From: Anaerovibrio lipolyticus LB2005
GTDB taxonomy: Bacteria; Bacillota; Negativicutes; Selenomonadales; Selenomonadaceae
Length of the DNA stretch: 64,000 nucleotides
Assembly: GCF_000621545.1 (NCBI RefSeq)
Contig: NZ_JHYA01000005.1
Location: 186,001 to 250,000, forward strand
Direction of reading: 5' to 3'
This document shows, one piece after another, positions 1-64,000 of this stretch. The first letter of the stretch is position 1, and the number at the start of each line of letters is the position of its first letter. The notes below the pieces were generated by a model, which made no database searches, had not been told where the DNA came from, and saw only the letters and a program-made list of their open reading frames with translations. Both the position numbers and the translations under genes were made by a program.

Positions 1-1
1 C

Positions 2-1183
2 TTTGGTTATCTCGAGGGGCGTTTCTATGCTCTTTCCCATATATTCGTATGGATTATGATGCTGGTGGTGCTGGTAAATAATTTGGGTCTTATGTGGGTT
101 ACCATTGAGGCGACCACCTTGGTTTCAGCATTGTTGGTGGCCTTTAAGTTTACCCGTACCTCCTTGGAGGCTACATGGAAGTATGTAATGGTATGTACAG
201 TAGGTATCTGTCTGGCCCTTTTGGGTACCATTATTGTTTACTATATTCAGCTTTCTGCCATGGGCAGCGATAACCCATTAAATTGGCTGTACATGGTGGA
301 GCACAGCAAGAATATCGATCCGGTTATGGCTAAGTTCGCCTTTTGCTTTCTCTTTGTGGGCTATGGTACCAAGATTGGTTTAGCACCAATGCACGCCTGG
401 TTGCCTGATGCCCACTCCGAGGCCCCGGCCTTGACCAGTGGTCTGTTATCCGGCTCATTATGTATTTGTGCTATTTATGTGCTTATCCGTAACATCGTTA
501 TTCTCATGCCATCTATTGGCATAGATTTCATCAGCGGCTTATGCCTGTTTTTTGGTATATTTACCATTGCTGTGGCTGTACCGTTTGTGGTGGTGCAGCG
601 CGACATCAAGCGCATGCTGGCCTATTCCTCCATGGAAAACTTCGGCCTTATGGTTGCAGGACTTGGTTTATTTGTACCAATTGCCGCTCAGGCCATGCTG
701 CTGCACATGTTTAACCATGCACTGGTAAAATATTCACTGTTTTATACAGCTGGTACTATTATGGAGGAGTACGGAACGAAAAATATGATGCGGATTCATG
801 GCATGATGGTTCAGGTGCCTCGGACAGCCTGCTTTTTACTTCTAAGTATTGTTGCTATCCTTGGTATGCCACCATTTGGTGTATTTTTCAGTAAATTTTA
901 CATGATCTATGGCTTCTTTACCGCCGAGCATCCTTGGTTGGGCGTTATCACCCTGATATTGTTGGCTGGTATGCTGATTGGTATCCTGTATCATATTCTC
1001 CGCATGATGGGTGGTCAGTCGAAAAAGAAATCCTCCGGAGAGCTTTTTGGTGTTATTGATTCCTTGACCATTGCCGGATTGCTAATCTTTAGTGGAATTG
1101 CCAGTGCCGGGTTAAGTGAAATTACTGTCCTTAACCGCCTGTTGGAGGCTGCGGCCAAGATTGTATTGGGAGGTGTCGCATAA
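2..1183 (+). CDS. hyfF: Hydrogenase-4 component F-like membrane subunit (5' partial)
   Basis: Proton-conducting antiporter-like subunit (NuoN/NuoM/MrpD family, HyfF type) of a membrane-bound [NiFe] hydrogenase. The frame is open from base 2, so the gene begins upstream of the window; the first internal ATG at 56 is not the start. The visible ~393 residues are almost all transmembrane helices. The family segment KIGLAPMHAWLPDAHSEAP, with its conserved Lys, His and charged residues, lies near residue 125 of the visible part, followed by a helix with LLSGSLCICAIYVL. The stop codon overlaps the ATG of the large subunit by one base, so the two are translationally coupled. It would couple H2 turnover to ion translocation. 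HyfF is preferred over NuoN because the next genes are hydrogenase subunits. Confidence 0.9.
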   Translation, partial: FGYLEGRFYALSHIFVWIMMLVVLVNNLGLMWVTIEATTLVSALLVAFKFTRTSLEATWKYVMVCTVGICLALLGTIIVYYIQLSAMGSDNPLNWLYMVEHSKNIDPVMAKFAFCFLFVGYGTKIGLAPMHAWLPDAHSEAPALTSGLLSGSLCICAIYVLIRNIVILMPSIGIDFISGLCLFFGIFTIAVAVPFVVVQRDIKRMLAYSSMENFGLMVAGLGLFVPIAAQAMLLHMFNHALVKYSLFYTAGTIMEEYGTKNMMRIHGMMVQVPRTACFLLLSIVAILGMPPFGVFFSKFYMIYGFFTAEHPWLGVITLILLAGMLIGILYHILRMMGGQSKKKSSGELFGVIDSLTIAGLLIFSGIASAGLSEITVLNRLLEAAAKIVLGGVA

Positions 1184-2685
1184 TGATGACAACTATTATG
1201 CCAGAGGCCATCCTTATGGCAGCTGAAAAGATGTCCGCAGGTGGCAAGCATCCTCTCACAGCCATGTTTGGTCGTGATGAAACAGCCAATGGTGTGGGCT
1301 ATGTTATATATTGTTATTTTGAAATTCCCGAAAATAAGACCGTGGATGGATTTAAGGTAGTATTTAATCCAAACGGTTCTTTGGAGTATGATAGTATCAC
1401 CCATATTATCCCGGCGGCTGCCTGGTATGAAAGGGAAATTAAGGATATGTTTGGCTTGGTGCCAAAGGGTCATCCTGATCTTCGCTCATTAGTGCTTCAT
1501 GAAACCTTTCCAGAGGATTTTTACCCTCTCCGTAAGAACGTAAAGGTTAATGCCAAGGTGCGGGGGGAACGCCAGTTTAAGGTGCGTACTGCCAAGGGTG
1601 AAGGCCTTTTTGAGGTGCCGGTTGGACCAATTCATGCTGGTATCATTGAGCCAGGGCATTTCCGCTTCAGTCAGGCCGGTGAAGCCATGCTTCAGCTGGA
1701 TGCCAAGCTCTTTTACACTCATCGTGGCATAGAAAAGGCAGTGGAGGGCAAGACTCCTTATGAGGCTCTGCCTATAGTGGAGCGCATTTGCGGGGCCTGC
1801 AGTGTTTCCAACACCTGGAGCTTCTGTCAGGCGGTGGAAAAGGCTGTTAATGTTAAGGTTCCAAGACGTGCTGAAATTATCCGCACCCTGTTAATGGAGC
1901 TGGAACGTATCACCAATCATGTTGGCGATATCGGCAATATTCCCGCAGGTGTGGGCTTCAATCCAGCCATCAGCCTTGGTGGCCGCCTGAAGGAAAAGCT
2001 GATGCGTCTCTGCGAGGCCGTGGCGGGGAATCGTTTCCTCAGGGGCATGATTATCCCCGGCGGTGTGTCCATGGATATTACTCCTGAGCTTTGTGACCGT
2101 ATTCATCAAGTGATGGATGAGGTGGCTGATGGAGTGGAGGATATGGCCACCATGTTCCGTGAGCAGGAGAATTTCCAGAATCGTATTCAGACCACTGGTA
2201 TTGTGCGCAACCAGACTGCCATGGATTTGGCCATGGTGGGCGTTGGTGCCAGAGCCAGTGGCTATAGCCATGACAGTCGCTGCGACTTCTCTTATGGAGT
2301 CTATGATGAGCTGGACTTTAAGCCATATACCAAGACCATGGGGGATGTGGCAGCCCGTCTGCTGGTTCGCATCGGTGAGCTGTCTGCTTCCTTTGAAATG
2401 GTGGATAAGCTCATTGAATTGCTGAATAGCTGTGGGGAACAGGAGCTTTCCGTGGCAATGGAATATAATGAAGGTTCTGGCTGGGGCATCAGTGAATCTG
2501 CACGTGGCAGTAATTTCCAGTATGTGGCTCTTGATGGTGATGGCCGCATTGACAGACTCTTTGTCCGCAGTGCTTCCTATGCCAACTGGCCAGCCCTGCC
2601 TATTGCGGTTCAGGGTGATATTATTCCTGATTTCCCGCTTATTAACAAGAGCTTCGAGCTTTGCTATGCCTGCATTGACAGATAA
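1183..2685 (+). CDS. hyfG: Group 4 [NiFe] hydrogenase large subunit (NuoC-NuoD-like fusion, HycE/HyfG type)
   Basis: Catalytic large subunit. Residues ~1-120 are a NuoC-like 30-kDa domain (WYEREIKDMFGL, then the ETFPEDFYPLRKN segment); residues ~140-500 are NuoD/large-subunit-like. The nickel-binding L1 motif RICGAC supplies C203 and C206. The L2 motif ELCYACIDR supplies C494 and C497 at the extreme C-terminus. The protein stops directly after the Arg of CIDR, where HycE-type precursors are normally cleaved by an endopeptidase, so this subunit appears to be made without a removable tail. The usual Asp-Pro before the L2 Cys is Glu-Leu here. The start overlaps hyfF by one base. The FeFe type is excluded by the L1/L2 motifs. 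Confidence 0.93.
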   Translation: MMTTIMPEAILMAAEKMSAGGKHPLTAMFGRDETANGVGYVIYCYFEIPENKTVDGFKVVFNPNGSLEYDSITHIIPAAAWYEREIKDMFGLVPKGHPDLRSLVLHETFPEDFYPLRKNVKVNAKVRGERQFKVRTAKGEGLFEVPVGPIHAGIIEPGHFRFSQAGEAMLQLDAKLFYTHRGIEKAVEGKTPYEALPIVERICGACSVSNTWSFCQAVEKAVNVKVPRRAEIIRTLLMELERITNHVGDIGNIPAGVGFNPAISLGGRLKEKLMRLCEAVAGNRFLRGMIIPGGVSMDITPELCDRIHQVMDEVADGVEDMATMFREQENFQNRIQTTGIVRNQTAMDLAMVGVGARASGYSHDSRCDFSYGVYDELDFKPYTKTMGDVAARLLVRIGELSASFEMVDKLIELLNSCGEQELSVAMEYNEGSGWGISESARGSNFQYVALDGDGRIDRLFVRSASYANWPALPIAVQGDIIPDFPLINKSFELCYACIDR

Positions 2686-2704
2686 GGAGAGATGAGTAAA
2701 AGCT

Positions 2705-3445
2705 ATGTTTAAGGTTTTAGAACGTATTTTTAAAGACAAGCTGGCTACTGAGAAAATCTCTCTGGCAGGCAGTGATAGATATAGAGGGCCAATAGAGGGC
2801 AGTGCTAATGGTGATGTACTTAAGGCGTGTGCCGCTGTTTGTCCCGTAAAGGCCTTTGCTGTATCTGGTGAAGATTATACCATTGACTACAAGAAATGTA
2901 TTTTTTGTGGTCGTTGTGTGGAGGCCTGTGCCAATAAGGCCATAAATGAGTCCGGACTTCAGCATAAGCATGAGGATGCTCTGCCAGTATTGCTGGAAAG
3001 CGGCCAGGAGGTTTTACAGGATGTGTTAAAGGAGAAGCTGGGGCGTTCTCTCCATGTTCGTCATTTAGATGCTGGTTCCTGTAATGCCTGTGACTTTGAA
3101 ATGGGGGCCATGAGTAATCCTGTTTACGATTTGCATCGCTATGGTGTTCATTTTGTGGCATCTCCAAGACATGCGGATATGCTAATGGTGACCGGCGTGG
3201 TAACCCGTAATTTGGAGCAGGCTCTTAAGATGTCCTATGATGCTCTTCCAGAGCCAAAGCTGGTAATGGCCTGTGGTGCCTGTGCAGCTGGTGGCGAAAC
3301 CTATGGTGACACATACGCAGTTGTAGGAGCCGCTGATAAGGTGGTGCCGGTTGATTTATATGTACCAGGCTGTCCTCCAAGACCAACAGCCATGATTATG
3401 GGATTGTTGGCGGCTGCTGATATGCTAAAGGAAAAAATGAAATAA
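2705..3445 (+). CDS. Fused ferredoxin / [NiFe] hydrogenase small subunit (HyfH-HyfI-like)
   Basis: Electron-transfer subunit of the same hydrogenase. Residues ~35-85 are a ferredoxin-like domain with C42, C46, C65, C68, C71 and C75. The first motif lacks its first two cysteines, so probably only one [4Fe-4S] cluster forms (C65/C68/C71 plus C46). Residues ~115-246 are a NuoB/HycG-like small subunit with proximal-cluster ligands C126 and C129 (SCNACDFE), C193 (CGACAAGG) and C223 (PGCPP). In E. coli HycF/HyfH and HycG/HyfI are separate proteins. The Shine-Dalgarno AAGGAGAG at 2684 lies 14 bases before the ATG, and a six-codon ATG frame (2692-2712) overlaps this start. Last gene of the operon; a terminator follows. 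Confidence 0.88.
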   Translation: MFKVLERIFKDKLATEKISLAGSDRYRGPIEGSANGDVLKACAAVCPVKAFAVSGEDYTIDYKKCIFCGRCVEACANKAINESGLQHKHEDALPVLLESGQEVLQDVLKEKLGRSLHVRHLDAGSCNACDFEMGAMSNPVYDLHRYGVHFVASPRHADMLMVTGVVTRNLEQALKMSYDALPEPKLVMACGACAAGGETYGDTYAVVGAADKVVPVDLYVPGCPPRPTAMIMGLLAAADMLKEKMK

Positions 3446-3457
3446 TTAATTTACATG

Positions 3458-3488
3458 AATCGGGCTGCGTATTGCAGTCCGATTTTTT
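3458..3488 (+). terminator. Rho-independent terminator after hydrogenase operon
   Basis: A 10-bp stem (ATCGGGCTGC pairing with GCAGTCCGAT, one G-T pair) with a 5-base loop is followed by six T. It closes the hydrogenase operon before the OPT transporter. Confidence 0.9.
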
Positions 3489-3523
3489 GGTGGGAAAATT
3501 AAAATTAAATTGCCTAAATATTA

Positions 3524-3571
3524 CATGTATACATGCAAAACCTATATTAAATTTACCGTTTATGGTATAAT
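3524..3571 (+). promoter_or_regulatory. Promoter with extended -10 and a palindromic operator candidate upstream of the OPT gene
   Basis: TATAAT at 3566-3571 is preceded by TG at 3563-3564 (an extended -10); no good -35 is visible at 17 bp. The perfect 12-bp palindrome CATGTATACATG at 3524-3535 lies just upstream. Its GT-ATAC core resembles operators of GntR/FadR-type regulators. The assignment to a regulator is inference. Confidence 0.5.
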
Positions 3572-3628
3572 ATGTAACTGTGTTCACTGTATAAATACAG
3601 ATACATAAAATTTAGGGGGATTGTTTTT

Positions 3629-5647
3629 ATGAAACACGACGAGAATGAGTTTATGCAACACGAATTGCGTCTGCCTGAACTCACAGTTCGTGGTATGCTG
3701 CTGGGCGCTTTACTTACAGTGATATTTACTGCATCCAATGTATACCTCGGACTAAAGGTAGGACTTACTTTTTCCTCCGCCATTCCGGCGGCGGTAATAT
3801 CCATGGCGGTCTTAAAGATGGCCAAGGATGCGAATATTTTGGAAAATAATATGGTACAGACCCAGGCATCAGCGGCTGGTACTCTTTCAGCAATTATTTT
3901 CATTATTCCTGGTATGCTGATGATTGGTTATTGGCAGGGCTTTGAATTTTGGCAGACCCTGTTGGTTTCCCTGTGTGGTGGCTGTCTGGGCGTATTATTT
4001 ACCATACCATTACGACGGGCTATGGTTGTACACAGTGATTTAGCCTATCCTGAGGGCGTGGCAGCAGCTGAAATCTTGAAGGCTGGCAGCCATTCCGAGG
4101 ATACTGATGGCAAGAGCAGTGGTCTTAAGGAAATTATGGCCGGAAGTATTATTTCTGGTATTGTAGCATTGCTGACCAATGGCTTTCAGGTGATAGCTGG
4201 CGGTCTTTCTCTGTGGTTCCCTGTAGGCCGTGGTATTTCTCAGATTGCTTGTGGTTATTCTGGCGCATTGGTTGGTGCCGGATATTTGATAGGTCTCACA
4301 TCTGGTTTAGCTATTTTGGTGGGTATCATTATCGCCTGGTGCGGTTTTGTGCCATACTATACCATGACTGGAATACTGCCAGATGGTATGACCATGGAAC
4401 AGTTTGGTGGCGTTATCTTCAAGGATAGGGTTCGTCTTATCGGTGCTGGTACCATGGGCGTTGCCGCTATTTGGACCCTTATTACTCTGGCCAAGCCAGT
4501 AATTGAGGGAATGAAGGAATCATTGGCTGCGGTGAATATGTCCTCTGAGGAACGGGGCCTGCATCGCATGGATATTGATATGTCTCTTAAGAGCATTGGA
4601 GCAGTATTTGCCCTGACTATGATAGGTCTTTTGGGGATTTTCTTCGTCTTTGTTTCCGCCGAAGGACTTCCTATGAATGAGACCCTTACCTTTACCGTTG
4701 TTGGCGTTGCTGTGGCCACCCTTATGGGATTCTTTGTGGCAGCGGCCTGCGCTTATATGGCTGGTCTGGTTGGTACATCCTCCAGTCCTATTTCCGGTAT
4801 TGGAATCATTGGTATTATAGTTTCTTCTCTGGTAGTTTTGTTCCTGGCAAATTCCTTTGGCATCTTTGATATGCCAGGTGGAGAAAAGTTTGCTACTGCA
4901 ACTGCAATTTTTACTACCTCAATTATTTTAGCCATCGCCTGCATATCCAATGATAATATGCAGGATTTGAAAACTGGTTATCTTGTTGGTGCTACACCTT
5001 GGCGTCAGCAGGTGGCTCTGTTATTGGGCTGCGTAGTAGGTGCTTTGGTAATTGCTCCGGTTCTTAATCTCCTTTATGAAGCCTATGGCTTTGTAGGAGC
5101 TATGCCACGTCCCGATATGGATCCGGATCAGGTTCTTTCTGCTCCACAGGCCACATTGATGACTACAATTGCCCAGGGTATTTTCTCCAGTGAATTGGCA
5201 TGGGAATATATCTATATTGGCATTGGACTTGGCGTTGTTCTGATTTTGGCCGACCAGCTGTTGAAGAAGACCACCAAGAGCTGTGCCTTGCCACCATTGG
5301 CTGTAGGCATGGGTATTTACCTTCCACCATCTGTTCAGCTCCCATTGGTAATTGGTGCAGTTATGGGCTACTTTGTAAATAAGAGTGTCAGAAAGGCCAA
5401 GGGAGAAGAGGGAGAAGCCGAGGGCCTGCGCCGTGGTACCCTGTTTGCTTCTGGTCTGATAGTTGGTGAATCAATTATCGGTGTAATACTGGCTGGTATT
5501 ATAGTAGTATCCATATCTGGTGGCGGTAGTGATGCACCACTGGCTATTTCCGGTTTTGAAGCTGTCGCTGATTGGTTGGGCTTTATTGTATTTATGGTTG
5601 TAATGGCCATTTTTGTGAAGATTGTTAAGGGCAACGCAAACAATTGA
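3629..5647 (+). CDS. OPT family oligopeptide transporter
   Basis: Polytopic inner-membrane transporter of the oligopeptide transporter (OPT) superfamily, 672 residues, the usual length for bacterial members. The start (ELRLPELTVRGMLLGALLTVIFTASNVYLGLKVGLTFSSAIPAAV, a family-typical opening) and the later segment GTSSSPISGIGIIGIIVSSL are characteristic. About 15 hydrophobic helices are apparent. An SD (AGGGGGA) lies a few bases before the ATG. Bacterial OPT proteins are secondary carriers, probably proton-driven, for small peptides; some members carry metal chelates, so the substrate is uncertain. The neighbouring PepD dipeptidase makes peptide uptake the likelier role. Confidence 0.92.
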   Translation: MKHDENEFMQHELRLPELTVRGMLLGALLTVIFTASNVYLGLKVGLTFSSAIPAAVISMAVLKMAKDANILENNMVQTQASAAGTLSAIIFIIPGMLMIGYWQGFEFWQTLLVSLCGGCLGVLFTIPLRRAMVVHSDLAYPEGVAAAEILKAGSHSEDTDGKSSGLKEIMAGSIISGIVALLTNGFQVIAGGLSLWFPVGRGISQIACGYSGALVGAGYLIGLTSGLAILVGIIIAWCGFVPYYTMTGILPDGMTMEQFGGVIFKDRVRLIGAGTMGVAAIWTLITLAKPVIEGMKESLAAVNMSSEERGLHRMDIDMSLKSIGAVFALTMIGLLGIFFVFVSAEGLPMNETLTFTVVGVAVATLMGFFVAAACAYMAGLVGTSSSPISGIGIIGIIVSSLVVLFLANSFGIFDMPGGEKFATATAIFTTSIILAIACISNDNMQDLKTGYLVGATPWRQQVALLLGCVVGALVIAPVLNLLYEAYGFVGAMPRPDMDPDQVLSAPQATLMTTIAQGIFSSELAWEYIYIGIGLGVVLILADQLLKKTTKSCALPPLAVGMGIYLPPSVQLPLVIGAVMGYFVNKSVRKAKGEEGEAEGLRRGTLFASGLIVGESIIGVILAGIIVVSISGGGSDAPLAISGFEAVADWLGFIVFMVVMAIFVKIVKGNANN

Positions 5648-5675
5648 TTTATATTTTATTTAAGAGGCGAATGTA

Positions 5676-7136
5676 GTGATGTTGGATTATTCAGATGAAA
5701 TGATTATAGATGGCGTGCTGGAAGAATTTTCTCAGCTGGCCAGGATTCCCAGAAAATCTGGTCATGAGAAGGCAGTCAGCGACTATTTGGTGAAAGCCTT
5801 TTCTGATATCGGCTGTGAAGTACATCAGGATGAGGTAAATAATGTAATAGCTGATTTGCCCGCCACTGATGGCATGGAGTCTGCCCAAAAAATTATATTG
5901 CAGGGTCACATGGACATGGTTTGTGTGGCAGATCATGGTGTGAATTATGATCCGTTAAAGGACCCTATAAAGCTGGTGCGGGATGAAAAATTCCTCTCTG
6001 CAGATGGTACCAGCCTGGGTGCCGATGATGGTATTGGTGTTGCAGAGGCTCTTTATATTATGAAGAATCTGAAAAAACACGGACCACTGCGGGCCATAAT
6101 CACTGTGGATGAGGAGCAGGGAATGACTGGTGCCGTTCATCTGGATGCCAAATATCTAAAGGATGCCCAGTATCTCATTAACTGTGATTCGGAAAACTAT
6201 GACGAGCTCACCGTGGGATCTGCCGGCAGCGTTAATATTGATTTCAATCGTCAGCTGGAATATTCAGCACCTACTGGCAATAAGGCATATAAGATACACC
6301 TCAAGGGACTTCTTGGTGGTCATTCCGGCATGGAAATCAATAAAGGTCGGGCAAATGCCATTCGCATTATGGCTATGCTTCTTAATGCCCTTGATGAGGC
6401 TGGTATATCCTATGAGCTGGCCTCTTTTACAGGGGGCAAGGCAAGAAATTCCATTCCTGCAGAAGCAGAGGTGGTTATCTCCACCATGGCTGAGGACCAG
6501 GTTGTCCAAGAGGTTATTGATGCTGAGCGCGATAGCTGTCTTGATAAATACGGTGCTGTAGATAATGGTATTGAGTTTGAGCTTACTGCTGCTGCTCAGC
6601 CTCAGCGGGTTATGAGTGAGGATGACCGCGATAGTATCATTCGTCTGTTGATTTCCTTGCATAGTGGGGTATATGCCATGTCCCAGGTGGTACCAGGCTT
6701 GGTGGAAACCTCTGCCAATATCGGCATGGTGAAGCTGAAGGATGGGGAAGTGTTGAGTATTGCTTATTTCCCTCGTTCCTCCAATGATGCCAAGATAGAT
6801 GAGTTTATCCTTCAGGCGGATATACTGGCTCAGATGGCTGGCTTTACTGCTGTTATAGATAATCAGGCACCTGGATGGAAGGAAAATCAAAATAGCAAGC
6901 TGGCCAAGGTGATGCTGGAGGTTTTTGAGACCCAGAATGGGATGCCGATGAAGGTGGAAACCATCCATGCGGGGCTGGAGTGTGGCTATCATGTTATGAA
7001 AAATCCAGAGCTGGATGTGGTATCCATTGGCGTAAACACCTTTGATATTCATAGTCCAAAGGAAAGACTGGAGCTGGCCACCATTCCACCACAGATTAAG
7101 CTTATTGTGGAAACCATGGGCCGACTGGCTGAATAA
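5676..7136 (+). CDS. pepD: Aminoacyl-histidine dipeptidase (M20C, PepD)
   Basis: Cytosolic zinc dipeptidase of the M20 family, 486 residues, the usual PepD length. Metal-site motifs are in order: LQGHMDMVCV (His and Asp), the bridging Asp in LGADDGIGVAEAL, the Glu-Glu pair in TVDEEQGMTG, then INCDSENYDE. The lid domain carries LLGGHSGMEI. It hydrolyses broad-specificity dipeptides such as Xaa-His. GTG 5676 or ATG 5679 could start it; AAGAGG at 5662 is 8 bases before GTG. It is 28 bases after the OPT transporter on the same strand with no terminator between them, so import and hydrolysis of small peptides are probably linked. Confidence 0.93.
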   Translation: MMLDYSDEMIIDGVLEEFSQLARIPRKSGHEKAVSDYLVKAFSDIGCEVHQDEVNNVIADLPATDGMESAQKIILQGHMDMVCVADHGVNYDPLKDPIKLVRDEKFLSADGTSLGADDGIGVAEALYIMKNLKKHGPLRAIITVDEEQGMTGAVHLDAKYLKDAQYLINCDSENYDELTVGSAGSVNIDFNRQLEYSAPTGNKAYKIHLKGLLGGHSGMEINKGRANAIRIMAMLLNALDEAGISYELASFTGGKARNSIPAEAEVVISTMAEDQVVQEVIDAERDSCLDKYGAVDNGIEFELTAAAQPQRVMSEDDRDSIIRLLISLHSGVYAMSQVVPGLVETSANIGMVKLKDGEVLSIAYFPRSSNDAKIDEFILQADILAQMAGFTAVIDNQAPGWKENQNSKLAKVMLEVFETQNGMPMKVETIHAGLECGYHVMKNPELDVVSIGVNTFDIHSPKERLELATIPPQIKLIVETMGRLAE

Positions 7137-7175
7137 AAATTAAATTATCGCATAATTTTGTAGAAATACAGATAT

Positions 7176-7212
7176 GACAGGTTCCTTTGTCAAGGGAGCC
7201 TGTCTTTTTCTT
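7176..7212 (+). terminator. Rho-independent terminator after pepD
   Basis: Stem GACAGG..CCTT pairing with AAGGGAGCCTGTC around a short loop, followed by a T-rich run. It separates the OPT-pepD unit from the dat-pxp unit. Confidence 0.88.
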
Positions 7213-7312
7213 TTGTTTAATTTTTGGAAAAGTCTGGCAATTAACTTTGCCAAATGATAAAATGTAGCCAAGGAAAAGTGTTTCTTAATTTTTTAATCAT
7301 AGGAGTGATTAT

Positions 7313-8173
7313 ATGTTTAAAGAATTAGCTTATTATGATGGACAGTTAGGTACCCCTGATGAAGTGATGATACCGTTCAATGACCGGTCTCATTTCTTTG
7401 GTGATGGTGTATATGAGGCTACACCAGCCGGTAATCACGTTCCTTATCTGGTAGAGGATCATCTGGACAGATTTTATACCAGTGCAAATATTATGGATAT
7501 TAAGATTCCTATGGAAAAGGATGAATTAAAGAAGCTCCTGCAGGATTTGACCAAGCAGGTGGAAGGCCATACCCATTTTGTATATTGGCAGGTTACCCGT
7601 GGACTGGCAGCCCGGGACCATGTATATAGCAAGGATATGGTGGGCAAGCTGTGGGTTTACATCCGCCCTTCCAAAATTGGTGATATGGAAAATCCAATAA
7701 AGGTGCAGACCCATGAGGATTTGCGTTTTGAATACGGCAATGTGAAGACCCTGAATCTCCTCCCTGCTGTTTTATATTCCCAGGAGGCACATCATAAGGG
7801 CGTCACGGAGACAATTCTCCATCGTAAGGGCATAGTTACTGAGTGTGCCCACAGCAATGTTTCTATTTTAAAGGACGGGGCAGTGATTTCCCATCCAAAT
7901 GACCAGTATATTTTACGGGGTATTGCCAAGACCCACATGATTCAGGCCTGCTATCGCCTGGGGATTCCGGTTTACGAGCGGGAATACACTTTGGAGGAGC
8001 TTATGGATGCAGACGAGATTTTTGTAACTTCATCCTCAAACTTCCTTACCTTTGCTGATACTGTGGACGGCAAACCGGCGGGGAACAAGGACCCTAAGAC
8101 CAGAAACCGCCTTAAGGACGAGCTGATTAGGGAATATTTTGAATATACCGGCTGTACCAAGCTGAATGGCTGA
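7313..8173 (+). CDS. dat: D-amino-acid transaminase
   Basis: PLP-dependent fold-type IV aminotransferase (D-alanine/D-glutamate transaminase), 286 residues. The PLP Lys is K145 in [17 protein letters not shown], and E177 lies in VTECAHSN; both sit at the same numbers as in Bacillus Dat. The VTRG..ARDH segment (~94-103) is also typical of D-amino-acid transaminase rather than branched-chain aminotransferase. It interconverts D-Ala + 2-oxoglutarate and pyruvate + D-Glu and acts on other D-amino acids. It is the first gene of a co-directional run with 5-oxoprolinase and D-glutamate cyclase-like genes, which points to D-glutamate metabolism. The start at ATG 7313 has a clear SD (AGGAG). Confidence 0.93.
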
Positions 8174-8319
8174 TTAAAGTGATTACAGATTTTATTGATA
8201 ACAAATTTGAATATGTGAGCGATGAGGCTCAGCACATTAAGAAAACAGGGGCCTGCTTCTTTTGGGATGTGGGTCCCTTTGTTGTATTTGAGGAAAAACG
8301 CTTACCAATGGAGGAAAAA

Positions 8320-9078
8320 ATGAGCTGTGTGGATTTGAATTGTGATTTGGGCGAGAGCTTTGGTGCCTATACCATGGGTATGGATGAGGCGGTCATACCC
8401 CATGTTACTTCTGTGAATGTGGCCTGTGGCTGGCATGCCGGAGATCCCCTTATTATGGAAAAGACTGTGGCCTTGGCCAAAAAGCATGGAGTGGCTGTGG
8501 GAGCTCATCCAGGCTTTCCGGATTTAATGGGCTTTGGCCGTCGTCCTATGACCGTGACTCCTGAGGAGGCCGGGGCCTATGTAAAATACCAGCTGGGGGC
8601 GCTTATGGCCTTTGCCAGGGGACATGGAATGGAGCTTCAGCACGTTAAGCCCCATGGCGCCCTTTATAACATGGCGGCTAAGGATGAAGCTCTTGCCACT
8701 GGTATTTGCGAGGCTATTGCCTCTGTTGACAGGAGCATTATATTTATGGGACTGGCTGGCTCGGTTATGCTAGAGGCAGCTAAAAAGTGCGGCCTTGAAG
8801 TGGCCAGTGAGGTTTTTGCAGACAGAGCCTACAATGATGATGGTTCCCTTGTAAACAGAAAGCTCCCTGGAGCTGTGATTCATGATCCTCAGTTGGCTAT
8901 GGAAAGGGCTGTAAAAATGGCCAAGGAGGGAAAGGTTATCTCCATTAATGGTAAGGAAATCAATATAAAGGCAGACAGCATCTGTGTTCATGGAGATAAT
9001 GAAAAGGCCATTGAGTTGGTACAAAATATCCGCAAAGCCCTGGAAGGTGCTGGAATAGAGGTTAGGAGCCTGAAATAA
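8320..9078 (+). CDS. pxpA: 5-oxoprolinase subunit PxpA (LamB/YcsF family)
   Basis: Subunit A of the ATP-dependent bacterial 5-oxoprolinase PxpABC, which opens 5-oxoproline to glutamate. Family motifs: [17 protein letters not shown] at the N-terminus, [26 protein letters not shown] and [11 protein letters not shown] chose ATG 8320 because GGAGG lies 5 bases upstream and because family members begin just before DLNCDLGES, giving 252 residues. The same frame is open upstream to GTG 8179 (47 more codons) and beyond into dat, but the extension ([12 protein letters not shown]...) is not part of the known family. The stop overlaps pxpB by one base. Confidence 0.93.
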
Positions 9079-9773
9079 TGGAAGCTATGAGAATTCTTAC
9101 TGTAGGTGACTGCGCTGTATCTGTGGAGTTCGGCCAGGAAATCAGTCTGGAAATTAATCATAAGGTTATGGCTCTGAAAATGGTGCTGGAGCGGGAGCCC
9201 ATCAGGGGAATTGTGGAGCTGATACCCACCTATTGCTCCCTGCTTATTCAATATGACCCTATGGACCTTCGCTATGGGCAGCTGCGGGACAGGCTGGAAG
9301 CCTTGGTAACTCAGTTGGATGAGGTGGAAATGCCACCAAAACAGGTGGTGGAAATTCCCGTGGTCTATGGCGGTGAATATGGCCCTGATTTGGGAGAGGT
9401 TGCCAGAGCCCATAATATCAGCGAGGAGGAGGTTATAAAGCTCCATTCTGAGCCGGAATATCCCATTTATATGCTGGGCTTTGTGGCGGGATTTCCCTAT
9501 CTGGGGGGGATGAACAAGGCCATTGCCACACCCCGGAAGCAAAGTCCCCGCCTTAAAATTGAGGCGGGCAGTGTGGGCATAGCCGGTGAGCAGACGGGTA
9601 TCTATTCCGTGGAATCTCCTGGTGGCTGGCAGATTATTGGCCGCACCCCATTAAAGCTATATGACGTGAATCGTAATGAACCTGTGCTGCTAAAGGCTGG
9701 GCAGTACATTAAATTTAAACCAATTACCAAAGAAGAATTTAGGGCGATGGAAAATGAGCATAAAGGTGATTAA
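9078..9773 (+). CDS. pxpB: 5-oxoprolinase subunit PxpB (KipI-like)
   Basis: Subunit B of 5-oxoprolinase, homologous to KipI of Bacillus and to the N-terminal part of allophanate hydrolase subunits. 231 residues. Recognisable segments are YMLGFVAGFPYLGGM, ATPRKQSPRLKIEAGSVGIAG and SPGGWQIIGRTPLKLYD. It starts on the last base of pxpA and overlaps pxpC by 20 bases, so the three subunits are translationally coupled. ATG 9087 is an alternative start. In Bacillus KipI also inhibits a sporulation kinase; nothing here suggests that role. Confidence 0.93.
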   Translation: MEAMRILTVGDCAVSVEFGQEISLEINHKVMALKMVLEREPIRGIVELIPTYCSLLIQYDPMDLRYGQLRDRLEALVTQLDEVEMPPKQVVEIPVVYGGEYGPDLGEVARAHNISEEEVIKLHSEPEYPIYMLGFVAGFPYLGGMNKAIATPRKQSPRLKIEAGSVGIAGEQTGIYSVESPGGWQIIGRTPLKLYDVNRNEPVLLKAGQYIKFKPITKEEFRAMENEHKGD

Positions 9774-10845
9774 CAGTGGACTTATGACCACGATACAGGA
9801 TAAGGGGAGAATGGGCTATCAGGCCAGCGGTATGCAGGTATCCGGGGATATGGACAGATATTCGGCCAGTATCGCCAATGCCTTGGTAGGCAATGAGGAT
9901 GATGCCCCATTGCTGGAATGTACCTATTTGGGACCGGAGTTGGAGGCCAGTGAGGATGTGCTGGTGGCAGTAACAGGTGGTGAACCAAAGGTTTTGGTAG
10001 ATAATAAGCCTGTTCATGCCTATGAGTCCTTGATTCTTCATAAGGGGCAGCATATTAAGGTAGCCTCCATGGATGAAGGGATCAGAGCTTATATAGCCAT
10101 AGATGGTGGCATCGATGTTCCGCTGGTGCTGGGAAGCCATTCCACCAATTTAAAGCTGGGAATAGGCGGCGCAGAAGGCAGCAAGCTGTATAACGGTGAA
10201 GTGCTGAATACGGGAAGGCCCACAGATTTGGCCAAGGCCATTATTTCCGGGAAGTCCCATATCCGCCATACGGATCATGAATATATGGCCCATCATCATT
10301 TGTGGCAGGAAAATAATCACGGTGACAGCCATGAAATACGTATTGTGCTAGGGCCACAGGATGATTATTTCACCCCGGAGGCGGTAAAAGCCCTTGATGG
10401 TGCAGTTTATACCATATCCAACGATTCTGACCGCATGGGCTATCGTTTGGAGGGGGATATAATTCAGCGTGCCACCCAAAGGGATATGATTACTGATGGC
10501 ATAGTATTTGGTTCCATACAGGTGCCTCCAAATGGACAGCCAATTATTATGATGGCAGACCATCAGACCACCGGCGGCTATCCAAAGGTGGCTACGGTTA
10601 TTTCGGCTGATTTGCCCCTTTTAGCCCAGTGTTCTCCTGGCAGTAAGATAACCTTTAAGGTGATTTCAGTGGAGGAAGCCCAGGATATTTACGTTCAATT
10701 TCGGTTGGCCATGAAGGAGCAGATTGCACTTATGGATAAGGACACAGAAGATGAAGAATGGCCGGACAGCCGGCCCGGGGTAAGGAATTATAATTTGAAA
10801 ATTGACGGACAACTTTTTCGGGTGTCTGTGGAAGAAGTAAAATGA
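9754..10845 (+). CDS. pxpC: 5-oxoprolinase subunit PxpC (KipA-like, biotin-dependent carboxyltransferase fold)
   Basis: Subunit C of 5-oxoprolinase, 363 residues. Family landmarks are the start IKVINSGLMTTIQDKGRMGYQASGM, the central SDRMGYRLEG and ITDGIVFGSIQVPPNGQPIIMMADHQTTGGYPKVATVIS. It resembles the AHS2/urea-carboxylase C-terminal region but lacks a biotin attachment site, as is normal for PxpC. It begins inside pxpB and is followed after 39 bases by the DUF1445 gene. The C-terminal ~40 residues are charged (DKDTEDEEWPDSRPGVRNYNL) and include the family's late RPGVRNYN segment. Confidence 0.92.
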   Translation: MSIKVINSGLMTTIQDKGRMGYQASGMQVSGDMDRYSASIANALVGNEDDAPLLECTYLGPELEASEDVLVAVTGGEPKVLVDNKPVHAYESLILHKGQHIKVASMDEGIRAYIAIDGGIDVPLVLGSHSTNLKLGIGGAEGSKLYNGEVLNTGRPTDLAKAIISGKSHIRHTDHEYMAHHHLWQENNHGDSHEIRIVLGPQDDYFTPEAVKALDGAVYTISNDSDRMGYRLEGDIIQRATQRDMITDGIVFGSIQVPPNGQPIIMMADHQTTGGYPKVATVISADLPLLAQCSPGSKITFKVISVEEAQDIYVQFRLAMKEQIALMDKDTEDEEWPDSRPGVRNYNLKIDGQLFRVSVEEVK

Positions 10846-10884
10846 GAAGATAATCAAGTGAAAGCAAAAAGGGAGGCGGTTACG

Positions 10885-11691
10885 GTGTCGGAATATGGAG
10901 ATATGCGTCCTGAGGACTTATGGATAAAAATAAGAAATGGGGAAATAACGGGCCAGACCTCTGGTATGGCCAATGGCTATGCCCAGGCCAATCTGGTAAT
11001 ATTGCCGGAAAAATACGCTGGGGATTTTGAGGAATTCGCCAGAAAAAATCCAAAGCCATGTCCGCTGCTGGAGGTAATTCACGGCAGTAAATTTGTGAAG
11101 GATATGGGTGAAGGCGCCAATATTCTTACAGATATACCGAAATATCGCATTTTTGAAAATGGAGTGCTTACCAAGGAGGTTACTGATGCCACCCCATATT
11201 GGCAGGATGATTTTGTGGTGTTCCTTATTGGTTGCAGCTTTTCCTTTGAGGAAGCTTTAATGGAGGCTCATATTGACATCCGTCATATATCCATGGGTTG
11301 CAACGTTCCCATGTTTAAGACCACCACCATGTGTGAGCCAGCGGGAATCTTTGAGGGTGAGCTGGTGGTGAGCATGCGGCCAATGACGGCCCAGAATGCC
11401 ATGATAGCCGATGCCATAACCGGTCGTTTTCCTAATGTTCATGGTGCCCCAGTGAATATAGGGCATCCGGAAAAGCTGGGAATAAAGGATGTACTAAAGC
11501 CGGATTATGGTGACCCTGTATCCTTTAAGCCAGGTGAAATTCCTGTATTTTGGGCTTGCGGGGTAACCCCTCAGGCTGTGATTGAACATGCCAAGCTGCC
11601 ATTGGTAATAACACATGCTCCTGGTTGCATGTTTATTACCAACAAGCTGAATAGTGAAATAAATGATTTTTTGGAAAGCAAGAAAAAATAA
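10885..11691 (+). CDS. D-glutamate cyclase-like hydro-lyase (DUF1445, YcsI type)
   Basis: Member of PF07286, called putative hydro-lyase and later D-glutamate cyclase. Landmarks: GMANGYAQANLVILP, FLIGCSFSFEEAL, RHISMGCNVPMFKTT, GELVVSMRPM, HGAPVNIGHPEKLGI, PVFWACGVTPQAVI and HAPGCMFITN. In mammalian DGLUCY this domain is joined to the DUF4392 domain and the protein cyclises D-glutamate to 5-oxo-D-proline. I chose GTG 10885 because GGGAGG lies 8 bases upstream; GTG 10858 would add nine residues with a poorer SD. The next gene encodes the DUF4392 half, so the enzyme is probably split here. The bacterial reaction is inferred from family knowledge. Confidence 0.9.
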   Translation: MSEYGDMRPEDLWIKIRNGEITGQTSGMANGYAQANLVILPEKYAGDFEEFARKNPKPCPLLEVIHGSKFVKDMGEGANILTDIPKYRIFENGVLTKEVTDATPYWQDDFVVFLIGCSFSFEEALMEAHIDIRHISMGCNVPMFKTTTMCEPAGIFEGELVVSMRPMTAQNAMIADAITGRFPNVHGAPVNIGHPEKLGIKDVLKPDYGDPVSFKPGEIPVFWACGVTPQAVIEHAKLPLVITHAPGCMFITNKLNSEINDFLESKKK

Positions 11692-11718
11692 ACAACAGCA
11701 TTATGAGGAGTGAGCATC

Positions 11719-12618
11719 ATGACTTTTTATGAGAAGCTGGACAGTATAATGAAGGAAGACCCGGGGAAGCGTGGTTTAATTCCCACCATGCCACCAAATC
11801 CCGTAAGGGAATTGGACAAGGCCCTGGACAGTATGGAAAGGGTTATACTTTTGACAGGCTTTCCCACCCGTCTGGGTGAAAATAAATGGATAGGAGAAAC
11901 GGATGGCCCATTGGGGACAGCAAATATTGCCGTGGCCCTGGAGAAGCTGGGGATATCTGTTATGCCCATGACGGATAGTCAGGGGTACAGACCCTTTGAG
12001 GCGGCACTGAAAACCATTGGCTGTAAAACCCGTCCAACTCTTATTCCTTATGAAGAAACGGAAGCCTTTATTATTCGTTTGCTGAACAAGTTTAAACCCA
12101 CCCATCTTATAACCCTTGAGCGGCCGGGGAAGGCCAAGGATGGGCATTATCATAATATGGGGGGCAAAATAATAGATGATATGCTGACGGATTGCTCCTG
12201 TATAATTGACGAAGCAAAAAAACGGGGAGTGATTACCATCTCCATTGGTGATGGCGGCAATGAAATCGGCATGGGAGCCCTGCGAGATGTTATTGAGGCC
12301 AAGGTGCCCCATGGAGTGGAAATCTGTGCCTCGGAGTGCGCCCAAATCCCCTTGGTATCAGGTGTATCCAACTGGTGGGGCTGGGGGATATGTGCCCTTC
12401 TCAGCCTAAAGCATGGGAAAAATCTCCTTTCGGACAAGGAAATGGAAAAGAAGCTCATTAAGGCCATTGTGGCCGCCGGCAGCGTGGATGGCTGCACCCG
12501 TCAAAATGGACCTACGGTGGACAGACTGCCTATGAGTGTGCATCTGGATATTTTGAAGAAGGTACAGACAATATTTAATGAAGAACACAAGATAAATGGA
12601 CAGGTGACAGTTGGCTAG
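11719..12618 (+). CDS. DUF4392 protein (D-glutamate cyclase C-terminal-domain-like)
   Basis: 299 residues matching the PF14336 family, the C-terminal part of mammalian D-glutamate cyclase. Visible features: PNPVRELDKALDSMERVILLTGFPT, ETDGPLGTANIAVALEKLG, a Gly-rich ISIGDGGNEIGMGAL loop (~residues 176-190) and VSNWWGWGI. ATG 11719 is preferred over GTG 11710 because GAGGAG at 11705 is 8 bases before it. It lies 27 bases after the DUF1445 gene on the same strand. Its last 18 bases, including the TAG stop, form the left edge of a 204-bp imperfect palindrome, so the C-terminus (GQVTVG) may have been shaped by that element. Confidence 0.88.
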   Translation: MTFYEKLDSIMKEDPGKRGLIPTMPPNPVRELDKALDSMERVILLTGFPTRLGENKWIGETDGPLGTANIAVALEKLGISVMPMTDSQGYRPFEAALKTIGCKTRPTLIPYEETEAFIIRLLNKFKPTHLITLERPGKAKDGHYHNMGGKIIDDMLTDCSCIIDEAKKRGVITISIGDGGNEIGMGALRDVIEAKVPHGVEICASECAQIPLVSGVSNWWGWGICALLSLKHGKNLLSDKEMEKKLIKAIVAAGSVDGCTRQNGPTVDRLPMSVHLDILKKVQTIFNEEHKINGQVTVG

Positions 12619-12804
12619 CGCAGTTGAACAGGTCACGTTAAGAAAATATTTTTTGCATTCCTGCATTAGCGATAAAAATTATCTGTTTGAGAGACGCGGA
12701 ACCAGTTTTGTAATGGCGGAGCGAGTTATAATTTTTATCGCTATTTTATTTTCTGCAAAAAATAATTTTAGTGACGTGTTCTTGCGATAGCCAGCTATCA
12801 CCTG
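12601..12804. repeat. 204-bp imperfect palindrome with ~82-base arms
   Basis: The left arm (12601-12682) and right arm (12728-12804) are imperfect reverse complements. The outer ends CAGGTGA / TCACCTG and inner blocks GCGATAAAAATTAT / ATAATTTTTATCGC are exact; the middle includes ATTTTTTGCA / TGCAAAAAAT and GGTCAC / GTGACG-like pairs with small indels. The loop is 12683-12727. It begins inside the last codons of the DUF4392 gene and fills most of the gap to gatC. It encodes no open reading frame of note. It could be a MITE-like element, a repeated structured RNA or a large terminator; I cannot see target-site duplications. Confidence 0.8.
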
Positions 12805-12824
12805 CCCTAATTTTGTTTCAGCGG

Positions 12825-12853
12825 TTTAAATTAGCCTAATATTATGATATAAT
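12825..12853 (+). promoter_or_regulatory. Promoter candidate for gatCAB
   Basis: TTTAAA (12825-12830) and TATAAT (12848-12853) are separated by 17 bp, 59 bases before the gatC ATG and just outside the palindrome. Confidence 0.55.
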
Positions 12854-12911
12854 TGCTTCTGTGTGTAAACAATGAAATCTATATCAAATATATGATTTGG
12901 ATGGTGATAAA

Positions 12912-13202
12912 ATGAAGGTTACCAAGAAGGATATGGAAAATGTAGCAGTATTGTCCCGTCTGGATATTCCTGCTGACAAGGAGGCTCAGTACACCCAGCA
13001 GCTCAATGATGTGCTGGAGTATTTTGACAATCTGAGCGCCGTTAATACCGACGATATTAAGCCACTGGCCCATGTATTGCCTATCAGCAATGTGTTCCGT
13101 GAGGACGTGGTGAAGGAATCCCTTGATCGCGATTTGGCTTTGTCCAATGCGCCACTTAAGGAAGATGGCTATTTCAAGGTTCCAAAGGTATTGGAAGACT
13201 AA
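12912..13202 (+). CDS. gatC: Asp-tRNA(Asn)/Glu-tRNA(Gln) amidotransferase subunit C
   Basis: Small subunit of the GatCAB amidotransferase, which converts misacylated Glu-tRNA(Gln) and Asp-tRNA(Asn) to the correct species. 96 residues, normal length. Typical segments: [55 protein letters not shown] and a C-terminal [17 protein letters not shown]. The start at ATG 12912 begins the conserved region; the SD is weak (GGATGG upstream). First gene of gatC-gatA-gatB, with a TATAAT box upstream. Confidence 0.96.
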
Positions 13203-13218
13203 ACTAGGAGGCAGCACT

Positions 13219-14688
13219 GTGAAATTATTTGAACAGCCAGCACATGTCCTGCATGACATGCTTGTTAATAAAGAAATAACCTCACTGGAGCTTACTGAAG
13301 CAGTTTTGGCCCGTATTGATGAGGTGGAGGGTGATGTTAAGGCTTATCTGACCATTACCCGTGACGAGGCTATTGCCCAGGCAAAGGCCGTAGATGAGAA
13401 GATTGCCAAGGGTGAGACCATTTCCTTCTTGGAAGGTATCCCTGGCGCCATTAAGGATAACATCTGCACCAAGGGTGTAAAGACTACCTGTGCATCCAAG
13501 ATTCTGCAGAATTTCGTTGCTCCTTATGATGCAACCGTTATGACCAAGCTGAAGGCTCAGAACCCTGTTATTATTGGTAAGGCCAACATGGATGAGTTTG
13601 CCATGGGTGGTTCCACTGAGAATTCCGCTTTCCAGAAAACCGGCAATCCGTGGAATACTGAGTGTGTTCCTGGTGGTTCCTCCGGTGGTAGTGCCGCTGC
13701 TGTTGCTGCTGGTACTGCTGTATGGGCCCTGGGCTCCGATACTGGCGGATCCATCCGTCAGCCAGCATCCTTCTGCGGTGTTGTAGGTATGAAGCCAACC
13801 TATGGCCGTGTATCCCGTTATGGTCTGGTGGCTTATGCGTCCTCTTTGGACCAGATTGGACCTATAACCAAGGATGTTACTGACTGTGCTCATATCTTAA
13901 ATATTATCTCCGGCCGTGATGAAATGGATTCCACCAGCGTAAATGAGGAAGTACCTGATTTTACAAAGGCTCTGGTGGAGGATGTTAAGGGCCTGAAGGT
14001 GGGTATTCCTAAGGAATACTTCGTAAAGGGCATGGACCCTGATGTGGAAAAGACCGTTCGTGAGGCTATTGATAAGCTGAAGGAGCTGGGTGCTGAAATC
14101 CTTGAGATTTCCCTGCCAAATACCGATTATGCTATTTCTACATATTATCTTATTTCCCCAGCTGAGGCTGCTACCAATCTTGCCCGCTATGACGGCGTAA
14201 GCTATGGTGAGCGTGCTGAGGATGCTGCTGATTTGGTTGAGATGATGACCAAGACCCGTACCCAGTATTTGGGTGAGGAGGTTAAGCGCCGTATTATGAT
14301 TGGTAACTATGCCCTTAGTGCTGGTTACTATGATGCCTATTACTTGAAGGCCCTGAAGGTTCGTCGCCTTATTAAGGAGGACTTCGATAAGGCCTTTGAG
14401 CAGGTGGATGTAATTGTATGTCCTACTGCACCAACCCCTGCCTATAAGATTGGTGAGAAGATTTCCAACCCACTGGAAATGTATTTGCAGGATGCCTGCA
14501 CGGTTCCTCTTAATCTTGCTGGTCTTCCTGGTATTTCCGTACCATGTGGTTACAGCTCCGACAATATGCCAATCGGTTTACAGATTATTGGTAAGGCCCT
14601 GGACGAGGAGACTATTCTCCGTGTGGCCTACACTTATGAGCAGAGTCAGTCATTCCATAATGACCGCGCTCAGTTGGGAGGTAACTAA
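13219..14688 (+). CDS. gatA: Glu-tRNA(Gln) amidotransferase subunit A
   Basis: Glutaminase subunit of GatCAB, amidase-signature family, 489 residues from GTG 13219, which has TAGGAGG 8 bases upstream. A longer in-frame start at 13123 would overlap gatC and lacks support. The Ser-cisSer-Lys triad region is visible: the Lys in [13 protein letters not shown], then the Gly/Ser-rich [14 protein letters not shown] and the nucleophile region [15 protein letters not shown]. It releases ammonia from glutamine (or asparagine) and channels it to GatB. It is separated from gatC by 16 bases and from gatB by 2 bases. Codon use looks biased, as expected for a well-expressed gene. Confidence 0.97.
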
Positions 14689-14690
14689 GC

Positions 14691-16133
14691 ATGAGCTACG
14701 AGGCAGTTATTGGACTTGAGATCCATAGTGAATTAAAAACTAATACCAAGATTTTCTGTGGCTGTGCTACTACCTTTGGCGCTGAGCACAACACCCATGT
14801 GTGCCCTGTATGTCTTGGTCTTCCAGGGGTATTGCCAACCCTTAACAAGCGGGTTCTGGAATTTGCCATTAAGGCAGGCTTGGCCCTGAATTGTGAGATT
14901 AATAAATTCTCCAAATTTGACCGTAAGAATTATTATTATCCTGACCTTCCAAAGAACTGGCAGACCTCTCAGTATGATTTGCCAATCTGCGAGAATGGTT
15001 ATGTAGATATTACCAAGAGCAATGGTGAAACCAAGCGCATCCGCATCACCCGTATCCACATGGAGGAGGATGCCGGTAAGCTGGTTCATTCCGGCAACAC
15101 CATTAAGGACTCCGATACATCAAATGTAGATTACAACCGTACTGGCGTACCTCTTATTGAGATCGTATCCGAGCCGGATATGTCTTCCCCTGAGGAAGCC
15201 CGCCTTTATATGGAGAAGGTTAAGTCCATTTTGCAGTACATTGATGTTTCCAACTGTAAGATGGAGGAGGGCAACCTCCGTGCTGACCTTAACGTATCCC
15301 TCCGTCCTGCTGGTAGTGATGTTCTTGGTACCCGTACTGAGATGAAGAACATTAACTCCTTCAAGGCTGTGGAAGAAGCCCTGACTTATGAAATCGAGCG
15401 TCAGGAGGAGGTTCTTGAGGATGGTGGTCACATCATTCAGGAGACCCGTACTTGGGACCCTGACCGCGGCATTACCCTTTCCATGCGCAGCAAGGAAAAT
15501 GCCCATGACTACCGTTATATGCCAGAGCCGGATTTGGTGCCTATCATCACCACTGACGAGGAAATCGAGGCCTTCAGAAAGTCTCTGCCAGAGCTTCCAG
15601 ATGCCCGTAAGGCCCGCCTGGAGGAGCAGTTTGGTCTGTCTGCATACGATGCCGGCATTATTACCAGCTCCCGTGAAATGGCTGAGTATTTTGATGCGGT
15701 TATTGAGACCGGTGCTGATGCCAAGCTGGCAGCAAACTGGATTATGGGAGATTTGTCCAAGAATCTGAATGCTGAGAGCCTGGAAATTTCTGATTCCCCA
15801 GTTGACGCAAAGCGTCTGGGTGAGATGATTGGTCTTATCAGCAAGGGAACTATTTCCTCCAAGATTGCCAAGAAGGTATTTGAGGAAATGTGGAAGAGTC
15901 CTGACAGTCCTGAGAAAATCGTTAAGGACAAGGGCCTGGTACAGATTACTGATACCAAGGCTATTGAGGAAATCGTTGATAAGGTTATCGAGGCGAACCA
16001 GAAGGCTGTTGAGGACTACAAGTCCGGCAACAAAAAGGCTATTGGCGCCCTCGTTGGTCAGGTCATGAAGCAGTCCAAGGGCAAAGCAAACCCACAGACT
16101 GTAAATCAGATTTTGGCCCAGAAGCTGGGATAA
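14691..16133 (+). CDS. gatB: Asp-tRNA(Asn)/Glu-tRNA(Gln) amidotransferase subunit B
   Basis: Kinase/transamidase subunit of GatCAB, 480 residues, full length. N-terminal [15 protein letters not shown] and [15 protein letters not shown], the [21 protein letters not shown] segment, and [10 protein letters not shown] are diagnostic. The C-terminal ~150 residues form the helical and YqeY-like tRNA-binding tail ([31 protein letters not shown]). It phosphorylates the misacylated glutamyl or aspartyl group and amidates it with ammonia from GatA. The presence of GatCAB implies indirect charging of Gln and/or Asn tRNA. A terminator follows. Confidence 0.97.
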
Positions 16134-16152
16134 GTACATAGTGAATAATTAA

Positions 16153-16190
16153 ACGGAGCTGTTTCTGTGTGGAGATAGCTTCGTTTTTTT
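16153..16190 (+). terminator. Rho-independent terminator after gatB
   Basis: A 13-bp stem (ACGGAGCTGTTTC against GAGATAGCTTCGT, with G-T pairs and mismatches) around a short loop, followed by seven T. Confidence 0.85.
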
Positions 16191-16301
16191 GTTTTAGCCA
16201 AATTTTTGTCCATTTTAAAGGATTTACCATTTATTTGTCGAAAAATAATAAGGAAATAAAGTAAATTGAGAATAGAAAACAGATTGGAGGCATCATATAT
16301 T

Positions 16302-16967
16302 ATGGATACAATATATCAAATATTTATTGCCAACGGTGCCTTCGCTACTATCTGTAAGGGCCTTTGGGTAACGGTGGAAATCTCCTTGGCTGCCCTTGTA
16401 TTGGGAACCTTGCTGGGGGCTGTGCTGTGCTTCTTCAGAATGGGAAAAAACAGTCCTATGCGATTTTTGACAGCAGGCTACATTGCTTTGGTACGAGGAT
16501 GTCCAGTGCTGATGTTATTGATGCTGCTATTTTACGGCGTGTTGGCCCAAAGTGGACTTACACCAATAGTGGTGGCAATTCTTGCCTTTGCACTTCATAC
16601 GGCGGCCCATGTGGCTGAACTGTTTCGTTCCTCCATTATGGCCACTGATTTTGGACAGGTGGAGGCAGCCAGAACCCTTGGTTTTTCCCGTATCCAGGCT
16701 TTTCGTCTGGTAACCCTGCCTCAGATGATGCACATTGCCAGACCAGTTTATCAGTCCACCATAGTGAACTTGATTCAATGGACCAGCGTAGTAGGCTATG
16801 TGACTATCACTGATCTTACCCGTGTTATTTATAATACGGCCTCCAGAACCATGCAACCAATGATAACTATACTTGGCGGAATGATTATCTATATTGCCAT
16901 ATCCTATTGCGTATATGGAATCTTCGCTTGGCTGGAATGGCGGGATAAGAGGGAGGTGGCGGAATAA
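16302..16967 (+). CDS. Amino-acid ABC transporter permease (HisM/GlnP type)
   Basis: Integral membrane subunit of a polar-amino-acid ABC importer, 221 residues. It has an N-terminal KGLWVTVEISLAALVLGTLLGAVLCFF helix typical of the His/Glu/Gln/Arg permease family, the RGCPVLMLLMLLFYG segment, and the EAA loop that contacts the ATPase (EAARTLGFSRIQAFRLVTLPQ). About five transmembrane helices. ATG 16302 has GGAGG 11 bases upstream; the in-frame extension to 16266 is unlikely. Only one permease is present, so a homodimer is expected. The stop is directly followed by the ATPase start. The substrate cannot be told. Confidence 0.9.
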   Translation: MDTIYQIFIANGAFATICKGLWVTVEISLAALVLGTLLGAVLCFFRMGKNSPMRFLTAGYIALVRGCPVLMLLMLLFYGVLAQSGLTPIVVAILAFALHTAAHVAELFRSSIMATDFGQVEAARTLGFSRIQAFRLVTLPQMMHIARPVYQSTIVNLIQWTSVVGYVTITDLTRVIYNTASRTMQPMITILGGMIIYIAISYCVYGIFAWLEWRDKREVAE

Positions 16968-18092
16968 ATGGGCATTCTTGATGTAAAGGGCCTGTCCAAA
17001 GCCTTTGGGGATTTACAGGTGTTAAACAATGTTGACCTCAGTGTTCAGGAGGGAGAGCGGATTGCCATTATCGGGGCCTCTGGCTGTGGTAAAAGCGTTT
17101 TCCTGCGTTGCTTGAATCTTTTAGAGGTACCGGATGAAGGTCATATAACCATTGATGGTGAGGAAATTACAGCCAAGGGAGCTAATATTGACCTTATTCG
17201 CCGTCAGATGGGTATGGTATTCCAGAAATTTCATCTCTTTTCCCATTACAATGTGATGGATAATTTGTGCTTGGCACCAACCTATCTTTTAGGTATGGAC
17301 CGTCAGACGGCGGAGAAAAAGGCTATGTCCTTGCTGTCTCAGGTGGGGTTGGCCTCCAAGGCAAAGGTATATCCTACAGTTTTGTCAGGTGGTCAGCAAC
17401 AGCGTATTGCCATTTGTCGTGCTCTTATGATGGAGCCAAAGGTGTTGCTGTTGGATGAGCCTACCAGTGCCTTGGATCCTACGATGGTAGGCGAGGTGTT
17501 GGCGGTTATTCGGATGCTGGCAAAGAAAAAACTGACCATGATTATCGTTACCCATGAAATGAAATTTGCTCAGGAAGTGGCAAATCGCGTATTGTTTTTT
17601 GCTGATCATGGGATATATGAGCAGGGCCCGCCGGAGGAGATTTTCAATTCTCCAAAGAGGGAAAAAACCATTTCCTTTATACGCAAGCATACATTCTTCA
17701 GTTATGAAATTTCCAAACGGTCGGAGTTTGACCTGATGAAGCTCCAGGGGGGAATTTGGAGCTTTGCGGAAAAATACGGTATAAATGATAAGCATACTTA
17801 TTTGCTCCAGCTTTCCAGCGAGGAGCTGATATATGAATTTTTCCATGGCAGCTTTGCCGACGATGAGGAGGTGGACCTTAAGCTGGATGTGACTTATGCT
17901 CAAGCCATGGATCGCATCATCTTGGAAGTTGTTAGCGGTGGTGCTGCCTACGACCCGATTTTGGCTGAAAGTCAGGATGAGGATGGTATGGAGCATATTG
18001 GTATCACCCTGTTGAAAAAACGGGTATCCAGTATTTCTTACACCCACGAGGGTGGAAAGAACCGGGTGCGTGTTGAAGTTGCAGGAAATTAA
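16968..18092 (+). CDS. Amino-acid ABC transporter ATPase with a C-terminal RsbW/GHKL-like tail
   Basis: Residues 1-~243 are a complete polar-amino-acid ABC ATPase: Walker A GASGCGKS (36-43), Q-loop FQKFHLF, signature LSGGQQQR (139-146), Walker B LLLDEP (160-165), switch His196. A family protein would end near 245, but this one has ~130 more residues. The tail (244-374) reads like an anti-sigma-factor/RsbW ATPase domain: an alpha-helical SSEELIYEFFHGSF where an N-box helix would be, then an AAYDPI segment, then GMEHIGITLLKKRVSSISYTHEGGKNRVRV, which resembles the G2 and last strands of that fold. The N-box Asn and D-box Asp are not present, so it is probably a degenerate, non-catalytic module. 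Immediately follows the permease. Confidence 0.9.
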   Translation: MGILDVKGLSKAFGDLQVLNNVDLSVQEGERIAIIGASGCGKSVFLRCLNLLEVPDEGHITIDGEEITAKGANIDLIRRQMGMVFQKFHLFSHYNVMDNLCLAPTYLLGMDRQTAEKKAMSLLSQVGLASKAKVYPTVLSGGQQQRIAICRALMMEPKVLLLDEPTSALDPTMVGEVLAVIRMLAKKKLTMIIVTHEMKFAQEVANRVLFFADHGIYEQGPPEEIFNSPKREKTISFIRKHTFFSYEISKRSEFDLMKLQGGIWSFAEKYGINDKHTYLLQLSSEELIYEFFHGSFADDEEVDLKLDVTYAQAMDRIILEVVSGGAAYDPILAESQDEDGMEHIGITLLKKRVSSISYTHEGGKNRVRVEVAGN

Positions 18093-18116
18093 TTTGAGAT
18101 TGAGGAGGAAAGAAAA

Positions 18117-18998
18117 ATGAATTGGAAAAAAGCGGCTACAATTTTATTAGGTTGTGCCCTGGTAGGGGCCGTTCTGGTGGGATGCGGTGGCCAACAGGCT
18201 GCCCAAAAGGATAATAATCAGGATGGGAAAAATATTGTCAAGGTTGGCTTGCTGACAAGACAAAATCTTAGCGAAGATAAGCTGAATAGTTTATTAAAGG
18301 AAAAAGAGTCATCCGGTCAGGCAATGATAGTTACTTATTATGATAATCTTTCCGCTATGCAGATGGGCTTGGATGCCGGTAACATTCAGTCCATGAGAAT
18401 TTATAAGAGTGTGGCAACTTATTTGACAGACCGCAATAATAATTTGGTAGTAAAGGAAGTTGCTGATCATCCAATGGATGAATTCTGCTTTGGTGTCAGA
18501 AAAGAGGATGAAAAATTACAGGCTGATTTGAATCGGGTTATCGCTGATATGAAGGCCGATGGCACCTTAGAAAAGCTGTCCAAGGAATATGTTACCGCGC
18601 TGAAGAAGGGTGAGGAGCCACCTGCAGTAACCTTGCCATTCCAGCCAGGGGATGTTCCTTTGAGAATCGCTGTAACTGGTGATTTACCTCCACTTGATTT
18701 AGTTAAGGCTGATGGAAGTGCCGCAGGCTTTAACACAGCTATTTTGGCTGAAATCGGTAAACGACTGAGATGCAGCATTGAAGTAGTACAGGTTGCCAGT
18801 GGCGGCAGAGCTGCTACCCTGACCTCCAAGAAGGCCGATGTGGTATTCTGGACCGTTGTTCCTGTTGAAAAGAAGGCTAACAATGAGGCTGTTGGTATTA
18901 AAGGGTTGTTTATGCCACGCGATGCCGATGTTCCAGAGGGTATGGCTTTGACAGATTCCTATTTTAGTGATGAAGTCGTTGATGTAGCAAAGAAATAA
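18117..18998 (+). CDS. Amino-acid ABC transporter binding lipoprotein, apparently circularly permuted
   Basis: Lipoprotein with signal peptide and lipobox LVGC (lipidated Cys23), 293 residues. The two halves of an SBP_bac_3 domain occur in reversed order. Residues ~41-165 match what is usually the second lobe and C-terminus (YDNLSAMQMGLDAGNI, EFCFGVRKEDEKLQADLNRVIADMKADGTLEKLSKEYV). Residues ~181-290 match what is usually the N-terminal lobe (LRIAVTGDLPPLDLVKADGSAAGFNTAILAEIGKRL, then TLTSKKADVVFWT and TDSYFSDEVVDV). The joint is a Pro-rich linker (EEPPAVTLPFQPGDVP). It lies 24 bases after the ATPase with a good SD, so it is the binding protein of this transporter. Confidence 0.88.
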   Translation: MNWKKAATILLGCALVGAVLVGCGGQQAAQKDNNQDGKNIVKVGLLTRQNLSEDKLNSLLKEKESSGQAMIVTYYDNLSAMQMGLDAGNIQSMRIYKSVATYLTDRNNNLVVKEVADHPMDEFCFGVRKEDEKLQADLNRVIADMKADGTLEKLSKEYVTALKKGEEPPAVTLPFQPGDVPLRIAVTGDLPPLDLVKADGSAAGFNTAILAEIGKRLRCSIEVVQVASGGRAATLTSKKADVVFWTVVPVEKKANNEAVGIKGLFMPRDADVPEGMALTDSYFSDEVVDVAKK

Positions 18999-19018
18999 AA
19001 TTTATTAAAGATAAAAAA

Positions 19019-19060
19019 CGGGGCTGCTTATTTCAATATAAGCAGCTCCGCTTTTAGTTT
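19019..19060. terminator. Bidirectional terminator between binding protein and purine permease
   Basis: Stem GGGGCTGCTTAT / ATAAGCAGCTCC with a T-rich run on the plus side and an A-run before it that serves the converging minus-strand gene. Confidence 0.88.
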
Positions 19061-19098
19061 GTGGTTATTTATCTGTTATCAATTAACGTGTTAGTTAC

Positions 19099-20400
19099 TT
19101 ACAGTATATGCAAGAAGTCCAACAGGAACCAAATGCTGAACAGATACAGTAATGGATGAATCTCCTTGCGCTTGCCGGCAGCAATGGTAATGGCAACATA
19201 GCTTATCATACCGAAGGCAACACCGTTAGTGATGCTGTAGGTGAGGGGCATCATAATGCAGGCCAGAACAGATGGATAAAGGGTTCGTTTTTCCTCCCAG
19301 TCAAGGGTACTGATTTCACTGAACATCTGAATACCAGCAATAATAAGCACTGGTGAAGTTATGGCTGGAACAGAGGCTATGGCCTGGGCCAGCGGGAAGA
19401 TAAAAAGCAGTGACAGGAACAAAATACCAGTAGTTACTGCCGCCAGACCAGTACGGGCGCCCGCCATAACACCAGCGGAGGACTCAGCAAAGCTGGAGCA
19501 GGGACCAGTTCCCAGTAAGGTACCCCAGAAGCTGGCAAAGGCATCTGCCATGAGGGCATTGCGTAAATGAGGAAATACTCCGTTTTTTACAATTTTTGCC
19601 TGTTTGCCCACACCTATCATGGTGCCGGTGGTATCAAACATGGTTACCAGCAGAATGACCATTACAATAGGAATCATTTCATGTATATGGTCAAATTCCA
19701 GCCCACCAACGGTGGAGCCAATGTCTGATGGTAGTGAGATTAGCTCTGAAGGTAGTTGCAGCATCCCCAGCATCCAGGCAGCTATGGCCATAATTACCAT
19801 ACCCACAAGCATAGAGGCAGGAACATTTAAAATAGATAATATAAGACAAAGAACAACACCAATGGCAGTGAGGGCAGTGCCATAATTCGTAAGACTCCCC
19901 ATGGTCACGAAGGTGTCCGGACTGTCCACCACCAGTCCGCCACTTTTCAATCCGATAAAGGTAACAAACAGCCCTATACCGGCAGTAATACCGATTTTCA
20001 GACATTCGGGAATGGAATTAATAAGCTGTTCCCGGAAGGATGTGAGGCTTAAAACCAAAAATATGGCAGATGCCACAAAACAGCAGCCTAAGGCGTCCTG
20101 CCAGCTGTATCCCATGGACACAACCACTGTATAGACAACATAAGCATTTATGCCAAGACCGGGTGCAATAACTATAGGATAATTGGCCATCATACCCATA
20201 TAAAAGCAGCCAATGGCGGTAGCACATATAGTTGCCAGGAATACACCACCAAAATTCATACCGGCGTGTTCAAAGAGGGCCGGATTTACCACTATAATGT
20301 ACATTATGGCGAAAAAATTAAGAAGACCACATAACAATTCAGTCTTTATGGAAGAATTTCGCTGTTCAATTTGGAAATGACGCAAAACAAAGTCCTTCAT
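19099..20400 (-). CDS. NCS2-family purine permease (AzgA-like)
   Basis: Secondary transporter for adenine/guanine/hypoxanthine, 433 residues with about 12-14 hydrophobic helices. The AzgA-type opening (RNSSIKTELLCGLLNFFAIMYIIVVNPALF), ANYPIVIAPGLGINAY, ECLKIGITAGIGLFVTFIGLK and the MFDTTGTMIGVGKQA...GTGPCSSFAESSAGVMAGARTGLAAVTTG segments are characteristic of this subfamily as opposed to uracil/xanthine permeases. It stands alone on the minus strand with its own promoter upstream and a shared terminator downstream. Confidence 0.93.
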   Translation of the reverse strand: MKDFVLRHFQIEQRNSSIKTELLCGLLNFFAIMYIIVVNPALFEHAGMNFGGVFLATICATAIGCFYMGMMANYPIVIAPGLGINAYVVYTVVVSMGYSWQDALGCCFVASAIFLVLSLTSFREQLINSIPECLKIGITAGIGLFVTFIGLKSGGLVVDSPDTFVTMGSLTNYGTALTAIGVVLCLILSILNVPASMLVGMVIMAIAAWMLGMLQLPSELISLPSDIGSTVGGLEFDHIHEMIPIVMVILLVTMFDTTGTMIGVGKQAKIVKNGVFPHLRNALMADAFASFWGTLLGTGPCSSFAESSAGVMAGARTGLAAVTTGILFLSLLFIFPLAQAIASVPAITSPVLIIAGIQMFSEISTLDWEEKRTLYPSVLACIMMPLTYSITNGVAFGMISYVAITIAAGKRKEIHPLLYLFSIWFLLDFLHIL

Positions 20401-20494
20401 ACTGTATCAATCCCTTCTGAGTAAAGGCTCATCCCTAAATTACAAGAGATGAAGTATATATTTTTATCTCTACATTATTTGTACTATATTACTA

Positions 20495-20524
20495 TTTATA
20501 CTATGTTATATTTGATTATGTCAA
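20495..20524 (-). promoter_or_regulatory. Promoter of the purine permease gene
   Basis: On the minus strand TTGACA (complement of 20519-20524) and TATAAA (complement of 20495-20500) are 18 bp apart, about 95 bases before the start. No purine riboswitch was recognised in the 292-base gap 20401-20692; it is AT-rich and otherwise featureless to me. Confidence 0.6.
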
Positions 20525-20692
20525 ATGGTTTTAGCTTTTTTGTTATTGTACTTTAACTTTTCTTGATTATATTTAAGATAAAATTTATTTTTTTATTTTT
20601 TTTAATAATTTTGTAGGGATAAAAGAATTAATGTCGAATACACTTCAGTATATGATGTATGATGAATTATATATATAAAGGAGTGTGAAGCG

Positions 20693-22240
20693 ATGCGAAA
20701 ACTTAGTCAGGAAGCCCTGGAAATAAAAAGGGCAGAGCAGGCCTTCGACCGAAAGCGAAAGACTATCGGTATGTTTGGCGCCCCCATATTGGCTATCTTA
20801 ATTTTTTTTACGCCAATAGACGGGTTGACTGTGGAAGCACATAAGCTGCTTTCCATAATGGTATTGGTTTCTTTGTGGTGGATTACAGAACCGGTTCCAA
20901 TCCCAGTTACTTCTCTTATCGGCCCCGTGTTGGCTGTTATCACGGGCGTGGTTAAGGCCTCAGATGCCTTTGCTGCCTTTGCGAATCCTATGATTTTCCT
21001 TTTCATGGGTGGATTTATTCTGGCCAAGGCAATGATGCTTCACGGACTGGATAAAAGATTTTCCTATTGGCTGTTGTCCATGTCCTGGGTGGGCTCAAAC
21101 CCACGAAGGATTTTTTTGGCTATTGGTCTTGCTGCAGCCCTTTGTTCCGGCTGGGTCAGCAATACCGCCACTGCAGCCATGATGTTGCCAATTTGTTTGG
21201 GCCTCTTGGGTGCCATTAAGGATATGATGGCGGCCAACGGAAAGGATATTGATTTATCAGATTATAAATATGCTACAGGACTTATGCTTATGACGGCCTA
21301 TGCGGCTTCCATCGGTGGTGTGCTTACCCCTATCGGAACTCCGCCAAACCTGATTATGTTGGGTTTCTTGGATCAGATGGCCAATATTCACATTTCCTTC
21401 TTTGAGTGGATGACTTGGGGCTTTATAGCCATGGTGGTATACTTTGTCATTGCTTATGCGGTGCTGATGAAGCTGTTCCCACCTGATGTGGACAAGATTG
21501 AGGGCGCAGAGGAATTTATTGCCCAGCGTATTCGTGAGCTGGGTGACTGGACCAGAGCCCAGAAAAATACTCTGTTTTGCTTTATTGTGGCAGTAATACT
21601 GTGGGTTACCCCTGGTATATTAAGCATTGCCTTGGGTACCACCTCACCTGTCCTTACAATGTATAACAGATTGTTCCCAGAGGCCATTGCGGCCATGGCA
21701 GGAGCCTTGCTGCTCTTTGTTATACCTGTGGATTTTAGTGAAAGAAAGTTCACTATTAAATGGGAAGAAGCCAAAGAAGGCATTGAGTGGGGTACTCTTA
21801 TCCTCTTTGGTGGCGGTCTTGCCATGGGTTCCATGATGTACAAGACAGGCCTTTCCTCCTGGATTGGTGATTTGATTATCGGCGGACTGGGTGGCTCCAT
21901 TTCCCAGGTAACCATGGTGGCTATCTTCTCCGTATTGGCATTGATGCTGGCGGAGCTTACTTCCCATACGGCTGCTACTAATATGATTGGTCCTTTGGCC
22001 ATTACTGCAGCCATGTCAGCTGGACTTAGCCCGGTTCCGGTTTCCGTTGGTATAGCTTTAGCAGCCTCTTTGGGCTTTATGCTTCCGGTCTCCACGCCGC
22101 CAAATGCCATTGTATATGCCACGGGCTACATTCCAATTACCAAGATGCTGCGTACTGGTATAATTATCGATTTTGTCGGTATCGCATTTGTAACCATTCC
22201 GCTGGTAGTTTATTTTGTAACCTGGATAGTGGGAATTTAA
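20693..22240 (+). CDS. DASS (SLC13) family sodium/dicarboxylate carrier
   Basis: Inner-membrane Na+-coupled di/tricarboxylate carrier, 515 residues. The family's two hairpin repeats are visible: first WVSNTATAAMMLP with TPIGTPPNLIMLGF, second ELTSHTAATNMIGP with PVSTPPNAIVYATGYI. The first repeat has the classic Ser-Asn-Thr; the second has Ser-His-Thr in the equivalent place, a deviation in the substrate-binding motif. Likely substrates are succinate, malate, fumarate or citrate. Strong SD AAGGAG before the ATG; a terminator follows. Confidence 0.92.
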   Translation: MRKLSQEALEIKRAEQAFDRKRKTIGMFGAPILAILIFFTPIDGLTVEAHKLLSIMVLVSLWWITEPVPIPVTSLIGPVLAVITGVVKASDAFAAFANPMIFLFMGGFILAKAMMLHGLDKRFSYWLLSMSWVGSNPRRIFLAIGLAAALCSGWVSNTATAAMMLPICLGLLGAIKDMMAANGKDIDLSDYKYATGLMLMTAYAASIGGVLTPIGTPPNLIMLGFLDQMANIHISFFEWMTWGFIAMVVYFVIAYAVLMKLFPPDVDKIEGAEEFIAQRIRELGDWTRAQKNTLFCFIVAVILWVTPGILSIALGTTSPVLTMYNRLFPEAIAAMAGALLLFVIPVDFSERKFTIKWEEAKEGIEWGTLILFGGGLAMGSMMYKTGLSSWIGDLIIGGLGGSISQVTMVAIFSVLALMLAELTSHTAATNMIGPLAITAAMSAGLSPVPVSVGIALAASLGFMLPVSTPPNAIVYATGYIPITKMLRTGIIIDFVGIAFVTIPLVVYFVTWIVGI

Positions 22241-22280
22241 TTTACAGCAGATAAATAATTAGGCATATTACCAATATCAG

Positions 22281-22316
22281 AGAATGAGCTTCAGCTTTAT
22301 GGGGCTCATTCTTTTA
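22281..22316 (+). terminator. Rho-independent terminator after the DASS carrier
   Basis: AGAATGAGC and GGCTCATTCT form the stem of a hairpin followed by T-rich sequence. Confidence 0.85.
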
Positions 22317-22375
22317 ATTTTCAGATTCATGTGTTAAACTATAACCATGAATGAAACATAATCGGAGGTGCTAAT

Positions 22376-22624
22376 ATGGTTAGTGAAGAAACTATGATGT
22401 TCCGCTTTGGTGCAGATGAGAATAAGGCAGAGAATATTATAAAGAGCACATGCTCATCCATGGAAAAGAAGGGCTATAACCCAATCAATCAGCTGGTGGG
22501 TTATCTTTTGTCCGGAGATCCAACCTATGTTACCAGCTTTGAGGATGCCCGCAAGAAGATTCGCACTCTGGAGCGGGATGAGATTTTGGAAGAATTAATC
22601 AGATCATATTTGGAGAAGAAATAA
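22376..22624 (+). CDS. IreB family regulatory phosphoprotein (UPF0297)
   Basis: 82 residues, standard length for the IreB/YrzL family (VSEETMMFRFG..., KKGYNPINQLVGYLLSGDPTYVTSF.DARKKIR..ERDEILEELIRSYL). In Enterococcus IreB is phosphorylated on N-terminal threonines by the Ser/Thr kinase IreK and affects cell-wall stress; a Thr is present at position 6. It overlaps ruvX by one base. IreB-RuvX-DUF1292 is a conserved Firmicutes gene order. Confidence 0.95.
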   Translation: MVSEETMMFRFGADENKAENIIKSTCSSMEKKGYNPINQLVGYLLSGDPTYVTSFEDARKKIRTLERDEILEELIRSYLEKK

Positions 22625-23040
22625 TGGAAAGAGCTTTGGCCCTTGATGTGGGAGATAGAACTATAGGAATAGCTGTCAGCGATCTTTTGGGAATGACTGC
22701 CCAGGGTGTGGAAACCATTCGCAGGACAACCATGGAGGATGATATTAACCGTATCAAGGAACTGACGGCAGAGTACGAAACCACCAAAATGGTGGTGGGT
22801 TATCCCCGCAATATGAATGGCACCGAGGGTCCCCGTTGTGAGTTTGTAAAGGAATTCTGTGAGGAGCTCAAGAAAGCTATCCCGGATGCCAATATTATTC
22901 TTTGGGATGAGCGATTATCTACTGTGGCGGCTACCCGTTCCCTTATTGAGGCTGATGTAAGCCGTAAGAAGCGCAAGAAGGTTATCGATAAGATGGCGGC
23001 GGTATTTATTCTGCAGGGGTGGCTTGACAGTAATGGTTGA
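22624..23040 (+). CDS. ruvX: Holliday junction resolvase RuvX/YqgF
   Basis: RNase H-fold putative Holliday-junction resolvase or pre-16S rRNA nuclease, 138 residues. Catalytic Asp in the opening ALDVGDRTIGIAVSD, the VGYPRNMNGTEGPR segment, WDERLSTVAA with conserved Asp/Glu, and a C-terminal KKVIDKMAAVFILQGWLD. It overlaps ireB by one base. In E. coli YqgF is needed for 16S rRNA 5' processing, which may be its main job. Confidence 0.96.
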   Translation: MERALALDVGDRTIGIAVSDLLGMTAQGVETIRRTTMEDDINRIKELTAEYETTKMVVGYPRNMNGTEGPRCEFVKEFCEELKKAIPDANIILWDERLSTVAATRSLIEADVSRKKRKKVIDKMAAVFILQGWLDSNG

Positions 23041-23125
23041 CAATGGTAGTCCTATAGGGTAAAATCCCATTGGTTACTAAGTTAATTCATGGCCTTAGGG
23101 TCATGTGCCTAAAAAGGAGAAAAGC

Positions 23126-23443
23126 ATGGCAGATAATAAGAATGTACCTGAAGAAGATTATATGGATGATGATATTATTGTTACCTTTCAGGATGATGAG
23201 GGTAATGAGCGTTATTTCGCAGAGGAAATGCGTATTCCTTTAAATGGTGCTGAATATGCACTGCTGGTGGGCCTCAATGTGGAGGAAGACGAGGACTTTG
23301 ACGAGGAAGAAAATGTTACCATCGCCAAGATCGTAAAGGACGAGAATGGCGAGGACGAGTACATTGTGGATTTCCCTGAGGAAGAGTTCGATGCTGTTGT
23401 AGTTGAGTACAACAAGATTATGGACGAGGCAGAGGCTGAATAA
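23126..23443 (+). CDS. DUF1292 protein (YrzB-like)
   Basis: Very acidic protein of unknown function, 105 residues. The DUF1292 core DDDIIVTFQDDEGNE..F has many Asp/Glu, followed by an acidic central linker. ATG 23126 has AAGGAG 8 bases upstream; a longer in-frame start at 23105 lacks an SD. It is the third member of the conserved ireB-ruvX-DUF1292 group, with an 85-base gap from ruvX that contains a possible weak hairpin. Role unknown. Confidence 0.92.
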   Translation: MADNKNVPEEDYMDDDIIVTFQDDEGNERYFAEEMRIPLNGAEYALLVGLNVEEDEDFDEEENVTIAKIVKDENGEDEYIVDFPEEEFDAVVVEYNKIMDEAEAE

Positions 23444-23457
23444 TCTTCGTGAATTAA

Positions 23458-23489
23458 GGGCGGTTGCTTTTGAAGCAGCCGTCTTTTTT
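23458..23489 (+). terminator. Rho-independent terminator after DUF1292 gene
   Basis: GGCGGTTGCTT / AAGCAGCCGTC stem with a 3-base loop and six T. Confidence 0.9.
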
Positions 23490-23590
23490 GTGGCAAAAAT
23501 CTGTCTTTATTTTTGTGCTTTGCTATGGACTATGATATTATATTACTATCTGTAACTATGGATATATGAAAAGATTATGGGGTGAACACT

Positions 23591-24691
23591 GTGGATTTTA
23601 AGAATCTGAAGGATTCATTAAAAGACATCGTAACTGAAAGTATTTCTTATGATGCCAAGGCAAGTGAGGAAGAAATAAAAAAGAAAAAGAGAAATATCAT
23701 CATAGCTGTTTCCGGCCTTATGGTGGTATTTGTTTTGTTTTTTGGAATAATGCTCTTTTCCTTTAAACTGGGCAGTCCAATGAACATGGATGGCAAAAAG
23801 GATTTGGTCTATGTCCATGTGGCCAAGGGCATGAGTAGCGCCGATATAGGCAAGGAGCTGGAAAAGAAGGGCGTTATCACCTCCACCACCAAGTTTTGGA
23901 TTGCCACAAAATTAAATGGGGCTGATTCAAAGTTCAAGGTGGGAACCTTTGCCCTTGCCAAGAATATGAGTGCGGCGGATGCCCTGTCGGTTCTTATTAA
24001 CGGAAATACTGTGGCTGTGCGGGTAACCATTCCTGAGGGCTATGGGGTAAAGGAAATTGCCAAGCGCCTTGATGAATATGGCGTTTGCAGTGAAAGGGAA
24101 TTTTTGGAGCTGGCCAAGGATTATGCTCCTTATGATTATATGGAAAAGCATAAGAATACCGTTTACCGGGTGGAGGGCTTCCTGTTCCCGGATACATACG
24201 ATTTTGCCAGTGACGCCACTGCCAAGGACGTTATGAATCGCATGATAGACGAGTTTGATAACAAGCTCACTGCAGATATGAGAAAAGAGGCAGCAGCCAG
24301 GGATATTTCTATTTATGATCTGGTTACCATGGCTTCCCTTGTCGAAAAGGAAGCTCGCTATGAGGAGGACATGCCTATTATTTCCCAGGTGCTGTGGAAG
24401 CGTCTGAATATCTCCATGCCTCTCCAGAGTGATGCCACCCTTCAGTATGTAATGGCGGAAATCAAGGAGGATGTATCCATTGCGGATACCAAGATAGATT
24501 CACCATATAATTCCTATCAGAACTACGGCTTACCACCTGGACCTATAGCCAGCCCGGGGCTGAAGGCCTTGAAGTCTGCCCTTAGACCTGCGTCTACTGA
24601 TTATCTCTATTTTGTGGCTGACAGACAGGGTAAAAACTATTACAGCAATACCTATGATGAGCATCTGGCCATCGTGTCGGAGGTTCGTTAA
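23591..24691 (+). CDS. mltG: Endolytic transglycosylase MltG
   Basis: Membrane-anchored lytic transglycosylase that cleaves nascent peptidoglycan strands, about 366 residues. A single N-terminal transmembrane segment (IIIAVSGLMVVFVLFFGIMLFSF), then a LysM-like region, then the YceG domain with PEGYGVKEIAKRL and the catalytic Glu in ASLVEKEARYEEDMP, and a C-terminal YNSYQNYGLPPGPIASPGLKAL...YLYFVAD. GTG 23591 is chosen because GGGG at 23579 gives a sensible SD spacing; GTG 23582 is equally in frame. Overlaps the next gene by one base. Confidence 0.94.
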   Translation: MDFKNLKDSLKDIVTESISYDAKASEEEIKKKKRNIIIAVSGLMVVFVLFFGIMLFSFKLGSPMNMDGKKDLVYVHVAKGMSSADIGKELEKKGVITSTTKFWIATKLNGADSKFKVGTFALAKNMSAADALSVLINGNTVAVRVTIPEGYGVKEIAKRLDEYGVCSEREFLELAKDYAPYDYMEKHKNTVYRVEGFLFPDTYDFASDATAKDVMNRMIDEFDNKLTADMRKEAAARDISIYDLVTMASLVEKEARYEEDMPIISQVLWKRLNISMPLQSDATLQYVMAEIKEDVSIADTKIDSPYNSYQNYGLPPGPIASPGLKALKSALRPASTDYLYFVADRQGKNYYSNTYDEHLAIVSEVR

Positions 24692-25305
24692 TGGAGAAAT
24701 TTGAGGCTTTAATTGGGGAAATGGAGGAATACGGCCGCAGTAATCACGTTCCCATTATAAATGAAAAGGGAATGCCGGTACTGCTGGAGGTGGTTCGTCA
24801 AAAGAAGCCCCACCGTGTACTGGAAATCGGTACGGCCATCGGCTATTCGGCGTTGCTGATTGCCCATAATTCCGCAGAGGATGTGGAAATAGATACTCTG
24901 GAGATTTCCCAGGAGCGGGCAGATACAGCCAGAGCCTATATAGACAGATCTGCTTATAGGGATCGCATCAGAATACATATCGGGGATGCAGGGGAGAATA
25001 TATTGAAGCTCTCCGGTAAGTATGATTTTGTGTTTATTGATGCTGCCAAGGGACAATATCCGGATTATTTCCGTAAGATATATCCCCTTTTGACAGAGGA
25101 TGCCATGGTGCTGGCAGATAACGTGCTGTTTCGTGGATATGTGCGGGGTGGTGCTGAGTGTCCCCGTCGGTTTAAGACCATAGTGAAAAGGCTGCGGGAG
25201 TACATTTCCCTGGTCAGTGATAATAATGAATTTGAAACTGTAATTCGTGAGGACGGCGACGGTCTGGCAGTAAGCCAGCGGTTGCCCAAGGAGAACAATA
25301 GATGA
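24691..25305 (+). CDS. trmR: tRNA 5-hydroxyuridine O-methyltransferase (TrmR-like)
   Basis: Class I SAM-dependent O-methyltransferase, 204 residues. SAM-binding motif VLEIGTAIGYSALLIA, acidic strand end DTLEISQERADTA, FIDAAKGQYPDYF and ADNVLFRGYV (metal and catalytic region) match the YrrM/TrmR type. TrmR methylates 5-hydroxyuridine at tRNA position 34. The next gene, a U32 protein of the TrhP kind, makes that hydroxyuridine, and the two overlap by 4 bases, which supports this call over caffeoyl-CoA-like methyltransferases of the same fold. Confidence 0.88.
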   Translation: MEKFEALIGEMEEYGRSNHVPIINEKGMPVLLEVVRQKKPHRVLEIGTAIGYSALLIAHNSAEDVEIDTLEISQERADTARAYIDRSAYRDRIRIHIGDAGENILKLSGKYDFVFIDAAKGQYPDYFRKIYPLLTEDAMVLADNVLFRGYVRGGAECPRRFKTIVKRLREYISLVSDNNEFETVIREDGDGLAVSQRLPKENNR

Positions 25306-26522
25306 TAAAAAAGCCTGAATTACTGGCCCCCGCCGGTAATATGGAAAAACTAAAAATGGCCCTGATATATGGTGCTGATGCCGTATATCTGGGAGGCAAG
25401 GCCTTTGGACTTAGGGCCTTTGGAGGCAACTTCGACTATGATGAGCTGAAGGAGGCTGTGGACTTTGCCCACAAGCTGGGGAGAAAGGTATATGTCACTG
25501 TAAATATCTTTCCCCATAACAGTGATATGGAAAAGCTGCCGGAGTATTTGGCATACCTTAATGAGATAAAGGTTGATGCCATGCTTATAGCTGATTTGGG
25601 GATTTTCACACTGGCCAAGAAGTACGCACCAGATACGGATATTCACATCAGTACCCAGGCCAACAATACCAACTGGGTAACTGTAAACACCTGGGCGGAT
25701 ATGGGAGCTTCCCGTGTGGTGCTGGCCAGAGAAATGTCCTTGGGGGAAATCAGAACAATTCGCGAAAAATGCTCTGTGGAGCTGGAGATGTTCGTTCATG
25801 GTGCCATGTGTATTTCATATTCTGGCCGTTGTCTTATGAGCAACTATATGACGGGCCGTGATGCCAACCGTGGCAGCTGCGCCCAGGCCTGCCGTTGGAA
25901 ATATGCTCTGGTGGAGGAAAAGCGTCCCGGCCAGTATTTTCCTATTGAGGAGGATGACAGAGGCACTTATTTCTTTAATTCCAAGGATATGTGTCTGCTG
26001 CCTCATATTGGGGATGTTATTGACAGCGGTGTGGACAGCCTGAAAATCGAGGGCCGCATGAAAAGCGTTCATTATGCCGCCAGCATCGTTAAGGCCTATC
26101 GGGCTGCCATTGACAGCTATTGTGAGGACCCGGAGCATTTTGAGCTGAAGCAGGAGTGGATTGATGAGCTGGGAAAGGTGTCTCATCGTCAGTACACCAC
26201 CGGCTTTTACTATAACAAGCCAACGGAGGATGACCAGATTTACGGCACCACCTCCTATGAACAGACCTCAGATTTTGTGGGGCTGGTTCTTTCCTACGAT
26301 GAGGCCACCGGCTATGCCATGGTGGAGCAGCGCAACAATATGAAGAAGGGGCAGGAAATCGAGGTATTTCAGCCCAACCTTCCAGGCTATCGCATGATTT
26401 TGGATGAGATGTATAATGATGAAGGGGAGCTCATTGACGTGGCACCTCACCCACAGCAGCTGGTGAAAATGAAAATGGCCCAGCCAGTGGAGCCATATAC
26501 TATTTTGCGCCGGGATATATAA
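25302..26522 (+). CDS. trhP: U32 family protein, tRNA uridine-34 hydroxylation (TrhP-like)
   Basis: Peptidase-U32-type protein, 406 residues. N-terminal TIM-barrel-like PELLAPAGNMEKLKMALIYGADAVYLGG, then the conserved cysteine cluster MCISYSGRCLMSNYMTGRDANRGSCAQACRWKY, with four Cys that fit a [4Fe-4S] cluster. TrhP proteins use prephenate to form 5-hydroxyuridine at tRNA position 34; they are not real peptidases. The 4-base overlap with trmR puts two successive steps of wobble-uridine modification in one unit. YegQ/RlhA-type relatives have other RNA targets, so TrhP is family- and context-based. Confidence 0.88.
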   Translation: MIKKPELLAPAGNMEKLKMALIYGADAVYLGGKAFGLRAFGGNFDYDELKEAVDFAHKLGRKVYVTVNIFPHNSDMEKLPEYLAYLNEIKVDAMLIADLGIFTLAKKYAPDTDIHISTQANNTNWVTVNTWADMGASRVVLAREMSLGEIRTIREKCSVELEMFVHGAMCISYSGRCLMSNYMTGRDANRGSCAQACRWKYALVEEKRPGQYFPIEEDDRGTYFFNSKDMCLLPHIGDVIDSGVDSLKIEGRMKSVHYAASIVKAYRAAIDSYCEDPEHFELKQEWIDELGKVSHRQYTTGFYYNKPTEDDQIYGTTSYEQTSDFVGLVLSYDEATGYAMVEQRNNMKKGQEIEVFQPNLPGYRMILDEMYNDEGELIDVAPHPQQLVKMKMAQPVEPYTILRRDI

Positions 26523-26538
26523 AAAGGAGTATGATGAA

Positions 26539-26988
26539 ATGGGTAAAGTTCTTGTAATTCACGGACCAAATCTTAATCTGTTAGGCACCAGGGAACCGGA
26601 AATTTACGGCTATGAAACCTTGGCGGACATTAATGATATGCTGCAGAAGCAGGCGGCAGCTGACGGGGTACCCGCTGATTTCTTCCAGTCTAACCACGAG
26701 GGAGACATTGTGGACACCATCCAGCAGGCACCAGCCAAGGGCTATAATTTCATTATCTTAAATGCCGGGGCCTTTACCCATTACAGCATTGCTATCCGGG
26801 ATGCCATTGCGGCCATTAATGTACCAGTCATTGAGGTTCATCTTTCCAATGTTCATACCCGTGAGGAATTTCGCCACAAGTCTGTAATTGCACCGGTGGT
26901 AATGGGGCAGATTCTTGGCTTTGGGGTGGACAGCTACTTTGCCGCCATGGCGGTGGTGCTGAGAAAAATCAAACAAAGACTTAATTAG
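26539..26988 (+). CDS. aroQ: 3-dehydroquinate dehydratase, type II
   Basis: Shikimate-pathway enzyme, 149 residues, standard length. Motifs: VIHGPNLNLLGTREPEIYG (with the catalytic Tyr region), FFQSNHEGDIVDTIQQA, ILNAGAFTHYSIAIRDAI and EVHLSNVHTREEFRHKSVIAPV (catalytic His region). It lies 16 bases after trhP and just before an Xaa-Pro peptidase, a gene order also seen before efp in other Firmicutes. Confidence 0.97.
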   Translation: MGKVLVIHGPNLNLLGTREPEIYGYETLADINDMLQKQAAADGVPADFFQSNHEGDIVDTIQQAPAKGYNFIILNAGAFTHYSIAIRDAIAAINVPVIEVHLSNVHTREEFRHKSVIAPVVMGQILGFGVDSYFAAMAVVLRKIKQRLN

Positions 26989-27000
26989 GAAGTGTTTTTT

Positions 27001-28077
27001 GTGGCTAAGGATAGAATTAGGGCACTTAGAGATTATATAAAGGACAAGGGCTTGGATGGAGTCCTTATAAGCAAGGAGGAAAACCTCCATTATTTTAGTG
27101 GCTTCACCGGTGATGATACCATGCTGGTGGTTTCTTCTGATGATGCGGTTATAGTAACGGATTTTCGCTATGTGGAGCAGGCTGCTAATGAGGCTCCTGA
27201 CTACAGAATTGCCAAGCAGGAAAAGGGCCTTTTGCTGAGAGTATCCGAGGTAATCAAGGAACTGGGTATTAAGAAAATTGGTTTTGAAGGCGCCTCCTTG
27301 GTAGTTGATTGGTACGAAAAAATCAAAGAGCAGGTGGGAGATGGGGTTTCGCTGAGTTCCTTGGAGCTTAACAGCCTCCGCCAGATAAAGGACCAGCAGG
27401 AGCTGCAGTACATCAGAAAGGCTGTAGCCATTAGTGATAAGGCCTTTGAGGATATTATTACCTTTATTAAGCCCGGCGTAACTGAAAATCAGGTGGCAGC
27501 CCGTCTTGAAGGTGTTATGCGATCCTTGGGATCCCAACGGCCTGCATTTACTACCATTGTGGCCTCTGGCAAAAGGGGAAGTCTTCCCCATGGAACTGCA
27601 ACAGAAAAGTTGATTAATGCAGGGGAATTTGTTACAATGGACTATGGTGCTGTGTATGAGGGGTATCACTCCGATATTACCCGTACCATTTGCGTTGGTC
27701 ATGCAGATTCCAAGCAGCGTGATGTATACGATGCTGTGCTTCAGGCTCAGCTATTGGGCTTGTCCCTGGTGAGACCTGGAGCATCAGGGAAATCTGTGGA
27801 TGGTGAGGTCAGAAAATATCTTCACGAAAGAGGATATGCAGAATATTTTGGCCACGGTCTGGGACATAGTCTGGGGCTGGAGATTCATGAGGCACCTACA
27901 CTTTCACCGCGAAGCACCTGTGAGGCCTTGCAGCCCAACACACTTATTACAGTGGAGCCGGGGGTATATATTCCCAATTGGGGCGGGGTCCGCATAGAGG
28001 ATACAGTGCTGGTTACAGACACATCAAATGATGTGCTTACATCATCTTCTAAAGAGCTAATGGAGCTTACATTTTAA
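27001..28077 (+). CDS. Xaa-Pro aminopeptidase / M24 family peptidase
   Basis: Creatinase-fold metallopeptidase, 358 residues. Creatinase N-terminal domain (~1-125), then an M24 domain with metal ligands: both Asp in FVTMDYGAVYEGYHSDITRT, His in FGHGLGHSLGLEIHE, Glu in ITVEPGVYIPNWGGVRIED. It releases N-terminal residues next to proline. GTG 27001 lies 7 bases after AGGAAG; GTG 26992 would add three residues and overlap the SD. PepQ-type prolidase is an alternative. Position before efp is a common arrangement. Confidence 0.93.
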   Translation: MAKDRIRALRDYIKDKGLDGVLISKEENLHYFSGFTGDDTMLVVSSDDAVIVTDFRYVEQAANEAPDYRIAKQEKGLLLRVSEVIKELGIKKIGFEGASLVVDWYEKIKEQVGDGVSLSSLELNSLRQIKDQQELQYIRKAVAISDKAFEDIITFIKPGVTENQVAARLEGVMRSLGSQRPAFTTIVASGKRGSLPHGTATEKLINAGEFVTMDYGAVYEGYHSDITRTICVGHADSKQRDVYDAVLQAQLLGLSLVRPGASGKSVDGEVRKYLHERGYAEYFGHGLGHSLGLEIHEAPTLSPRSTCEALQPNTLITVEPGVYIPNWGGVRIEDTVLVTDTSNDVLTSSSKELMELTF

Positions 28078-28128
28078 TTATATTTGAGGATGTATAGCTT
28101 AGCCTTGGGATGAGGTCAATATAAAAAA

Positions 28129-28144
28129 TTAATTTGCAAATTAA
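28129..28144. promoter_or_regulatory. Perfect 16-bp palindrome upstream of efp
   Basis: TTAATTTGCAAATTAA is a perfect inverted repeat ending 3 bases before the efp SD region (GGAGGG). Being AT-rich it may be chance; it could act as an operator. Confidence 0.35.
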
Positions 28145-28161
28145 ATTGGAGGGTTTTTCTA

Positions 28162-28719
28162 ATGATTACAAGTACAGATTTTCGTACAGGTTTGACAATC
28201 GAGATTGATGGTGGCGTATGGCAGGTAGTAGACTTCCAGCACGTTAAGCCAGGTAAGGGTGCAGCCTTCGTTCGTACCAAGATTAAGAATGTAGAGACTG
28301 GTGCTGTTGTTGAGCGTACCTTCAACCCTAACGAAAAGATGCCTCAGGCCCGTCTGGACACTGCCCGCATGGCATTCCTCTATGAGACTGACGGCATGTA
28401 CACTTTCATGGACAACGAGACCTATGAGCAGACTGAGCTTAACAAGGAGCAGCTTGGCGATGCTCTGAACTATCTTCAGGAGAACATGGAGGTTGCCATT
28501 CAGTCCTACAAGGGCCGCGTAATTGGTGTAACTCTCCCTAACTCCGTAGAGCTGAAGGTTACTGAGTGCGAGCCAAGCGTAAAGGGCAACACCGCTACTG
28601 GTGCCACCAAGATGGCTACCCTTGAGACTGGCTACTCTGTTCGCGTACCTCTGTTCATTAACGAGGGCGATGTACTCCGCATCGATACCCGTACCGGTGC
28701 TTACATCGAGCGTGCATAA
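28162..28719 (+). CDS. efp: Elongation factor P
   Basis: Translation factor that rescues ribosomes stalled at polyproline, 185 residues. Very close to the Bacillus protein in its start ([39 protein letters not shown]). The tip Lys, K32, sits in KPGKGAAF where Bacillus EF-P carries a 5-aminopentanol modification; the modification state here cannot be told. All three beta-barrel domains are present ([51 protein letters not shown]). Strong codon bias suggests high expression. Confidence 0.97.
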
Positions 28720-28741
28720 TATTTAATAAGATTACTTTTGG

Positions 28742-28780
28742 GCTGTGGAAAATGTTGCGACATTTTCTACAGCTTTTTCT
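28742..28780 (+). terminator. Rho-independent terminator after efp
   Basis: A 14-bp stem GCTGTGGAAAATGT / ACATTTTCTACAGC (one mismatch) with a 4-base loop and a T run. Confidence 0.93.
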
Positions 28781-28815
28781 TTTTTCGAATCTTTTATGCA
28801 CGATATACACATTTC

Positions 28816-28844
28816 TTGAATAACAACTACATGTTTGGTATAAT
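28816..28844 (+). promoter_or_regulatory. Sigma-A type promoter of the asp23 operon
   Basis: TTGAAT (28816-28821) and TATAAT (28839-28844) with a 17-bp spacer, 48 bases before asp23. No sigma-B-like promoter was recognised. Confidence 0.75.
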
Positions 28845-28891
28845 GATAAGCAAGTAATATTATGCATAATTATTGATAGGGGGGTATTTAT

Positions 28892-29287
28892 ATGGCAGAC
28901 GAAATGATTAAAATTGATGACGGTTTAGGTTCTGTTCGCATTGGCGATGAGGTTGTCAGCATGATGGCCGGTATTGCTGCGCTGGAGATTCCTGGCATAG
29001 CCGGAATGAGCGGCGGCATTGCCGGGGGTATTGCCGAGCTTCTGGGCAGAAAAAATCTTTCCAAGGGCGTTAAGGTAGAAGTAGGCGAAAAGGAAGCCCG
29101 TGTTGATTTGTACATCATCATTAAATATGGTGAGCGTATTCCAGATGTGGCTATTGCTGTTCAGGAGAACGTAAAGAAGCAGATTGAGACCATGACCGGG
29201 CTGAGCGTTATCGAGGTCAATGTTCACGTTCAGGGCGTGGATTTCGGAGAAGAAGAAAATAAGGAAGAAACCAGAAAGATCCGCTAG
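28892..29287 (+). CDS. Asp23/Gls24 family envelope stress response protein
   Basis: 131 residues, Asp23 family. Gly-rich VVSMMAGIAALEIPGIAGMSGGIAGGIAELLGRKNLSKGVKVEVG, then VDLYIIIKYGERIPDVAIAVQENVKKQIETMTGLSVIEVNVHVQGVDF. In Staphylococcus Asp23 is an abundant cytosolic protein tethered to the membrane by AmaP; both an AmaP homologue and the DUF2273 partner follow directly. Strong SD (AGGGGGG). Confidence 0.95.
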   Translation: MADEMIKIDDGLGSVRIGDEVVSMMAGIAALEIPGIAGMSGGIAGGIAELLGRKNLSKGVKVEVGEKEARVDLYIIIKYGERIPDVAIAVQENVKKQIETMTGLSVIEVNVHVQGVDFGEEENKEETRKIR

Positions 29288-29298
29288 GGGGCAGTTTA

Positions 29299-29871
29299 AT
29301 GGGAGTATTTAACAGATTCCTGCTGTTTTTGTACACCTTGCTTTTTGGTGTAGTAAGCCTGGGGGTCGTTTTACTGGTATTTAATGTGGTTCCGGAAAGA
29401 GTGCTTCTCAACGAGTATCAGTTTGCTGTAACACAGTGGCAGACAGGTGCTGTTGCTGCTGTTGTGTTTATCATCAGCATTCATCTGTTGTTTTGCTCCT
29501 TTGCTGGTAAAGGCAGCAAGGAGCTGGCCACAGGAGATATTGTGCTGGTACACGGTATAGAGGGGGATGTGAACGTTTCCATTAACGCCATAAAGGGGAT
29601 GATAGAACGGATTTCCAGTGGCGTGCGTGGTGTGCGTGAAGCAAAGGTTAAGGCTCTTTTGAAGCAGGACAAGGAAAAGGGCGACTGTCTGAATCTGGAT
29701 GTTAAGCTTGAGGTGGGGCAGGAGCGCAGTATAGCAAACATTTCTGATGATGTTCGTACCCAGTCAAGCAAATACCTGACTGACATAGCATGTATTTCTA
29801 ATTTTAATGTTGTGGTTTCCGTTCAGAGTATTTCCAGCGGTGTGGTTGTCAAGAAAAGACGACTGAAGTAA
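29299..29871 (+). CDS. amaP: Alkaline shock response membrane anchor protein AmaP
   Basis: 190 residues with two N-terminal transmembrane segments (FLLFLYTLLFGVVSLGVVLLVF and AVAAVVFIISIHLLFCSF), then a cytoplasmic Asp23-like domain (GDVNVSINAIKGMIERISSGVRGVREAKVKALL). It would recruit Asp23 to the membrane. 11 bases after asp23. Confidence 0.9.
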   Translation: MGVFNRFLLFLYTLLFGVVSLGVVLLVFNVVPERVLLNEYQFAVTQWQTGAVAAVVFIISIHLLFCSFAGKGSKELATGDIVLVHGIEGDVNVSINAIKGMIERISSGVRGVREAKVKALLKQDKEKGDCLNLDVKLEVGQERSIANISDDVRTQSSKYLTDIACISNFNVVVSVQSISSGVVVKKRRLK

Positions 29872-29884
29872 TGGAGGTGTCTGA

Positions 29885-30145
29885 ATGGATAACGAAATCA
29901 GTTTGAAGCAGGCTTTGGCCAACGCTTTTCGCCGTCAGTGTGAAAGACGTCCAGGAACCCTTATGGGGATAGCTGGTGGCATTTTGATTGCTGTGGGCAT
30001 TTTGCTCTTTGGCTTTTGGAGTGTCATGTTTGTAGTCATTTGTGGCTTTATAGGCTGCTTTATCGGTAAGAATATTGATAAGGGCGGTAGCTTTATAGAT
30101 AATATCCGGGATTCCGTTCCCCGGGATATTCACCGGTGGCGCTGA
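29885..30145 (+). CDS. DUF2273 small membrane protein
   Basis: 86 residues with two hydrophobic helices (GTLMGIAGGILIAVGILLFG and VMFVVICGFIGCFIG), ending with GKNIDKGGSF. The DUF2273 family regularly accompanies Asp23 and AmaP; role unknown. The start at ATG 29885 has GGAGG upstream. Confidence 0.9.
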   Translation: MDNEISLKQALANAFRRQCERRPGTLMGIAGGILIAVGILLFGFWSVMFVVICGFIGCFIGKNIDKGGSFIDNIRDSVPRDIHRWR

Positions 30146-30188
30146 TAGCCAAATATATTATTTTGTTTAAGAATCGAGGAATATAAGT

Positions 30189-30623
30189 ATGAGTCGTAGA
30201 CAAGCTCGTGAGGTAGCACTTCAGGCTTTGTTTCAGTTGGATATGAATCCGTTGGATGAAGGTATGGATGTAGCTCAGGCCAGACAGAATGCCATTGATG
30301 CTGCTGTCTTTGCAAAGGATGAGGATGTTAAGCTGGGCAGCAAGGACATGGATTTTCTGAAGGGGCTGGTAAATGGTACTCTTGATAACCAGGAGTCCAT
30401 TGATGAAATGATTACCAATAGCTCCAAGGAGTGGAAGCTGCAGCGTATGGCCGGAGTAGACAGAAATATTACCCGTATGGCTGTTTATGAGCTTAAGTTC
30501 TGCGAGGAGAAGCTGACTCCTAATATCGTTATTAATGAGGCAGTTGAGCTGGCCAAGAAGTTTGGCAGCGATGAGTCCAGCCGTTTTGTAAATGGTATTC
30601 TGGGAGCTATTGCTCGTGTATAA
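30189..30623 (+). CDS. nusB: Transcription antitermination factor NusB
   Basis: 144 residues, all-helical RNA-binding NusB fold: SRRQAREVALQALFQLDMNP at the N-terminus, RMAGVDRNITRMAVYEL, NIVINEAVELAKKFGSDESSRFVNGILGAIAR at the end. With NusE it acts in rRNA antitermination. It follows the asp23 group, as in many Firmicutes, and is closed by a terminator. Confidence 0.97.
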   Translation: MSRRQAREVALQALFQLDMNPLDEGMDVAQARQNAIDAAVFAKDEDVKLGSKDMDFLKGLVNGTLDNQESIDEMITNSSKEWKLQRMAGVDRNITRMAVYELKFCEEKLTPNIVINEAVELAKKFGSDESSRFVNGILGAIARV

Positions 30624-30628
30624 GATTT

Positions 30629-30658
30629 AGGGCCGCATTTTTGGGTGCGGCCCGTTTT
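30629..30658 (+). terminator. Rho-independent terminator after nusB
   Basis: GGGCCGCA / TGCGGCCC perfect stem with an 8-base loop and a T-rich tail. Confidence 0.9.
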
Positions 30659-30691
30659 CTGTGTTTTAGAATATGCTTTTTCGGGTGAAAT

Positions 30692-31894
30692 ATGGCTGTT
30701 ATCAGAAGTGTTTCTGAGATAACTAAATATATTGCGGGACTTTTAAAGAATGATCTGGCCCTGCACAATGTCACTATCAGAGGACAGATTTCTAATTTTA
30801 AGCAGTATTCCTCCGGCCATTGCTACTTTGATCTGAAGGATAAGGATTCTATTTTAAAGTGCGTTATCTGGCGAAGCTATGCGGAACGTCTGAGGTTTCG
30901 TCCTGAAAACGATATGCAGGTGCTGGCCACTGGCAGCGTGGAGGTTTACGAGCGTGACGGCAAGTATCAGTTTTACGTCAGCCGTATGGCTCCAGATGGT
31001 GTAGGGGAGCTGGCTCTTGCCTTTGAGCAGCTGAAGGAGCGCCTTTCCAAGGAGGGCCTTTTTGATGCTGAATTTAAGAAGGCTTTACCAGCCTATCCAA
31101 AAACCATTGGTATTGTTACATCGCCAACGGGGGCAGTGCTGAGGGATATTTATACGGTGTCAAGGCGACGTATGCCGTCAATAAGACTGGCCCTTTATCC
31201 TGTTATGGTGCAGGGGGCAGGCTCAGCAGAGCAGATAGCCCATGGTGTTGATTTTTTCAATACCAAATATCCTGTGGATGTGCTGATAGTAGGCCGTGGT
31301 GGCGGTTCTATGGAGGATTTGTGGTCATTTAATGAGGAAGTGGTGGTTCGGGCTATTTTTAAGTCCAGAATACCTGTGATTTCCGCTGTGGGCCATGAAA
31401 CTGATTTTACACTGGCGGATTTTGTGGCTGACCAGAGAGCAGCCACCCCATCCCAGGCGGCGGAGTTGGCAGTGCCGGATGTGTCTGAGGTAATTCAGCG
31501 CATAAATTCTGCCAGGGAAAGGTTGCAGGTGGCGGCTGTTACAAGTATTAAGGACTCCAGACGGAGTCTGGAAGCTATTATGGACAGCTTCGTATTTACC
31601 CAGCCCCTTCGTATGCTGGAATCAAGCAGTATGAGGCTGGATAATTTGCAGTCCAGATTAAACAAGATAGCAATTCAGCTGGTGAAGGAGAAGAAAAACC
31701 AGCTGCTTCACGATATGGAAAAATTGGAGCTGATAAATCCTCTGGGAGTTATCAGACGGGGTTATGGTATTGTTCATGACAAAAAGGGCACTATTGTCAG
31801 TGATATCAGCAATATAAAGGTTGATGATATGGTGTCTGTAAGGCTTAATGGAGGGCAGTTTGATGCCCAGATTAAGGCAATAAGGGAGGAGTAG
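30692..31894 (+). CDS. xseA: Exodeoxyribonuclease VII large subunit
   Basis: 400 residues. N-terminal OB-fold (VRGQISNFKQYSSGHCYFDLKD-like region, NVTIRGQISNFK here) then the nuclease domain with IGIVTSPTGAVLRDI, the DVLIVGRGGGSMEDLWSFNEE motif and ISAVGHETDFTLADFVADQRAATPSQAAE, and a C-terminal coiled-coil region. It degrades single-stranded DNA with XseB, encoded 4 bases downstream. Confidence 0.97.
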   Translation: MAVIRSVSEITKYIAGLLKNDLALHNVTIRGQISNFKQYSSGHCYFDLKDKDSILKCVIWRSYAERLRFRPENDMQVLATGSVEVYERDGKYQFYVSRMAPDGVGELALAFEQLKERLSKEGLFDAEFKKALPAYPKTIGIVTSPTGAVLRDIYTVSRRRMPSIRLALYPVMVQGAGSAEQIAHGVDFFNTKYPVDVLIVGRGGGSMEDLWSFNEEVVVRAIFKSRIPVISAVGHETDFTLADFVADQRAATPSQAAELAVPDVSEVIQRINSARERLQVAAVTSIKDSRRSLEAIMDSFVFTQPLRMLESSSMRLDNLQSRLNKIAIQLVKEKKNQLLHDMEKLELINPLGVIRRGYGIVHDKKGTIVSDISNIKVDDMVSVRLNGGQFDAQIKAIREE

Positions 31895-31898
31895 TTCG

Positions 31899-32141
31899 AT
31901 GCCACGGAAAAAAGAGGCTTCCTTTGAGGAAAATCTGGCGGAATTGGAGCAGATTGTAGATAAATTGGAAAGCGGCGAAGCAAGCTTGAAGGATGTTATT
32001 GATAATTATACATTGGGCATGGAGCTTTCCAGAAAGTGTCTGGCTGAACTGAAGTCAGTTGAGGACAAGATGAATGTAATCCTCAGTGAAGAGAATGGTA
32101 AGGTAGTGGAAATGCCTTTGGAGCTTGAGGGAGGACAATAA
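31899..32141 (+). CDS. xseB: Exodeoxyribonuclease VII small subunit
   Basis: 80 residues, standard for XseB: SFEENLAELEQIVDKLESGEASLKDVIDNYTLGMELSRKCLAELKSVEDKM. Helical partner that binds the XseA coiled coil. SD AGGAGGAG overlaps the end of xseA. Confidence 0.96.
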   Translation: MPRKKEASFEENLAELEQIVDKLESGEASLKDVIDNYTLGMELSRKCLAELKSVEDKMNVILSEENGKVVEMPLELEGGQ

Positions 32142-32143
32142 TT

Positions 32144-33028
32144 GTGGACAAGACTCAGTGGAATGAACGAATTAAGCTAATAGAAAAAGCTCTGGTGGAG
32201 GAGCTTCAGGAAGATAAGGCATTGGACCCGACTCTTTGTGAATCCATGAAATACAGCCTCACTGCTGGTGGCAAGCGTCTGCGCCCAATTCTTGTGATGG
32301 CGGCGGCTGATGCCATTGGTGCTAAGGGTACTGATTTTATTCATATTGCCTGTGCCATCGAAATGATTCACACCTATTCCCTTATTCACGATGATTTGCC
32401 TGCCATGGATAATGATGATTATCGCCGTGGCAAGCTGACCAACCATAAGGTTTATGGTGATGGTATGGCCATTTTGGCTGGAGATGCCCTGCTGACCCAG
32501 GCCTTTGAGGTAATGCTTCGTCAGGATAATTTGCCGGCAGATGTGCTGTTAAATGTAGTTCGGGAAATGTCCATTGGTGCTGGCCCTAACGGTATGGTGG
32601 GGGGACAGGCCATTGATTTGGAGGCTGAGGGCAAGCAAAAATCCCTTAGTCTTGAAGAATTAAAGAAGATGCACGCTGGCAAAACCGGAGCTTTATTTAG
32701 AGCTGCCATCAGAAGTGGCGCTATTGTGGCCGGGGCCTCTGACGAGGAGCTGGCGGCCCTTACCACTTATGCTGATTGCTTCGGCCTTGCATTCCAGATT
32801 ACTGATGATATTCTGGATGTTATTGGTGATGAAGCAGTTATCGGTAAGCCTGTAGGCAGTGATGAGCGTAATGACAAGTCCACTTATGTTTCCCTTACTT
32901 CCCTGGATGAAGCCAAGAAGCTGGCGGCTGATACCGTGGCAGAAGCCGTCGACGCCTTAGAAATTTTTGGTGACAAGGCTACCTTTTTACGGGAGCTTGT
33001 GGAATATTTGTTAAAGAGAAATAAATAA
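32144..33028 (+). CDS. ispA: Polyprenyl diphosphate synthase (farnesyl diphosphate synthase type)
   Basis: 294 residues. First Asp-rich motif HDDLPAMDNDDYRRG, second Asp-rich motif QITDDILDVIGD, TAGGKRLRPILVMAAADA and GQAIDLEAEG are typical of the IspA group of short-chain trans-prenyltransferases. It condenses isopentenyl diphosphate units; exact chain length cannot be set from sequence by eye. GTG start with GGGAGGA 9 bases upstream. It sits between xseB and dxs, the conserved Firmicutes order. Confidence 0.94.
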   Translation: MDKTQWNERIKLIEKALVEELQEDKALDPTLCESMKYSLTAGGKRLRPILVMAAADAIGAKGTDFIHIACAIEMIHTYSLIHDDLPAMDNDDYRRGKLTNHKVYGDGMAILAGDALLTQAFEVMLRQDNLPADVLLNVVREMSIGAGPNGMVGGQAIDLEAEGKQKSLSLEELKKMHAGKTGALFRAAIRSGAIVAGASDEELAALTTYADCFGLAFQITDDILDVIGDEAVIGKPVGSDERNDKSTYVSLTSLDEAKKLAADTVAEAVDALEIFGDKATFLRELVEYLLKRNK

Positions 33029-33043
33029 TTAAGGAGCCACACT

Positions 33044-34930
33044 ATGTCTGAGAACATATTGGAAAAAATAAATAGTGCTTCTGATGTGGCTAAGTGCAGC
33101 TTAGAGGAACTGAAAACTCTGGCTGGCGAAATCAGAAGCAAAATTATAAATACTTGTGCTGCCAATGGCGGTCATCTGGCACCTAGTCTTGGTACTGTGG
33201 ATCTGACTTTGGCCATGTACAGTGTATTCAATCCTGAAAAGGATAAGATTGTATGGGATGTGGGTCATCAGGCGTACTCCCATAAAATTCTCACTGGTCG
33301 TAAGGAAAGATTTAGCACTTTGCGCACCAAGGGGGGCATTACAGGCTTTCCTAAACGCTCAGAATCAAAGTGCGATGCCTTTGGTGTGGGTCACGCCAGT
33401 ACATCTATTTCTGCTGCAGTGGGTATGGCCATTGAGCGGGATATTCGCAAGCAGGATTATAGCGTTATTGCGGTAATCGGTGATGGAGCCTTTACTGGTG
33501 GTGAGGCCTATGAAGGTCTTAACTATGCCGGAACCATCGGCAAGAATATGATTGTGGTTCTTAATGACAATGAAATGTCCATTGATAAAAATGTGGGTGC
33601 CATGTCAGAGTATTTGAGCCATATTCGCATTATGCCCCAGTATAACAAGGCAAAGAAGGAGCTGCAGGAATTTTTAAAGGGGTTCCCTGGAATTGGCGAA
33701 ACTGTATGGAACGCAGCGGGCTCCGTCAAGGATGGTATTTATGCTCTTTTGACTCCGGGCAGTGTCTTTGAGTCCCTTGGATATACCTACGTTGGACCTA
33801 TTGATGGTCACAACATTGAAAAAATGCAGGAGATTTTCCAAAAGGCTAGGGGCATTGAGGGCCCTGTGCTCATTCATGTGCGAACCACCAAGGGAAAGGG
33901 ATATTCCTTTGCAGAAAATCAGCCCCATAAGTTCCACGGGGTGGGAAAATTTAACTGCGACACTGGTGAAATGATAAAAAAGGAGGGGGCACCTCCTTCC
34001 TATACGGATATTTTCAGTGATGCTCTTATCGAGCTGGCGGGAAAGTATGATAATATTACGGCAATTACGGCGGCTATGCCATCTGGCACTGGTCTAAAGA
34101 AGTTTTCTGGGGTGTATCCGGAGCGCTTTTTTGACGTGGGTATTGCAGAGGAGCATGCCATGACTATGGCAGCTGGTATGGCGGCAGTTGGTGGCAAGCC
34201 ATTTGTGGCATTGTATTCCACCTTTGCTCAGCGGGCATACGATCAGATAATTCACGATGTTTGTCTGCAAAATCTGCCTGTTACCCTTTGCCTTGACCGC
34301 GGTGGTCTTGTGGGTGCTGATGGTCCGACCCATCATGGCGTATTTGATTATTCCTATTTGCGTCACATACCTAATATGGTGGTAATGGCTCCTAAGGATG
34401 AAAATGAGCTGCGGAATATGCTTTATACAGCAGCAAATTACAATGGCCCTATCAGTGTGCGTTATCCTCGGGGCTCTGCCACAGGGGTACCAGTGAAGGA
34501 GGGCTTTGTGCAGCTTGAAATCGGCAAGGGGGAAATTCTTTCCAGAGATAGTAAAGCAATAGTATTACTTGCCGTTGGCAGTATGGTAAAGCAGGCTGTA
34601 AAGGCAGCACAATTTTTGAAGGAAAAGGATATTTATACCACTGTTGTCAACATGAGATTTGTAAAGCCACTGGATACCGGGCTTATTGATGAGCTGGTAA
34701 GGGATGCCCGTCTTGTGGTAACCCTGGAGGAAAATGCACTGGCAGGGGGCTTTGGCTCCGGTGTTTTGGAATATTTGGCAGATGCTGGTATCAATACCGC
34801 CAAGATTATGCGTTTTGGCATTGAGGATAAGTTTATCGAACAGGGCTCCTGCCCTGAGCTTCTTGAGCTTTGTGGTCTTCTTCCAGAACAGATTGCGGAT
34901 CGCATTGCAAAGAATTATGGTGATTTATAA
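33044..34930 (+). CDS. dxs: 1-deoxy-D-xylulose-5-phosphate synthase
   Basis: First enzyme of the non-mevalonate isoprenoid pathway, 628 residues. Thiamine-diphosphate motif GDGAFTGGEAYEGLNYAG...LNDNEMSID, GHQAYSHKILTGRKERF, HASTSISAAVGMA, and in the second half DVGIAEEHAMTMAAGMA with the catalytic Glu, then RYPRGSATG. It feeds ispA just upstream. The GGLVGADGPTHHGVFD segment is intact. Confidence 0.97.
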   Translation: MSENILEKINSASDVAKCSLEELKTLAGEIRSKIINTCAANGGHLAPSLGTVDLTLAMYSVFNPEKDKIVWDVGHQAYSHKILTGRKERFSTLRTKGGITGFPKRSESKCDAFGVGHASTSISAAVGMAIERDIRKQDYSVIAVIGDGAFTGGEAYEGLNYAGTIGKNMIVVLNDNEMSIDKNVGAMSEYLSHIRIMPQYNKAKKELQEFLKGFPGIGETVWNAAGSVKDGIYALLTPGSVFESLGYTYVGPIDGHNIEKMQEIFQKARGIEGPVLIHVRTTKGKGYSFAENQPHKFHGVGKFNCDTGEMIKKEGAPPSYTDIFSDALIELAGKYDNITAITAAMPSGTGLKKFSGVYPERFFDVGIAEEHAMTMAAGMAAVGGKPFVALYSTFAQRAYDQIIHDVCLQNLPVTLCLDRGGLVGADGPTHHGVFDYSYLRHIPNMVVMAPKDENELRNMLYTAANYNGPISVRYPRGSATGVPVKEGFVQLEIGKGEILSRDSKAIVLLAVGSMVKQAVKAAQFLKEKDIYTTVVNMRFVKPLDTGLIDELVRDARLVVTLEENALAGGFGSGVLEYLADAGINTAKIMRFGIEDKFIEQGSCPELLELCGLLPEQIADRIAKNYGDL

Positions 34931-34932
34931 TT

Positions 34933-35763
34933 ATGGGTGATAATACGGAAAAAGTAAAAAAAGAGCGTCTTGACGTGCTTTTGGTGAAAAAGAATCTGGT
35001 TCAGAGCCGTGAACGGGCCAAGACCACCATTATGGCCGGGATGGTTATTGTGGATGGTAACAAGATTGACAAGGCCGGTACCATGGTTAAGGAAAATGCT
35101 GATATTCGGGTTTTGGGAAATCAGATTCCTTATGTGAGCCGTGGTGGTCTGAAGCTGGAGAAGGCCATCAAGGAATTTGGCGTGGAGCTGAAGGGAAAGG
35201 TTACTGCTGATATTGGTGCTTCCACTGGAGGGTTTACTGATTGTATGCTCCAAAATGGTGCTGTAAAGGTTTTTGCCATTGATGTGGGATATGGTCAGCT
35301 GGCCTGGAGTCTCCGCACTGATGAAAGGGTAGTTAATATGGAGCGCACCAACGTGCGCAATGTAACCCCGGAGGATATCGGTCAGCTTATTGATTTGGCC
35401 TCCATAGATGTGGCCTTTATTTCCCTGGAGAAGGTTTTGCCTGCTGTAAAGGCAATGCTGAAGCCAGATGGCCAGGTGGTGGCTCTCATTAAGCCACAGT
35501 TCGAGGCTGGCAAGGAAAAGGTGGGCAAAAAGGGTGTTGTAAGAGATCCTAAGGTTCATCTGGAGGTTATTCATAAGGTTATTGACACTGCCCGTGAGAT
35601 GGAATTTGTCACCAAGGAGCTGACTTTTTCCCCAGTGAAGGGGCCTGAGGGCAATATTGAATACCTGGTTTGGCTTACCAAGGACAAGGAAGCTGCTGAT
35701 AATGTAACTGATGAGGTAATGGCAAGCACTGTTGAGCTGGCTCACAACAACCTTGACAAGTAA
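34933..35763 (+). CDS. tlyA: TlyA family rRNA 2'-O-methyltransferase
   Basis: 276 residues. N-terminal S4 RNA-binding domain (ERLDVLLVKKNLVQSRERAKTTIMAGMVIVDG...) and a FtsJ-like SAM methyltransferase domain (ADIGASTGGFTDCMLQNGAVKVFAIDVGYGQLAWSLR). In mycobacteria TlyA methylates 16S and 23S rRNA; the older label hemolysin is probably misleading. Two bases after dxs; conserved dxs-tlyA-nadK-argR-recN order. Confidence 0.94.
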   Translation: MGDNTEKVKKERLDVLLVKKNLVQSRERAKTTIMAGMVIVDGNKIDKAGTMVKENADIRVLGNQIPYVSRGGLKLEKAIKEFGVELKGKVTADIGASTGGFTDCMLQNGAVKVFAIDVGYGQLAWSLRTDERVVNMERTNVRNVTPEDIGQLIDLASIDVAFISLEKVLPAVKAMLKPDGQVVALIKPQFEAGKEKVGKKGVVRDPKVHLEVIHKVIDTAREMEFVTKELTFSPVKGPEGNIEYLVWLTKDKEAADNVTDEVMASTVELAHNNLDK

Positions 35764-35800
35764 TTCGCGGGAAGATTAGCTAAATAAAGAGGATGTCTTT

Positions 35801-36661
35801 ATGAAGACAATTGCTATTTATCCAAATATTAATAAGGACGAATCAGCCCAGGTTATGGAAAGAATCCGCAGCTATTTTGCGGACAAGCAGGACAGGGTTC
35901 GCATTGTTATGTCACGCAGCATTGCGGAAATGTTTAACTGTCCCGAGTACGGTATAGACGATTTGGACAATGAACCCATTGATTTGGGACTGAGTATTGG
36001 TGGTGACGGTACCCTCCTGGGGGTATGTCGCAAGCTGTATACCCGAAAGATTCCAGCCTGTGGAATCAACATTGGCCGCGTGGGCTTTCTTACAGATATT
36101 GAACTGACGGAGCTGGAGAGTCGCCTTGATAACCTTTTAAATGGTGAGTATCAGGTGGTGGAGCGCACAGTTATCTCCGGCTCTGTTTTGAGTCAGGGCA
36201 ATCGGCGTATGCTGGGGCATGCCATTAATGATGTGGTTATTGGCAAGGGTGGCCTGTCCCGCATGCTGAGTCTAAGCATGCGTATAGATGATACCATGAT
36301 TAACGATTATAAGGCTGATGGTGTTATTGTATCCACTGCCACCGGATCTACGGCATATTCCCTTTCGGCAGGCGGACCAATAGTAAATCCAAGTGTTCCC
36401 GCACTTCTCATTACGCCAATTTGTCCTCATACTCTGGATGCCAGACCGATGATAATACCAGATGATGAGGAAGTGCAGATTTATATAGCGGCAGTTCATC
36501 AGGATATTCAGATGACCTTTGACGGTCAGGAGAGCTTCCAGCTTTTGCCCGGGGATGTGGTTTATATCCGCAAGGGAAAGAACCCGGCACGCATAATAAA
36601 ATTTGGTGACAAAAATTATTACGACACTCTAAAAAGTAAGTTATGGGGGAATTCTAAATGA
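35801..36661 (+). CDS. nadK: NAD kinase
   Basis: 286 residues. Catalytic GGDG motif in SIGGDGTLLGVCRKL, GINIGRVGFLTDIE, the GDIV-like NDVVIGKGGLSRML, DGVIVSTATGSTAYSLSAGGPIV, and TPICPHTLDARPMIIP. It makes NADP. It overlaps argR by 4 bases (ATGA). Confidence 0.97.
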   Translation: MKTIAIYPNINKDESAQVMERIRSYFADKQDRVRIVMSRSIAEMFNCPEYGIDDLDNEPIDLGLSIGGDGTLLGVCRKLYTRKIPACGINIGRVGFLTDIELTELESRLDNLLNGEYQVVERTVISGSVLSQGNRRMLGHAINDVVIGKGGLSRMLSLSMRIDDTMINDYKADGVIVSTATGSTAYSLSAGGPIVNPSVPALLITPICPHTLDARPMIIPDDEEVQIYIAAVHQDIQMTFDGQESFQLLPGDVVYIRKGKNPARIIKFGDKNYYDTLKSKLWGNSK

Positions 36662-37119
36662 AGGCTCATAGACAATCAAAGATTAAGCAGATTATTGAAA
36701 ATCAGATAATTGAGACTCAGGAGGATTTGGCCGCAGCCCTTAGAGCAAGGGATATTGAGGTTACCCAGGCCACCGTTTCCAGAGATATTAAGGATATGCA
36801 GCTGGTGAAGATTCCTTGTGGTAATGGCAAGTATCGCTATGCTTATCCAATGGATACCCAGACTATGCACTCCGAGGACCGTATGCAGCGTCTGTTTAAG
36901 GAGCTGGTTAAGAAGATTGACTACAGCGAAAATATCATTGTGGTAAAGACCATGCCCGGGGCAGCCAATTCCATTTGTGCAGCCCTTGATAATGCCCGCT
37001 GGCCGGAGGTTATTGGCACTGTGGCCGGTGATGATACCATTTTGGCAGTGGTAAAGTCCTCCAGCATGGCTGAGGATGTGGCTCTGAAGCTGGAAGCCAT
37101 GAGTATGGGAATTAAATGA
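36658..37119 (+). CDS. argR: Arginine repressor ArgR/AhrC
   Basis: 153 residues. Winged helix N-terminal domain (RQSKIKQIIENQIIETQEDLAAALRARDIEVTQATVSRDIKDMQLVKI) and C-terminal arginine-binding hexamerisation domain (TMPGAANSICAALDNARWPEVIGTVAGDDTILAV). It controls arginine genes elsewhere; no ARG box was identified in this window. The position between nadK and recN is conserved in Firmicutes and does not itself mean arginine control of the neighbours. Confidence 0.96.
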   Translation: MKAHRQSKIKQIIENQIIETQEDLAAALRARDIEVTQATVSRDIKDMQLVKIPCGNGKYRYAYPMDTQTMHSEDRMQRLFKELVKKIDYSENIIVVKTMPGAANSICAALDNARWPEVIGTVAGDDTILAVVKSSSMAEDVALKLEAMSMGIK

Positions 37120-37155
37120 TTGAAGGAATGTTTGGGTAGCTAGGAGATTTTCAAA

Positions 37156-38868
37156 ATGCTCAACACACTTACAATATGGAACTTTGCTTTGTTGGAGCAG
37201 GTTCAGATAGATTTTGACAAGGGACTTAACATCCTTACCGGAGAAACTGGTGCCGGTAAATCAATCCTTATTGATGCCCTGGGGGCTATGCTGGGAAATC
37301 GCCTGTCTACGGATTTTATCCGCACAGGGGCTGACTGGCTTCGGGTGGAGGCTATATTCTCTCTGGATAATCAGCCAAGGGTTATTGATTATCTTAACGA
37401 AAATGCTATTGATACCACGGAGGGAGAGCTAATTATCACCCGTCAGATAACCAGCAATGGACGTGGCACCATACTGGTAAATGGCTGTCACACCACTGTG
37501 GCGGTACTGAAAAAATTGGGAACATTGCTGGTAGACATCCATGGCCAGAACGAGAATCTGGCCCTTCTTAATGCGTCCAATCAGTACAAGCTGGTGGATG
37601 GCTCAGATGATCGCATCAAGGTGGCCTTAAGTTCTTATCAGCAGGCCTTCAAGTCCTTTAAGGACAAGGAGCATAAGCTGGCTGAAAAGGAAAAAAGCTC
37701 TGCTGATAACGAGCAGAAGCTGGAAATGCTGAAGTGGCAGGTACAGGAAATTGAGGCGGCCCAGCTGCAGGAGAATGAGGATGAGGAGCTGGAACGGGAA
37801 ATAAAGAAGCTGTCAAATGCAGAAAAGATTTCCAACTATATCGGGGAGGCCTGTCGTAATCTTTACGGCGGCGGTAGCAACGGTATAGGCGTTGTCAGTG
37901 CATTGGAAGAAGTGGTGGAGAATCTTAGAGATTTGTCACGATTTGATGATTCACTGGATAATGCAACTGATGCCATAAAAGAGGCTTGTATTCAGATAAA
38001 AGAAGCAGCCTATGAGGTTCGTGACTATGGTGATGAGCTGGAATTTAACCCACAGCTTTTAGATAAGCTCCAGAGCCGTATGGATGTAATAGATAAGCTG
38101 CGTAAGAAATACGGTGCCACTATTGAGGATATTATGGCGTTTAAGGAAAAGGCCCAGCAGCAGCTCAATGATATTGAAAACTACGATGATGATATTGCTG
38201 TATTGAAGCAGGAAATAGAGAAGGCCCGTGAAGAAGCCACAGCTTGTGCTGTTCGTCTTACGGAGCTTAGAAAACAGGCTGGGGACAGACTTTCCATGGC
38301 CATCGAGGAGCACCTTCATGAGCTGGGAATGCCTGATGCCAGGCTGGAGATTGCCATTAATGAGGCCGAAGACCTTGGCAGCCTTGGGGCAGATGAATTG
38401 GAAATCCTCTTTTCTGCCAATCCTGGACAGGATATGCGGCCAATTCAAAAGGTGGCCTCTGGCGGTGAGCTTTCCCGTATTGCACTTTCCATTAAGGCGG
38501 TTACTGCCTTTAGGGATGATTCACCAGCCAGCATGATTTTTGATGAAATTGATACCGGTATCGGTGGCCGTACTGCCCAGATGGTGGCAGAGCGTATTGC
38601 CATGGTGGCGGCGGATAAGCAGGTGCTTTGTATTACTCATTTGCCTCAGATTGCCTGCATGGCAGATGTGCATCTTTACATTAACAAGCAGGTGGTTAAC
38701 GGCATGACCTCAACCTCTGTACGGGCCCTTACTGAAGGGGAGCGGGTTAATGAAATAGCCCGTATGGCCTCTGGAGTGGATGTATCTGCGGCATCCCTTG
38801 ATAATGCCCGTGAAATGCTGGCTAATGCCGGGGTAAAGAAGCAGCAATACAGCCGTAAATTAGGTTAA
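37156..38868 (+). CDS. recN: DNA repair protein RecN
   Basis: SMC-like ATPase of double-strand-break repair, 570 residues. Walker A GETGAGKSILIDALGAMLGNR near the N-terminus, two coiled-coil stretches (~150-230 and ~300-370), ABC signature VASGGELSRIALSIK, Walker B MIFDEIDTGIGGRTAQMV and H-loop ITHLPQIA. SD TAGGAG before ATG 37156. Confidence 0.97.
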   Translation: MLNTLTIWNFALLEQVQIDFDKGLNILTGETGAGKSILIDALGAMLGNRLSTDFIRTGADWLRVEAIFSLDNQPRVIDYLNENAIDTTEGELIITRQITSNGRGTILVNGCHTTVAVLKKLGTLLVDIHGQNENLALLNASNQYKLVDGSDDRIKVALSSYQQAFKSFKDKEHKLAEKEKSSADNEQKLEMLKWQVQEIEAAQLQENEDEELEREIKKLSNAEKISNYIGEACRNLYGGGSNGIGVVSALEEVVENLRDLSRFDDSLDNATDAIKEACIQIKEAAYEVRDYGDELEFNPQLLDKLQSRMDVIDKLRKKYGATIEDIMAFKEKAQQQLNDIENYDDDIAVLKQEIEKAREEATACAVRLTELRKQAGDRLSMAIEEHLHELGMPDARLEIAINEAEDLGSLGADELEILFSANPGQDMRPIQKVASGGELSRIALSIKAVTAFRDDSPASMIFDEIDTGIGGRTAQMVAERIAMVAADKQVLCITHLPQIACMADVHLYINKQVVNGMTSTSVRALTEGERVNEIARMASGVDVSAASLDNAREMLANAGVKKQQYSRKLG

Positions 38869-38924
38869 TTTTTATTATGGACTAAAGCAGAGTTTTATAC
38901 TAAAATATTTTTTTGGAGGCTTCT

Positions 38925-39470
38925 ATGTACGAAGACTTAATTGAAATAAAGGAATCCAGTGAGAATATATTTGATGGCAATTTGCTCCATGTAAGGAAGG
39001 ATAAGGTAAAACTGCCAAATGGTGGCACTGCCTACCGTGAGTGGATCAAGCATCCGGGAGCTGCAGCTGTTATTCCCGTTACGGAGGATGGCCAGGTTAT
39101 TCTCGTGAGGCAGTATCGTTATCCTATTGATGAGGTGACTCTGGAGATTCCGGCGGGGAAGCTGGATATGCCAGGAGAGGATCCTTTGGAGTGTGCCAAG
39201 CGTGAGCTCAGTGAGGAAACTGGCTATACTGCCAAGGAGTATAAATTCTTTACCAAGCTGGCCACCTGTGTAGGCTTTTGCAACGAGGTAATTTATATCT
39301 ATGCTGCCAAGGGTCTGGAGCCAGGAAAGCAGCATACTGATGAAGATGAATTTATAAATGTGGTTAAGCTGCCCCTTAAGGAGGCAGTGGCAATGGTGGA
39401 GGATGGCCGCATAAATGATGCCAAATCCGTTACTGCTATTTTAATGCTGGACCGCATTCTGAATAAATAA
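38925..39470 (+). CDS. NUDIX hydrolase (ADP-ribose pyrophosphatase type)
   Basis: 181 residues. The Nudix box is AGKLDMPGEDPLECAKRELSEETGYTA, followed by a conserved EVIYIYAAKGL strand, both typical of ADP-ribose pyrophosphatases (NudF). ATG 38925 has TTGGAGG upstream; the in-frame TTG 38913 overlaps the SD and was rejected. Lies 11 bases before the M50 protease. Confidence 0.93.
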   Translation: MYEDLIEIKESSENIFDGNLLHVRKDKVKLPNGGTAYREWIKHPGAAAVIPVTEDGQVILVRQYRYPIDEVTLEIPAGKLDMPGEDPLECAKRELSEETGYTAKEYKFFTKLATCVGFCNEVIYIYAAKGLEPGKQHTDEDEFINVVKLPLKEAVAMVEDGRINDAKSVTAILMLDRILNK

Positions 39471-39481
39471 ATGGAGGCTTT

Positions 39482-40108
39482 ATGTTTGATTTTAATTTGA
39501 TGAGTATTATTGCAGGCTTGCCTGGGTTGCTTTTGGCCCTGGTGCTCCATGAATATGCCCATGCCCGTGTGGCTGTAGCCATGGGGGATTTTACACCAAA
39601 GCTCACTGGCCGTCTGACATTAAATCCAATGGCCCATATTGACCCTATCGGTTTATTGATGCTTTTGGTAGCCCGTTTTGGCTGGGCAAAGCCGGTTATG
39701 GTAAACCCAAGAAATTTTAGGGATATGAAGAAGGGCAATATTTTGGTGGCTCTGGCTGGCCCGGCGGCTAATTTTTTAACTGCCTTTGTAACACTTTTTA
39801 TTATGATGGTGTTATTTAAGTTTGGTATGTTAAATACTGTGGGCATTAAGACAGTTTTGTCCATGATTGTTCTCTTTAATATCAACTTTGGTATTTTCAA
39901 TCTCATTCCTTTGCCACCTCTGGATGGCTCCAAAATTTTGCTGGAGTTTTTGCCGGGAGAGCTGGCTTACAAGTATATGGGGCTTGAAAGATACAGCTTT
40001 ATCATACTTATTGTTTTGATAATGACGCCTGTTCTTAGCAGTATATTGGTGCCATTGTCAGGCTTAATTTTGCATATCTTTGAGACAATTTTGAGTGTAA
40101 TCCTGTAA
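39482..40108 (+). CDS. Site-2 protease family membrane metalloprotease (M50)
   Basis: 208 residues with about five transmembrane segments. Zinc motif HEYAH (HExxH) in LVLHEYAHARVAVAMGD near residue 25, and the second metal motif NLIPLPPLDGSKIL around residue 140 with the Asp ligand. Short group of M50 proteases lacking a PDZ domain, of unknown substrate; common in Firmicutes between a NUDIX gene and trpS or scpA. Confidence 0.93.
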   Translation: MFDFNLMSIIAGLPGLLLALVLHEYAHARVAVAMGDFTPKLTGRLTLNPMAHIDPIGLLMLLVARFGWAKPVMVNPRNFRDMKKGNILVALAGPAANFLTAFVTLFIMMVLFKFGMLNTVGIKTVLSMIVLFNINFGIFNLIPLPPLDGSKILLEFLPGELAYKYMGLERYSFIILIVLIMTPVLSSILVPLSGLILHIFETILSVIL

Positions 40109-40157
40109 TAGGGTAACATAAATGAATTTTTAAATCTGAGAGGGGTTTCAATAAAAA

Positions 40158-41255
40158 ATGGAAAAGATTATTTTAACTGGTGACAGACCAACTGGCAGAC
40201 TTCATATTGGCCATTATGTAGGTTCTCTTAAGCGGAGAGTTGAACTTCAAAATTCCGGGGAGTTTGATAAAATCTACATTATGATTGCTGATGTTCAGGC
40301 CTTGACTGATAATTTTGAGAATCCTGAGAAGGTTCGTCAGAACATCCTGGAGGTTGCTTTGGACTACCTTTCTGTAGGTCTTGACCCAGCTAAATCCACT
40401 TTGTTCATTCAGTCCCAGGTGCCACAGCTTACTGAGCTTACCACCTATTATATGAATCTGGTTTCTGTTTCCCGTGTGGAGAGAAATCCTACTGTAAAGG
40501 CTGAGATTCAGCAGAAGAATTTTGAAAAGAGTATTCCTGTGGGATTCTTTACTTATCCTATAAGTCAGGCCTCCGATATTACTGCTTTTAAGGCAACTCT
40601 GGTTCCAGTAGGTGAGGATCAGCTGCCTATGCTGGAGCAGTGTAAGGAAATCGTTCGCCGCTTTAACATGATTTATGGCGGTGAGGCCTTGGTGGAGCCA
40701 GATATTATGCTGCCGGAAAATGAGACCTGCCGTCGCCTCCCTGGTACTGATGGCAAGGCCAAGATGTCCAAGTCTATTGGCAACTGCATCTATCTTTCCG
40801 ATGATGCGGAAACCGTCCGCAAGAAGGTTATGGATATGTACACTGACCCTACCCATATTAAGGTTTCTGACCCAGGCCATGTGGAGGGGAATGCTGTATT
40901 TACTTATCTTGATGCCTTCAGCAAGCCGGAGCACTTTGAGAAGTATCTCCCAGAGTATGAGAATCTGGATGCCCTTAAGGAGCACTACACCCGTGGCGGT
41001 CTTGGGGATGTAAAAATCAAGAAGTTCCTGAACAGTATTCTTCAGGAGGAGCTGGAGCCTATTCGTGCCCGTCGTAAGGAATACGAAAAGGATATTGCCG
41101 GCGTATATGAAATTTTGAAAAAGGGTAGCGAAGAGGCCAGACGTGTGGCTGAGAACACCCTGCAGGATGTACGTAATGCCATGAAAATTAATTACTTCTC
41201 TGACGAGGAGCTGATTAAGGCCCAGGCTGCAAAGTATCAGGCAAATAAGGATTGA
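40158..41255 (+). CDS. trpS: Tryptophanyl-tRNA synthetase
   Basis: 365 residues, class I. The HIGH-like signature lies in [21 protein letters not shown] and the KMSKS motif in [14 protein letters not shown]. Charging of tRNA-Trp. The 49-base upstream gap is too short for a T-box. Codon bias suggests good expression. Confidence 0.97.
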
Positions 41256-41262
41256 TTTTGAT

Positions 41263-41994
41263 TTGACTGAAAAATATTCAGTACGGCTTGAGAGCTTTGA
41301 GGGTCCTATGGAGCTTCTGATGCATCTCATAGAAAAGAATAAAATTGATATTTATGATATTCCAATAGCAGAGCTCACGGAACAGTACATTGATTATCTT
41401 GATCAGTTCCGTGAGTTTAATTTGGAAATTGCCAGTGAGTTTCTGCTGATGGCGGCCACGCTGTTGCAAATAAAATCCCGCATGATGCTGCCAAAGCCAC
41501 CTAAATCCAAGGAGGCGGAGGAGACTGAGGATATTGACCCTCGTCAGGAGCTTATTGACCGCATTTTGGAGTACAGAAGATATAAGGAAGTCAGCACTGT
41601 ACTTCTTGATATGCAGGATATGCAGGAAAAGTATGTAACTAGAGCTCCCATGGAGCTGCCGGTACATCATCTGCCGCCTGATAATATGTCAATGCAGGAT
41701 TTGGTGAGGGCCTTCAGCAATGTTCTTGCCATGCACAAGGAATTAAAGATTCCCGATGCCTTGGTGGAGCCGGAGGAATATACCATTTCTGATAAAATGG
41801 AGCTTTTATTGTCACTATTAAATAAAAGTGGTGGCAAAATTTCCTTTGAGGATGCATTTCATACGGGAAACCGTTCTGAGCTGATAACAACCTTTTTGGC
41901 TATGTTGGAGCTCATAAAGGTAAAGAGCATCAGAGTGTATCAGGTGGATAGGTTTTCTGAGATTTTTATTGAAGTTAGAGTTGGTGAAGATTAA
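41263..41994 (+). CDS. scpA: Segregation and condensation protein A
   Basis: 243 residues. Kleisin subunit of the SMC-ScpAB condensin: VRLESFEGPMELLMHLIEKNKIDIYDIPIAELTEQYIDYL at the N-terminus and a winged-helix C-terminus (ELITTFLAMLELIKVKSIRVYQVDRFSEI). The start is TTG 41263, with a weak AAGG 12 bases upstream; no ATG gives the conserved N-terminus. One base overlaps scpB. Confidence 0.95.
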   Translation: MTEKYSVRLESFEGPMELLMHLIEKNKIDIYDIPIAELTEQYIDYLDQFREFNLEIASEFLLMAATLLQIKSRMMLPKPPKSKEAEETEDIDPRQELIDRILEYRRYKEVSTVLLDMQDMQEKYVTRAPMELPVHHLPPDNMSMQDLVRAFSNVLAMHKELKIPDALVEPEEYTISDKMELLLSLLNKSGGKISFEDAFHTGNRSELITTFLAMLELIKVKSIRVYQVDRFSEIFIEVRVGED

Positions 41995-42554
41995 TGTTTA
42001 TGGGTGAACTGACTGGAGCCCTGGAGGCTGTGCTGTTTGCCAGTGGAGATCCGGTGTCAGCGCAGCAGCTGATGGAGATTTTTGGAATAGATATTGAGAG
42101 CCTTGATGAGTTGGTTGAGGCCCTGCAGAAGTCTCTTGATGAGCGGGGTAGCGGTATTATGGTTCAGCATGTTGCCGGTGGTTGGCAGCTGGCCACCCGT
42201 CAGGAGCTGTTTAACTATGTGGAAAAGCTGACGGAAACCAAGGAAAAGAAGCTATCAGCCGCAGCTATGGAAACCCTGTCCATTATCGCCTTTAAACAGC
42301 CCATTACCAAACAGGAGGTTGAGCACATCCGCGGTGTGCATGTTGAAAAGGTGCTGGCCAAGCTCATAGAGCTGGAGCTGGTGCGGGAGCTGGGGCGTAA
42401 GGATGTTTTGGGAAGGCCGATTCTTTACGGTACCACTGATAATTTCCTCAAGTGCTTTGGCCTTAATGAACTGACAGATTTGCCTGATCTTCCTACAGTG
42501 GAAATTGATGACAAGGAAATAGAGCAGCTTACTCTTATAGATGAAAATCAGTAA
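41994..42554 (+). CDS. scpB: Segregation and condensation protein B
   Basis: 186 residues. Two winged-helix domains: ALEAVLFASGDPVSAQQLMEIFGI, then LSAAAMETLSIIAFKQPITKQEVEHIRGVHVEKVLAKLIELELVRELGRKDVLGRPILYGTTDNFLKCFGL. Partner of ScpA in the SMC complex. ATG 42000 is an alternative start. Confidence 0.96.
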   Translation: MFMGELTGALEAVLFASGDPVSAQQLMEIFGIDIESLDELVEALQKSLDERGSGIMVQHVAGGWQLATRQELFNYVEKLTETKEKKLSAAAMETLSIIAFKQPITKQEVEHIRGVHVEKVLAKLIELELVRELGRKDVLGRPILYGTTDNFLKCFGLNELTDLPDLPTVEIDDKEIEQLTLIDENQ

Positions 42555-42560
42555 AAAAAA

Positions 42561-42594
42561 TAAGGACTGTTCCGTTGCTGGAGCAGTCCTTTTC
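42561..42594 (+). terminator. Terminator after scpB
   Basis: AAGGACTGTTCC / GGAGCAGTCCTT imperfect stem with a short loop and T-run. The converging rsmH-like gene ends 31 bases further on. Confidence 0.88.
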
Positions 42595-42624
42595 TGATGC
42601 CTTGATATACGCTTAAATATGAAT

Positions 42625-43719
42625 TTATTTGACTGCCCAGCGCAGCTTGGTGGAATGGGCTCGGCTGTTATTATAGCATTCTTCCTTGCTGGGTCTGATA
42701 ACCTCTGTGGAAATATCGCTGTATATTCCGGTCCGTTTTAAAGCCTGAAAGGCCTTCTTTACAATGCGGTCCTCCCCTGAGTGGAAGGTAAGAATTGCAG
42801 CTCTGCCACCATCTCTCAAAGCATCAGGTAGCTTTTCCATAAATTCATATAGTACCTCAAACTCGTGGTTTACATCTATGCGGAGGGCCTGAAAAACTCT
42901 GGCAGAGGATTTCTTAACGGCCATATCCCGGTCTTCCTTGGACAGTTTCACCTTTTGCAGTGCCTTGATGATTTCCTGATGAAGGGCAACAGTGGTTTCG
43001 ATTTTGATGCCTCGCTTTAAATCGTTGCAAATCTGGCGGGCAATTTCCTCAGCGTATGGCTCATCAGAGTTTTCAATAAACATTCCTGCCAGCTCGTCTC
43101 TGTCCACTTCCTTAAGGCGGTCTGCAGCAGAGATTCCGGATTTTGAATCAAGTCTCAGATCAAGAGGACCATCTGCTTTATAGGTAAAGCCACGTTCTGG
43201 GTTATCTATCTGCATGGAGGAAACACCCAGGTCAGCAAGGACGAAATCAAAGCCACCTACCTCCTGGGCCAGCTTATCTATTTCGCAGAAGTTCATCAGC
43301 CTTGGGGTCCATATATCTTCCCCAAAACCATCCTTTCTAAGGCGGGCTTCTGTTTTGGCTTCCTCAATACTGTCAATATCACCGCTATATAGATGCCCCT
43401 TGCCCTGCAGCTTTTCCAGCATGGCTCGCGTATGGCCACCATACCCCAGTGTACCATCAAAGCCCTGTTCTTCGGGCTTTATATTCAGCACCTCAAGTAT
43501 TTCCTTTACCATAATGGGAATATGCATACCGGCCGGGGTGTTGCCCTTGGCCATAACATGCTTTATTTGGTCACCATATTTGTCTGGATTCAGCTCCTTG
43601 TATTTTTCGGAGAATTTTTTGGGGTATTTGCCGCTGTAGCGGACACGTCGCTTATGGGGAGTCTGGCTCTCCTGTGGGGTCTCCTGTGTCAACAAATTTC
43701 CTTTATTATTAGTAGTCAT
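42625..43719 (-). CDS. 16S rRNA (cytosine1402-N4)-methyltransferase-like protein (RsmH family) with N-terminal extension
   Basis: SAM-dependent MraW/RsmH-family enzyme, 364 residues against the usual ~310. The core starts at MHIPIMVKEILEVLNI (~residue 66) and has GTLGYGGHTRAMLE, FDFVLADLGVSSMQIDNPERGFTY, DGPLDLRLD and FHSGEDRIVKKAFQ. The first ~65 residues are polar and basic (KRRVRYSGKYPKKFSEKYKELNPDKYG). Canonical rsmH sits at the head of the cell-division cluster; this one stands alone, so it may be the second, divergent paralogue found in some Firmicutes. Family assignment is firm; the methylated base is not. Confidence 0.85.
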   Translation of the reverse strand: MTTNNKGNLLTQETPQESQTPHKRRVRYSGKYPKKFSEKYKELNPDKYGDQIKHVMAKGNTPAGMHIPIMVKEILEVLNIKPEEQGFDGTLGYGGHTRAMLEKLQGKGHLYSGDIDSIEEAKTEARLRKDGFGEDIWTPRLMNFCEIDKLAQEVGGFDFVLADLGVSSMQIDNPERGFTYKADGPLDLRLDSKSGISAADRLKEVDRDELAGMFIENSDEPYAEEIARQICNDLKRGIKIETTVALHQEIIKALQKVKLSKEDRDMAVKKSSARVFQALRIDVNHEFEVLYEFMEKLPDALRDGGRAAILTFHSGEDRIVKKAFQALKRTGIYSDISTEVIRPSKEECYNNSRAHSTKLRWAVK

Positions 43720-43772
43720 ATATACTCCTTAAAATTGTTGCAATTATTAAAAAATTAAGTATTTTTTCCTTT

Positions 43773-43799
43773 ATTATACGTTGCTTCGGATATTATAAT
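43773..43799. promoter_or_regulatory. Divergent promoter region between rsmH-like and FMN oxidase genes
   Basis: Two TATAAT boxes back to back: on the minus strand (complement of 43773-43778) and on the plus strand (43794-43799). No strong -35 boxes were found by eye. Confidence 0.45.
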
Positions 43800-43837
43800 A
43801 TACAAAGAGAGTTTTGTGTAGTGTAAGGAGGTTTGTT

Positions 43838-44860
43838 ATGAATTTTTCAGAGGTTATTTCCAAGGCCAAGGAATGTATTGGGGATAAGTGCCATGCCTGT
43901 CCCGTGTGCAACGGACGTGCCTGCAGAAATGTTATGCCAGGTCCCGGTGCCAAGGGCGTGGGAGATACTGCTATCCGTAATTATGACAAATGGCAGGAAA
44001 TCCGTATAAATATGGATACCTTATGTCAGGGGAAGGCTGTAGATACTTCTCTGAGCCTTTTTGGAAAGAAATTTAAGGCACCGTTTTTTGCAGGACCTGT
44101 AGGCGCAGTAACGCTTCACTATAGTGATAAGTATAATGATGTAAGCTATAATGAGGTACTGGTAAAGGCTTGTGCGGAAAATGGTATTGCTGCCTTTACT
44201 GGTGACGGCGTGGATGCCAGGGTTATGCAGGCGGCCACTAAGGCTATTGCAGCTAATAAGGGTATGGCTGTGCCAACGGTGAAGCCTTGGAATATTGACA
44301 CCATAAAAGAAAAGATGGCTTTGGTAAAGGAATCTGATGCCTTTGCTGTAGCAATGGATGTGGATGCTGCCGGCTTGCCATTCCTTAAGGGGATGAATCC
44401 ACCAGCAGGACCAAAGAGCACGGCTGAGCTGAAGGCCATTGTTGAAGCTGCAGGACGTCCATTTATTGTAAAGGGTATTATGACTGTAAAGGGTGCCTTG
44501 AAGGCGAAGGAGGCTGGAGCTGCCGGTATTGTGGTATCCAACCATGGCGGCAGAGTTCTGGACCAGTGCCCGGCCACAGCTGAGGTACTGCCAGAGATTG
44601 TGGAGGCTCTTAAAGGTTCTGGGGTCAAGATTCTTGTAGATGGCGGTATTCGTACTGGTACAGATGTGTTTAAGGCTCTGGCCATGGGTGCTGATGCTGT
44701 AATAATAGCCCGTCCGTTTGTAACTGCCGTATATGGCGGTGGTGAAGAAGGGGTAAAGGCTTATATTGATAAAATTACAGGGGAGCTGGAGGATACCATG
44801 AGTATGTGCGGTGCCTTCTCTTTGGCGGAAATTGATGCAGATATGGTTAGAGTGCCATAA
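43838..44860 (+). CDS. FMN-dependent alpha-hydroxy-acid oxidizing protein with Cys-rich N-terminus
   Basis: TIM-barrel flavoenzyme of the lactate/glycolate oxidase family, 340 residues. FMN and catalytic segments: VSNHGGRVLDQCPATAEVLPEI (catalytic His and Arg), ILVDGGIRTGTDVFKALAMGADAVIIARPF. The first 30 residues have five Cys (C13, C18, C21, C24, C29) in KCHACPVCNGRAC, reminiscent of an Fe-S or zinc site and absent from classical lactate oxidases. ATG 43838 has TAAGGAGG upstream; the in-frame extension to 43814 has no SD. Substrate unknown; a 2-hydroxy acid is likely. Confidence 0.85.
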   Translation: MNFSEVISKAKECIGDKCHACPVCNGRACRNVMPGPGAKGVGDTAIRNYDKWQEIRINMDTLCQGKAVDTSLSLFGKKFKAPFFAGPVGAVTLHYSDKYNDVSYNEVLVKACAENGIAAFTGDGVDARVMQAATKAIAANKGMAVPTVKPWNIDTIKEKMALVKESDAFAVAMDVDAAGLPFLKGMNPPAGPKSTAELKAIVEAAGRPFIVKGIMTVKGALKAKEAGAAGIVVSNHGGRVLDQCPATAEVLPEIVEALKGSGVKILVDGGIRTGTDVFKALAMGADAVIIARPFVTAVYGGGEEGVKAYIDKITGELEDTMSMCGAFSLAEIDADMVRVP

Positions 44861-44890
44861 AAATTAAATAGACGTATACCATAAAAAAGT

Positions 44891-44930
44891 AAACGCACTG
44901 GTGGCTAAATCAGCTATCAGTGCGTTTTAA
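44891..44930. terminator. Bidirectional terminator between FMN oxidase and nadE
   Basis: AACGCACTG / CAGTGCGTT perfect outer stem with an inner GGCT/AGCT pair, flanked by A-run and T-run, between two converging genes. Confidence 0.85.
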
Positions 44931-44956
44931 GTATCATTAACTGTATAAAATGATGA

Positions 44957-46840
44957 TTATTTTAACAGTTCTTCCTTAATTCGGCGATACTGCCTTGTGT
45001 AATAAACTCCATTTTGAGCTTCCCTATGGTCAAAGCCGTAGGCCCTGCGGCTAACGGCAATAATAGGAGGGGCCTGAATGCGCTTAGCCACAGCCATGCC
45101 GGTGAACTGCTTCCACCAGCGTTCCAGATCCTCGATGAAATCCTTGTGGGTAGGGAAATATTTTTTTACGATGCCCTTTTCACAGCCCAGCTTTTCCTCC
45201 AGCATACCATCACGGTACCAGCGAATAATATCTGCAGGAGTAGCCTTTTCCCAGCGTTCAACAAAGCTCCTGAAAAGATAGTCGTGATATGGATATTTTA
45301 TCGGATCACCTTTGCCCTCGTCCACATTCTGTGCAGATGACAGCTCAGCACTTGGAACAATATCGATGGTAGCTTGCGGAATAACCTCTCTGCCATATAC
45401 CTCTGTATTCATGTAGCGGGCCAAATCATATACCTGGAATTTCCAGAGATCAGCCAAAGCACAGAGGAATCCTGACTGGTCACCGTAAAGGGTGGAGTAG
45501 CCTACGGTGGTTTCTGCTTTGTTGGCATTGCATGTAAATCCGCCACCAAAAGCAGCAGCTATTCCAGCCAATATTCTGGCACTACGGTCACGGGCCTGAA
45601 TATTTTCAGCCACAAAGGAGCTGACCTTTAAATTTTGAACTGAGTTATCCTTCATAAAGGTAACAGGAATGGTTTCCAGCTGTTTTATGGTATGATCCAC
45701 AGATTCCTGTATTGGCATTATCATGTAGTGACAGCCAAGATTTTCTGCCAGCTTATGGGCAAGGCCCTTGGTGGTTTCCGAATTAAATACACTTGGCATG
45801 TTGACCAAAAGTACGTTTTCAGCACCGAGGATATGAGTATAGAGGGCTGCAGCCACAGCAGAGTCAATACCGCCTGATACGCCGATAACCACCTTGTTCA
45901 TGTGTATATCTTTTAGGAAGGATTGAACGCCGTATTTTAGGGAGTTGAATATATTGGCAATTTCAGGCTTGGAGTGCCATTCGGCCTTAGGCATATTATT
46001 AATTTCTTCCAGCTCCACATAATTAATACCTTCAACGTATTTCTCCATGCGTACTACAGGATAGCCATTGTTGCTGTACACAGTGCTGGAGCCGTCAAAG
46101 GTATAAATAGTCTTGCCGTTATTTTGAATGCCTGTATTGTTTACATAAATCAGTGGTGCGCCGTTATCCTTGGCCTCCTTGCTAAAAATCATGTTGCGTT
46201 TCTTATTTTTGCCAATAGTATAAGGTGAGGAAGAAATATTTACAAAGAAATCTACGCCCTTTTCCTTGAGAAAATCAATAGGGGCGTAGTTGTAATTATC
46301 ACTCCAGCCGTCTTCACAAAGGAAACCGCCAATGGAATACATCTTACCATTTATATCCAGGTGAACAGGAGAGATAAGATCATTTACATTGACATTTTTT
46401 TCCTCTGCCAGCTGTTTTAAACTATAAAAATGACGAGTATCATCAAATTCACGATAATTTGGCATCAGGGTTTTGATAACAAAAGGATATGGCATATTAT
46501 CAGGTGCCACCAGCTTGCCATGATATGCTGTAAAGAGAGCATTAAACTTTCTTGGACGGCCATCAGTATTTTTCTTGTTCCAATCCACTGCAACATTACC
46601 AAATATGATAGCTATGTCCTTGGATGCTTCAATGATATCCTGGCCACATTCCTCGCAATCCTTTATAAATGCAGTCTGTTCCCAGGTATCACCAAGCAGA
46701 TAGCCTGGAATGGACATCTCAGGGAAAATGATAAGATGAGCCGAATTACTTTTGGCTTCCCGTATCATTTCCAACATTTTTTTTGTGTTTTCATCAGGAT
46801 GACCAGGAATAACCCGAAGCTGTGCTAATGCAATTTTCAT
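44957..46840 (-). CDS. nadE: Glutamine-dependent NAD+ synthetase
   Basis: 627 residues. N-terminal nitrilase/glutaminase domain (Glu in IIFPEMSIPGY, Lys in FVIKTLMPNYREFDD region, Cys in GFLCEDGWSDN), then the synthetase domain with ATP-pyrophosphatase loop GVSGGIDSAVAAAL and GDQSGFLCALADLWKFQVYDLARY. It amidates nicotinic acid adenine dinucleotide. Two-domain length is normal for this form. Monocistronic on the minus strand, with the promoter presumably in 46841-47082. Confidence 0.96.
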   Translation of the reverse strand: MKIALAQLRVIPGHPDENTKKMLEMIREAKSNSAHLIIFPEMSIPGYLLGDTWEQTAFIKDCEECGQDIIEASKDIAIIFGNVAVDWNKKNTDGRPRKFNALFTAYHGKLVAPDNMPYPFVIKTLMPNYREFDDTRHFYSLKQLAEEKNVNVNDLISPVHLDINGKMYSIGGFLCEDGWSDNYNYAPIDFLKEKGVDFFVNISSSPYTIGKNKKRNMIFSKEAKDNGAPLIYVNNTGIQNNGKTIYTFDGSSTVYSNNGYPVVRMEKYVEGINYVELEEINNMPKAEWHSKPEIANIFNSLKYGVQSFLKDIHMNKVVIGVSGGIDSAVAAALYTHILGAENVLLVNMPSVFNSETTKGLAHKLAENLGCHYMIMPIQESVDHTIKQLETIPVTFMKDNSVQNLKVSSFVAENIQARDRSARILAGIAAAFGGGFTCNANKAETTVGYSTLYGDQSGFLCALADLWKFQVYDLARYMNTEVYGREVIPQATIDIVPSAELSSAQNVDEGKGDPIKYPYHDYLFRSFVERWEKATPADIIRWYRDGMLEEKLGCEKGIVKKYFPTHKDFIEDLERWWKQFTGMAVAKRIQAPPIIAVSRRAYGFDHREAQNGVYYTRQYRRIKEELLK

Positions 46841-47082
46841 TAAAACCCCACACTCCTTTGCATAAAATGTTTTTATGTTTCCATAAACTTACTCTGATAA
46901 ATATATTGTAACAGAAAAAGCAGGATTTTTCAGATTTTAAGCAAATTATTAGTATATAATCTGATACTGTAGTTTTATTTAAGAATATATTAAAGTGTGT
47001 TACAATAGAATTAACTTATGATAGAAGGGCAAAAGGATTTGCCTTTTGGACTCTAAAAGGATTTGGAAGAAGTGGTGGATAT

Positions 47083-48324
47083 ATGAATTATAAAGGCGCA
47101 CTTATAGTTGGCATATTATTGGAAATACTGTTGGCTGGAGCTGCGGCTGCTTTTTATTTCCTATATTATGTTCATACACCTGCATATTCTATGAATTCAT
47201 TGCAGAAGGCTGTAGTTAGTCATAATACTGAGGAATTTCAGAAATACGTTGATTTGGATGCCGTGTTAAATAAAGGAGCCAATGATCTCAGTAAGCTGAT
47301 AGATGCGGACAGCCCGGATAAGCAGATGATTCTGGATGGCAGTCTGGTTGAAAAGACCAAGGAAGATATTTTATATTTTGTGGCCAATGAAAAATGGCCG
47401 AAGGAGGAGAATGTTTCTCAGGTAGCGGCTTTTCAGGATAAAATTGGTCTTCGCACCATGTCCATGAGAAAGATTGAATATGTTTCCAAGGATCCCGTCA
47501 TTGAAGCTGATGAGGGGGAGGAAGCAGCTGAGGGCTCAGAATCCAAGGCATCGGAAACTGCCACAGTGGCTATTAGGATTTATGAGCCAAATTATGGTGA
47601 CAGCTTTGTTTTGAAGTTTAAGATGCGCCAGACTGATGATGAAACCTGGCAGATTTACGACATTATAAATTATGCTGAGTTCGTGGATGCTCTGGTTAAG
47701 CAGAATGACAGGGATATGAAGCGTTATGTGGACAAGGTACGGACAAATCTTAAAAATACAGAGGATAAATTTGCCGAGCTGAAGAAGAAGATTCCGGAGA
47801 TAAATAAAGACTGGATTATTGAGGCCGAAAAGATTATGAAGGAATCCTGTGAGGGCCTTGATGAGCTGAAGGTTCCAGTTGGTGGAAAGCATTTGGAGAG
47901 CCTTCTTGCAGAGCGTAAATCCATTTTCTATGAAATGATGGATGACTATTATACCTCCCTTAACCATCAGGAAAAGGTAGAGGATTACAAGAAGCATGCT
48001 GAAGAGCAGGCCAAGGAGGATGCGGCCAAGGCAGCTAGAGGTGAAAAGGTTAAGAAACGCCGTGCCCCTAATTTTGAGGCCCAGGCTACGAAGATTAATG
48101 GGGAAGTATCTGCATCAAATAAGCGGTGGGAAGAAAATAAGGCTGAAATTGCCAAGATTATCGGTCCATCCGAGGAGGTTCGGGCCCGTGGCGTAAGGGC
48201 AATGCGAAACAATGACGATGCGGCTGTAAGGGCTGCAAATTACCCTGGTGCTGATGCTGAGGTTGGAATGGATTTTAGCCCTGTTCGGGCGGAAAATCTG
48301 CCAGAAGTATCTGCTATTAAATAA
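47083..48324 (+). CDS. Membrane-anchored DUF2939-like protein of unknown function
   Basis: 413 residues. One N-terminal transmembrane helix (ALIVGILLEILLAGAAAAFYFLYY), then a DUF2939-like start (TPAYSMNSLQKAVVSHNTEEFQKYVDLDAVL), an acidic linker (EADEGEEAAEGSES), a beta-rich region with VAIRIYEPNYGDSFVLKFKM, and a long charged helical region rich in Lys/Glu (~215-390), probably coiled coil. The Cys-free N-terminus suggests an anchor, not a lipoprotein. A TACAAT box at 47001-47006 may drive it. No function can be assigned; neighbours do not help. Confidence 0.8.
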   Translation: MNYKGALIVGILLEILLAGAAAAFYFLYYVHTPAYSMNSLQKAVVSHNTEEFQKYVDLDAVLNKGANDLSKLIDADSPDKQMILDGSLVEKTKEDILYFVANEKWPKEENVSQVAAFQDKIGLRTMSMRKIEYVSKDPVIEADEGEEAAEGSESKASETATVAIRIYEPNYGDSFVLKFKMRQTDDETWQIYDIINYAEFVDALVKQNDRDMKRYVDKVRTNLKNTEDKFAELKKKIPEINKDWIIEAEKIMKESCEGLDELKVPVGGKHLESLLAERKSIFYEMMDDYYTSLNHQEKVEDYKKHAEEQAKEDAAKAARGEKVKKRRAPNFEAQATKINGEVSASNKRWEENKAEIAKIIGPSEEVRARGVRAMRNNDDAAVRAANYPGADAEVGMDFSPVRAENLPEVSAIK

Positions 48325-48367
48325 ATAGTAAATTTCAATAGTAATTTAGTATACAAAACGGTAATAA

Positions 48368-48394
48368 TTGACAATAAAAGTCTGTATGTACAAT
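48368..48394 (+). promoter_or_regulatory. Promoter candidate for ybaK-thrC
   Basis: TTGACA (48368-48373) and TACAAT (48389-48394) are 15 bp apart, 64 bases before ybaK. The spacer is short, so this is tentative. Confidence 0.4.
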
Positions 48395-48457
48395 ACAAAT
48401 GTCTTGTGATATACTTATGTAGTGTTTCGAGATATTATGAGACAGGAGTATTCGATT

Positions 48458-48934
48458 ATGAAAATTAAAAAGACAAATGCAGCACGCATATTGGATAATC
48501 TAAAAATACCTTATGATATAAAAACCTATGAGGTGGATTTAGACGATCTCAGTGCGATTCATGTTGCAGCCTCCACAGGAATGGATGTAAAAATGGTGTT
48601 TAAGACCTTGGTTTGTCGTGGTGACAAAACCGGTGTACTTATGGCCTGCATACCTGGGGATGGTGAACTGGATTTTAAAGCCCTAGCAAAGGCTTCAGGC
48701 AATAAGAGCGTTGAAATGGTTGCCCTGAAGGAAGTGCTGGGGCTTACTGGTTATATACGGGGTGGCTGTTCTCCACTTGGGGCCAAGAAAAATTATCCGG
48801 TTTTTCTTGATGAATCGTCGGGGAATTGGGATACCATTGCCATAAGTGCCGGAATCCGTGGGCAGCAGCTTCTGCTATCTCCCAATGATTTGATAAAGGC
48901 TGTAAATGCTACTGTGGGAAAGTTAATTAGATGA
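48458..48934 (+). CDS. ybaK: Cys-tRNA(Pro) deacylase (YbaK/EbsC family)
   Basis: 158 residues, YbaK trans-editing fold: TNAARILDNLKIPYDIKTYEVD, MVFKTLVCRGDKTGVLMACIPGDGELDFKALAKA, GYIRGGCSPLGAKKNYPVFLDESSGNWDTIAISAGIRGQQLLLSP. It hydrolyses Cys-tRNA(Pro). ATG 48458 has AGGAG upstream; the longer frame from 48422 has none. Ends directly before a short palindromic element and thrC. Confidence 0.93.
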   Translation: MKIKKTNAARILDNLKIPYDIKTYEVDLDDLSAIHVAASTGMDVKMVFKTLVCRGDKTGVLMACIPGDGELDFKALAKASGNKSVEMVALKEVLGLTGYIRGGCSPLGAKKNYPVFLDESSGNWDTIAISAGIRGQQLLLSPNDLIKAVNATVGKLIR

Positions 48935-48935
48935 C

Positions 48936-48979
48936 CTCATCCACCGCATACGGTCCCTCTTCCCAAAAGGGGAAGGCAT
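48936..48979 (+). repeat. Short palindromic REP-like intergenic element
   Basis: Between ybaK and thrC lie two small hairpins: ACCGCATACGGT, then CTTCCC-AAAA-GGGGAAG. The layout (CCTCATCCACCGCA..., GGGGAAGGC) resembles the dispersed palindromic repeats common in Firmicutes genomes. It is not coding: the frame through it is only an upstream extension of thrC. Confidence 0.5.
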
Positions 48980-48999
48980 TAAAAAGGAGTGAAAATAAT

Positions 49000-50484
49000 A
49001 TGAAATATATCAGCACACGTGGAAACAACCAGGAATTATCTTCAGCAGAGGCAATTATTAAAGGGCTGGCTGATGATGGCGGTCTTTTTGTACCAGACAG
49101 CATGCCCCATGTGGATATGGCATTTATTGAAGGCTTACAGCATCTTTCCTATCAGGAACGTGCCGTAAAGGTTCTCAGCCTCTTTTTGACAGACTATACC
49201 CAGGAGGAAATTGAGGGCTGTGTGAGCCGTGCCTATGGTAATGGTAAATTTGACGATGACGCTATTGCTCCTGTAAATTTCTTAAAGGATGTTTCCGTGC
49301 TGGAGCTTTGGCATGGACCTACATCTGCCTTTAAGGATATGGCCCTGCAGCTGCTGCCTCAGCTGTTGTCTACAGCCTTAAAGAAAACTGGTGAAAAGAA
49401 TGAAGTGCTTATTCTTGTGGCCACCTCCGGTGATACCGGCAAGGCTGCACTGGAAGGCTTTAAGGATGTGGAGCAGACCAAGATTATGGTTTTCTATCCT
49501 GATAATGGTGTCAGCCGTATTCAGCGTTTGCAGATGGTTACCCAACAGGGCAGCAATGTGAATGTTACTGCTGTAAAGGGCAATTTTGACGATGCCCAGA
49601 GCGGTGTAAAGGCTATTTTCAGCGACAGTAAATTCAATGCTCAGCTCAATGAAAAGGGAATTTCCCTTTCTTCAGCAAACTCCATAAACTGGGGGCGCCT
49701 GGTACCTCAGATCGTATATTACTTCAGCGCTTATGCAGATATGCTTAAAAAGGGGTGCATTAAGGCCGGGGATAAGATTAGCTTTGTGGTACCAACAGGT
49801 AATTTTGGCGATATTTTGGCGGGCTTTTATGCTATGTCCATGGGCCTTCCTGTAAAGAAGCTAATTTGTGCTTCCAATACCAATAATGTACTTACGGATT
49901 TCCTCAACACCGGAGTTTATGACAGGAACCGTGATTTCTTCAAGACGATCAGCCCTTCCATGGATATACTTATTTCCAGCAATCTGGAGCGTCTGCTTTA
50001 TCATGTTACGGGGGATGCAGCCAAGGTGGCTGGATGGATGAAGGAATTGGCTGAAACCGGAAAATACGATATTGGAGCAGAGGTATTGTCCAAGATTAAA
50101 GAGGTATTCAGTGCAGATTGGTCTGATGATGAGGCCACAAAAGGTATGATAAAAAAGGAGTATGATATGGAAAAATATATTCCGGATCCTCATACCGCCG
50201 TTGCCTGGAATGCCTTTTATAAGCTGGATGATCAGAAAAATGTTGTCATTGTCTCCACAGCCAGTCCGTATAAATTCAATGAAAGTGTTCTTACAGCCCT
50301 TGGTCAGGATATTGATGGCAAGGATGAATTCCAGCTCTTGGATGAGTTGTCCAAATTAAATAATTTTGGAATACCAGCGGGATTGGCTAAGTTAAAAATG
50401 GCTAAAATTTCCCATGAAAACACTGTGGAAAAGGCAGAAATGCCTAAAAGTGTATTACAATTTGCTGAAAATAAGAAAAAGTAA
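49000..50484 (+). CDS. thrC: Threonine synthase
   Basis: PLP enzyme making threonine from O-phosphohomoserine, 494 residues. Opening YISTRGNNQELSSAEAIIKGLADDGGLFVP, the PLP Lys in GPTSAFKDMALQLLPQL, ATSGDTGKAALEGF, SINWGRLVPQIVYYF and VVPTGNFGDILAGFYA. This is the longer threonine-synthase group. ATG 49000 has AAAGGAG upstream; the extension to 48931 runs through the palindromic element and was rejected. The SD comes right after the repeat. Confidence 0.96.
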   Translation: MKYISTRGNNQELSSAEAIIKGLADDGGLFVPDSMPHVDMAFIEGLQHLSYQERAVKVLSLFLTDYTQEEIEGCVSRAYGNGKFDDDAIAPVNFLKDVSVLELWHGPTSAFKDMALQLLPQLLSTALKKTGEKNEVLILVATSGDTGKAALEGFKDVEQTKIMVFYPDNGVSRIQRLQMVTQQGSNVNVTAVKGNFDDAQSGVKAIFSDSKFNAQLNEKGISLSSANSINWGRLVPQIVYYFSAYADMLKKGCIKAGDKISFVVPTGNFGDILAGFYAMSMGLPVKKLICASNTNNVLTDFLNTGVYDRNRDFFKTISPSMDILISSNLERLLYHVTGDAAKVAGWMKELAETGKYDIGAEVLSKIKEVFSADWSDDEATKGMIKKEYDMEKYIPDPHTAVAWNAFYKLDDQKNVVIVSTASPYKFNESVLTALGQDIDGKDEFQLLDELSKLNNFGIPAGLAKLKMAKISHENTVEKAEMPKSVLQFAENKKK

Positions 50485-50530
50485 TAGGAACTATAACCAG
50501 ATATTATCATAAAATAATACTTAACAATTT

Positions 50531-50559
50531 TTGACAAATTGCCTTAAAACGACTAAAAT
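50531..50559 (+). promoter_or_regulatory. Promoter of pckA
   Basis: TTGACA (50531-50536) and TAAAAT (50554-50559) with a 17-bp spacer. The ~140-base leader holds small inverted repeats: ATTCCG/CGGAAT around 50572-50586 and AATCAT/ATGATT at 50599-50621, possible operator or leader structures. Confidence 0.75.
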
Positions 50560-50704
50560 ACAAAAAGGATATTCCGCTAGACGGAATTGTGTTTATCTAA
50601 TCATAAATGTCATAAATGATTTGATTTGAGTCCTGGGTCGAAAGACTCAGAGGGGTAGCAGATCATTGTGGCAGAATAGTTAAAAGAAAGAGGTAGATAG
50701 CAAA

Positions 50705-52306
50705 ATGGCAACACTTGACTTGACTAAGTATGGTATCACTGGTACTACTGAGATTGTTCACAACCCTTCTTATGAGGTACTGTTTGAGGAAGAAACTAAG
50801 GCTGGTCTCGAGGGTTTCGAGGTTGGTACTCAGACTGAGCTCGGTGCTGTAAACGTTATGACTGGTATTTACACTGGCCGTTCTCCTAAGGACAAGTACA
50901 TCGTTATGGACGCTAATTCCAAGGATAAGGTTTGGTGGACTTCCGAAGAGTACAAGAATGATAACCATCCTATGTCTGAGGACGTATGGGCAACTGTTAA
51001 GGATATCGCTAAGAAAGAGCTCTGCAATAAGAAGCTCTATGTTGTTGATGCTTTCTGCGGTGCTAATAAAGATACCCGTATGGCAGTTCGTTTCATCGTT
51101 GAGGTTGCATGGCAGGCTCACTTTGTAACCAACATGTTCATTCAGCCAACTGCTGAGGAACTTGCTAACTTCGAGCCAGATTTCGTTGTATACAACGCTT
51201 CCAAGGCTAAGGTAACCAACTACAAGGAACTCGGTCTGAACTCCGAGACTTGCGTAGCTTTCAACACTACTTCCAAGGAGCAGGTAATCATTAACACTTG
51301 GTACGGCGGCGAGATGAAGAAGGGTATGTTCTCCATGATGAACTACTTCCTCCCACTGAAGGGTATCGCTTCCATGCATTGTTCCGCTAACTGCGACATG
51401 AACGGCGAGAACACTGCAATCTTCTTCGGTCTCTCCGGTACTGGTAAGACCACTCTGTCCACTGATCCTAAGCGTAAGCTCATCGGTGATGACGAGCATG
51501 GTTGGGACGACAATGGCGTATTCAACTTCGAGGGTGGCTGCTATGCTAAGGTTATCAACCTGGACCCTGAGTCTGAGCCAGACATCTACGGCGCTATCAA
51601 GAGAAACGCTCTGCTTGAGAACGTAACTGTTGACGCTAACGGCAAGATCGACTTCGCTGATAAGAGCGTTACCGAGAACACTCGTGTATCTTATCCTATC
51701 AACCACATTAAGAACATTAAGGAAGGTTCTTCCGCTCCAGCAGCTAAGAACGTAATCTTCCTCTCCGCTGATGCATTCGGCGTTCTGCCTCCAGTTTCCA
51801 TCCTGACTCCAGAGCAGACTCAGTACTACTTCCTCTCTGGCTTCACTGCTAAGCTGGCAGGTACCGAGCGTGGCATCACTGAGCCAACTCCTACCTTCTC
51901 CGCTTGCTTCGGTCAGGCATTCCTCGAGCTGCACCCTACTAAGTACGGTGAGGAGCTCGTTAAGAAGATGACTGCTAACGATGCAAAGGCTTACCTCGTA
52001 AACACTGGTTGGAATGGTACTGGCAAGCGTATCACCATTAAGGATACCCGTGGTATCATCGATGCTATCCTCAATGGCGACATCAAGACTGCTCCTACCA
52101 AGAAGATTCCTATGTTTAACTTCGAGGTACCTACTGAGCTGCCAGGTGTTGATCCTAAGATCCTCGATCCTCGTGACACCTATGCAGATGCTTCCGAGTG
52201 GGAGACTAAGGCTAAGGATTTGGCTGGTCGCTTCATTAAGAACTTCGGCAAGTACACTGGCAATGCTGCTGGTAAGGCTCTTGTTGCTGCTGGTCCTCAG
52301 CTGTAA
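50705..52306 (+). CDS. pckA: Phosphoenolpyruvate carboxykinase (ATP)
   Basis: 533 residues, ATP-type. P-loop [26 protein letters not shown], the PEPCK active-site region [27 protein letters not shown], and [11 protein letters not shown]. It interconverts oxaloacetate + ATP and PEP + CO2 + ADP; in a fermenter it may run toward oxaloacetate and succinate or propionate. Very strong codon bias and a near-consensus promoter indicate high expression. A long antisense open frame over the gene is a codon-bias artefact. Confidence 0.97.
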
Positions 52307-52343
52307 TATTAGCTTCTTGCTAAAGTACAATGCTTTAAAAACT

Positions 52344-52373
52344 GAGAGAGTCCCTTTGGGGGCTCTCTTTTTT
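52344..52373 (+). terminator. Rho-independent terminator after pckA
   Basis: GAGAGAGTCCC / GGGGGCTCTC stem with a short loop and T-run. Confidence 0.9.
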
Positions 52374-52504
52374 CGTTTAATTTCACGATAGAAAATGGGC
52401 TATGGTAGTAGAAAATAACCTTTTTTTGTTATAAAATAATACTTATAAAGTAGGTGTTTTTCTGTTTACCCAGATAATTTTGATAAAGCAGGGAGCATAT
52501 AATT

Positions 52505-53233
52505 ATGAATATTGCCATTGTTGACGATAATGAGCAAGACCGTAATGATGTCCTAACATATTGCCAAAACTATATTCATACAAATTTTTCCCTGGAGGAA
52601 AGCTCTGTTCACATTACGACCTTTGATAGTGGTGAGGCTTTGCTGGAAAAATATGATTCCGGTGCCTTTGACCTGGTTATTTTGGATATTTATATGACGG
52701 GAATAACCGGTCTGGAAACAGCCAAGAAAATTCGTGAATCCGATAGTGAGGTCAGCATTATATTTTTAACCTCCAGCGATGAACATATCCTTGAGGGGTA
52801 TCGGGTATTTGCCATAGGGTATTTCATAAAGCCATTGACAGAGCACCAAAAGGAATTTGCCGAGACCTTTGATTTTATTTTTCCGAAATTGCTAAAAAAG
52901 AAAGGTGGTATAACCTTAAAGGTCAACGGAGCTCCTATAGATATTTCTTATAGTGACATAATTTACATTGATGTTTTTGATTCCCATAATATAAATTTTC
53001 ATTTGGATAATAAAGTCCTGGTGTCACTTATGTCTTATGGGGAGGCATGTGATTTATTGCTGAAGGATGAGCGCTTTTTGGAATTCAATCATCGCATGAT
53101 TCTCAACATGGATTATGTGGAGGATATGGAATCAGAGTCCTTTCGTATGACTGATGGCTCTGAGCTTTCCATAAGCCGTCGTAAGCGCCAGGATGTAAAA
53201 GTGGCATATATGAACCATATAATCAACAAGTGA
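52505..53233 (+). CDS. LytTR family response regulator (AgrA-like)
   Basis: 242 residues. Receiver domain with acidic pocket VDDN (D7, D8), phosphoacceptor D61 in LVILDIYM, T89 (FLTSSD) and K109 (FIKPL). C-terminal LytTR DNA-binding domain (~135-240: SDIIYIDVFDSHNINFHL, RFLEFNHRMILNMDYVEDMESESFRMTDGSELSISRRKR). LytTR regulators bind pairs of direct repeats. The two AgrC-like sensor genes converge on it from the minus strand, so it is their probable partner, though it is not in their transcript. Confidence 0.93.
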   Translation: MNIAIVDDNEQDRNDVLTYCQNYIHTNFSLEESSVHITTFDSGEALLEKYDSGAFDLVILDIYMTGITGLETAKKIRESDSEVSIIFLTSSDEHILEGYRVFAIGYFIKPLTEHQKEFAETFDFIFPKLLKKKGGITLKVNGAPIDISYSDIIYIDVFDSHNINFHLDNKVLVSLMSYGEACDLLLKDERFLEFNHRMILNMDYVEDMESESFRMTDGSELSISRRKRQDVKVAYMNHIINK

Positions 53234-53244
53234 AGTGATAAAAA

Positions 53245-53288
53245 ATGACCTTATCTGTTAGTTCAAGCAGATAAGGTCTTGTTTTTTT
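53245..53288. terminator. Bidirectional terminator between response regulator and sensor operon
   Basis: GACCTTATCTG / CAGATAAGGTC perfect 11-bp stem with A-run before and T-run after; serves both converging transcripts. Confidence 0.9.
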
Positions 53289-53291
53289 ATG

Positions 53292-54185
53292 TTATTTGGC
53301 GTTTTCTGAGGTGTGCTCCAGCAGGGCTTTTTGGGCAGCAATATGATTTCTGATGCTGTCGTAGTCACCCTTTTCCAATAAGGCGTAAATCAGTCGGTAG
53401 CTGTGACGCATATCGTGGCGTAATACGGAAAGGGCTTTTTCATTTTCCTGCATTAATTTTGTGTGTTCCTTTAGACTTTCACGCTGTTTTGTAAGTCGTT
53501 CCTTGTTTTCCTTGAGCTTTTTGTGCTGCTGTTCCTCATCTGAATTGTAATGAACGATGGAATAGAAAATGAAAAAGAACAGAGGAATGGAAAATCGGCT
53601 TAAGCGGGTACTTAATTCCGGCAGGAAGGTCACATTGGAGATGGATATCAAACATCCCACATAGAAGGAAATAGGTAAAAATGCTATATACCAGCGAAGC
53701 CTGGTGTCGGATACAAATTGCTCGTCTGGCAAAAGACTGGTAAATAGCTTTTGTCCCCAAGGATATATAAGCAAAAACAGGAATATCCACAAAGTGAGTT
53801 GCAGTGGCAGTAATATGGCTGTCATGTTGGAATAAATCAGCGTAAGGATAATTCCGGAGCTGGAATGGAGCATAAAAGCGTAGAGAGCCTGAATACCCAA
53901 TACAAAAAGATGCTGTGGCAAACGGTGGGGGATATGAATTACTGAGATAACTAAGTATGGAGTCATGCCAAAGAAAAAGAGCAGTTTATATGTTGCCATA
54001 GTTATTCCCAGTGAATAGGTAACTGAAAAATTTATAAGCAGTCCGAAAACACTCCATATCAGCATATTGCGCCATAGAGTAGCAGCTTCTTTCCGTTCCA
54101 TAATCTGGCTGAAGGGCAAATAGCGGATGTAAGCCCCTGCCAATTGTATTATGGTAACCAAAAGGGCGTAGGAGAATGCTAGCAT
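53292..54185 (-). CDS. AgrC-like membrane sensor with phosphoacceptor His but no ATPase domain
   Basis: 297 residues. About six to seven transmembrane helices (1-~212), a charged coiled coil (~215-250), then a DHp-like helix AL.VLRHDMRHSYRLIYALLEKGDYDSIRNHI with H257 in the RHDMRH motif. It ends ~40 residues after the His and lacks the N-box and G-box ATPase domain; the terminator follows at once, so no broken remainder is visible. It is a paralogue of the preceding 447-residue sensor (shared RLSRF..PL..F segment). Starts within that gene (7-base overlap). Either a phosphotransfer partner or a truncated duplicate. Confidence 0.85.
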   Translation of the reverse strand: MLAFSYALLVTIIQLAGAYIRYLPFSQIMERKEAATLWRNMLIWSVFGLLINFSVTYSLGITMATYKLLFFFGMTPYLVISVIHIPHRLPQHLFVLGIQALYAFMLHSSSGIILTLIYSNMTAILLPLQLTLWIFLFLLIYPWGQKLFTSLLPDEQFVSDTRLRWYIAFLPISFYVGCLISISNVTFLPELSTRLSRFSIPLFFFIFYSIVHYNSDEEQQHKKLKENKERLTKQRESLKEHTKLMQENEKALSVLRHDMRHSYRLIYALLEKGDYDSIRNHIAAQKALLEHTSENAK

Positions 54186-55522
54186 GATATATCATTCCTC
54201 CAATATAAGAACATACTTACCTGATTATTATTTTGGGTAAAGGTGGCATAACCATGATATTTTTCCAAAAACATTTTCAGGGACACCATACCAATGCCAT
54301 GTCCTTCTCTGGTGGCACGGGGCAGTCCCTCCTCGTCAAGATCAATAGGCGTGGAGCATGGATTGGTTATGGATATTACACATTGATGGCCGTTATGTTG
54401 TATTTTAAGCGATATTTCGAGATTATTATACCCCTTTTCCTGCTCCTTGATGCAGGCCTGAAGGGAGTTTTCCAGCAGATTGGACAGCAATATGCTCAAG
54501 TCATTTTCATCAGTATTGAAATTTGCCGGCAGGTTTACCTTTGGAGTAAACTTTATTCCCAGCTTTTGGGTTCGGGAATTGTAAATGGAAATGGCGGTGT
54601 TGATAATTGGCGAATCAGAATATGAAAGAATGACGGCAGAGGGCAGCTTTTGCTCCTGCTTTACCAGAAAAGCCTTTATCTCGTCACCCTTTTGGGCATC
54701 AATCATATTAAGTAGTCGGTCATAGCTGGCAAGAAAGCTCTGACGGAACCGTTTTATCATGGTCTTGTTTTTTTCCAGCATAAGACGGTGCTCCACCAAG
54801 GACACCATCTCATTGGACAGCTGTTGATTGTCAATAAGCAGCAGCTTTTTCTCCTTGTATTGCTTTGCAGCGATTTGAACATAGTGATAACAACATAGGA
54901 AAACAAGGGGGAGGTAAAACCTGGACAATCGTTGCTCCCATGAAGATAACAGGGTATTGTCAATGGTCATAATTATGTGAGCAATGAAAATTGACAGAGG
55001 CAGACTGGCAATATAAAGACCAATATTTTTATCCCGAAAGAACTCATCAAGAGGCAGAAGCCGGGAGAAAATACGTCGCTCTATAGGAAGCAGCAGAACA
55101 AACAGCAGAATGTTTATTAAGGTGAAAAGCAGTGTAGTCAGTATATAATGCAAATCATTGAAAAAAATAATCAGGATAAAGCTGCTGAGGGTATAAAGGA
55201 AAAAGCTCCATATTCCGGACATTCCCAGTACAAAGATATGAAGGGAAATATGACGGGGGATAGCCAGAAGAAAAATAAAAAAATAGGGAATCCAGCCAAG
55301 AATGAGCAGGGTCTTATATGTAATGGTACTAAGAACTAAATCATTTAAAATGTTGTAATAAATAAAGCAGCTTAGGACGGCAAAGCCAGTAACTGAATAC
55401 CATAGGCGCTGGATATCCTCTTGGTTCATTTCTTTTTTAAACGCCAAAAATCTGAGATATGTATGAGCTACCTGGAGCACAGTTATTAAGATACATATTG
55501 GAATAATAAGATTATCCATCAC
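54179..55522 (-). CDS. AgrC-like sensor kinase with ATPase domain but Gln in place of the phosphoacceptor His
   Basis: 447 residues. About six to seven transmembrane helices (1-~215), coiled coil (~220-255), degenerate DHp region KNKTMIKRFRQSFLASYDRLL with Q261 where H (as in RHD) is expected, then a GHKL domain: N-box LSILLSNLLENSLQAC (~343-357), ITNPCSTPI, and G-box GHGIGMVSLKMFLEKYHG (408-425). So it can probably bind ATP but has no obvious own His to phosphorylate. First gene of a two-gene minus-strand operon; upstream control region has a 20-bp tandem repeat. Confidence 0.88.
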   Translation of the reverse strand: MMDNLIIPICILITVLQVAHTYLRFLAFKKEMNQEDIQRLWYSVTGFAVLSCFIYYNILNDLVLSTITYKTLLILGWIPYFFIFLLAIPRHISLHIFVLGMSGIWSFFLYTLSSFILIIFFNDLHYILTTLLFTLINILLFVLLLPIERRIFSRLLPLDEFFRDKNIGLYIASLPLSIFIAHIIMTIDNTLLSSWEQRLSRFYLPLVFLCCYHYVQIAAKQYKEKKLLLIDNQQLSNEMVSLVEHRLMLEKNKTMIKRFRQSFLASYDRLLNMIDAQKGDEIKAFLVKQEQKLPSAVILSYSDSPIINTAISIYNSRTQKLGIKFTPKVNLPANFNTDENDLSILLSNLLENSLQACIKEQEKGYNNLEISLKIQHNGHQCVISITNPCSTPIDLDEEGLPRATREGHGIGMVSLKMFLEKYHGYATFTQNNNQVSMFLYWRNDISC

Positions 55523-55560
55523 GAACCTCTTTAATAGAAATTAGCTTTTGATTGCTCGTT

Positions 55561-55580
55561 CTATAACAAAAAAGTTATAG
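55561..55580 (-). promoter_or_regulatory. Perfect inverted repeat in the leader/promoter of the sensor operon
   Basis: CTATAAC-N6-GTTATAG, an inverted repeat with exact 7-bp arms, 39 bases upstream of the sensor start. On the minus strand TTGACT (complement of 55587-55592) could be a -35 with this repeat over the -10 region. Could be an operator. Confidence 0.5.
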
Positions 55581-55600
55581 AAGAAAAGTCAATTGGTCTA

Positions 55601-55640
55601 AAAATCGACCACTTTTTGCAAAAATCGACCACTTTTTGCA
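55601..55640. repeat. Two exact 20-bp tandem repeats upstream of the sensor operon
   Basis: The unit AAAATCGACCACTTTTTGCA occurs twice in a row without mismatch (55601-55620, 55621-55640). It lies just upstream of the candidate minus-strand -35. LytTR regulators bind direct repeats spaced about two helical turns apart, so this is a likely binding site for the nearby LytTR regulator; that link is inference. Confidence 0.8.
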
Positions 55641-55679
55641 AAGTCGTTGAAATTGATTGAATATTTTTTTAAAATTAAG

Positions 55680-55720
55680 TTGTCTAGTGGGGAGAAAATA
55701 TTCTTCTCCTGAGTAGACAA
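55680..55720. promoter_or_regulatory. 41-base interrupted palindrome upstream of the lipoprotein gene
   Basis: TTGTCTA (55680-55686) mirrors TAGACAA (55714-55720) and an inner GGAGAA mirrors TTCTCC. It lies 45 bases before the lipoprotein start, in the divergent region. It may be an operator or a leader hairpin; it lacks a T-run for a terminator. Confidence 0.5.
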
Positions 55721-55765
55721 TACCATGATGGGAAATAATATTCAAGTTCAGGGAGGAAAAAGAAA

Positions 55766-56419
55766 ATGATGAAAAAATTGCTGGTAGGGTTGGTGGCTTT
55801 GATTGCCATTTTCGCTATCGCGGGCTGCGGCACGGAGAAGCCAAAGGACAGTGCCGACAAGGCTGTTTTAGGTTATTCTGAGATAATGGCCTATGGCGTA
55901 TCAGATAGTATGGCAGCAACTGGTATGACAAAGGCTCAGGAGGAGCAGATTCAGGAGGCAGTAATTGGCGATTTGCTGAAGGCTTTTGCTAAGTTCCCAC
56001 TGAATGATGCAAATGTTGAGGATATCACTGCTACATACATCACCAAGATGAAGGCAGCTATGCAGATTAAGACCAAGATTAAGACAGATGATGCTGAGCA
56101 TCCTGTAGTAGAGGTAACAGCCAATGTTCTTGATCAGGCAGGTGCTGCAAAGCTGGCTGAAACTAATGAGGATATTATTGCTCTTGGCGTTGTGTTGGGT
56201 GCCCTGCAGGCTAATGGCTATACTGTTGAGCAGTTCAAGCAGGATCCGGATTTCCAGAAGGCTACTCTGGAGTGCATTGAGAACTACATCAACGAGTTCC
56301 CACTTAAGATGGGGCAGACCTATGAATGCAAGTGCGAAATTGTAAAGGGTGACGATGGCAAGACGTATTGGGCTCCAGTTGATGTTGAAGGCCTGAAGAA
56401 GTTTGTAAATGGCTTGTAA
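55766..56419 (+). CDS. Lipoprotein of unknown function (DUF5105-like)
   Basis: 217 residues. Signal peptide LLVGLVALIAIFAIAGC with lipobox Ala-Gly-Cys (C21), then a mostly helical mature part with many Lys, Asp and Glu (AVLGYSEIMAYGVSDSMAATGMTKAQEEQIQEAV...). Layout and length resemble DUF5105 lipoproteins, without certainty. The mature part has two Cys in YECKCEIVKG near the end. SD AGGGAGG upstream. Divergent from the sensor operon and downstream of the repeats, so it may be in their regulon. Confidence 0.8.
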   Translation: MMKKLLVGLVALIAIFAIAGCGTEKPKDSADKAVLGYSEIMAYGVSDSMAATGMTKAQEEQIQEAVIGDLLKAFAKFPLNDANVEDITATYITKMKAAMQIKTKIKTDDAEHPVVEVTANVLDQAGAAKLAETNEDIIALGVVLGALQANGYTVEQFKQDPDFQKATLECIENYINEFPLKMGQTYECKCEIVKGDDGKTYWAPVDVEGLKKFVNGL

Positions 56420-56498
56420 TTTTGTTATTTTTTGAAAAACTGTCATGGTATGAAAAAAGGTAAAAAGGTGTTTTACGAATCGAGAGGAGATTATAATT

Positions 56499-56699
56499 AT
56501 GAAAAAGTTTAGTATGATTTTGGCAGCTATGGTATTTGCTTTGGGTGCTCAGATGGCTAGCGCAGCTTCTTTGGACTGTAACGTAACTTCTTCCAACTAC
56601 GCTTTAATGGATGAGGAAGTTGAGCTTATCGTTGATGAACCTGTAGAGTCCGGTGATGTTCTCGTGGACGAGGACGGCGACGTTTGGGTAGTTGAGTAA
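56499..56699 (+). CDS. Small acidic secreted protein
   Basis: 66 residues. Sec signal peptide KKFSMILAAMVFALGAQMASA with an AxA cleavage site, leaving ~43 residues that contain one Cys (SLDCNVTS), no Lys or Arg and many acidic residues (DEEVELIVDEP, DVLVDEDGDVWVVE). Good SD AGAGGAG. I recognise no family. Lies between the lipoprotein and the secreted peptidase, followed by a terminator. Confidence 0.75.
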   Translation: MKKFSMILAAMVFALGAQMASAASLDCNVTSSNYALMDEEVELIVDEPVESGDVLVDEDGDVWVVE

Positions 56700-56728
56700 A
56701 ATTTAACCTTCTTAATATTTTAAGTTAA

Positions 56729-56761
56729 GCACCTGCCAGTATTTTCTGGTGGGTGTTTTTA
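56729..56761 (+). terminator. Rho-independent terminator after the small secreted protein
   Basis: CACCTGCCAG / CTGGTGGGTG stem with a 6-base loop and five T. Confidence 0.88.
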
Positions 56762-56818
56762 TCGTATAATGTTAATGGAATCTTTTAGTTAGTGAATTGT
56801 ATAAATCGAGGTGGAAAA

Positions 56819-58825
56819 ATGAAGGTTGATATTTGGCGATGCTTAAGAAAATCGCTTATTCCGTTGATTGTTATGGTTGCCGTCATATTGACGGGATTGG
56901 GGTCCAATGGCTCTTATGAACGGACTTATGCTAATCCTTATGCTTATAATTCCAGTGATAACTGGGTGGTGTATTGGTATATTTGTGGCTCGGATCTGGA
57001 GACACAGTATGGTTCGGCCACAACCGATATAGAGGAGCTGTTGGATGTAAATCTTCCTCCAAATGTAAAGGTTGTTTTTCAGACCGGAGGAAGCTATGAA
57101 TGGCAAAATGATGTTATGGGGAATAATGTGATAGGCCGTTATCTCTACGATGCCAGTGGCCTGCATGAGCTTGAGATGGTACCCGATGCTGATATGGGGG
57201 ACAAGAGCACCCTTCAGAATTTTTTACAGTTCGGCAAGGATAATTATCCGGCTGATCACAGGGTATTTGTTTTTTGGAACCATGGTGGCGGCACCACAGG
57301 CGGTGTTTGCGTAGATGAGCGAACAGATAATTCCCTTAGTCTAAATGATATACAGAATGCCTTTGCAGGCGTATATGGTACATCTCAAGAGGCCCCACCT
57401 TTTGAACTGGTGGGATTTGATGCCTGTCTGATGGGTACCTACGATGTTGCAAATATGCTTAATGGTATATCCAGATACATGACAGCTTCTGAGGAAATTG
57501 AGCCTAGTAATGGCTGGGATTATGCAGGCTGGGTTAGAGCTCTTGCCCAAAATCCTTCCATGGATGGTGCTACTTTGGGCAGGTCTATTTGTGACAGCTA
57601 TATGATTGGCTGTGAGGAATATGGTACAGAGGAAACAGCAACTCTTTCCGTAGTTGATTTGTCCAGGGTTCCAGCTGTAAAATCAGCTTATGAATCCTTT
57701 GGCGTAGAAGCACTTGGTCAGGCCAAGAATAATCCCCAGAAATTTTTCTCCGACTTTGGACGTGATGCACAGCGGGCAGAAAATTATGGCGGCAACACCA
57801 GGGAACAGGGGTATTCCAATATGGTGGATCTTGGTGATTTGGCCTATAGGGCTCAGCATATTATGCCGAGGACAGCCCAACAGTTGATGAATTCTATTGA
57901 CAATGCAGTTGTATATAAGGTTCAGGGCGAATACCGTCGGAGAGGAAGCGGCTTATCCGGCTACTATCCTTATGATGGTGATGTGGATAATTATTCCAGT
58001 TATGTTGACCAGGATGCAGCTTCTTTTGCTCATAAATGTTTGTATTATTATTTGCTCAGTGGTGAATGGCCAGAAGAAGCGGATAATGTTTTGGCAGGCA
58101 GCAGCCTTGGAAATTCTGCTTTGCCTACTCCTCAGGCTACGTCCTTCCACAAGCTTTGTGATGTGTCTCAGCTGGAGGATACCCCTGTGAACATAGATAA
58201 TGATGGTATTTCCTATGTTTCTTTATCTGAGCAGCAGATGGATATGCTTTCAGCAGTTCATTGTCAGCTGGTATATATTGATGAAAAAGAAGATGTCTTG
58301 TTGGCCCTTGGCAGTGATTCCAATATAATCGGTGATTGGGACAGTGGTATTTTTAAGGACAATTTCTATGGTAAATGGCCAATGCTTGATGGACATCCTG
58401 TATATGTGGAAATCACCGCAGAGGAGGATGATTATAATATTTATTCCATTCCTATAAAGTTAAATGGTGTGGAATGTAATTTGCAGGTTTCCTATTCCTA
58501 TAACGATGAAAAATATCATATTATTGGTGCCTGGAAGGGTATAGATGATAATGGTATGGGTGATCGTCACTTTATGAAGCTAAAAGCAGGTGACACCGTT
58601 ACTACTATTCACTATGCTATGCCTCTTTCTTCTAACACAAATGAGTATGTTCCAGTGGAGGCTGAAACCTTTACTATTGGCAGTAACCCTGTATTTGATG
58701 ACGCTGAAACAGGGGATGGACTCTATGGCTATTTCTTCGAGTTTGTAAGTCCTACCGGTGACAGCTCCTTCTCACAGATGGTTCAGTTTACCATCAAGAA
58801 TGGGGAAATTACAACTGACGTTTGA
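56819..58825 (+). CDS. Secreted clostripain-related cysteine peptidase (C11)
   Basis: 668 residues from ATG 56819 (GAGGTGG upstream; the in-frame extension to 56792 lacks an SD). N-terminal hydrophobic signal (LIPLIVMVAVILTGLG). The C11 domain (~45-380) shows DNWVVYWYICGSDLE, catalytic His in FVFWNHGGGTTGG and catalytic Cys in LVGFDACLMGTYDVA, followed by EIEPSNGWDY. The C-terminal ~280 residues are beta-rich, probably a binding or prodomain-like part. C11 enzymes cleave after Arg or Lys and often self-activate. Monocistronic. Confidence 0.9.
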   Translation: MKVDIWRCLRKSLIPLIVMVAVILTGLGSNGSYERTYANPYAYNSSDNWVVYWYICGSDLETQYGSATTDIEELLDVNLPPNVKVVFQTGGSYEWQNDVMGNNVIGRYLYDASGLHELEMVPDADMGDKSTLQNFLQFGKDNYPADHRVFVFWNHGGGTTGGVCVDERTDNSLSLNDIQNAFAGVYGTSQEAPPFELVGFDACLMGTYDVANMLNGISRYMTASEEIEPSNGWDYAGWVRALAQNPSMDGATLGRSICDSYMIGCEEYGTEETATLSVVDLSRVPAVKSAYESFGVEALGQAKNNPQKFFSDFGRDAQRAENYGGNTREQGYSNMVDLGDLAYRAQHIMPRTAQQLMNSIDNAVVYKVQGEYRRRGSGLSGYYPYDGDVDNYSSYVDQDAASFAHKCLYYYLLSGEWPEEADNVLAGSSLGNSALPTPQATSFHKLCDVSQLEDTPVNIDNDGISYVSLSEQQMDMLSAVHCQLVYIDEKEDVLLALGSDSNIIGDWDSGIFKDNFYGKWPMLDGHPVYVEITAEEDDYNIYSIPIKLNGVECNLQVSYSYNDEKYHIIGAWKGIDDNGMGDRHFMKLKAGDTVTTIHYAMPLSSNTNEYVPVEAETFTIGSNPVFDDAETGDGLYGYFFEFVSPTGDSSFSQMVQFTIKNGEITTDV

Positions 58826-58847
58826 TAAGACTGCTGTAGTTTAATTA

Positions 58848-58898
58848 GGCTGTCAACTTGTTTAGTACATATTACTTAAACAAGTTGACAGCTTTTTT
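58848..58898. terminator. Strong terminator after the clostripain-like gene
   Basis: A 17-bp nearly perfect stem (GGCTGTCAACTTGTTTA against TAAACAAGTTGACAGC) with a 12-base loop and seven T. Confidence 0.93.
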
Positions 58899-58921
58899 GT
58901 GCATAGAAATATGCTATTAGT

Positions 58922-58961
58922 GATAATTAAATTTGACAATAATAACCTAAATAGTATACTT
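58922..58961 (+). promoter_or_regulatory. Promoter module of the B12-type ABC genes (copy 1)
   Basis: TTGACA (58933-58938) and TATACT (58955-58960), 16-bp spacer. The 40 bases 58922-58961 match 61004-61043 at about 32 positions, including all of both boxes. No riboswitch was recognised between this promoter and the ATPase gene. Confidence 0.75.
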
Positions 58962-59027
58962 AAAAACGTTGGATGATTATAACTTAAGTATGATTTTTTT
59001 ACAAATTTATTCGTTGCGGAGTAATTT

Positions 59028-59888
59028 ATGGAAAATATATTAAGTGCAAGAAGCATAACTACGGGTTATGATAAAAATATAATAATAACCAATGCTTCAT
59101 TTGATGTTGAACCTGGTGAATTTATTGGTATTATTGGCAAAAATGGTGCCGGGAAAAGTACCCTGTTGAAATCACTTAGAGGCTTTTTACCCTTGGTAAA
59201 GGGGAGTATTACCTTATTTGGTAAGGAGCTGAAAAGCTATTCACAGCGGGAGTTGGCAGTTCAAATAGCCTATCTTCAACAGCAGGTGGAAATGACCTTT
59301 GATTACACTGCCAGAGATATGGTAATGGCGGGAAGGTATCCATATAAGAAATGGTGGGAGCAGAGCAGTGATAGCGACACGGACATTGTGGATGCCTGCA
59401 TGCAATATACCGGAGTCATGGAGCTGGCTAATACACCTATCAGAGCCATGTCTGGCGGCCAGAGACAGCGGGTTTATCTCGCCAAGGTTCTGGCCCAACA
59501 GACCCACGTATTGTTTTTGGATGAGCCGGCATCTGGGTTGGATTTATTTTATCAGGAGGAGATTTTCCGTTTTTGTCAGGAAATGTGTAAATATGGCAAG
59601 ACGGTTATCATGGTGGTTCATGAACTGAATTTGGCGGCCCGATATTGCTCCAGGCTTATGCTGTTAAAAGAAGGGAACATCATTGCCGATGGCAATCCTG
59701 GGGATGTACTTACTGACGGACTGCTTACTGAGGCCTATGGGGTGGATATACGTTCCTTAATAAATAAGGAAACTGGCCATGTGGATATTTTTACGGTTCC
59801 TGCCCCTGATGATGGCAGAAAAAAAGAGCTTATTAAAACGATAATTGGTGACAGACACAATCACGGAAAGGCGGTAGCGTATGAATAA
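59028..59888 (+). CDS. ABC transporter ATPase, cobalamin/iron-complex type
   Basis: 286 residues, FecE/BtuD group. Walker A GKNGAGKS, QQQVEMTFDYTARDMVMAGRYPY (family-specific region), signature MSGGQRQR, Walker B VLFLDEP, HELNLAARYCSRLMLLKEGNIIADG. The C-terminal ~40 residues (TVPAPDDGRKKELIKTIIGDRHNHGKAVAYE) are basic and His-containing. Energises uptake through the overlapping permease gene (8-base overlap). Cobalamin is inferred from the riboswitch downstream; haem or siderophore is possible. Confidence 0.92.
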   Translation: MENILSARSITTGYDKNIIITNASFDVEPGEFIGIIGKNGAGKSTLLKSLRGFLPLVKGSITLFGKELKSYSQRELAVQIAYLQQQVEMTFDYTARDMVMAGRYPYKKWWEQSSDSDTDIVDACMQYTGVMELANTPIRAMSGGQRQRVYLAKVLAQQTHVLFLDEPASGLDLFYQEEIFRFCQEMCKYGKTVIMVVHELNLAARYCSRLMLLKEGNIIADGNPGDVLTDGLLTEAYGVDIRSLINKETGHVDIFTVPAPDDGRKKELIKTIIGDRHNHGKAVAYE

Positions 59889-60909
59889 TTATCATCACAA
59901 GCTCATAGCCGTTATTTTGTTTGTGGCTCTTTTGCTGGTAATCTGCACATCCCTGTCTGCAGGGCAATATGATTTGAGCTTTATGCAGGTGGTGGCGTGG
60001 TTTTTTCATAAAATGGGGCTTCCTTTCCTTGAAAATATTAATGTAACAGAGCAGCAGGAGGCTGTGCTGATGTTTATCCGTTCTCCTAGAACTGTAGTTG
60101 GGCTTTTGGTAGGAGCCGGATTGGCGGCCTCCGGGGCAGTGCTTCAGGGCTTGTTTGGTAATCCTCTGGCAGATCCTGGTATTATTGGTGTGTCCAGTGG
60201 TGCCACCTTTGGGGCCGTAATAGCAATTATTATTGGAATTAACAGTACCAGCCTTGTTGGCCTTCCGATATCTGCTTTTATTGGTGCAGTAATTGCGGTG
60301 TCTCTTACCATAGGTCTTGCCACAAGACATGGGCGTATACCCGTATTGACACTACTTTTGGCTGGTGTGGTGGTAGGAATGCTATTTAGTGCCTTGACAG
60401 CCGCCATGCTGACGATAATGGACGATCACAAGGTTCAGCAGTACCTGTTCTGGACCATTGGCAGTCTTGATTATCGCCGTTGGGAGCATGTATTTATGGG
60501 GGTTGTCCCTATAAGTCTGGGAATAATTATTATGATGCTTATGGCAAGACACTTGAATATTCTTGCTTTAGGTGAGGCAGAGGCCAAGGCAGTGGGGATG
60601 AATGTTACGAAATTCAGGCTTATTTTGCTTGCTGTGGCCACCATGACTACTGCCAGCTCTGTATGTATTACAGGCAGTATTGGGTTTGTAGGCTTGATTA
60701 TTCCTCACATGATGCGTATGCTGGTGGGACCAAATCATCGCCATCTGTTACCGGCAAGTATGGTGGGGGGAGCTGTGTTCCTGGTATTTTGTGATGCTGT
60801 GGGCAGAATGCTGCTTCCAAATAGTGAAATCAATGTTGGTATTATGACAGCTGTGTTGGGTACACCTTATTTTCTCTATTTACTGAGAAAGAATATGGAT
60901 ATACGATAG
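59881..60909 (+). CDS. FecCD/BtuC family ABC transporter permease
   Basis: 342 residues with about ten transmembrane helices. Landmarks: IRSPRTVVGLLVGAGLAASGAVLQGLFGNPLADPGIIGVSSGATFGAV, FWTIGSLDYRRWEHV, EAEAKAVGMNVTKFRLILLAVATMTTASSVCITGSIGFVGLIIPHMMRMLVGPNHRHLLPAS. This is the BtuC/FhuB/HmuU superfamily. Overlaps the ATPase gene by 8 bases. Confidence 0.93.
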   Translation: MNNYHHKLIAVILFVALLLVICTSLSAGQYDLSFMQVVAWFFHKMGLPFLENINVTEQQEAVLMFIRSPRTVVGLLVGAGLAASGAVLQGLFGNPLADPGIIGVSSGATFGAVIAIIIGINSTSLVGLPISAFIGAVIAVSLTIGLATRHGRIPVLTLLLAGVVVGMLFSALTAAMLTIMDDHKVQQYLFWTIGSLDYRRWEHVFMGVVPISLGIIIMMLMARHLNILALGEAEAKAVGMNVTKFRLILLAVATMTTASSVCITGSIGFVGLIIPHMMRMLVGPNHRHLLPASMVGGAVFLVFCDAVGRMLLPNSEINVGIMTAVLGTPYFLYLLRKNMDIR

Positions 60910-61003
60910 TTAATTATGCTCAAAAGGTATTTTTAAATTTAATGTATGATAATAAGTTAATAATGATTACATAAAGTTATTTTAATTAACAACTATTATT
61001 TCT

Positions 61004-61043
61004 GGTAATTGTAATTGACAATTATAACAAAAAGAGTATACTT
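61004..61043 (+). promoter_or_regulatory. Promoter module upstream of the cobalamin riboswitch (copy 2)
   Basis: TTGACA (61015-61020) and TATACT (61037-61042), 16-bp spacer, about 80% identical over 40 bases to the module at 58922-58961. Includes AATTGT/ACAATT inverted halves across the -35. Confidence 0.8.
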
Positions 61044-61083
61044 TTAGTTGTTGTTTAATTTTAATCAAAATTTAATAAAACTG

Positions 61084-61245
61084 AAACAGGTGCCGTGAGG
61101 CTTAATAGAGAAGCTGGTCAAGTCCAGCACGGTCCCGCCACTGTAAGAGGAGCGAAGCTATAGAATGTGTCACTGGGTTACGGTTAATGTAATCTGGGAA
61201 GGCGTGTAGCAGAGCTATGAATCAAGTCAGGAGAACTGCCTGTTT
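61084..61245 (+). ncRNA. Cobalamin riboswitch
   Basis: Classic B12 element: P1 strands AAACAGG (61084-61090) and CCTGTTT (61239-61245), GGTGCC at the 5' side, the conserved GTCCCGCCACTGTAA block (61132-61146), GGGAAGGCG (61196-61204) and AGTCAGGAGAACTGCC (61225-61240). It should switch off downstream genes (binding protein, TonB receptor) when cobalamin is bound. It lies after the permease and ATPase genes. Confidence 0.93.
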
Positions 61246-61310
61246 ATAAATCACCGTTTTGACCTGCGAGCGACAGGAAGGGGATTTAAGGTTAGTATGC
61301 TTTTTATCTT

Positions 61311-61350
61311 GCTTTTCTGCCATTATGGCAAGAAAAGCTATTTTTTTTGT
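61311..61350 (+). terminator. Riboswitch-associated terminator 1
   Basis: GCTTTTCTGCC / GGCAAGAAAAGC stem with one bulge, loop ATTAT, followed by eight T. Fits a transcriptional expression platform for the riboswitch. Confidence 0.85.
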
Positions 61351-61357
61351 GCGTTTT

Positions 61358-61387
61358 AAAACGGTTCTGTTTTTCCTAACCGTTTTT
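61358..61387 (+). terminator. Riboswitch-associated terminator 2
   Basis: AAAACGGTT (61358-61366) and AACCGTTTTT (61378-61387) form a second hairpin with T-run 8 bases after the first. ACCGTTTT at 61253-61260, right after the aptamer, is complementary to its 5' arm and could act as anti-terminator. Confidence 0.7.
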
Positions 61388-61437
61388 CTATTTGTGCTTT
61401 GTTGTTGTTCGTCAAGGATAAACAGGGGAGTTATTAC

Positions 61438-62430
61438 ATGAAAAGAGCATTAAACATAAAATATATTCTGCTATTGCTAATTGCATTGATGTCATTGGTT
61501 ATGACTGGTTGCGGTAATGATAGTGTATCCAAAAGTGGAGAATATGAAGTTACTGATATTCAAGGAACAGTAATTCACTTTAAGGAAAAGCCTTCGAGAA
61601 TTGTCACTATGACTATTGGTACTGATAATATCGTGCTGGGTTTGGTTAAGTCTGAACGAATGATTGCCTGCAATACGAATCTTGATGATCCCAACAGCTC
61701 TAATGTGGTGGAGCTGGCTAAGCAGATTCCTAATAAGGTAAGACATCCGAAGCTGGAAGAAATCATCGCTTTGCAGCCGGACCTGGTAATAGCAGCTGAT
61801 TGGGGGAACCTTGATTACGTTCAGTCCCTGCGGGATATGGGCATTAATGTGGTGGTAGTAAAGGGCTCCAAAAATCTTGGGGACATTAAAGATAATATTC
61901 GTCTTATAGCTGCAGCTCTGGGAGAAGGTGAAAAGGGAGAAAGGCTTATTGCTCTAATGGAGGAGCGATTAAATACCCTTAAAGCAAAAATAGATGCACA
62001 GGTTCCTGCTGAAAAGCGAAAGCGTGTGGCCTTGATATCTGTAGTACAGAATTATGGTGGCAAGGACTGCATTTATGATGATGAATGTAAGTGGGCTGGT
62101 GTTATAAATGGTCTTTCTGAGGCTGGGTTAAATCGTGGTGTGAAGCTCACTAAGGAAATGCTTTTAAAGATAGACCCGGATATTATTTTGCTTCCAAGCT
62201 ATTCCGCACATGGGTCTTTTGATATTCAGGCCTACAAAGACCAATACCTTAAAGATCCGTCTTTGCAGCAGATGAAAGCCATAAGGGAAGGCGGTATCCG
62301 GGAGTCGAGAGATGCCTATATTTATTCATCATCTCAGGACTTTTGCTTTGGAGCTCAGGAGATTGCATATTCTGCCTATGGTGATGATTTTAAATTAGAT
62401 GATCAGCAGCATCTGTCCGTTGCTGAGTAG
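61438..62430 (+). CDS. Periplasmic binding lipoprotein (BtuF/FecB-like)
   Basis: 330 residues. Signal peptide with lipobox LVMTGC (C25). Then the Fe/B12 periplasmic-binding fold: YEVTDIQGTVIHFKEKPSRIVTMTIGTDNIVLGLVKSERMIACN, HPKLEEIIALQPDLVIAADWGNLDYVQSLRDMGINVVVV, and a C-terminal IDPDIILLPS. ATG 61438 has AGGGGAG upstream. Riboswitch-controlled, so cobalamin or a corrinoid precursor is the likely ligand. Its transporter partners, about 500 bases upstream, have a separate promoter. Confidence 0.9.
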   Translation: MKRALNIKYILLLLIALMSLVMTGCGNDSVSKSGEYEVTDIQGTVIHFKEKPSRIVTMTIGTDNIVLGLVKSERMIACNTNLDDPNSSNVVELAKQIPNKVRHPKLEEIIALQPDLVIAADWGNLDYVQSLRDMGINVVVVKGSKNLGDIKDNIRLIAAALGEGEKGERLIALMEERLNTLKAKIDAQVPAEKRKRVALISVVQNYGGKDCIYDDECKWAGVINGLSEAGLNRGVKLTKEMLLKIDPDIILLPSYSAHGSFDIQAYKDQYLKDPSLQQMKAIREGGIRESRDAYIYSSSQDFCFGAQEIAYSAYGDDFKLDDQQHLSVAE

Positions 62431-62523
62431 GTTTTGGAAAGTATAATGGGCATAAGATAATGGGGATGTTATCAAGGCTGAAAATGCTTTGTTAATAATA
62501 TAATTTTAGAGGAGAATGGAAAA

Positions 62524-63852
62524 ATGAAGGAAAAGAAGTATTTGAGCGCAGCTATTGCTTTGACAATAATGGCAGCTGGCTCAAGCGTGTTTGCAGCTGA
62601 TGTGGCAGATTTCGGCGACGAGGAGGTCGTTGTAACTGCAACCAGAACTGAGAAGAGGGAAATTGATATTCCGGCATCTACCGAGGTAATTACTGCTGAG
62701 CAGATTAAGGACATGGGGGCAAAGAATGCTGCGGATGCATTATCAAAAGTAAATGGTTTTACTTTTGCAACAATGGGGCAAATGAATGGTTCTATGGGTA
62801 CTATGACCAGCAATTTAACTATACGTGGAAATGATAATGGTACTTTGGTCATGGTAAATGGAAATCCAATTGTATTACGTGGTAAATACGATATTTCTAC
62901 AATTCCTGCTGAATCAATCGAAAGAATCGAAATAGTTAAAGGTGGATCATCTGTCCTTTATGGTTCTGAGGCTATGGCTGGTATTGTTAATATCATAACA
63001 AAAGAGTTAAGTCAAAATAACATAAAAATAGGCTTTGGAAATCATGGAAAAAGCCATATAAATATAAATCTCAACGCGGATGATAAACTAAAACTTAGAT
63101 ACAATATTATGCAATGGCGAAGCGATAATGATGTTTCAACAACTGATTTAAATAATAAAAACTTCGTTGGTAAAACTCATACTTACTATAAGGATGCTAA
63201 AAGAGAAAATGCGGGTTTTGATTTCAAATTTAATGATAGATTTACTGTATCGTATGATTTCCTTCGAACATGTGGAACTTATTATCGAGTAATAACTGAT
63301 ATAGGCAGTATTAATACTCTTGGTGCACAAGTTGGAGATATGTTTAATTCCAGAGACGATATTATAACTCAAAATCTTTTCCAAGCAAATTATAAAGATG
63401 ACTTATGGAACATAAAGGCATATTTTAACACTGCATTAACAGAATCTTTTGGTCCAAACTATTACTATCAATCTAGTAATAAACCTACAGTGGATATAAT
63501 AAGAACAAATGGTTTTTATAGTGATAAGAATTTAAATCCTTATGATACTCGGGAACGAAATACTAGTTACGGGTTAGATATTCAGAGGAACTGGAGTCTT
63601 AGCAATAAATCTGAATTGGTGTCAGGTGTAAATTATCAGCATGAAATGTATAAAACATATTGGACACCATATCAGTATGGAACATTGAAAACAAAGACTA
63701 AATTTTCTCCTTCTGATTACAGTAGAAATATCTGGGCTGTATTTGCTCAACTCGATCAGAAACTTTGGTCTTATGTCAATAAAGTGGACACCGAAAGTGC
63801 GACTTTACGCCGCACATTCTGCATGAACTGCAGCTGGTGTCTTGTAGCCTAA
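62524..63852 (+). pseudogene. TonB-dependent receptor (BtuB-like), interrupted by an IS
   Basis: Outer-membrane receptor. Signal peptide KYLSAAIALTIMAAGSSVFA, TonB box DEEVVVTATRT, plug domain (~40-160: IPASTEVITAEQIKDMGAKNAADALSKVNGFTF, NLTIRGNDNGTLVMVNG, IPAESIERIEIVKGGSSVLYGSEAMAGIVNIITK), then about 250 residues of beta-barrel strands. Native sequence ends near 63773 (FAQLDQKLW); the last ~26 codons (to 63852) come from the IS end. Receptors of this kind are usually about 600-700 residues, so a third or more of the barrel is lost or lies beyond the IS. The barrel part is visibly more AT-rich than the plug. Confidence 0.9.
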
Positions 63853-64000
63853 GCTACTATGAGTCCGCTTGCGATTGTACCAGGACTCAATATATTCAAA
63901 GATGCTATCATAAGCTTCTTTTGAATCTTTGTAAACATGCCTGTAGATTTCCTCTTTTTTAATTAAAGCATGAAATGACTCTATACAGGCATTATCATAT
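63774..64000 (-). mobile_element. IS3-family insertion sequence (partial; one end)
   Basis: One terminus of an IS begins at about 63774 (TGTCAATAAAGTGGACACC reading inward) and runs off the window. The boundary is placed where the receptor's barrel sequence stops and a terminal TG occurs; it could be off by a few bases. The minus-strand transposase end lies inside it. Confidence 0.85.
63805..64000 (-). CDS. IS3-family transposase, C-terminal part (partial)
   Basis: The minus strand is open from the window edge to a stop at 63805-63807, 64 codons with the start outside the window. It reads YDNACIESFHALIKKEEIYR, then HVYKDSKEAYDSIFEYIESWYNRKRTHSSLGYKTPAA. The E of NACIESF is the last catalytic acid of the DDE integrase core, and WYNRKRTHSSLGYKTP is the typical end of IS3/IS150-type OrfB. 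Confidence 0.92.
   Translation of the reverse strand, partial: YDNACIESFHALIKKEEIYRHVYKDSKEAYDSIFEYIESWYNRKRTHSSLGYKTPAAVHAECAA

Follow-up and report, generated by a model that had tools for sequence, protein, structure and literature searches.

Complementary loss of the phosphoacceptor histidine and the ATPase domain in two overlapping AgrC-like sensor genes of Anaerovibrio lipolyticus and other Selenomonadaceae

The window analysed here, a stretch of 64,000 nucleotides from Anaerovibrio lipolyticus LB2005, contains two overlapping AgrC-like sensor genes that have lost opposite parts of a histidine kinase. The first encodes a long protein with an ATP-binding (CA) domain but without the phosphoacceptor histidine, and the second a shorter paralogue with the histidine but without the CA domain (Table 1). 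Judged from sequence, neither protein alone is a complete kinase of the AgrC/ComD type, a family that we take to be HPK10, and the pair together has both features. This is a split histidine kinase in the sense that the phosphoacceptor and the ATP-binding domain lie on separate proteins of one system. The two genes very probably specify one sensor kinase, an obligate heterodimer in which the long protein would phosphorylate the short one in trans and a LytTR regulator would take the phosphate.

Table 1. Features of the split sensor locus, with positions counted from the first letter of the window
Feature	Position	Strand	Basis
Response regulator, convergent: receiver (D61) and LytTR DNA-binding domain	52505..53233	+	ORF, Pfam
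Terminator-like hairpin between the convergent genes, 13-pair inverted repeat with T-runs flanking both sides	53247..53278	.	sequence
Gene 2, 297-aa AgrC-like paralogue, ends after the DHp hairpin, without CA domain	53292..54185	-	ORF, Pfam, AF2
His257 codon (RHDMRH)	53415..53417	-	alignment; invariant in 8 rows
Gene 1, 447-aa AgrC-like sensor with HATPase (CA) domain, without phosphoacceptor His, GTG start	54179..55522	-	ORF, Pfam, orthologues
Seven-base overlap ATGCTAG, gene 1 stop and gene 2 start	54179..54185	-	sequence
GGAGG in the last codons of gene 1, 11 nt 5' of the gene 2 ATG	54197..54201	-	sequence
G-box GHGIGM, residues 407-412 of gene 1	54287..54304	-	sequence and alignment
N-box LSNLLENSLQAC, residues 346-357 of gene 1	54452..54487	-	sequence; core invariant in 15 rows
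Gln261 codon, in the column of the phosphoacceptor His	54740..54742	-	alignment with H257 of the short protein
20-base direct repeat AAAAATCGACCACTTTTTGC, two copies, candidate binding site of the LytTR regulator	55600..55639	.	0.02 expected
Divergent lipoprotein (weak DUF5105 match, below cut-off), first candidate target	55766..56419	+	ORF, Pfam, relatives

The complementary loss had been proposed in an initial annotation of this DNA, and it is confirmed by the open reading frames, Pfam and the alignment. The long protein scores 47.4 bits with HATPase_c_5 (2e-12; cut-off 22), and this GHKL ATPase domain, with its N- and G-box, is absent from the short protein. Conversely, the RHD..H phosphoacceptor motif is absent from the long protein, where the alignment agrees with the earlier reading of a glutamine (Q261) at the histidine site, and the short protein is its sole carrier. 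In structure comparison the long protein matches best the cytoplasmic kinase of Staphylococcus aureus AgrC (6e52, 3.7e-8); a PDB sequence search with a profile of the long proteins matched no chain.

As for the short protein, the description of a paralogue with a histidine and no ATP-binding domain also holds: no ATPase family of Pfam or NCBIfam matched it at E up to 1, and it ends 40 residues past H257, right after the second DHp helix. The AF2 model (pLDDT 72, moderate confidence) places these helices at residues 195-272 and 275-295, and the models of both proteins have a run of helices N-terminal to the DHp. No confident match emerged from fold searches with the short protein, so that the absence of kinases among their results is uninformative.

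The junction between the genes is as the annotation had it, with a seven-base overlap, and the GGAGG that precedes the second start is the probable ribosome site of gene 2, by which translation of the two genes would be coupled. A seven-base stop/start overlap occurs in 16 pairs of the family survey described below (ATGCTAG, ATGCTGA, ATGTTGA and similar; one with a TTG start), and GGAGG stands just 5' of the second start in 15 of these 16 junctions, the exception, L041, having GGAAGG. The overlapping start and the GGAGG inside the end of gene 1 are consistent with balanced synthesis of two subunits. Where a terminator was reported directly after gene 2 there is indeed a terminator-like hairpin, and the lack of decayed coding beyond it holds too: between the convergent stop codons of gene 2 and of the LytTR regulator there are 58 bases, too few for the remains of a decayed ATPase downstream. 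A hidden ATPase 3' of gene 2 was ruled out for the same want of room.

Could the short gene be an artefact of assembly? The locus is present in 7 of 15 other genomes of the genus that were examined, and a CA-less short gene (292-297 aa) occurs in six other Anaerovibrio genomes. A reading-frame error, one of the ways in which the annotation expected its proposal might fail, is unlikely because the truncation recurs in those six genomes, and assembly error or frameshift was rejected since both the short form and the junction recur. Another such way, a relative with a full-length version of the shorter gene, was found once: in G010 the second gene encodes 431 aa, yet its CA domain is degenerate, without the N-box Asn and without the G-box, and its partner still has a His. 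Not every relative has a complete long frame: it is interrupted in L041 (G004), and in L097 (G192) its start is short. Both genes are under purifying selection, with pairwise dN/dS values of 0.09-0.15 (short gene) and 0.09-0.16 (long gene) and with dN below dS in each domain and each comparison.

Two kinases of the A. lipolyticus LB2005 genome score over the HATPase_c_5 cut-off: the long protein of the split pair and one complete kinase, which has RHDLRG, an N-box and a G-box, and an adjoining LytTR regulator. No evident substitute for either subunit of the pair came to light. The genome-wide LytTR search missed the regulator of the split locus itself, and genome searches of this kind are therefore not exhaustive.

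The split is far from a peculiarity of one genus. Among 189 genomes of the Selenomonadaceae, the profiles built from mini DHp proteins and from long kinases matched 98 and 92, and nearly all matching regions were fetched (among those left out are G202:C242, G134:C247, G152:C116 and G153:C28). Kinase ORFs were classified if they had a DHp match and fewer than 700 aa; the regions L127, L163 and L186 gave none. The search in related genomes that the annotation had called for returned the same kind of pair, in both polarities: of the 51 pairs of neighbouring kinase ORFs on one strand, 40 include a protein with the His and without a CA domain, these counts being of loci and not of independent events, as several loci are closely related. 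In every one of the 40 the partner lacks the histidine. These partners have both N- and G-box in 37 cases; two are cut by a contig end and one has a single G-box Gly changed. As for unpaired kinase ORFs, 64 of 70 keep both His and CA, and the other six are contig-end, broken or fragmentary (L045, L122, L140, L162, L164, L185).

The 40 split loci take several forms. Form A (8 loci), that of A. lipolyticus LB2005, has the long His-less protein first and the short membrane protein second. In form B (13 loci) the long His-less protein is followed by a protein of about 100-118 residues that consists of one hydrophobic helix and a DHp; in three of these loci longer ORF calls start 5' of the ATG that overlaps the gene 1 stop. 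The order is reversed, with the short His-bearing protein first and the long His-less protein second, in form C (3 loci) and form E (12 loci). The long protein comes first in form D (1 locus) and form F (3 loci). The form B loci (L050-L058 and L093-L097, with L055 belonging to form C) encode single-helix DHp proteins with RHDLRHH beside the His-less kinase, and the LytTR regulator is divergent in 12 of 13. Upstream of them, paired AAAAAGTGATG-like repeats are seen in 4 of the 8 regions printed.

The remaining 11 pairs are full length in both members. In L042, L098 and L132 the CA of the His-bearing copy is degenerate, and in L107, L115, L132 and L154 one copy has already lost the His; these six pairs are intermediates toward the split. 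In L156 both members retain the His and have a degenerate CA domain, and in L117 both are intact. Complementarity is not universal among full-length pairs, since three of them have a doubly dead member: L044, L169 and L173, the last with a gene 1 that lacks both parts and a complete gene 2. In L044 (3409-6077, G017) and L169 (2390-4980, G116), both tandem AgrC-like pairs, neither member has a phosphoacceptor His. A remote case is L061 (3347-5058), where an RHDARH protein (194-aa ORF) overlaps a His-less kinase and is followed by a same-strand LytTR regulator; it is probably a separate origin of the split.

Beyond the family, the DHp profile (A4) was run on 398 genomes sampled from the phylum, and 33 matched, 8 of them in the family. 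Outside it, the 6 matches with open frames below 340 aa and 4 others were opened, and all of these 10 regions carry a CA domain, a search in which remote relatives could be missed. In this sample of the phylum the CA-less form thus appears confined to the family.

How did the split arise? The columns of the histidine motif were removed before a careful tree was computed from the membrane and DHp parts; the rows of this tree were 28 of the 34 non-mini main-group pairs (L036, L040, L100, L106, L113 and L117 left out), the long proteins of 6 of the 13 form B loci and 12 single kinases. A quick tree included 19 singles, with 11 loci and every mini left out. In the careful tree the second genes of the 28 pairs form one clade (ultrafast bootstrap 95, SH-aLRT 97; 96% of 200 bootstrap trees), and the first genes lie on the opposite side together with 6 of the 12 single kinases, not as a clade of their own. 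The CA-less, His-bearing proteins are found among both, 9 in first genes and 9 in second genes, and a topology that unites these 18 in one clade is rejected (p-AU 2.5e-67) in a test that counted L120, cut by a contig end, and L093, with one G-box change, as CA-negative. The polarity follows lineage: in the genus of the window the first gene is the engine and the second the acceptor, and in form E the reverse is true. The tree being unrooted, one ancient tandem pair, divided in opposite directions by lineage, would be the simplest reading of these data and not a proof. It seems likely that an ancient tandem duplication gave rise to an obligate heterodimer and that lineages then split the duties oppositely, down to a phosphoacceptor subunit of 100 residues with a single helix. 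The quick tree places the form C proteins at a great distance, and likewise the long protein of form D, and both forms look like separate events; the branch of form D is very long and its placement unsure.

The mechanism that best accounts for these observations is the one already suggested for the locus, a heterodimeric kinase acting in trans, and the 40 of 40 complementary pairs, their spread over the family and the two polarities argue for it; the phosphotransfer itself we infer. The two subunits would be made from one message via the overlapping start and would dimerise by their DHp domains. In such a dimer the ATP-binding domain would come from the 447-residue protein, as would half of the DHp four-helix bundle, and the 297-residue protein would give the other half with the only phosphoacceptor histidine, H257. 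A signal at the membrane parts would cause the CA domain of the long subunit to phosphorylate H257 of the short one, in trans, and the phosphate would pass to D61 of the convergent AgrA-like LytTR regulator, which is predicted to bind 20-base direct repeats 5' of its own kinase operon and of surface-protein genes.

One objection is that a duplicated kinase is decaying in the ordinary way, one or both genes dying, as the interrupted long gene of L041 and the doubly dead members of L044, L169 and L173 might indicate. This explanation was rejected because both genes are under purifying selection (dN/dS 0.09-0.16), and it is barely credible given that the truncation point and the overlap are conserved and that the complementary loss is seen in both polarities: one engine and one acceptor in each split pair is unexpected from decay alone and is predicted by a working heterodimer. 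A different proposal makes the short protein a regulator or co-receptor of the long kinase, with the phosphate, if it flows, travelling via a different residue of the long protein. Repurposed pseudokinases do exist, DivL and RetS being examples, and a histidine in the DHp, H245, is common to the form A long proteins of Anaerovibrio, with a His near that column in 16 of 51 His-less rows. It is nevertheless missing in L043 and in the form B long proteins printed, and this is the commonest candidate (offset -16): no alternative His is conserved in the DHp of the His-less partners, so an alternative phosphoacceptor in the long protein, whose conservation would have spoken against the initial proposal, was rejected. 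What is invariant is the RHD..H motif of the short proteins (8 form A and 8 form B rows; all 13 of form B in the larger set), and the corresponding column of the long partners varies freely among Q, E, K, N, R, D, S, A, G and L, which makes the co-receptor role very improbable.

It might also be imagined that the phosphate is relayed between dimers, short homodimers serving as a membrane-bound, Spo0B-like phosphotransferase that receives phosphate from the CA domains of separate long homodimers, no mixed bundle being formed. The short protein does match the Spo0B-type DHp (PF14689), weakly and below cut-off (0.0084), and the His-bearing member of 13 loci has shrunk to about 100-118 residues, with one hydrophobic helix and a DHp. 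A mere external kinase, however, would need no DHp, and the His-less long partner keeps a whole one with dN well below dS; furthermore, FasB and FasC are reported to give heterodimers in two-hybrid tests, with no homodimers detected (PMC12675982). The relay is accordingly regarded as unlikely, and the mixed dimer of long and short protein is retained as the preferred reading.

With regard to known systems, AgrC is a single protein acting as a dimer of itself. S. aureus AgrC resembles the present pair in having a DHp, a GHKL ATPase and a LytTR partner, and probably in being a polytopic sensor, and it provides the best structural match, as noted above. The agr system differs in its AgrB protease: in the A. 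lipolyticus LB2005 genome no AgrB scores over the cut-off, the best reaching 14.2 bits against 23. Phosphorylation of AgrC takes place between two monomers, according to a citing passage in PMC3841183.

The nearest precedent, likened by its features and not by sequence relation, is FasB/FasC/FasA of group A Streptococcus (PMC12675982). There, two sensor kinases with six predicted TM helices work with one ComE-like regulator phosphorylated at D60; here, two AgrC-like sensors are adjacent, one ATPase would be needed, and a LytTR-type regulator stands beside them. FasC requires H246, its kinase domain is dispensable with residues 1-286 sufficing, and FasB supplies the kinase; FasB and FasC interact with each other and not detectably with themselves in two-hybrid tests (PMC12675982). 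By analogy, the short protein of A. lipolyticus resembles a natural counterpart of the laboratory FasC 1-286 truncation. There are differences: FasC retains a kinase domain and FasB its DHp histidines, whereas in the present pair each partner has, in nature, lost its part entirely. The Fas output passes via the FasX RNA.

Phosphoacceptor and ATP-binding activities also lie on two proteins acting together in CheA3/CheA4 of Rhodobacter sphaeroides, but these are chemotaxis kinases of the CheA type rather than membrane kinases of the AgrC type, with a P1 domain phosphorylated and no shared DHp bundle (PMC3591291). The same paper states that 3.66% of HisKA proteins in SMART lack the ATPase domain. 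Hik36/Hik43 of Synechocystis is called a split histidine kinase, with two-hybrid evidence involving one regulator (PMC7656254); it differs in being a CheA homologue divided into two genes. Among the titles and opening abstract lines listed from the open-licence literature there was no natural full split of AgrC-type kinases and none in Negativicutes, nor were the two polarities or the mini form found among them.

If the heterodimer reading is right, these proteins would be kinases restricted by nature to the trans reaction, and because of this the questions of cis versus trans phosphorylation, of asymmetric dimers and of one phosphate per dimer would become testable without engineered mutants. 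The family gives a graded evolutionary series, of either polarity, that runs from duplicated complete kinases to pairs with fully divided functions, and the ancient duplication, if real, would have produced a whole class of naturally hard-wired heterodimeric receptor kinases, with duplication, degeneration and complementation visible at many stages. The FasB/FasC mechanism would likewise be extended to a whole bacterial family. Modelling of split kinases (PMC3591291) predicts ultrasensitive or bistable output, and this might apply to the split AgrC-like pair.

A last point concerns the target of the regulator. The two exact copies of AAAAATCGACCACTTTTTGC sit between the kinase operon and the divergent lipoprotein gene. 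The A. lipolyticus LB2005 genome has six repeat sites, all exact; a reversed control pattern also gave six matches at up to 3 mismatches, so that the evidence resides in the exactness of the sites and not in their number. At up to 2 mismatches the repeat is present in all 8 other genomes with the locus (G010 and G017 included), with no control match, and it was found in 0 of 4 searched out of the 8 genus members without the locus. At the level of sequence, then, the 20-base repeat tracks the kinase system, and the LytTR regulator may bind it. The operon site of G014 has diverged, and its altered sequence occurs at two other sites of that genome and in none of the 8 others.

What lies behind these sites? 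In LB2005, three of the five other sites precede large proteins that we assume to be autotransporter-like, and two run off contigs. In relatives with the locus, the lipoprotein follows the repeat of the operon in 7 of 8, G010 having a 69-residue secreted protein instead. All sites of the relatives taken together, the genes are lipoproteins (7), presumed autotransporter-like proteins (5), secreted proteins of 66-69 residues (2), a presumably clostripain-like protein (1) and a small protein that we take to be phosphatase-like (1; L205). Pfam found no family over cut-off in two large targets of the autotransporter-like kind, and this label rests solely on a signal-like start and a C-terminal aromatic residue. 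These genes (L194-L197; L198-L213), with their surface and secreted products, appear to make up a small candidate regulon. Several copies of the repeat lie at contig ends by autotransporter-like genes, including two 758-aa ORFs (C6, C19) whose printed ends are identical.

The neighbourhood of the lipoprotein gene holds further features. Its leader has an imperfect inverted repeat, TTGTCTAGTGGGGAG...CTCCTGAGTAGACAA, at 55680-55721, similar in close relatives, which is a possible RNA element or operator. At 56499-56699 there is a gene for an acidic, secreted-looking protein of 66 residues, the same printed sequence of which occurs on another contig (L191) near a lipoprotein paralogue (L194); its relatives stand behind the repeat in G008 and G010. 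Lastly, the segment 56792-58825 encodes a protein that is presumably clostripain-like, and in G014 the diverged repeat is followed by a gene whose product starts in a similar way (L198).
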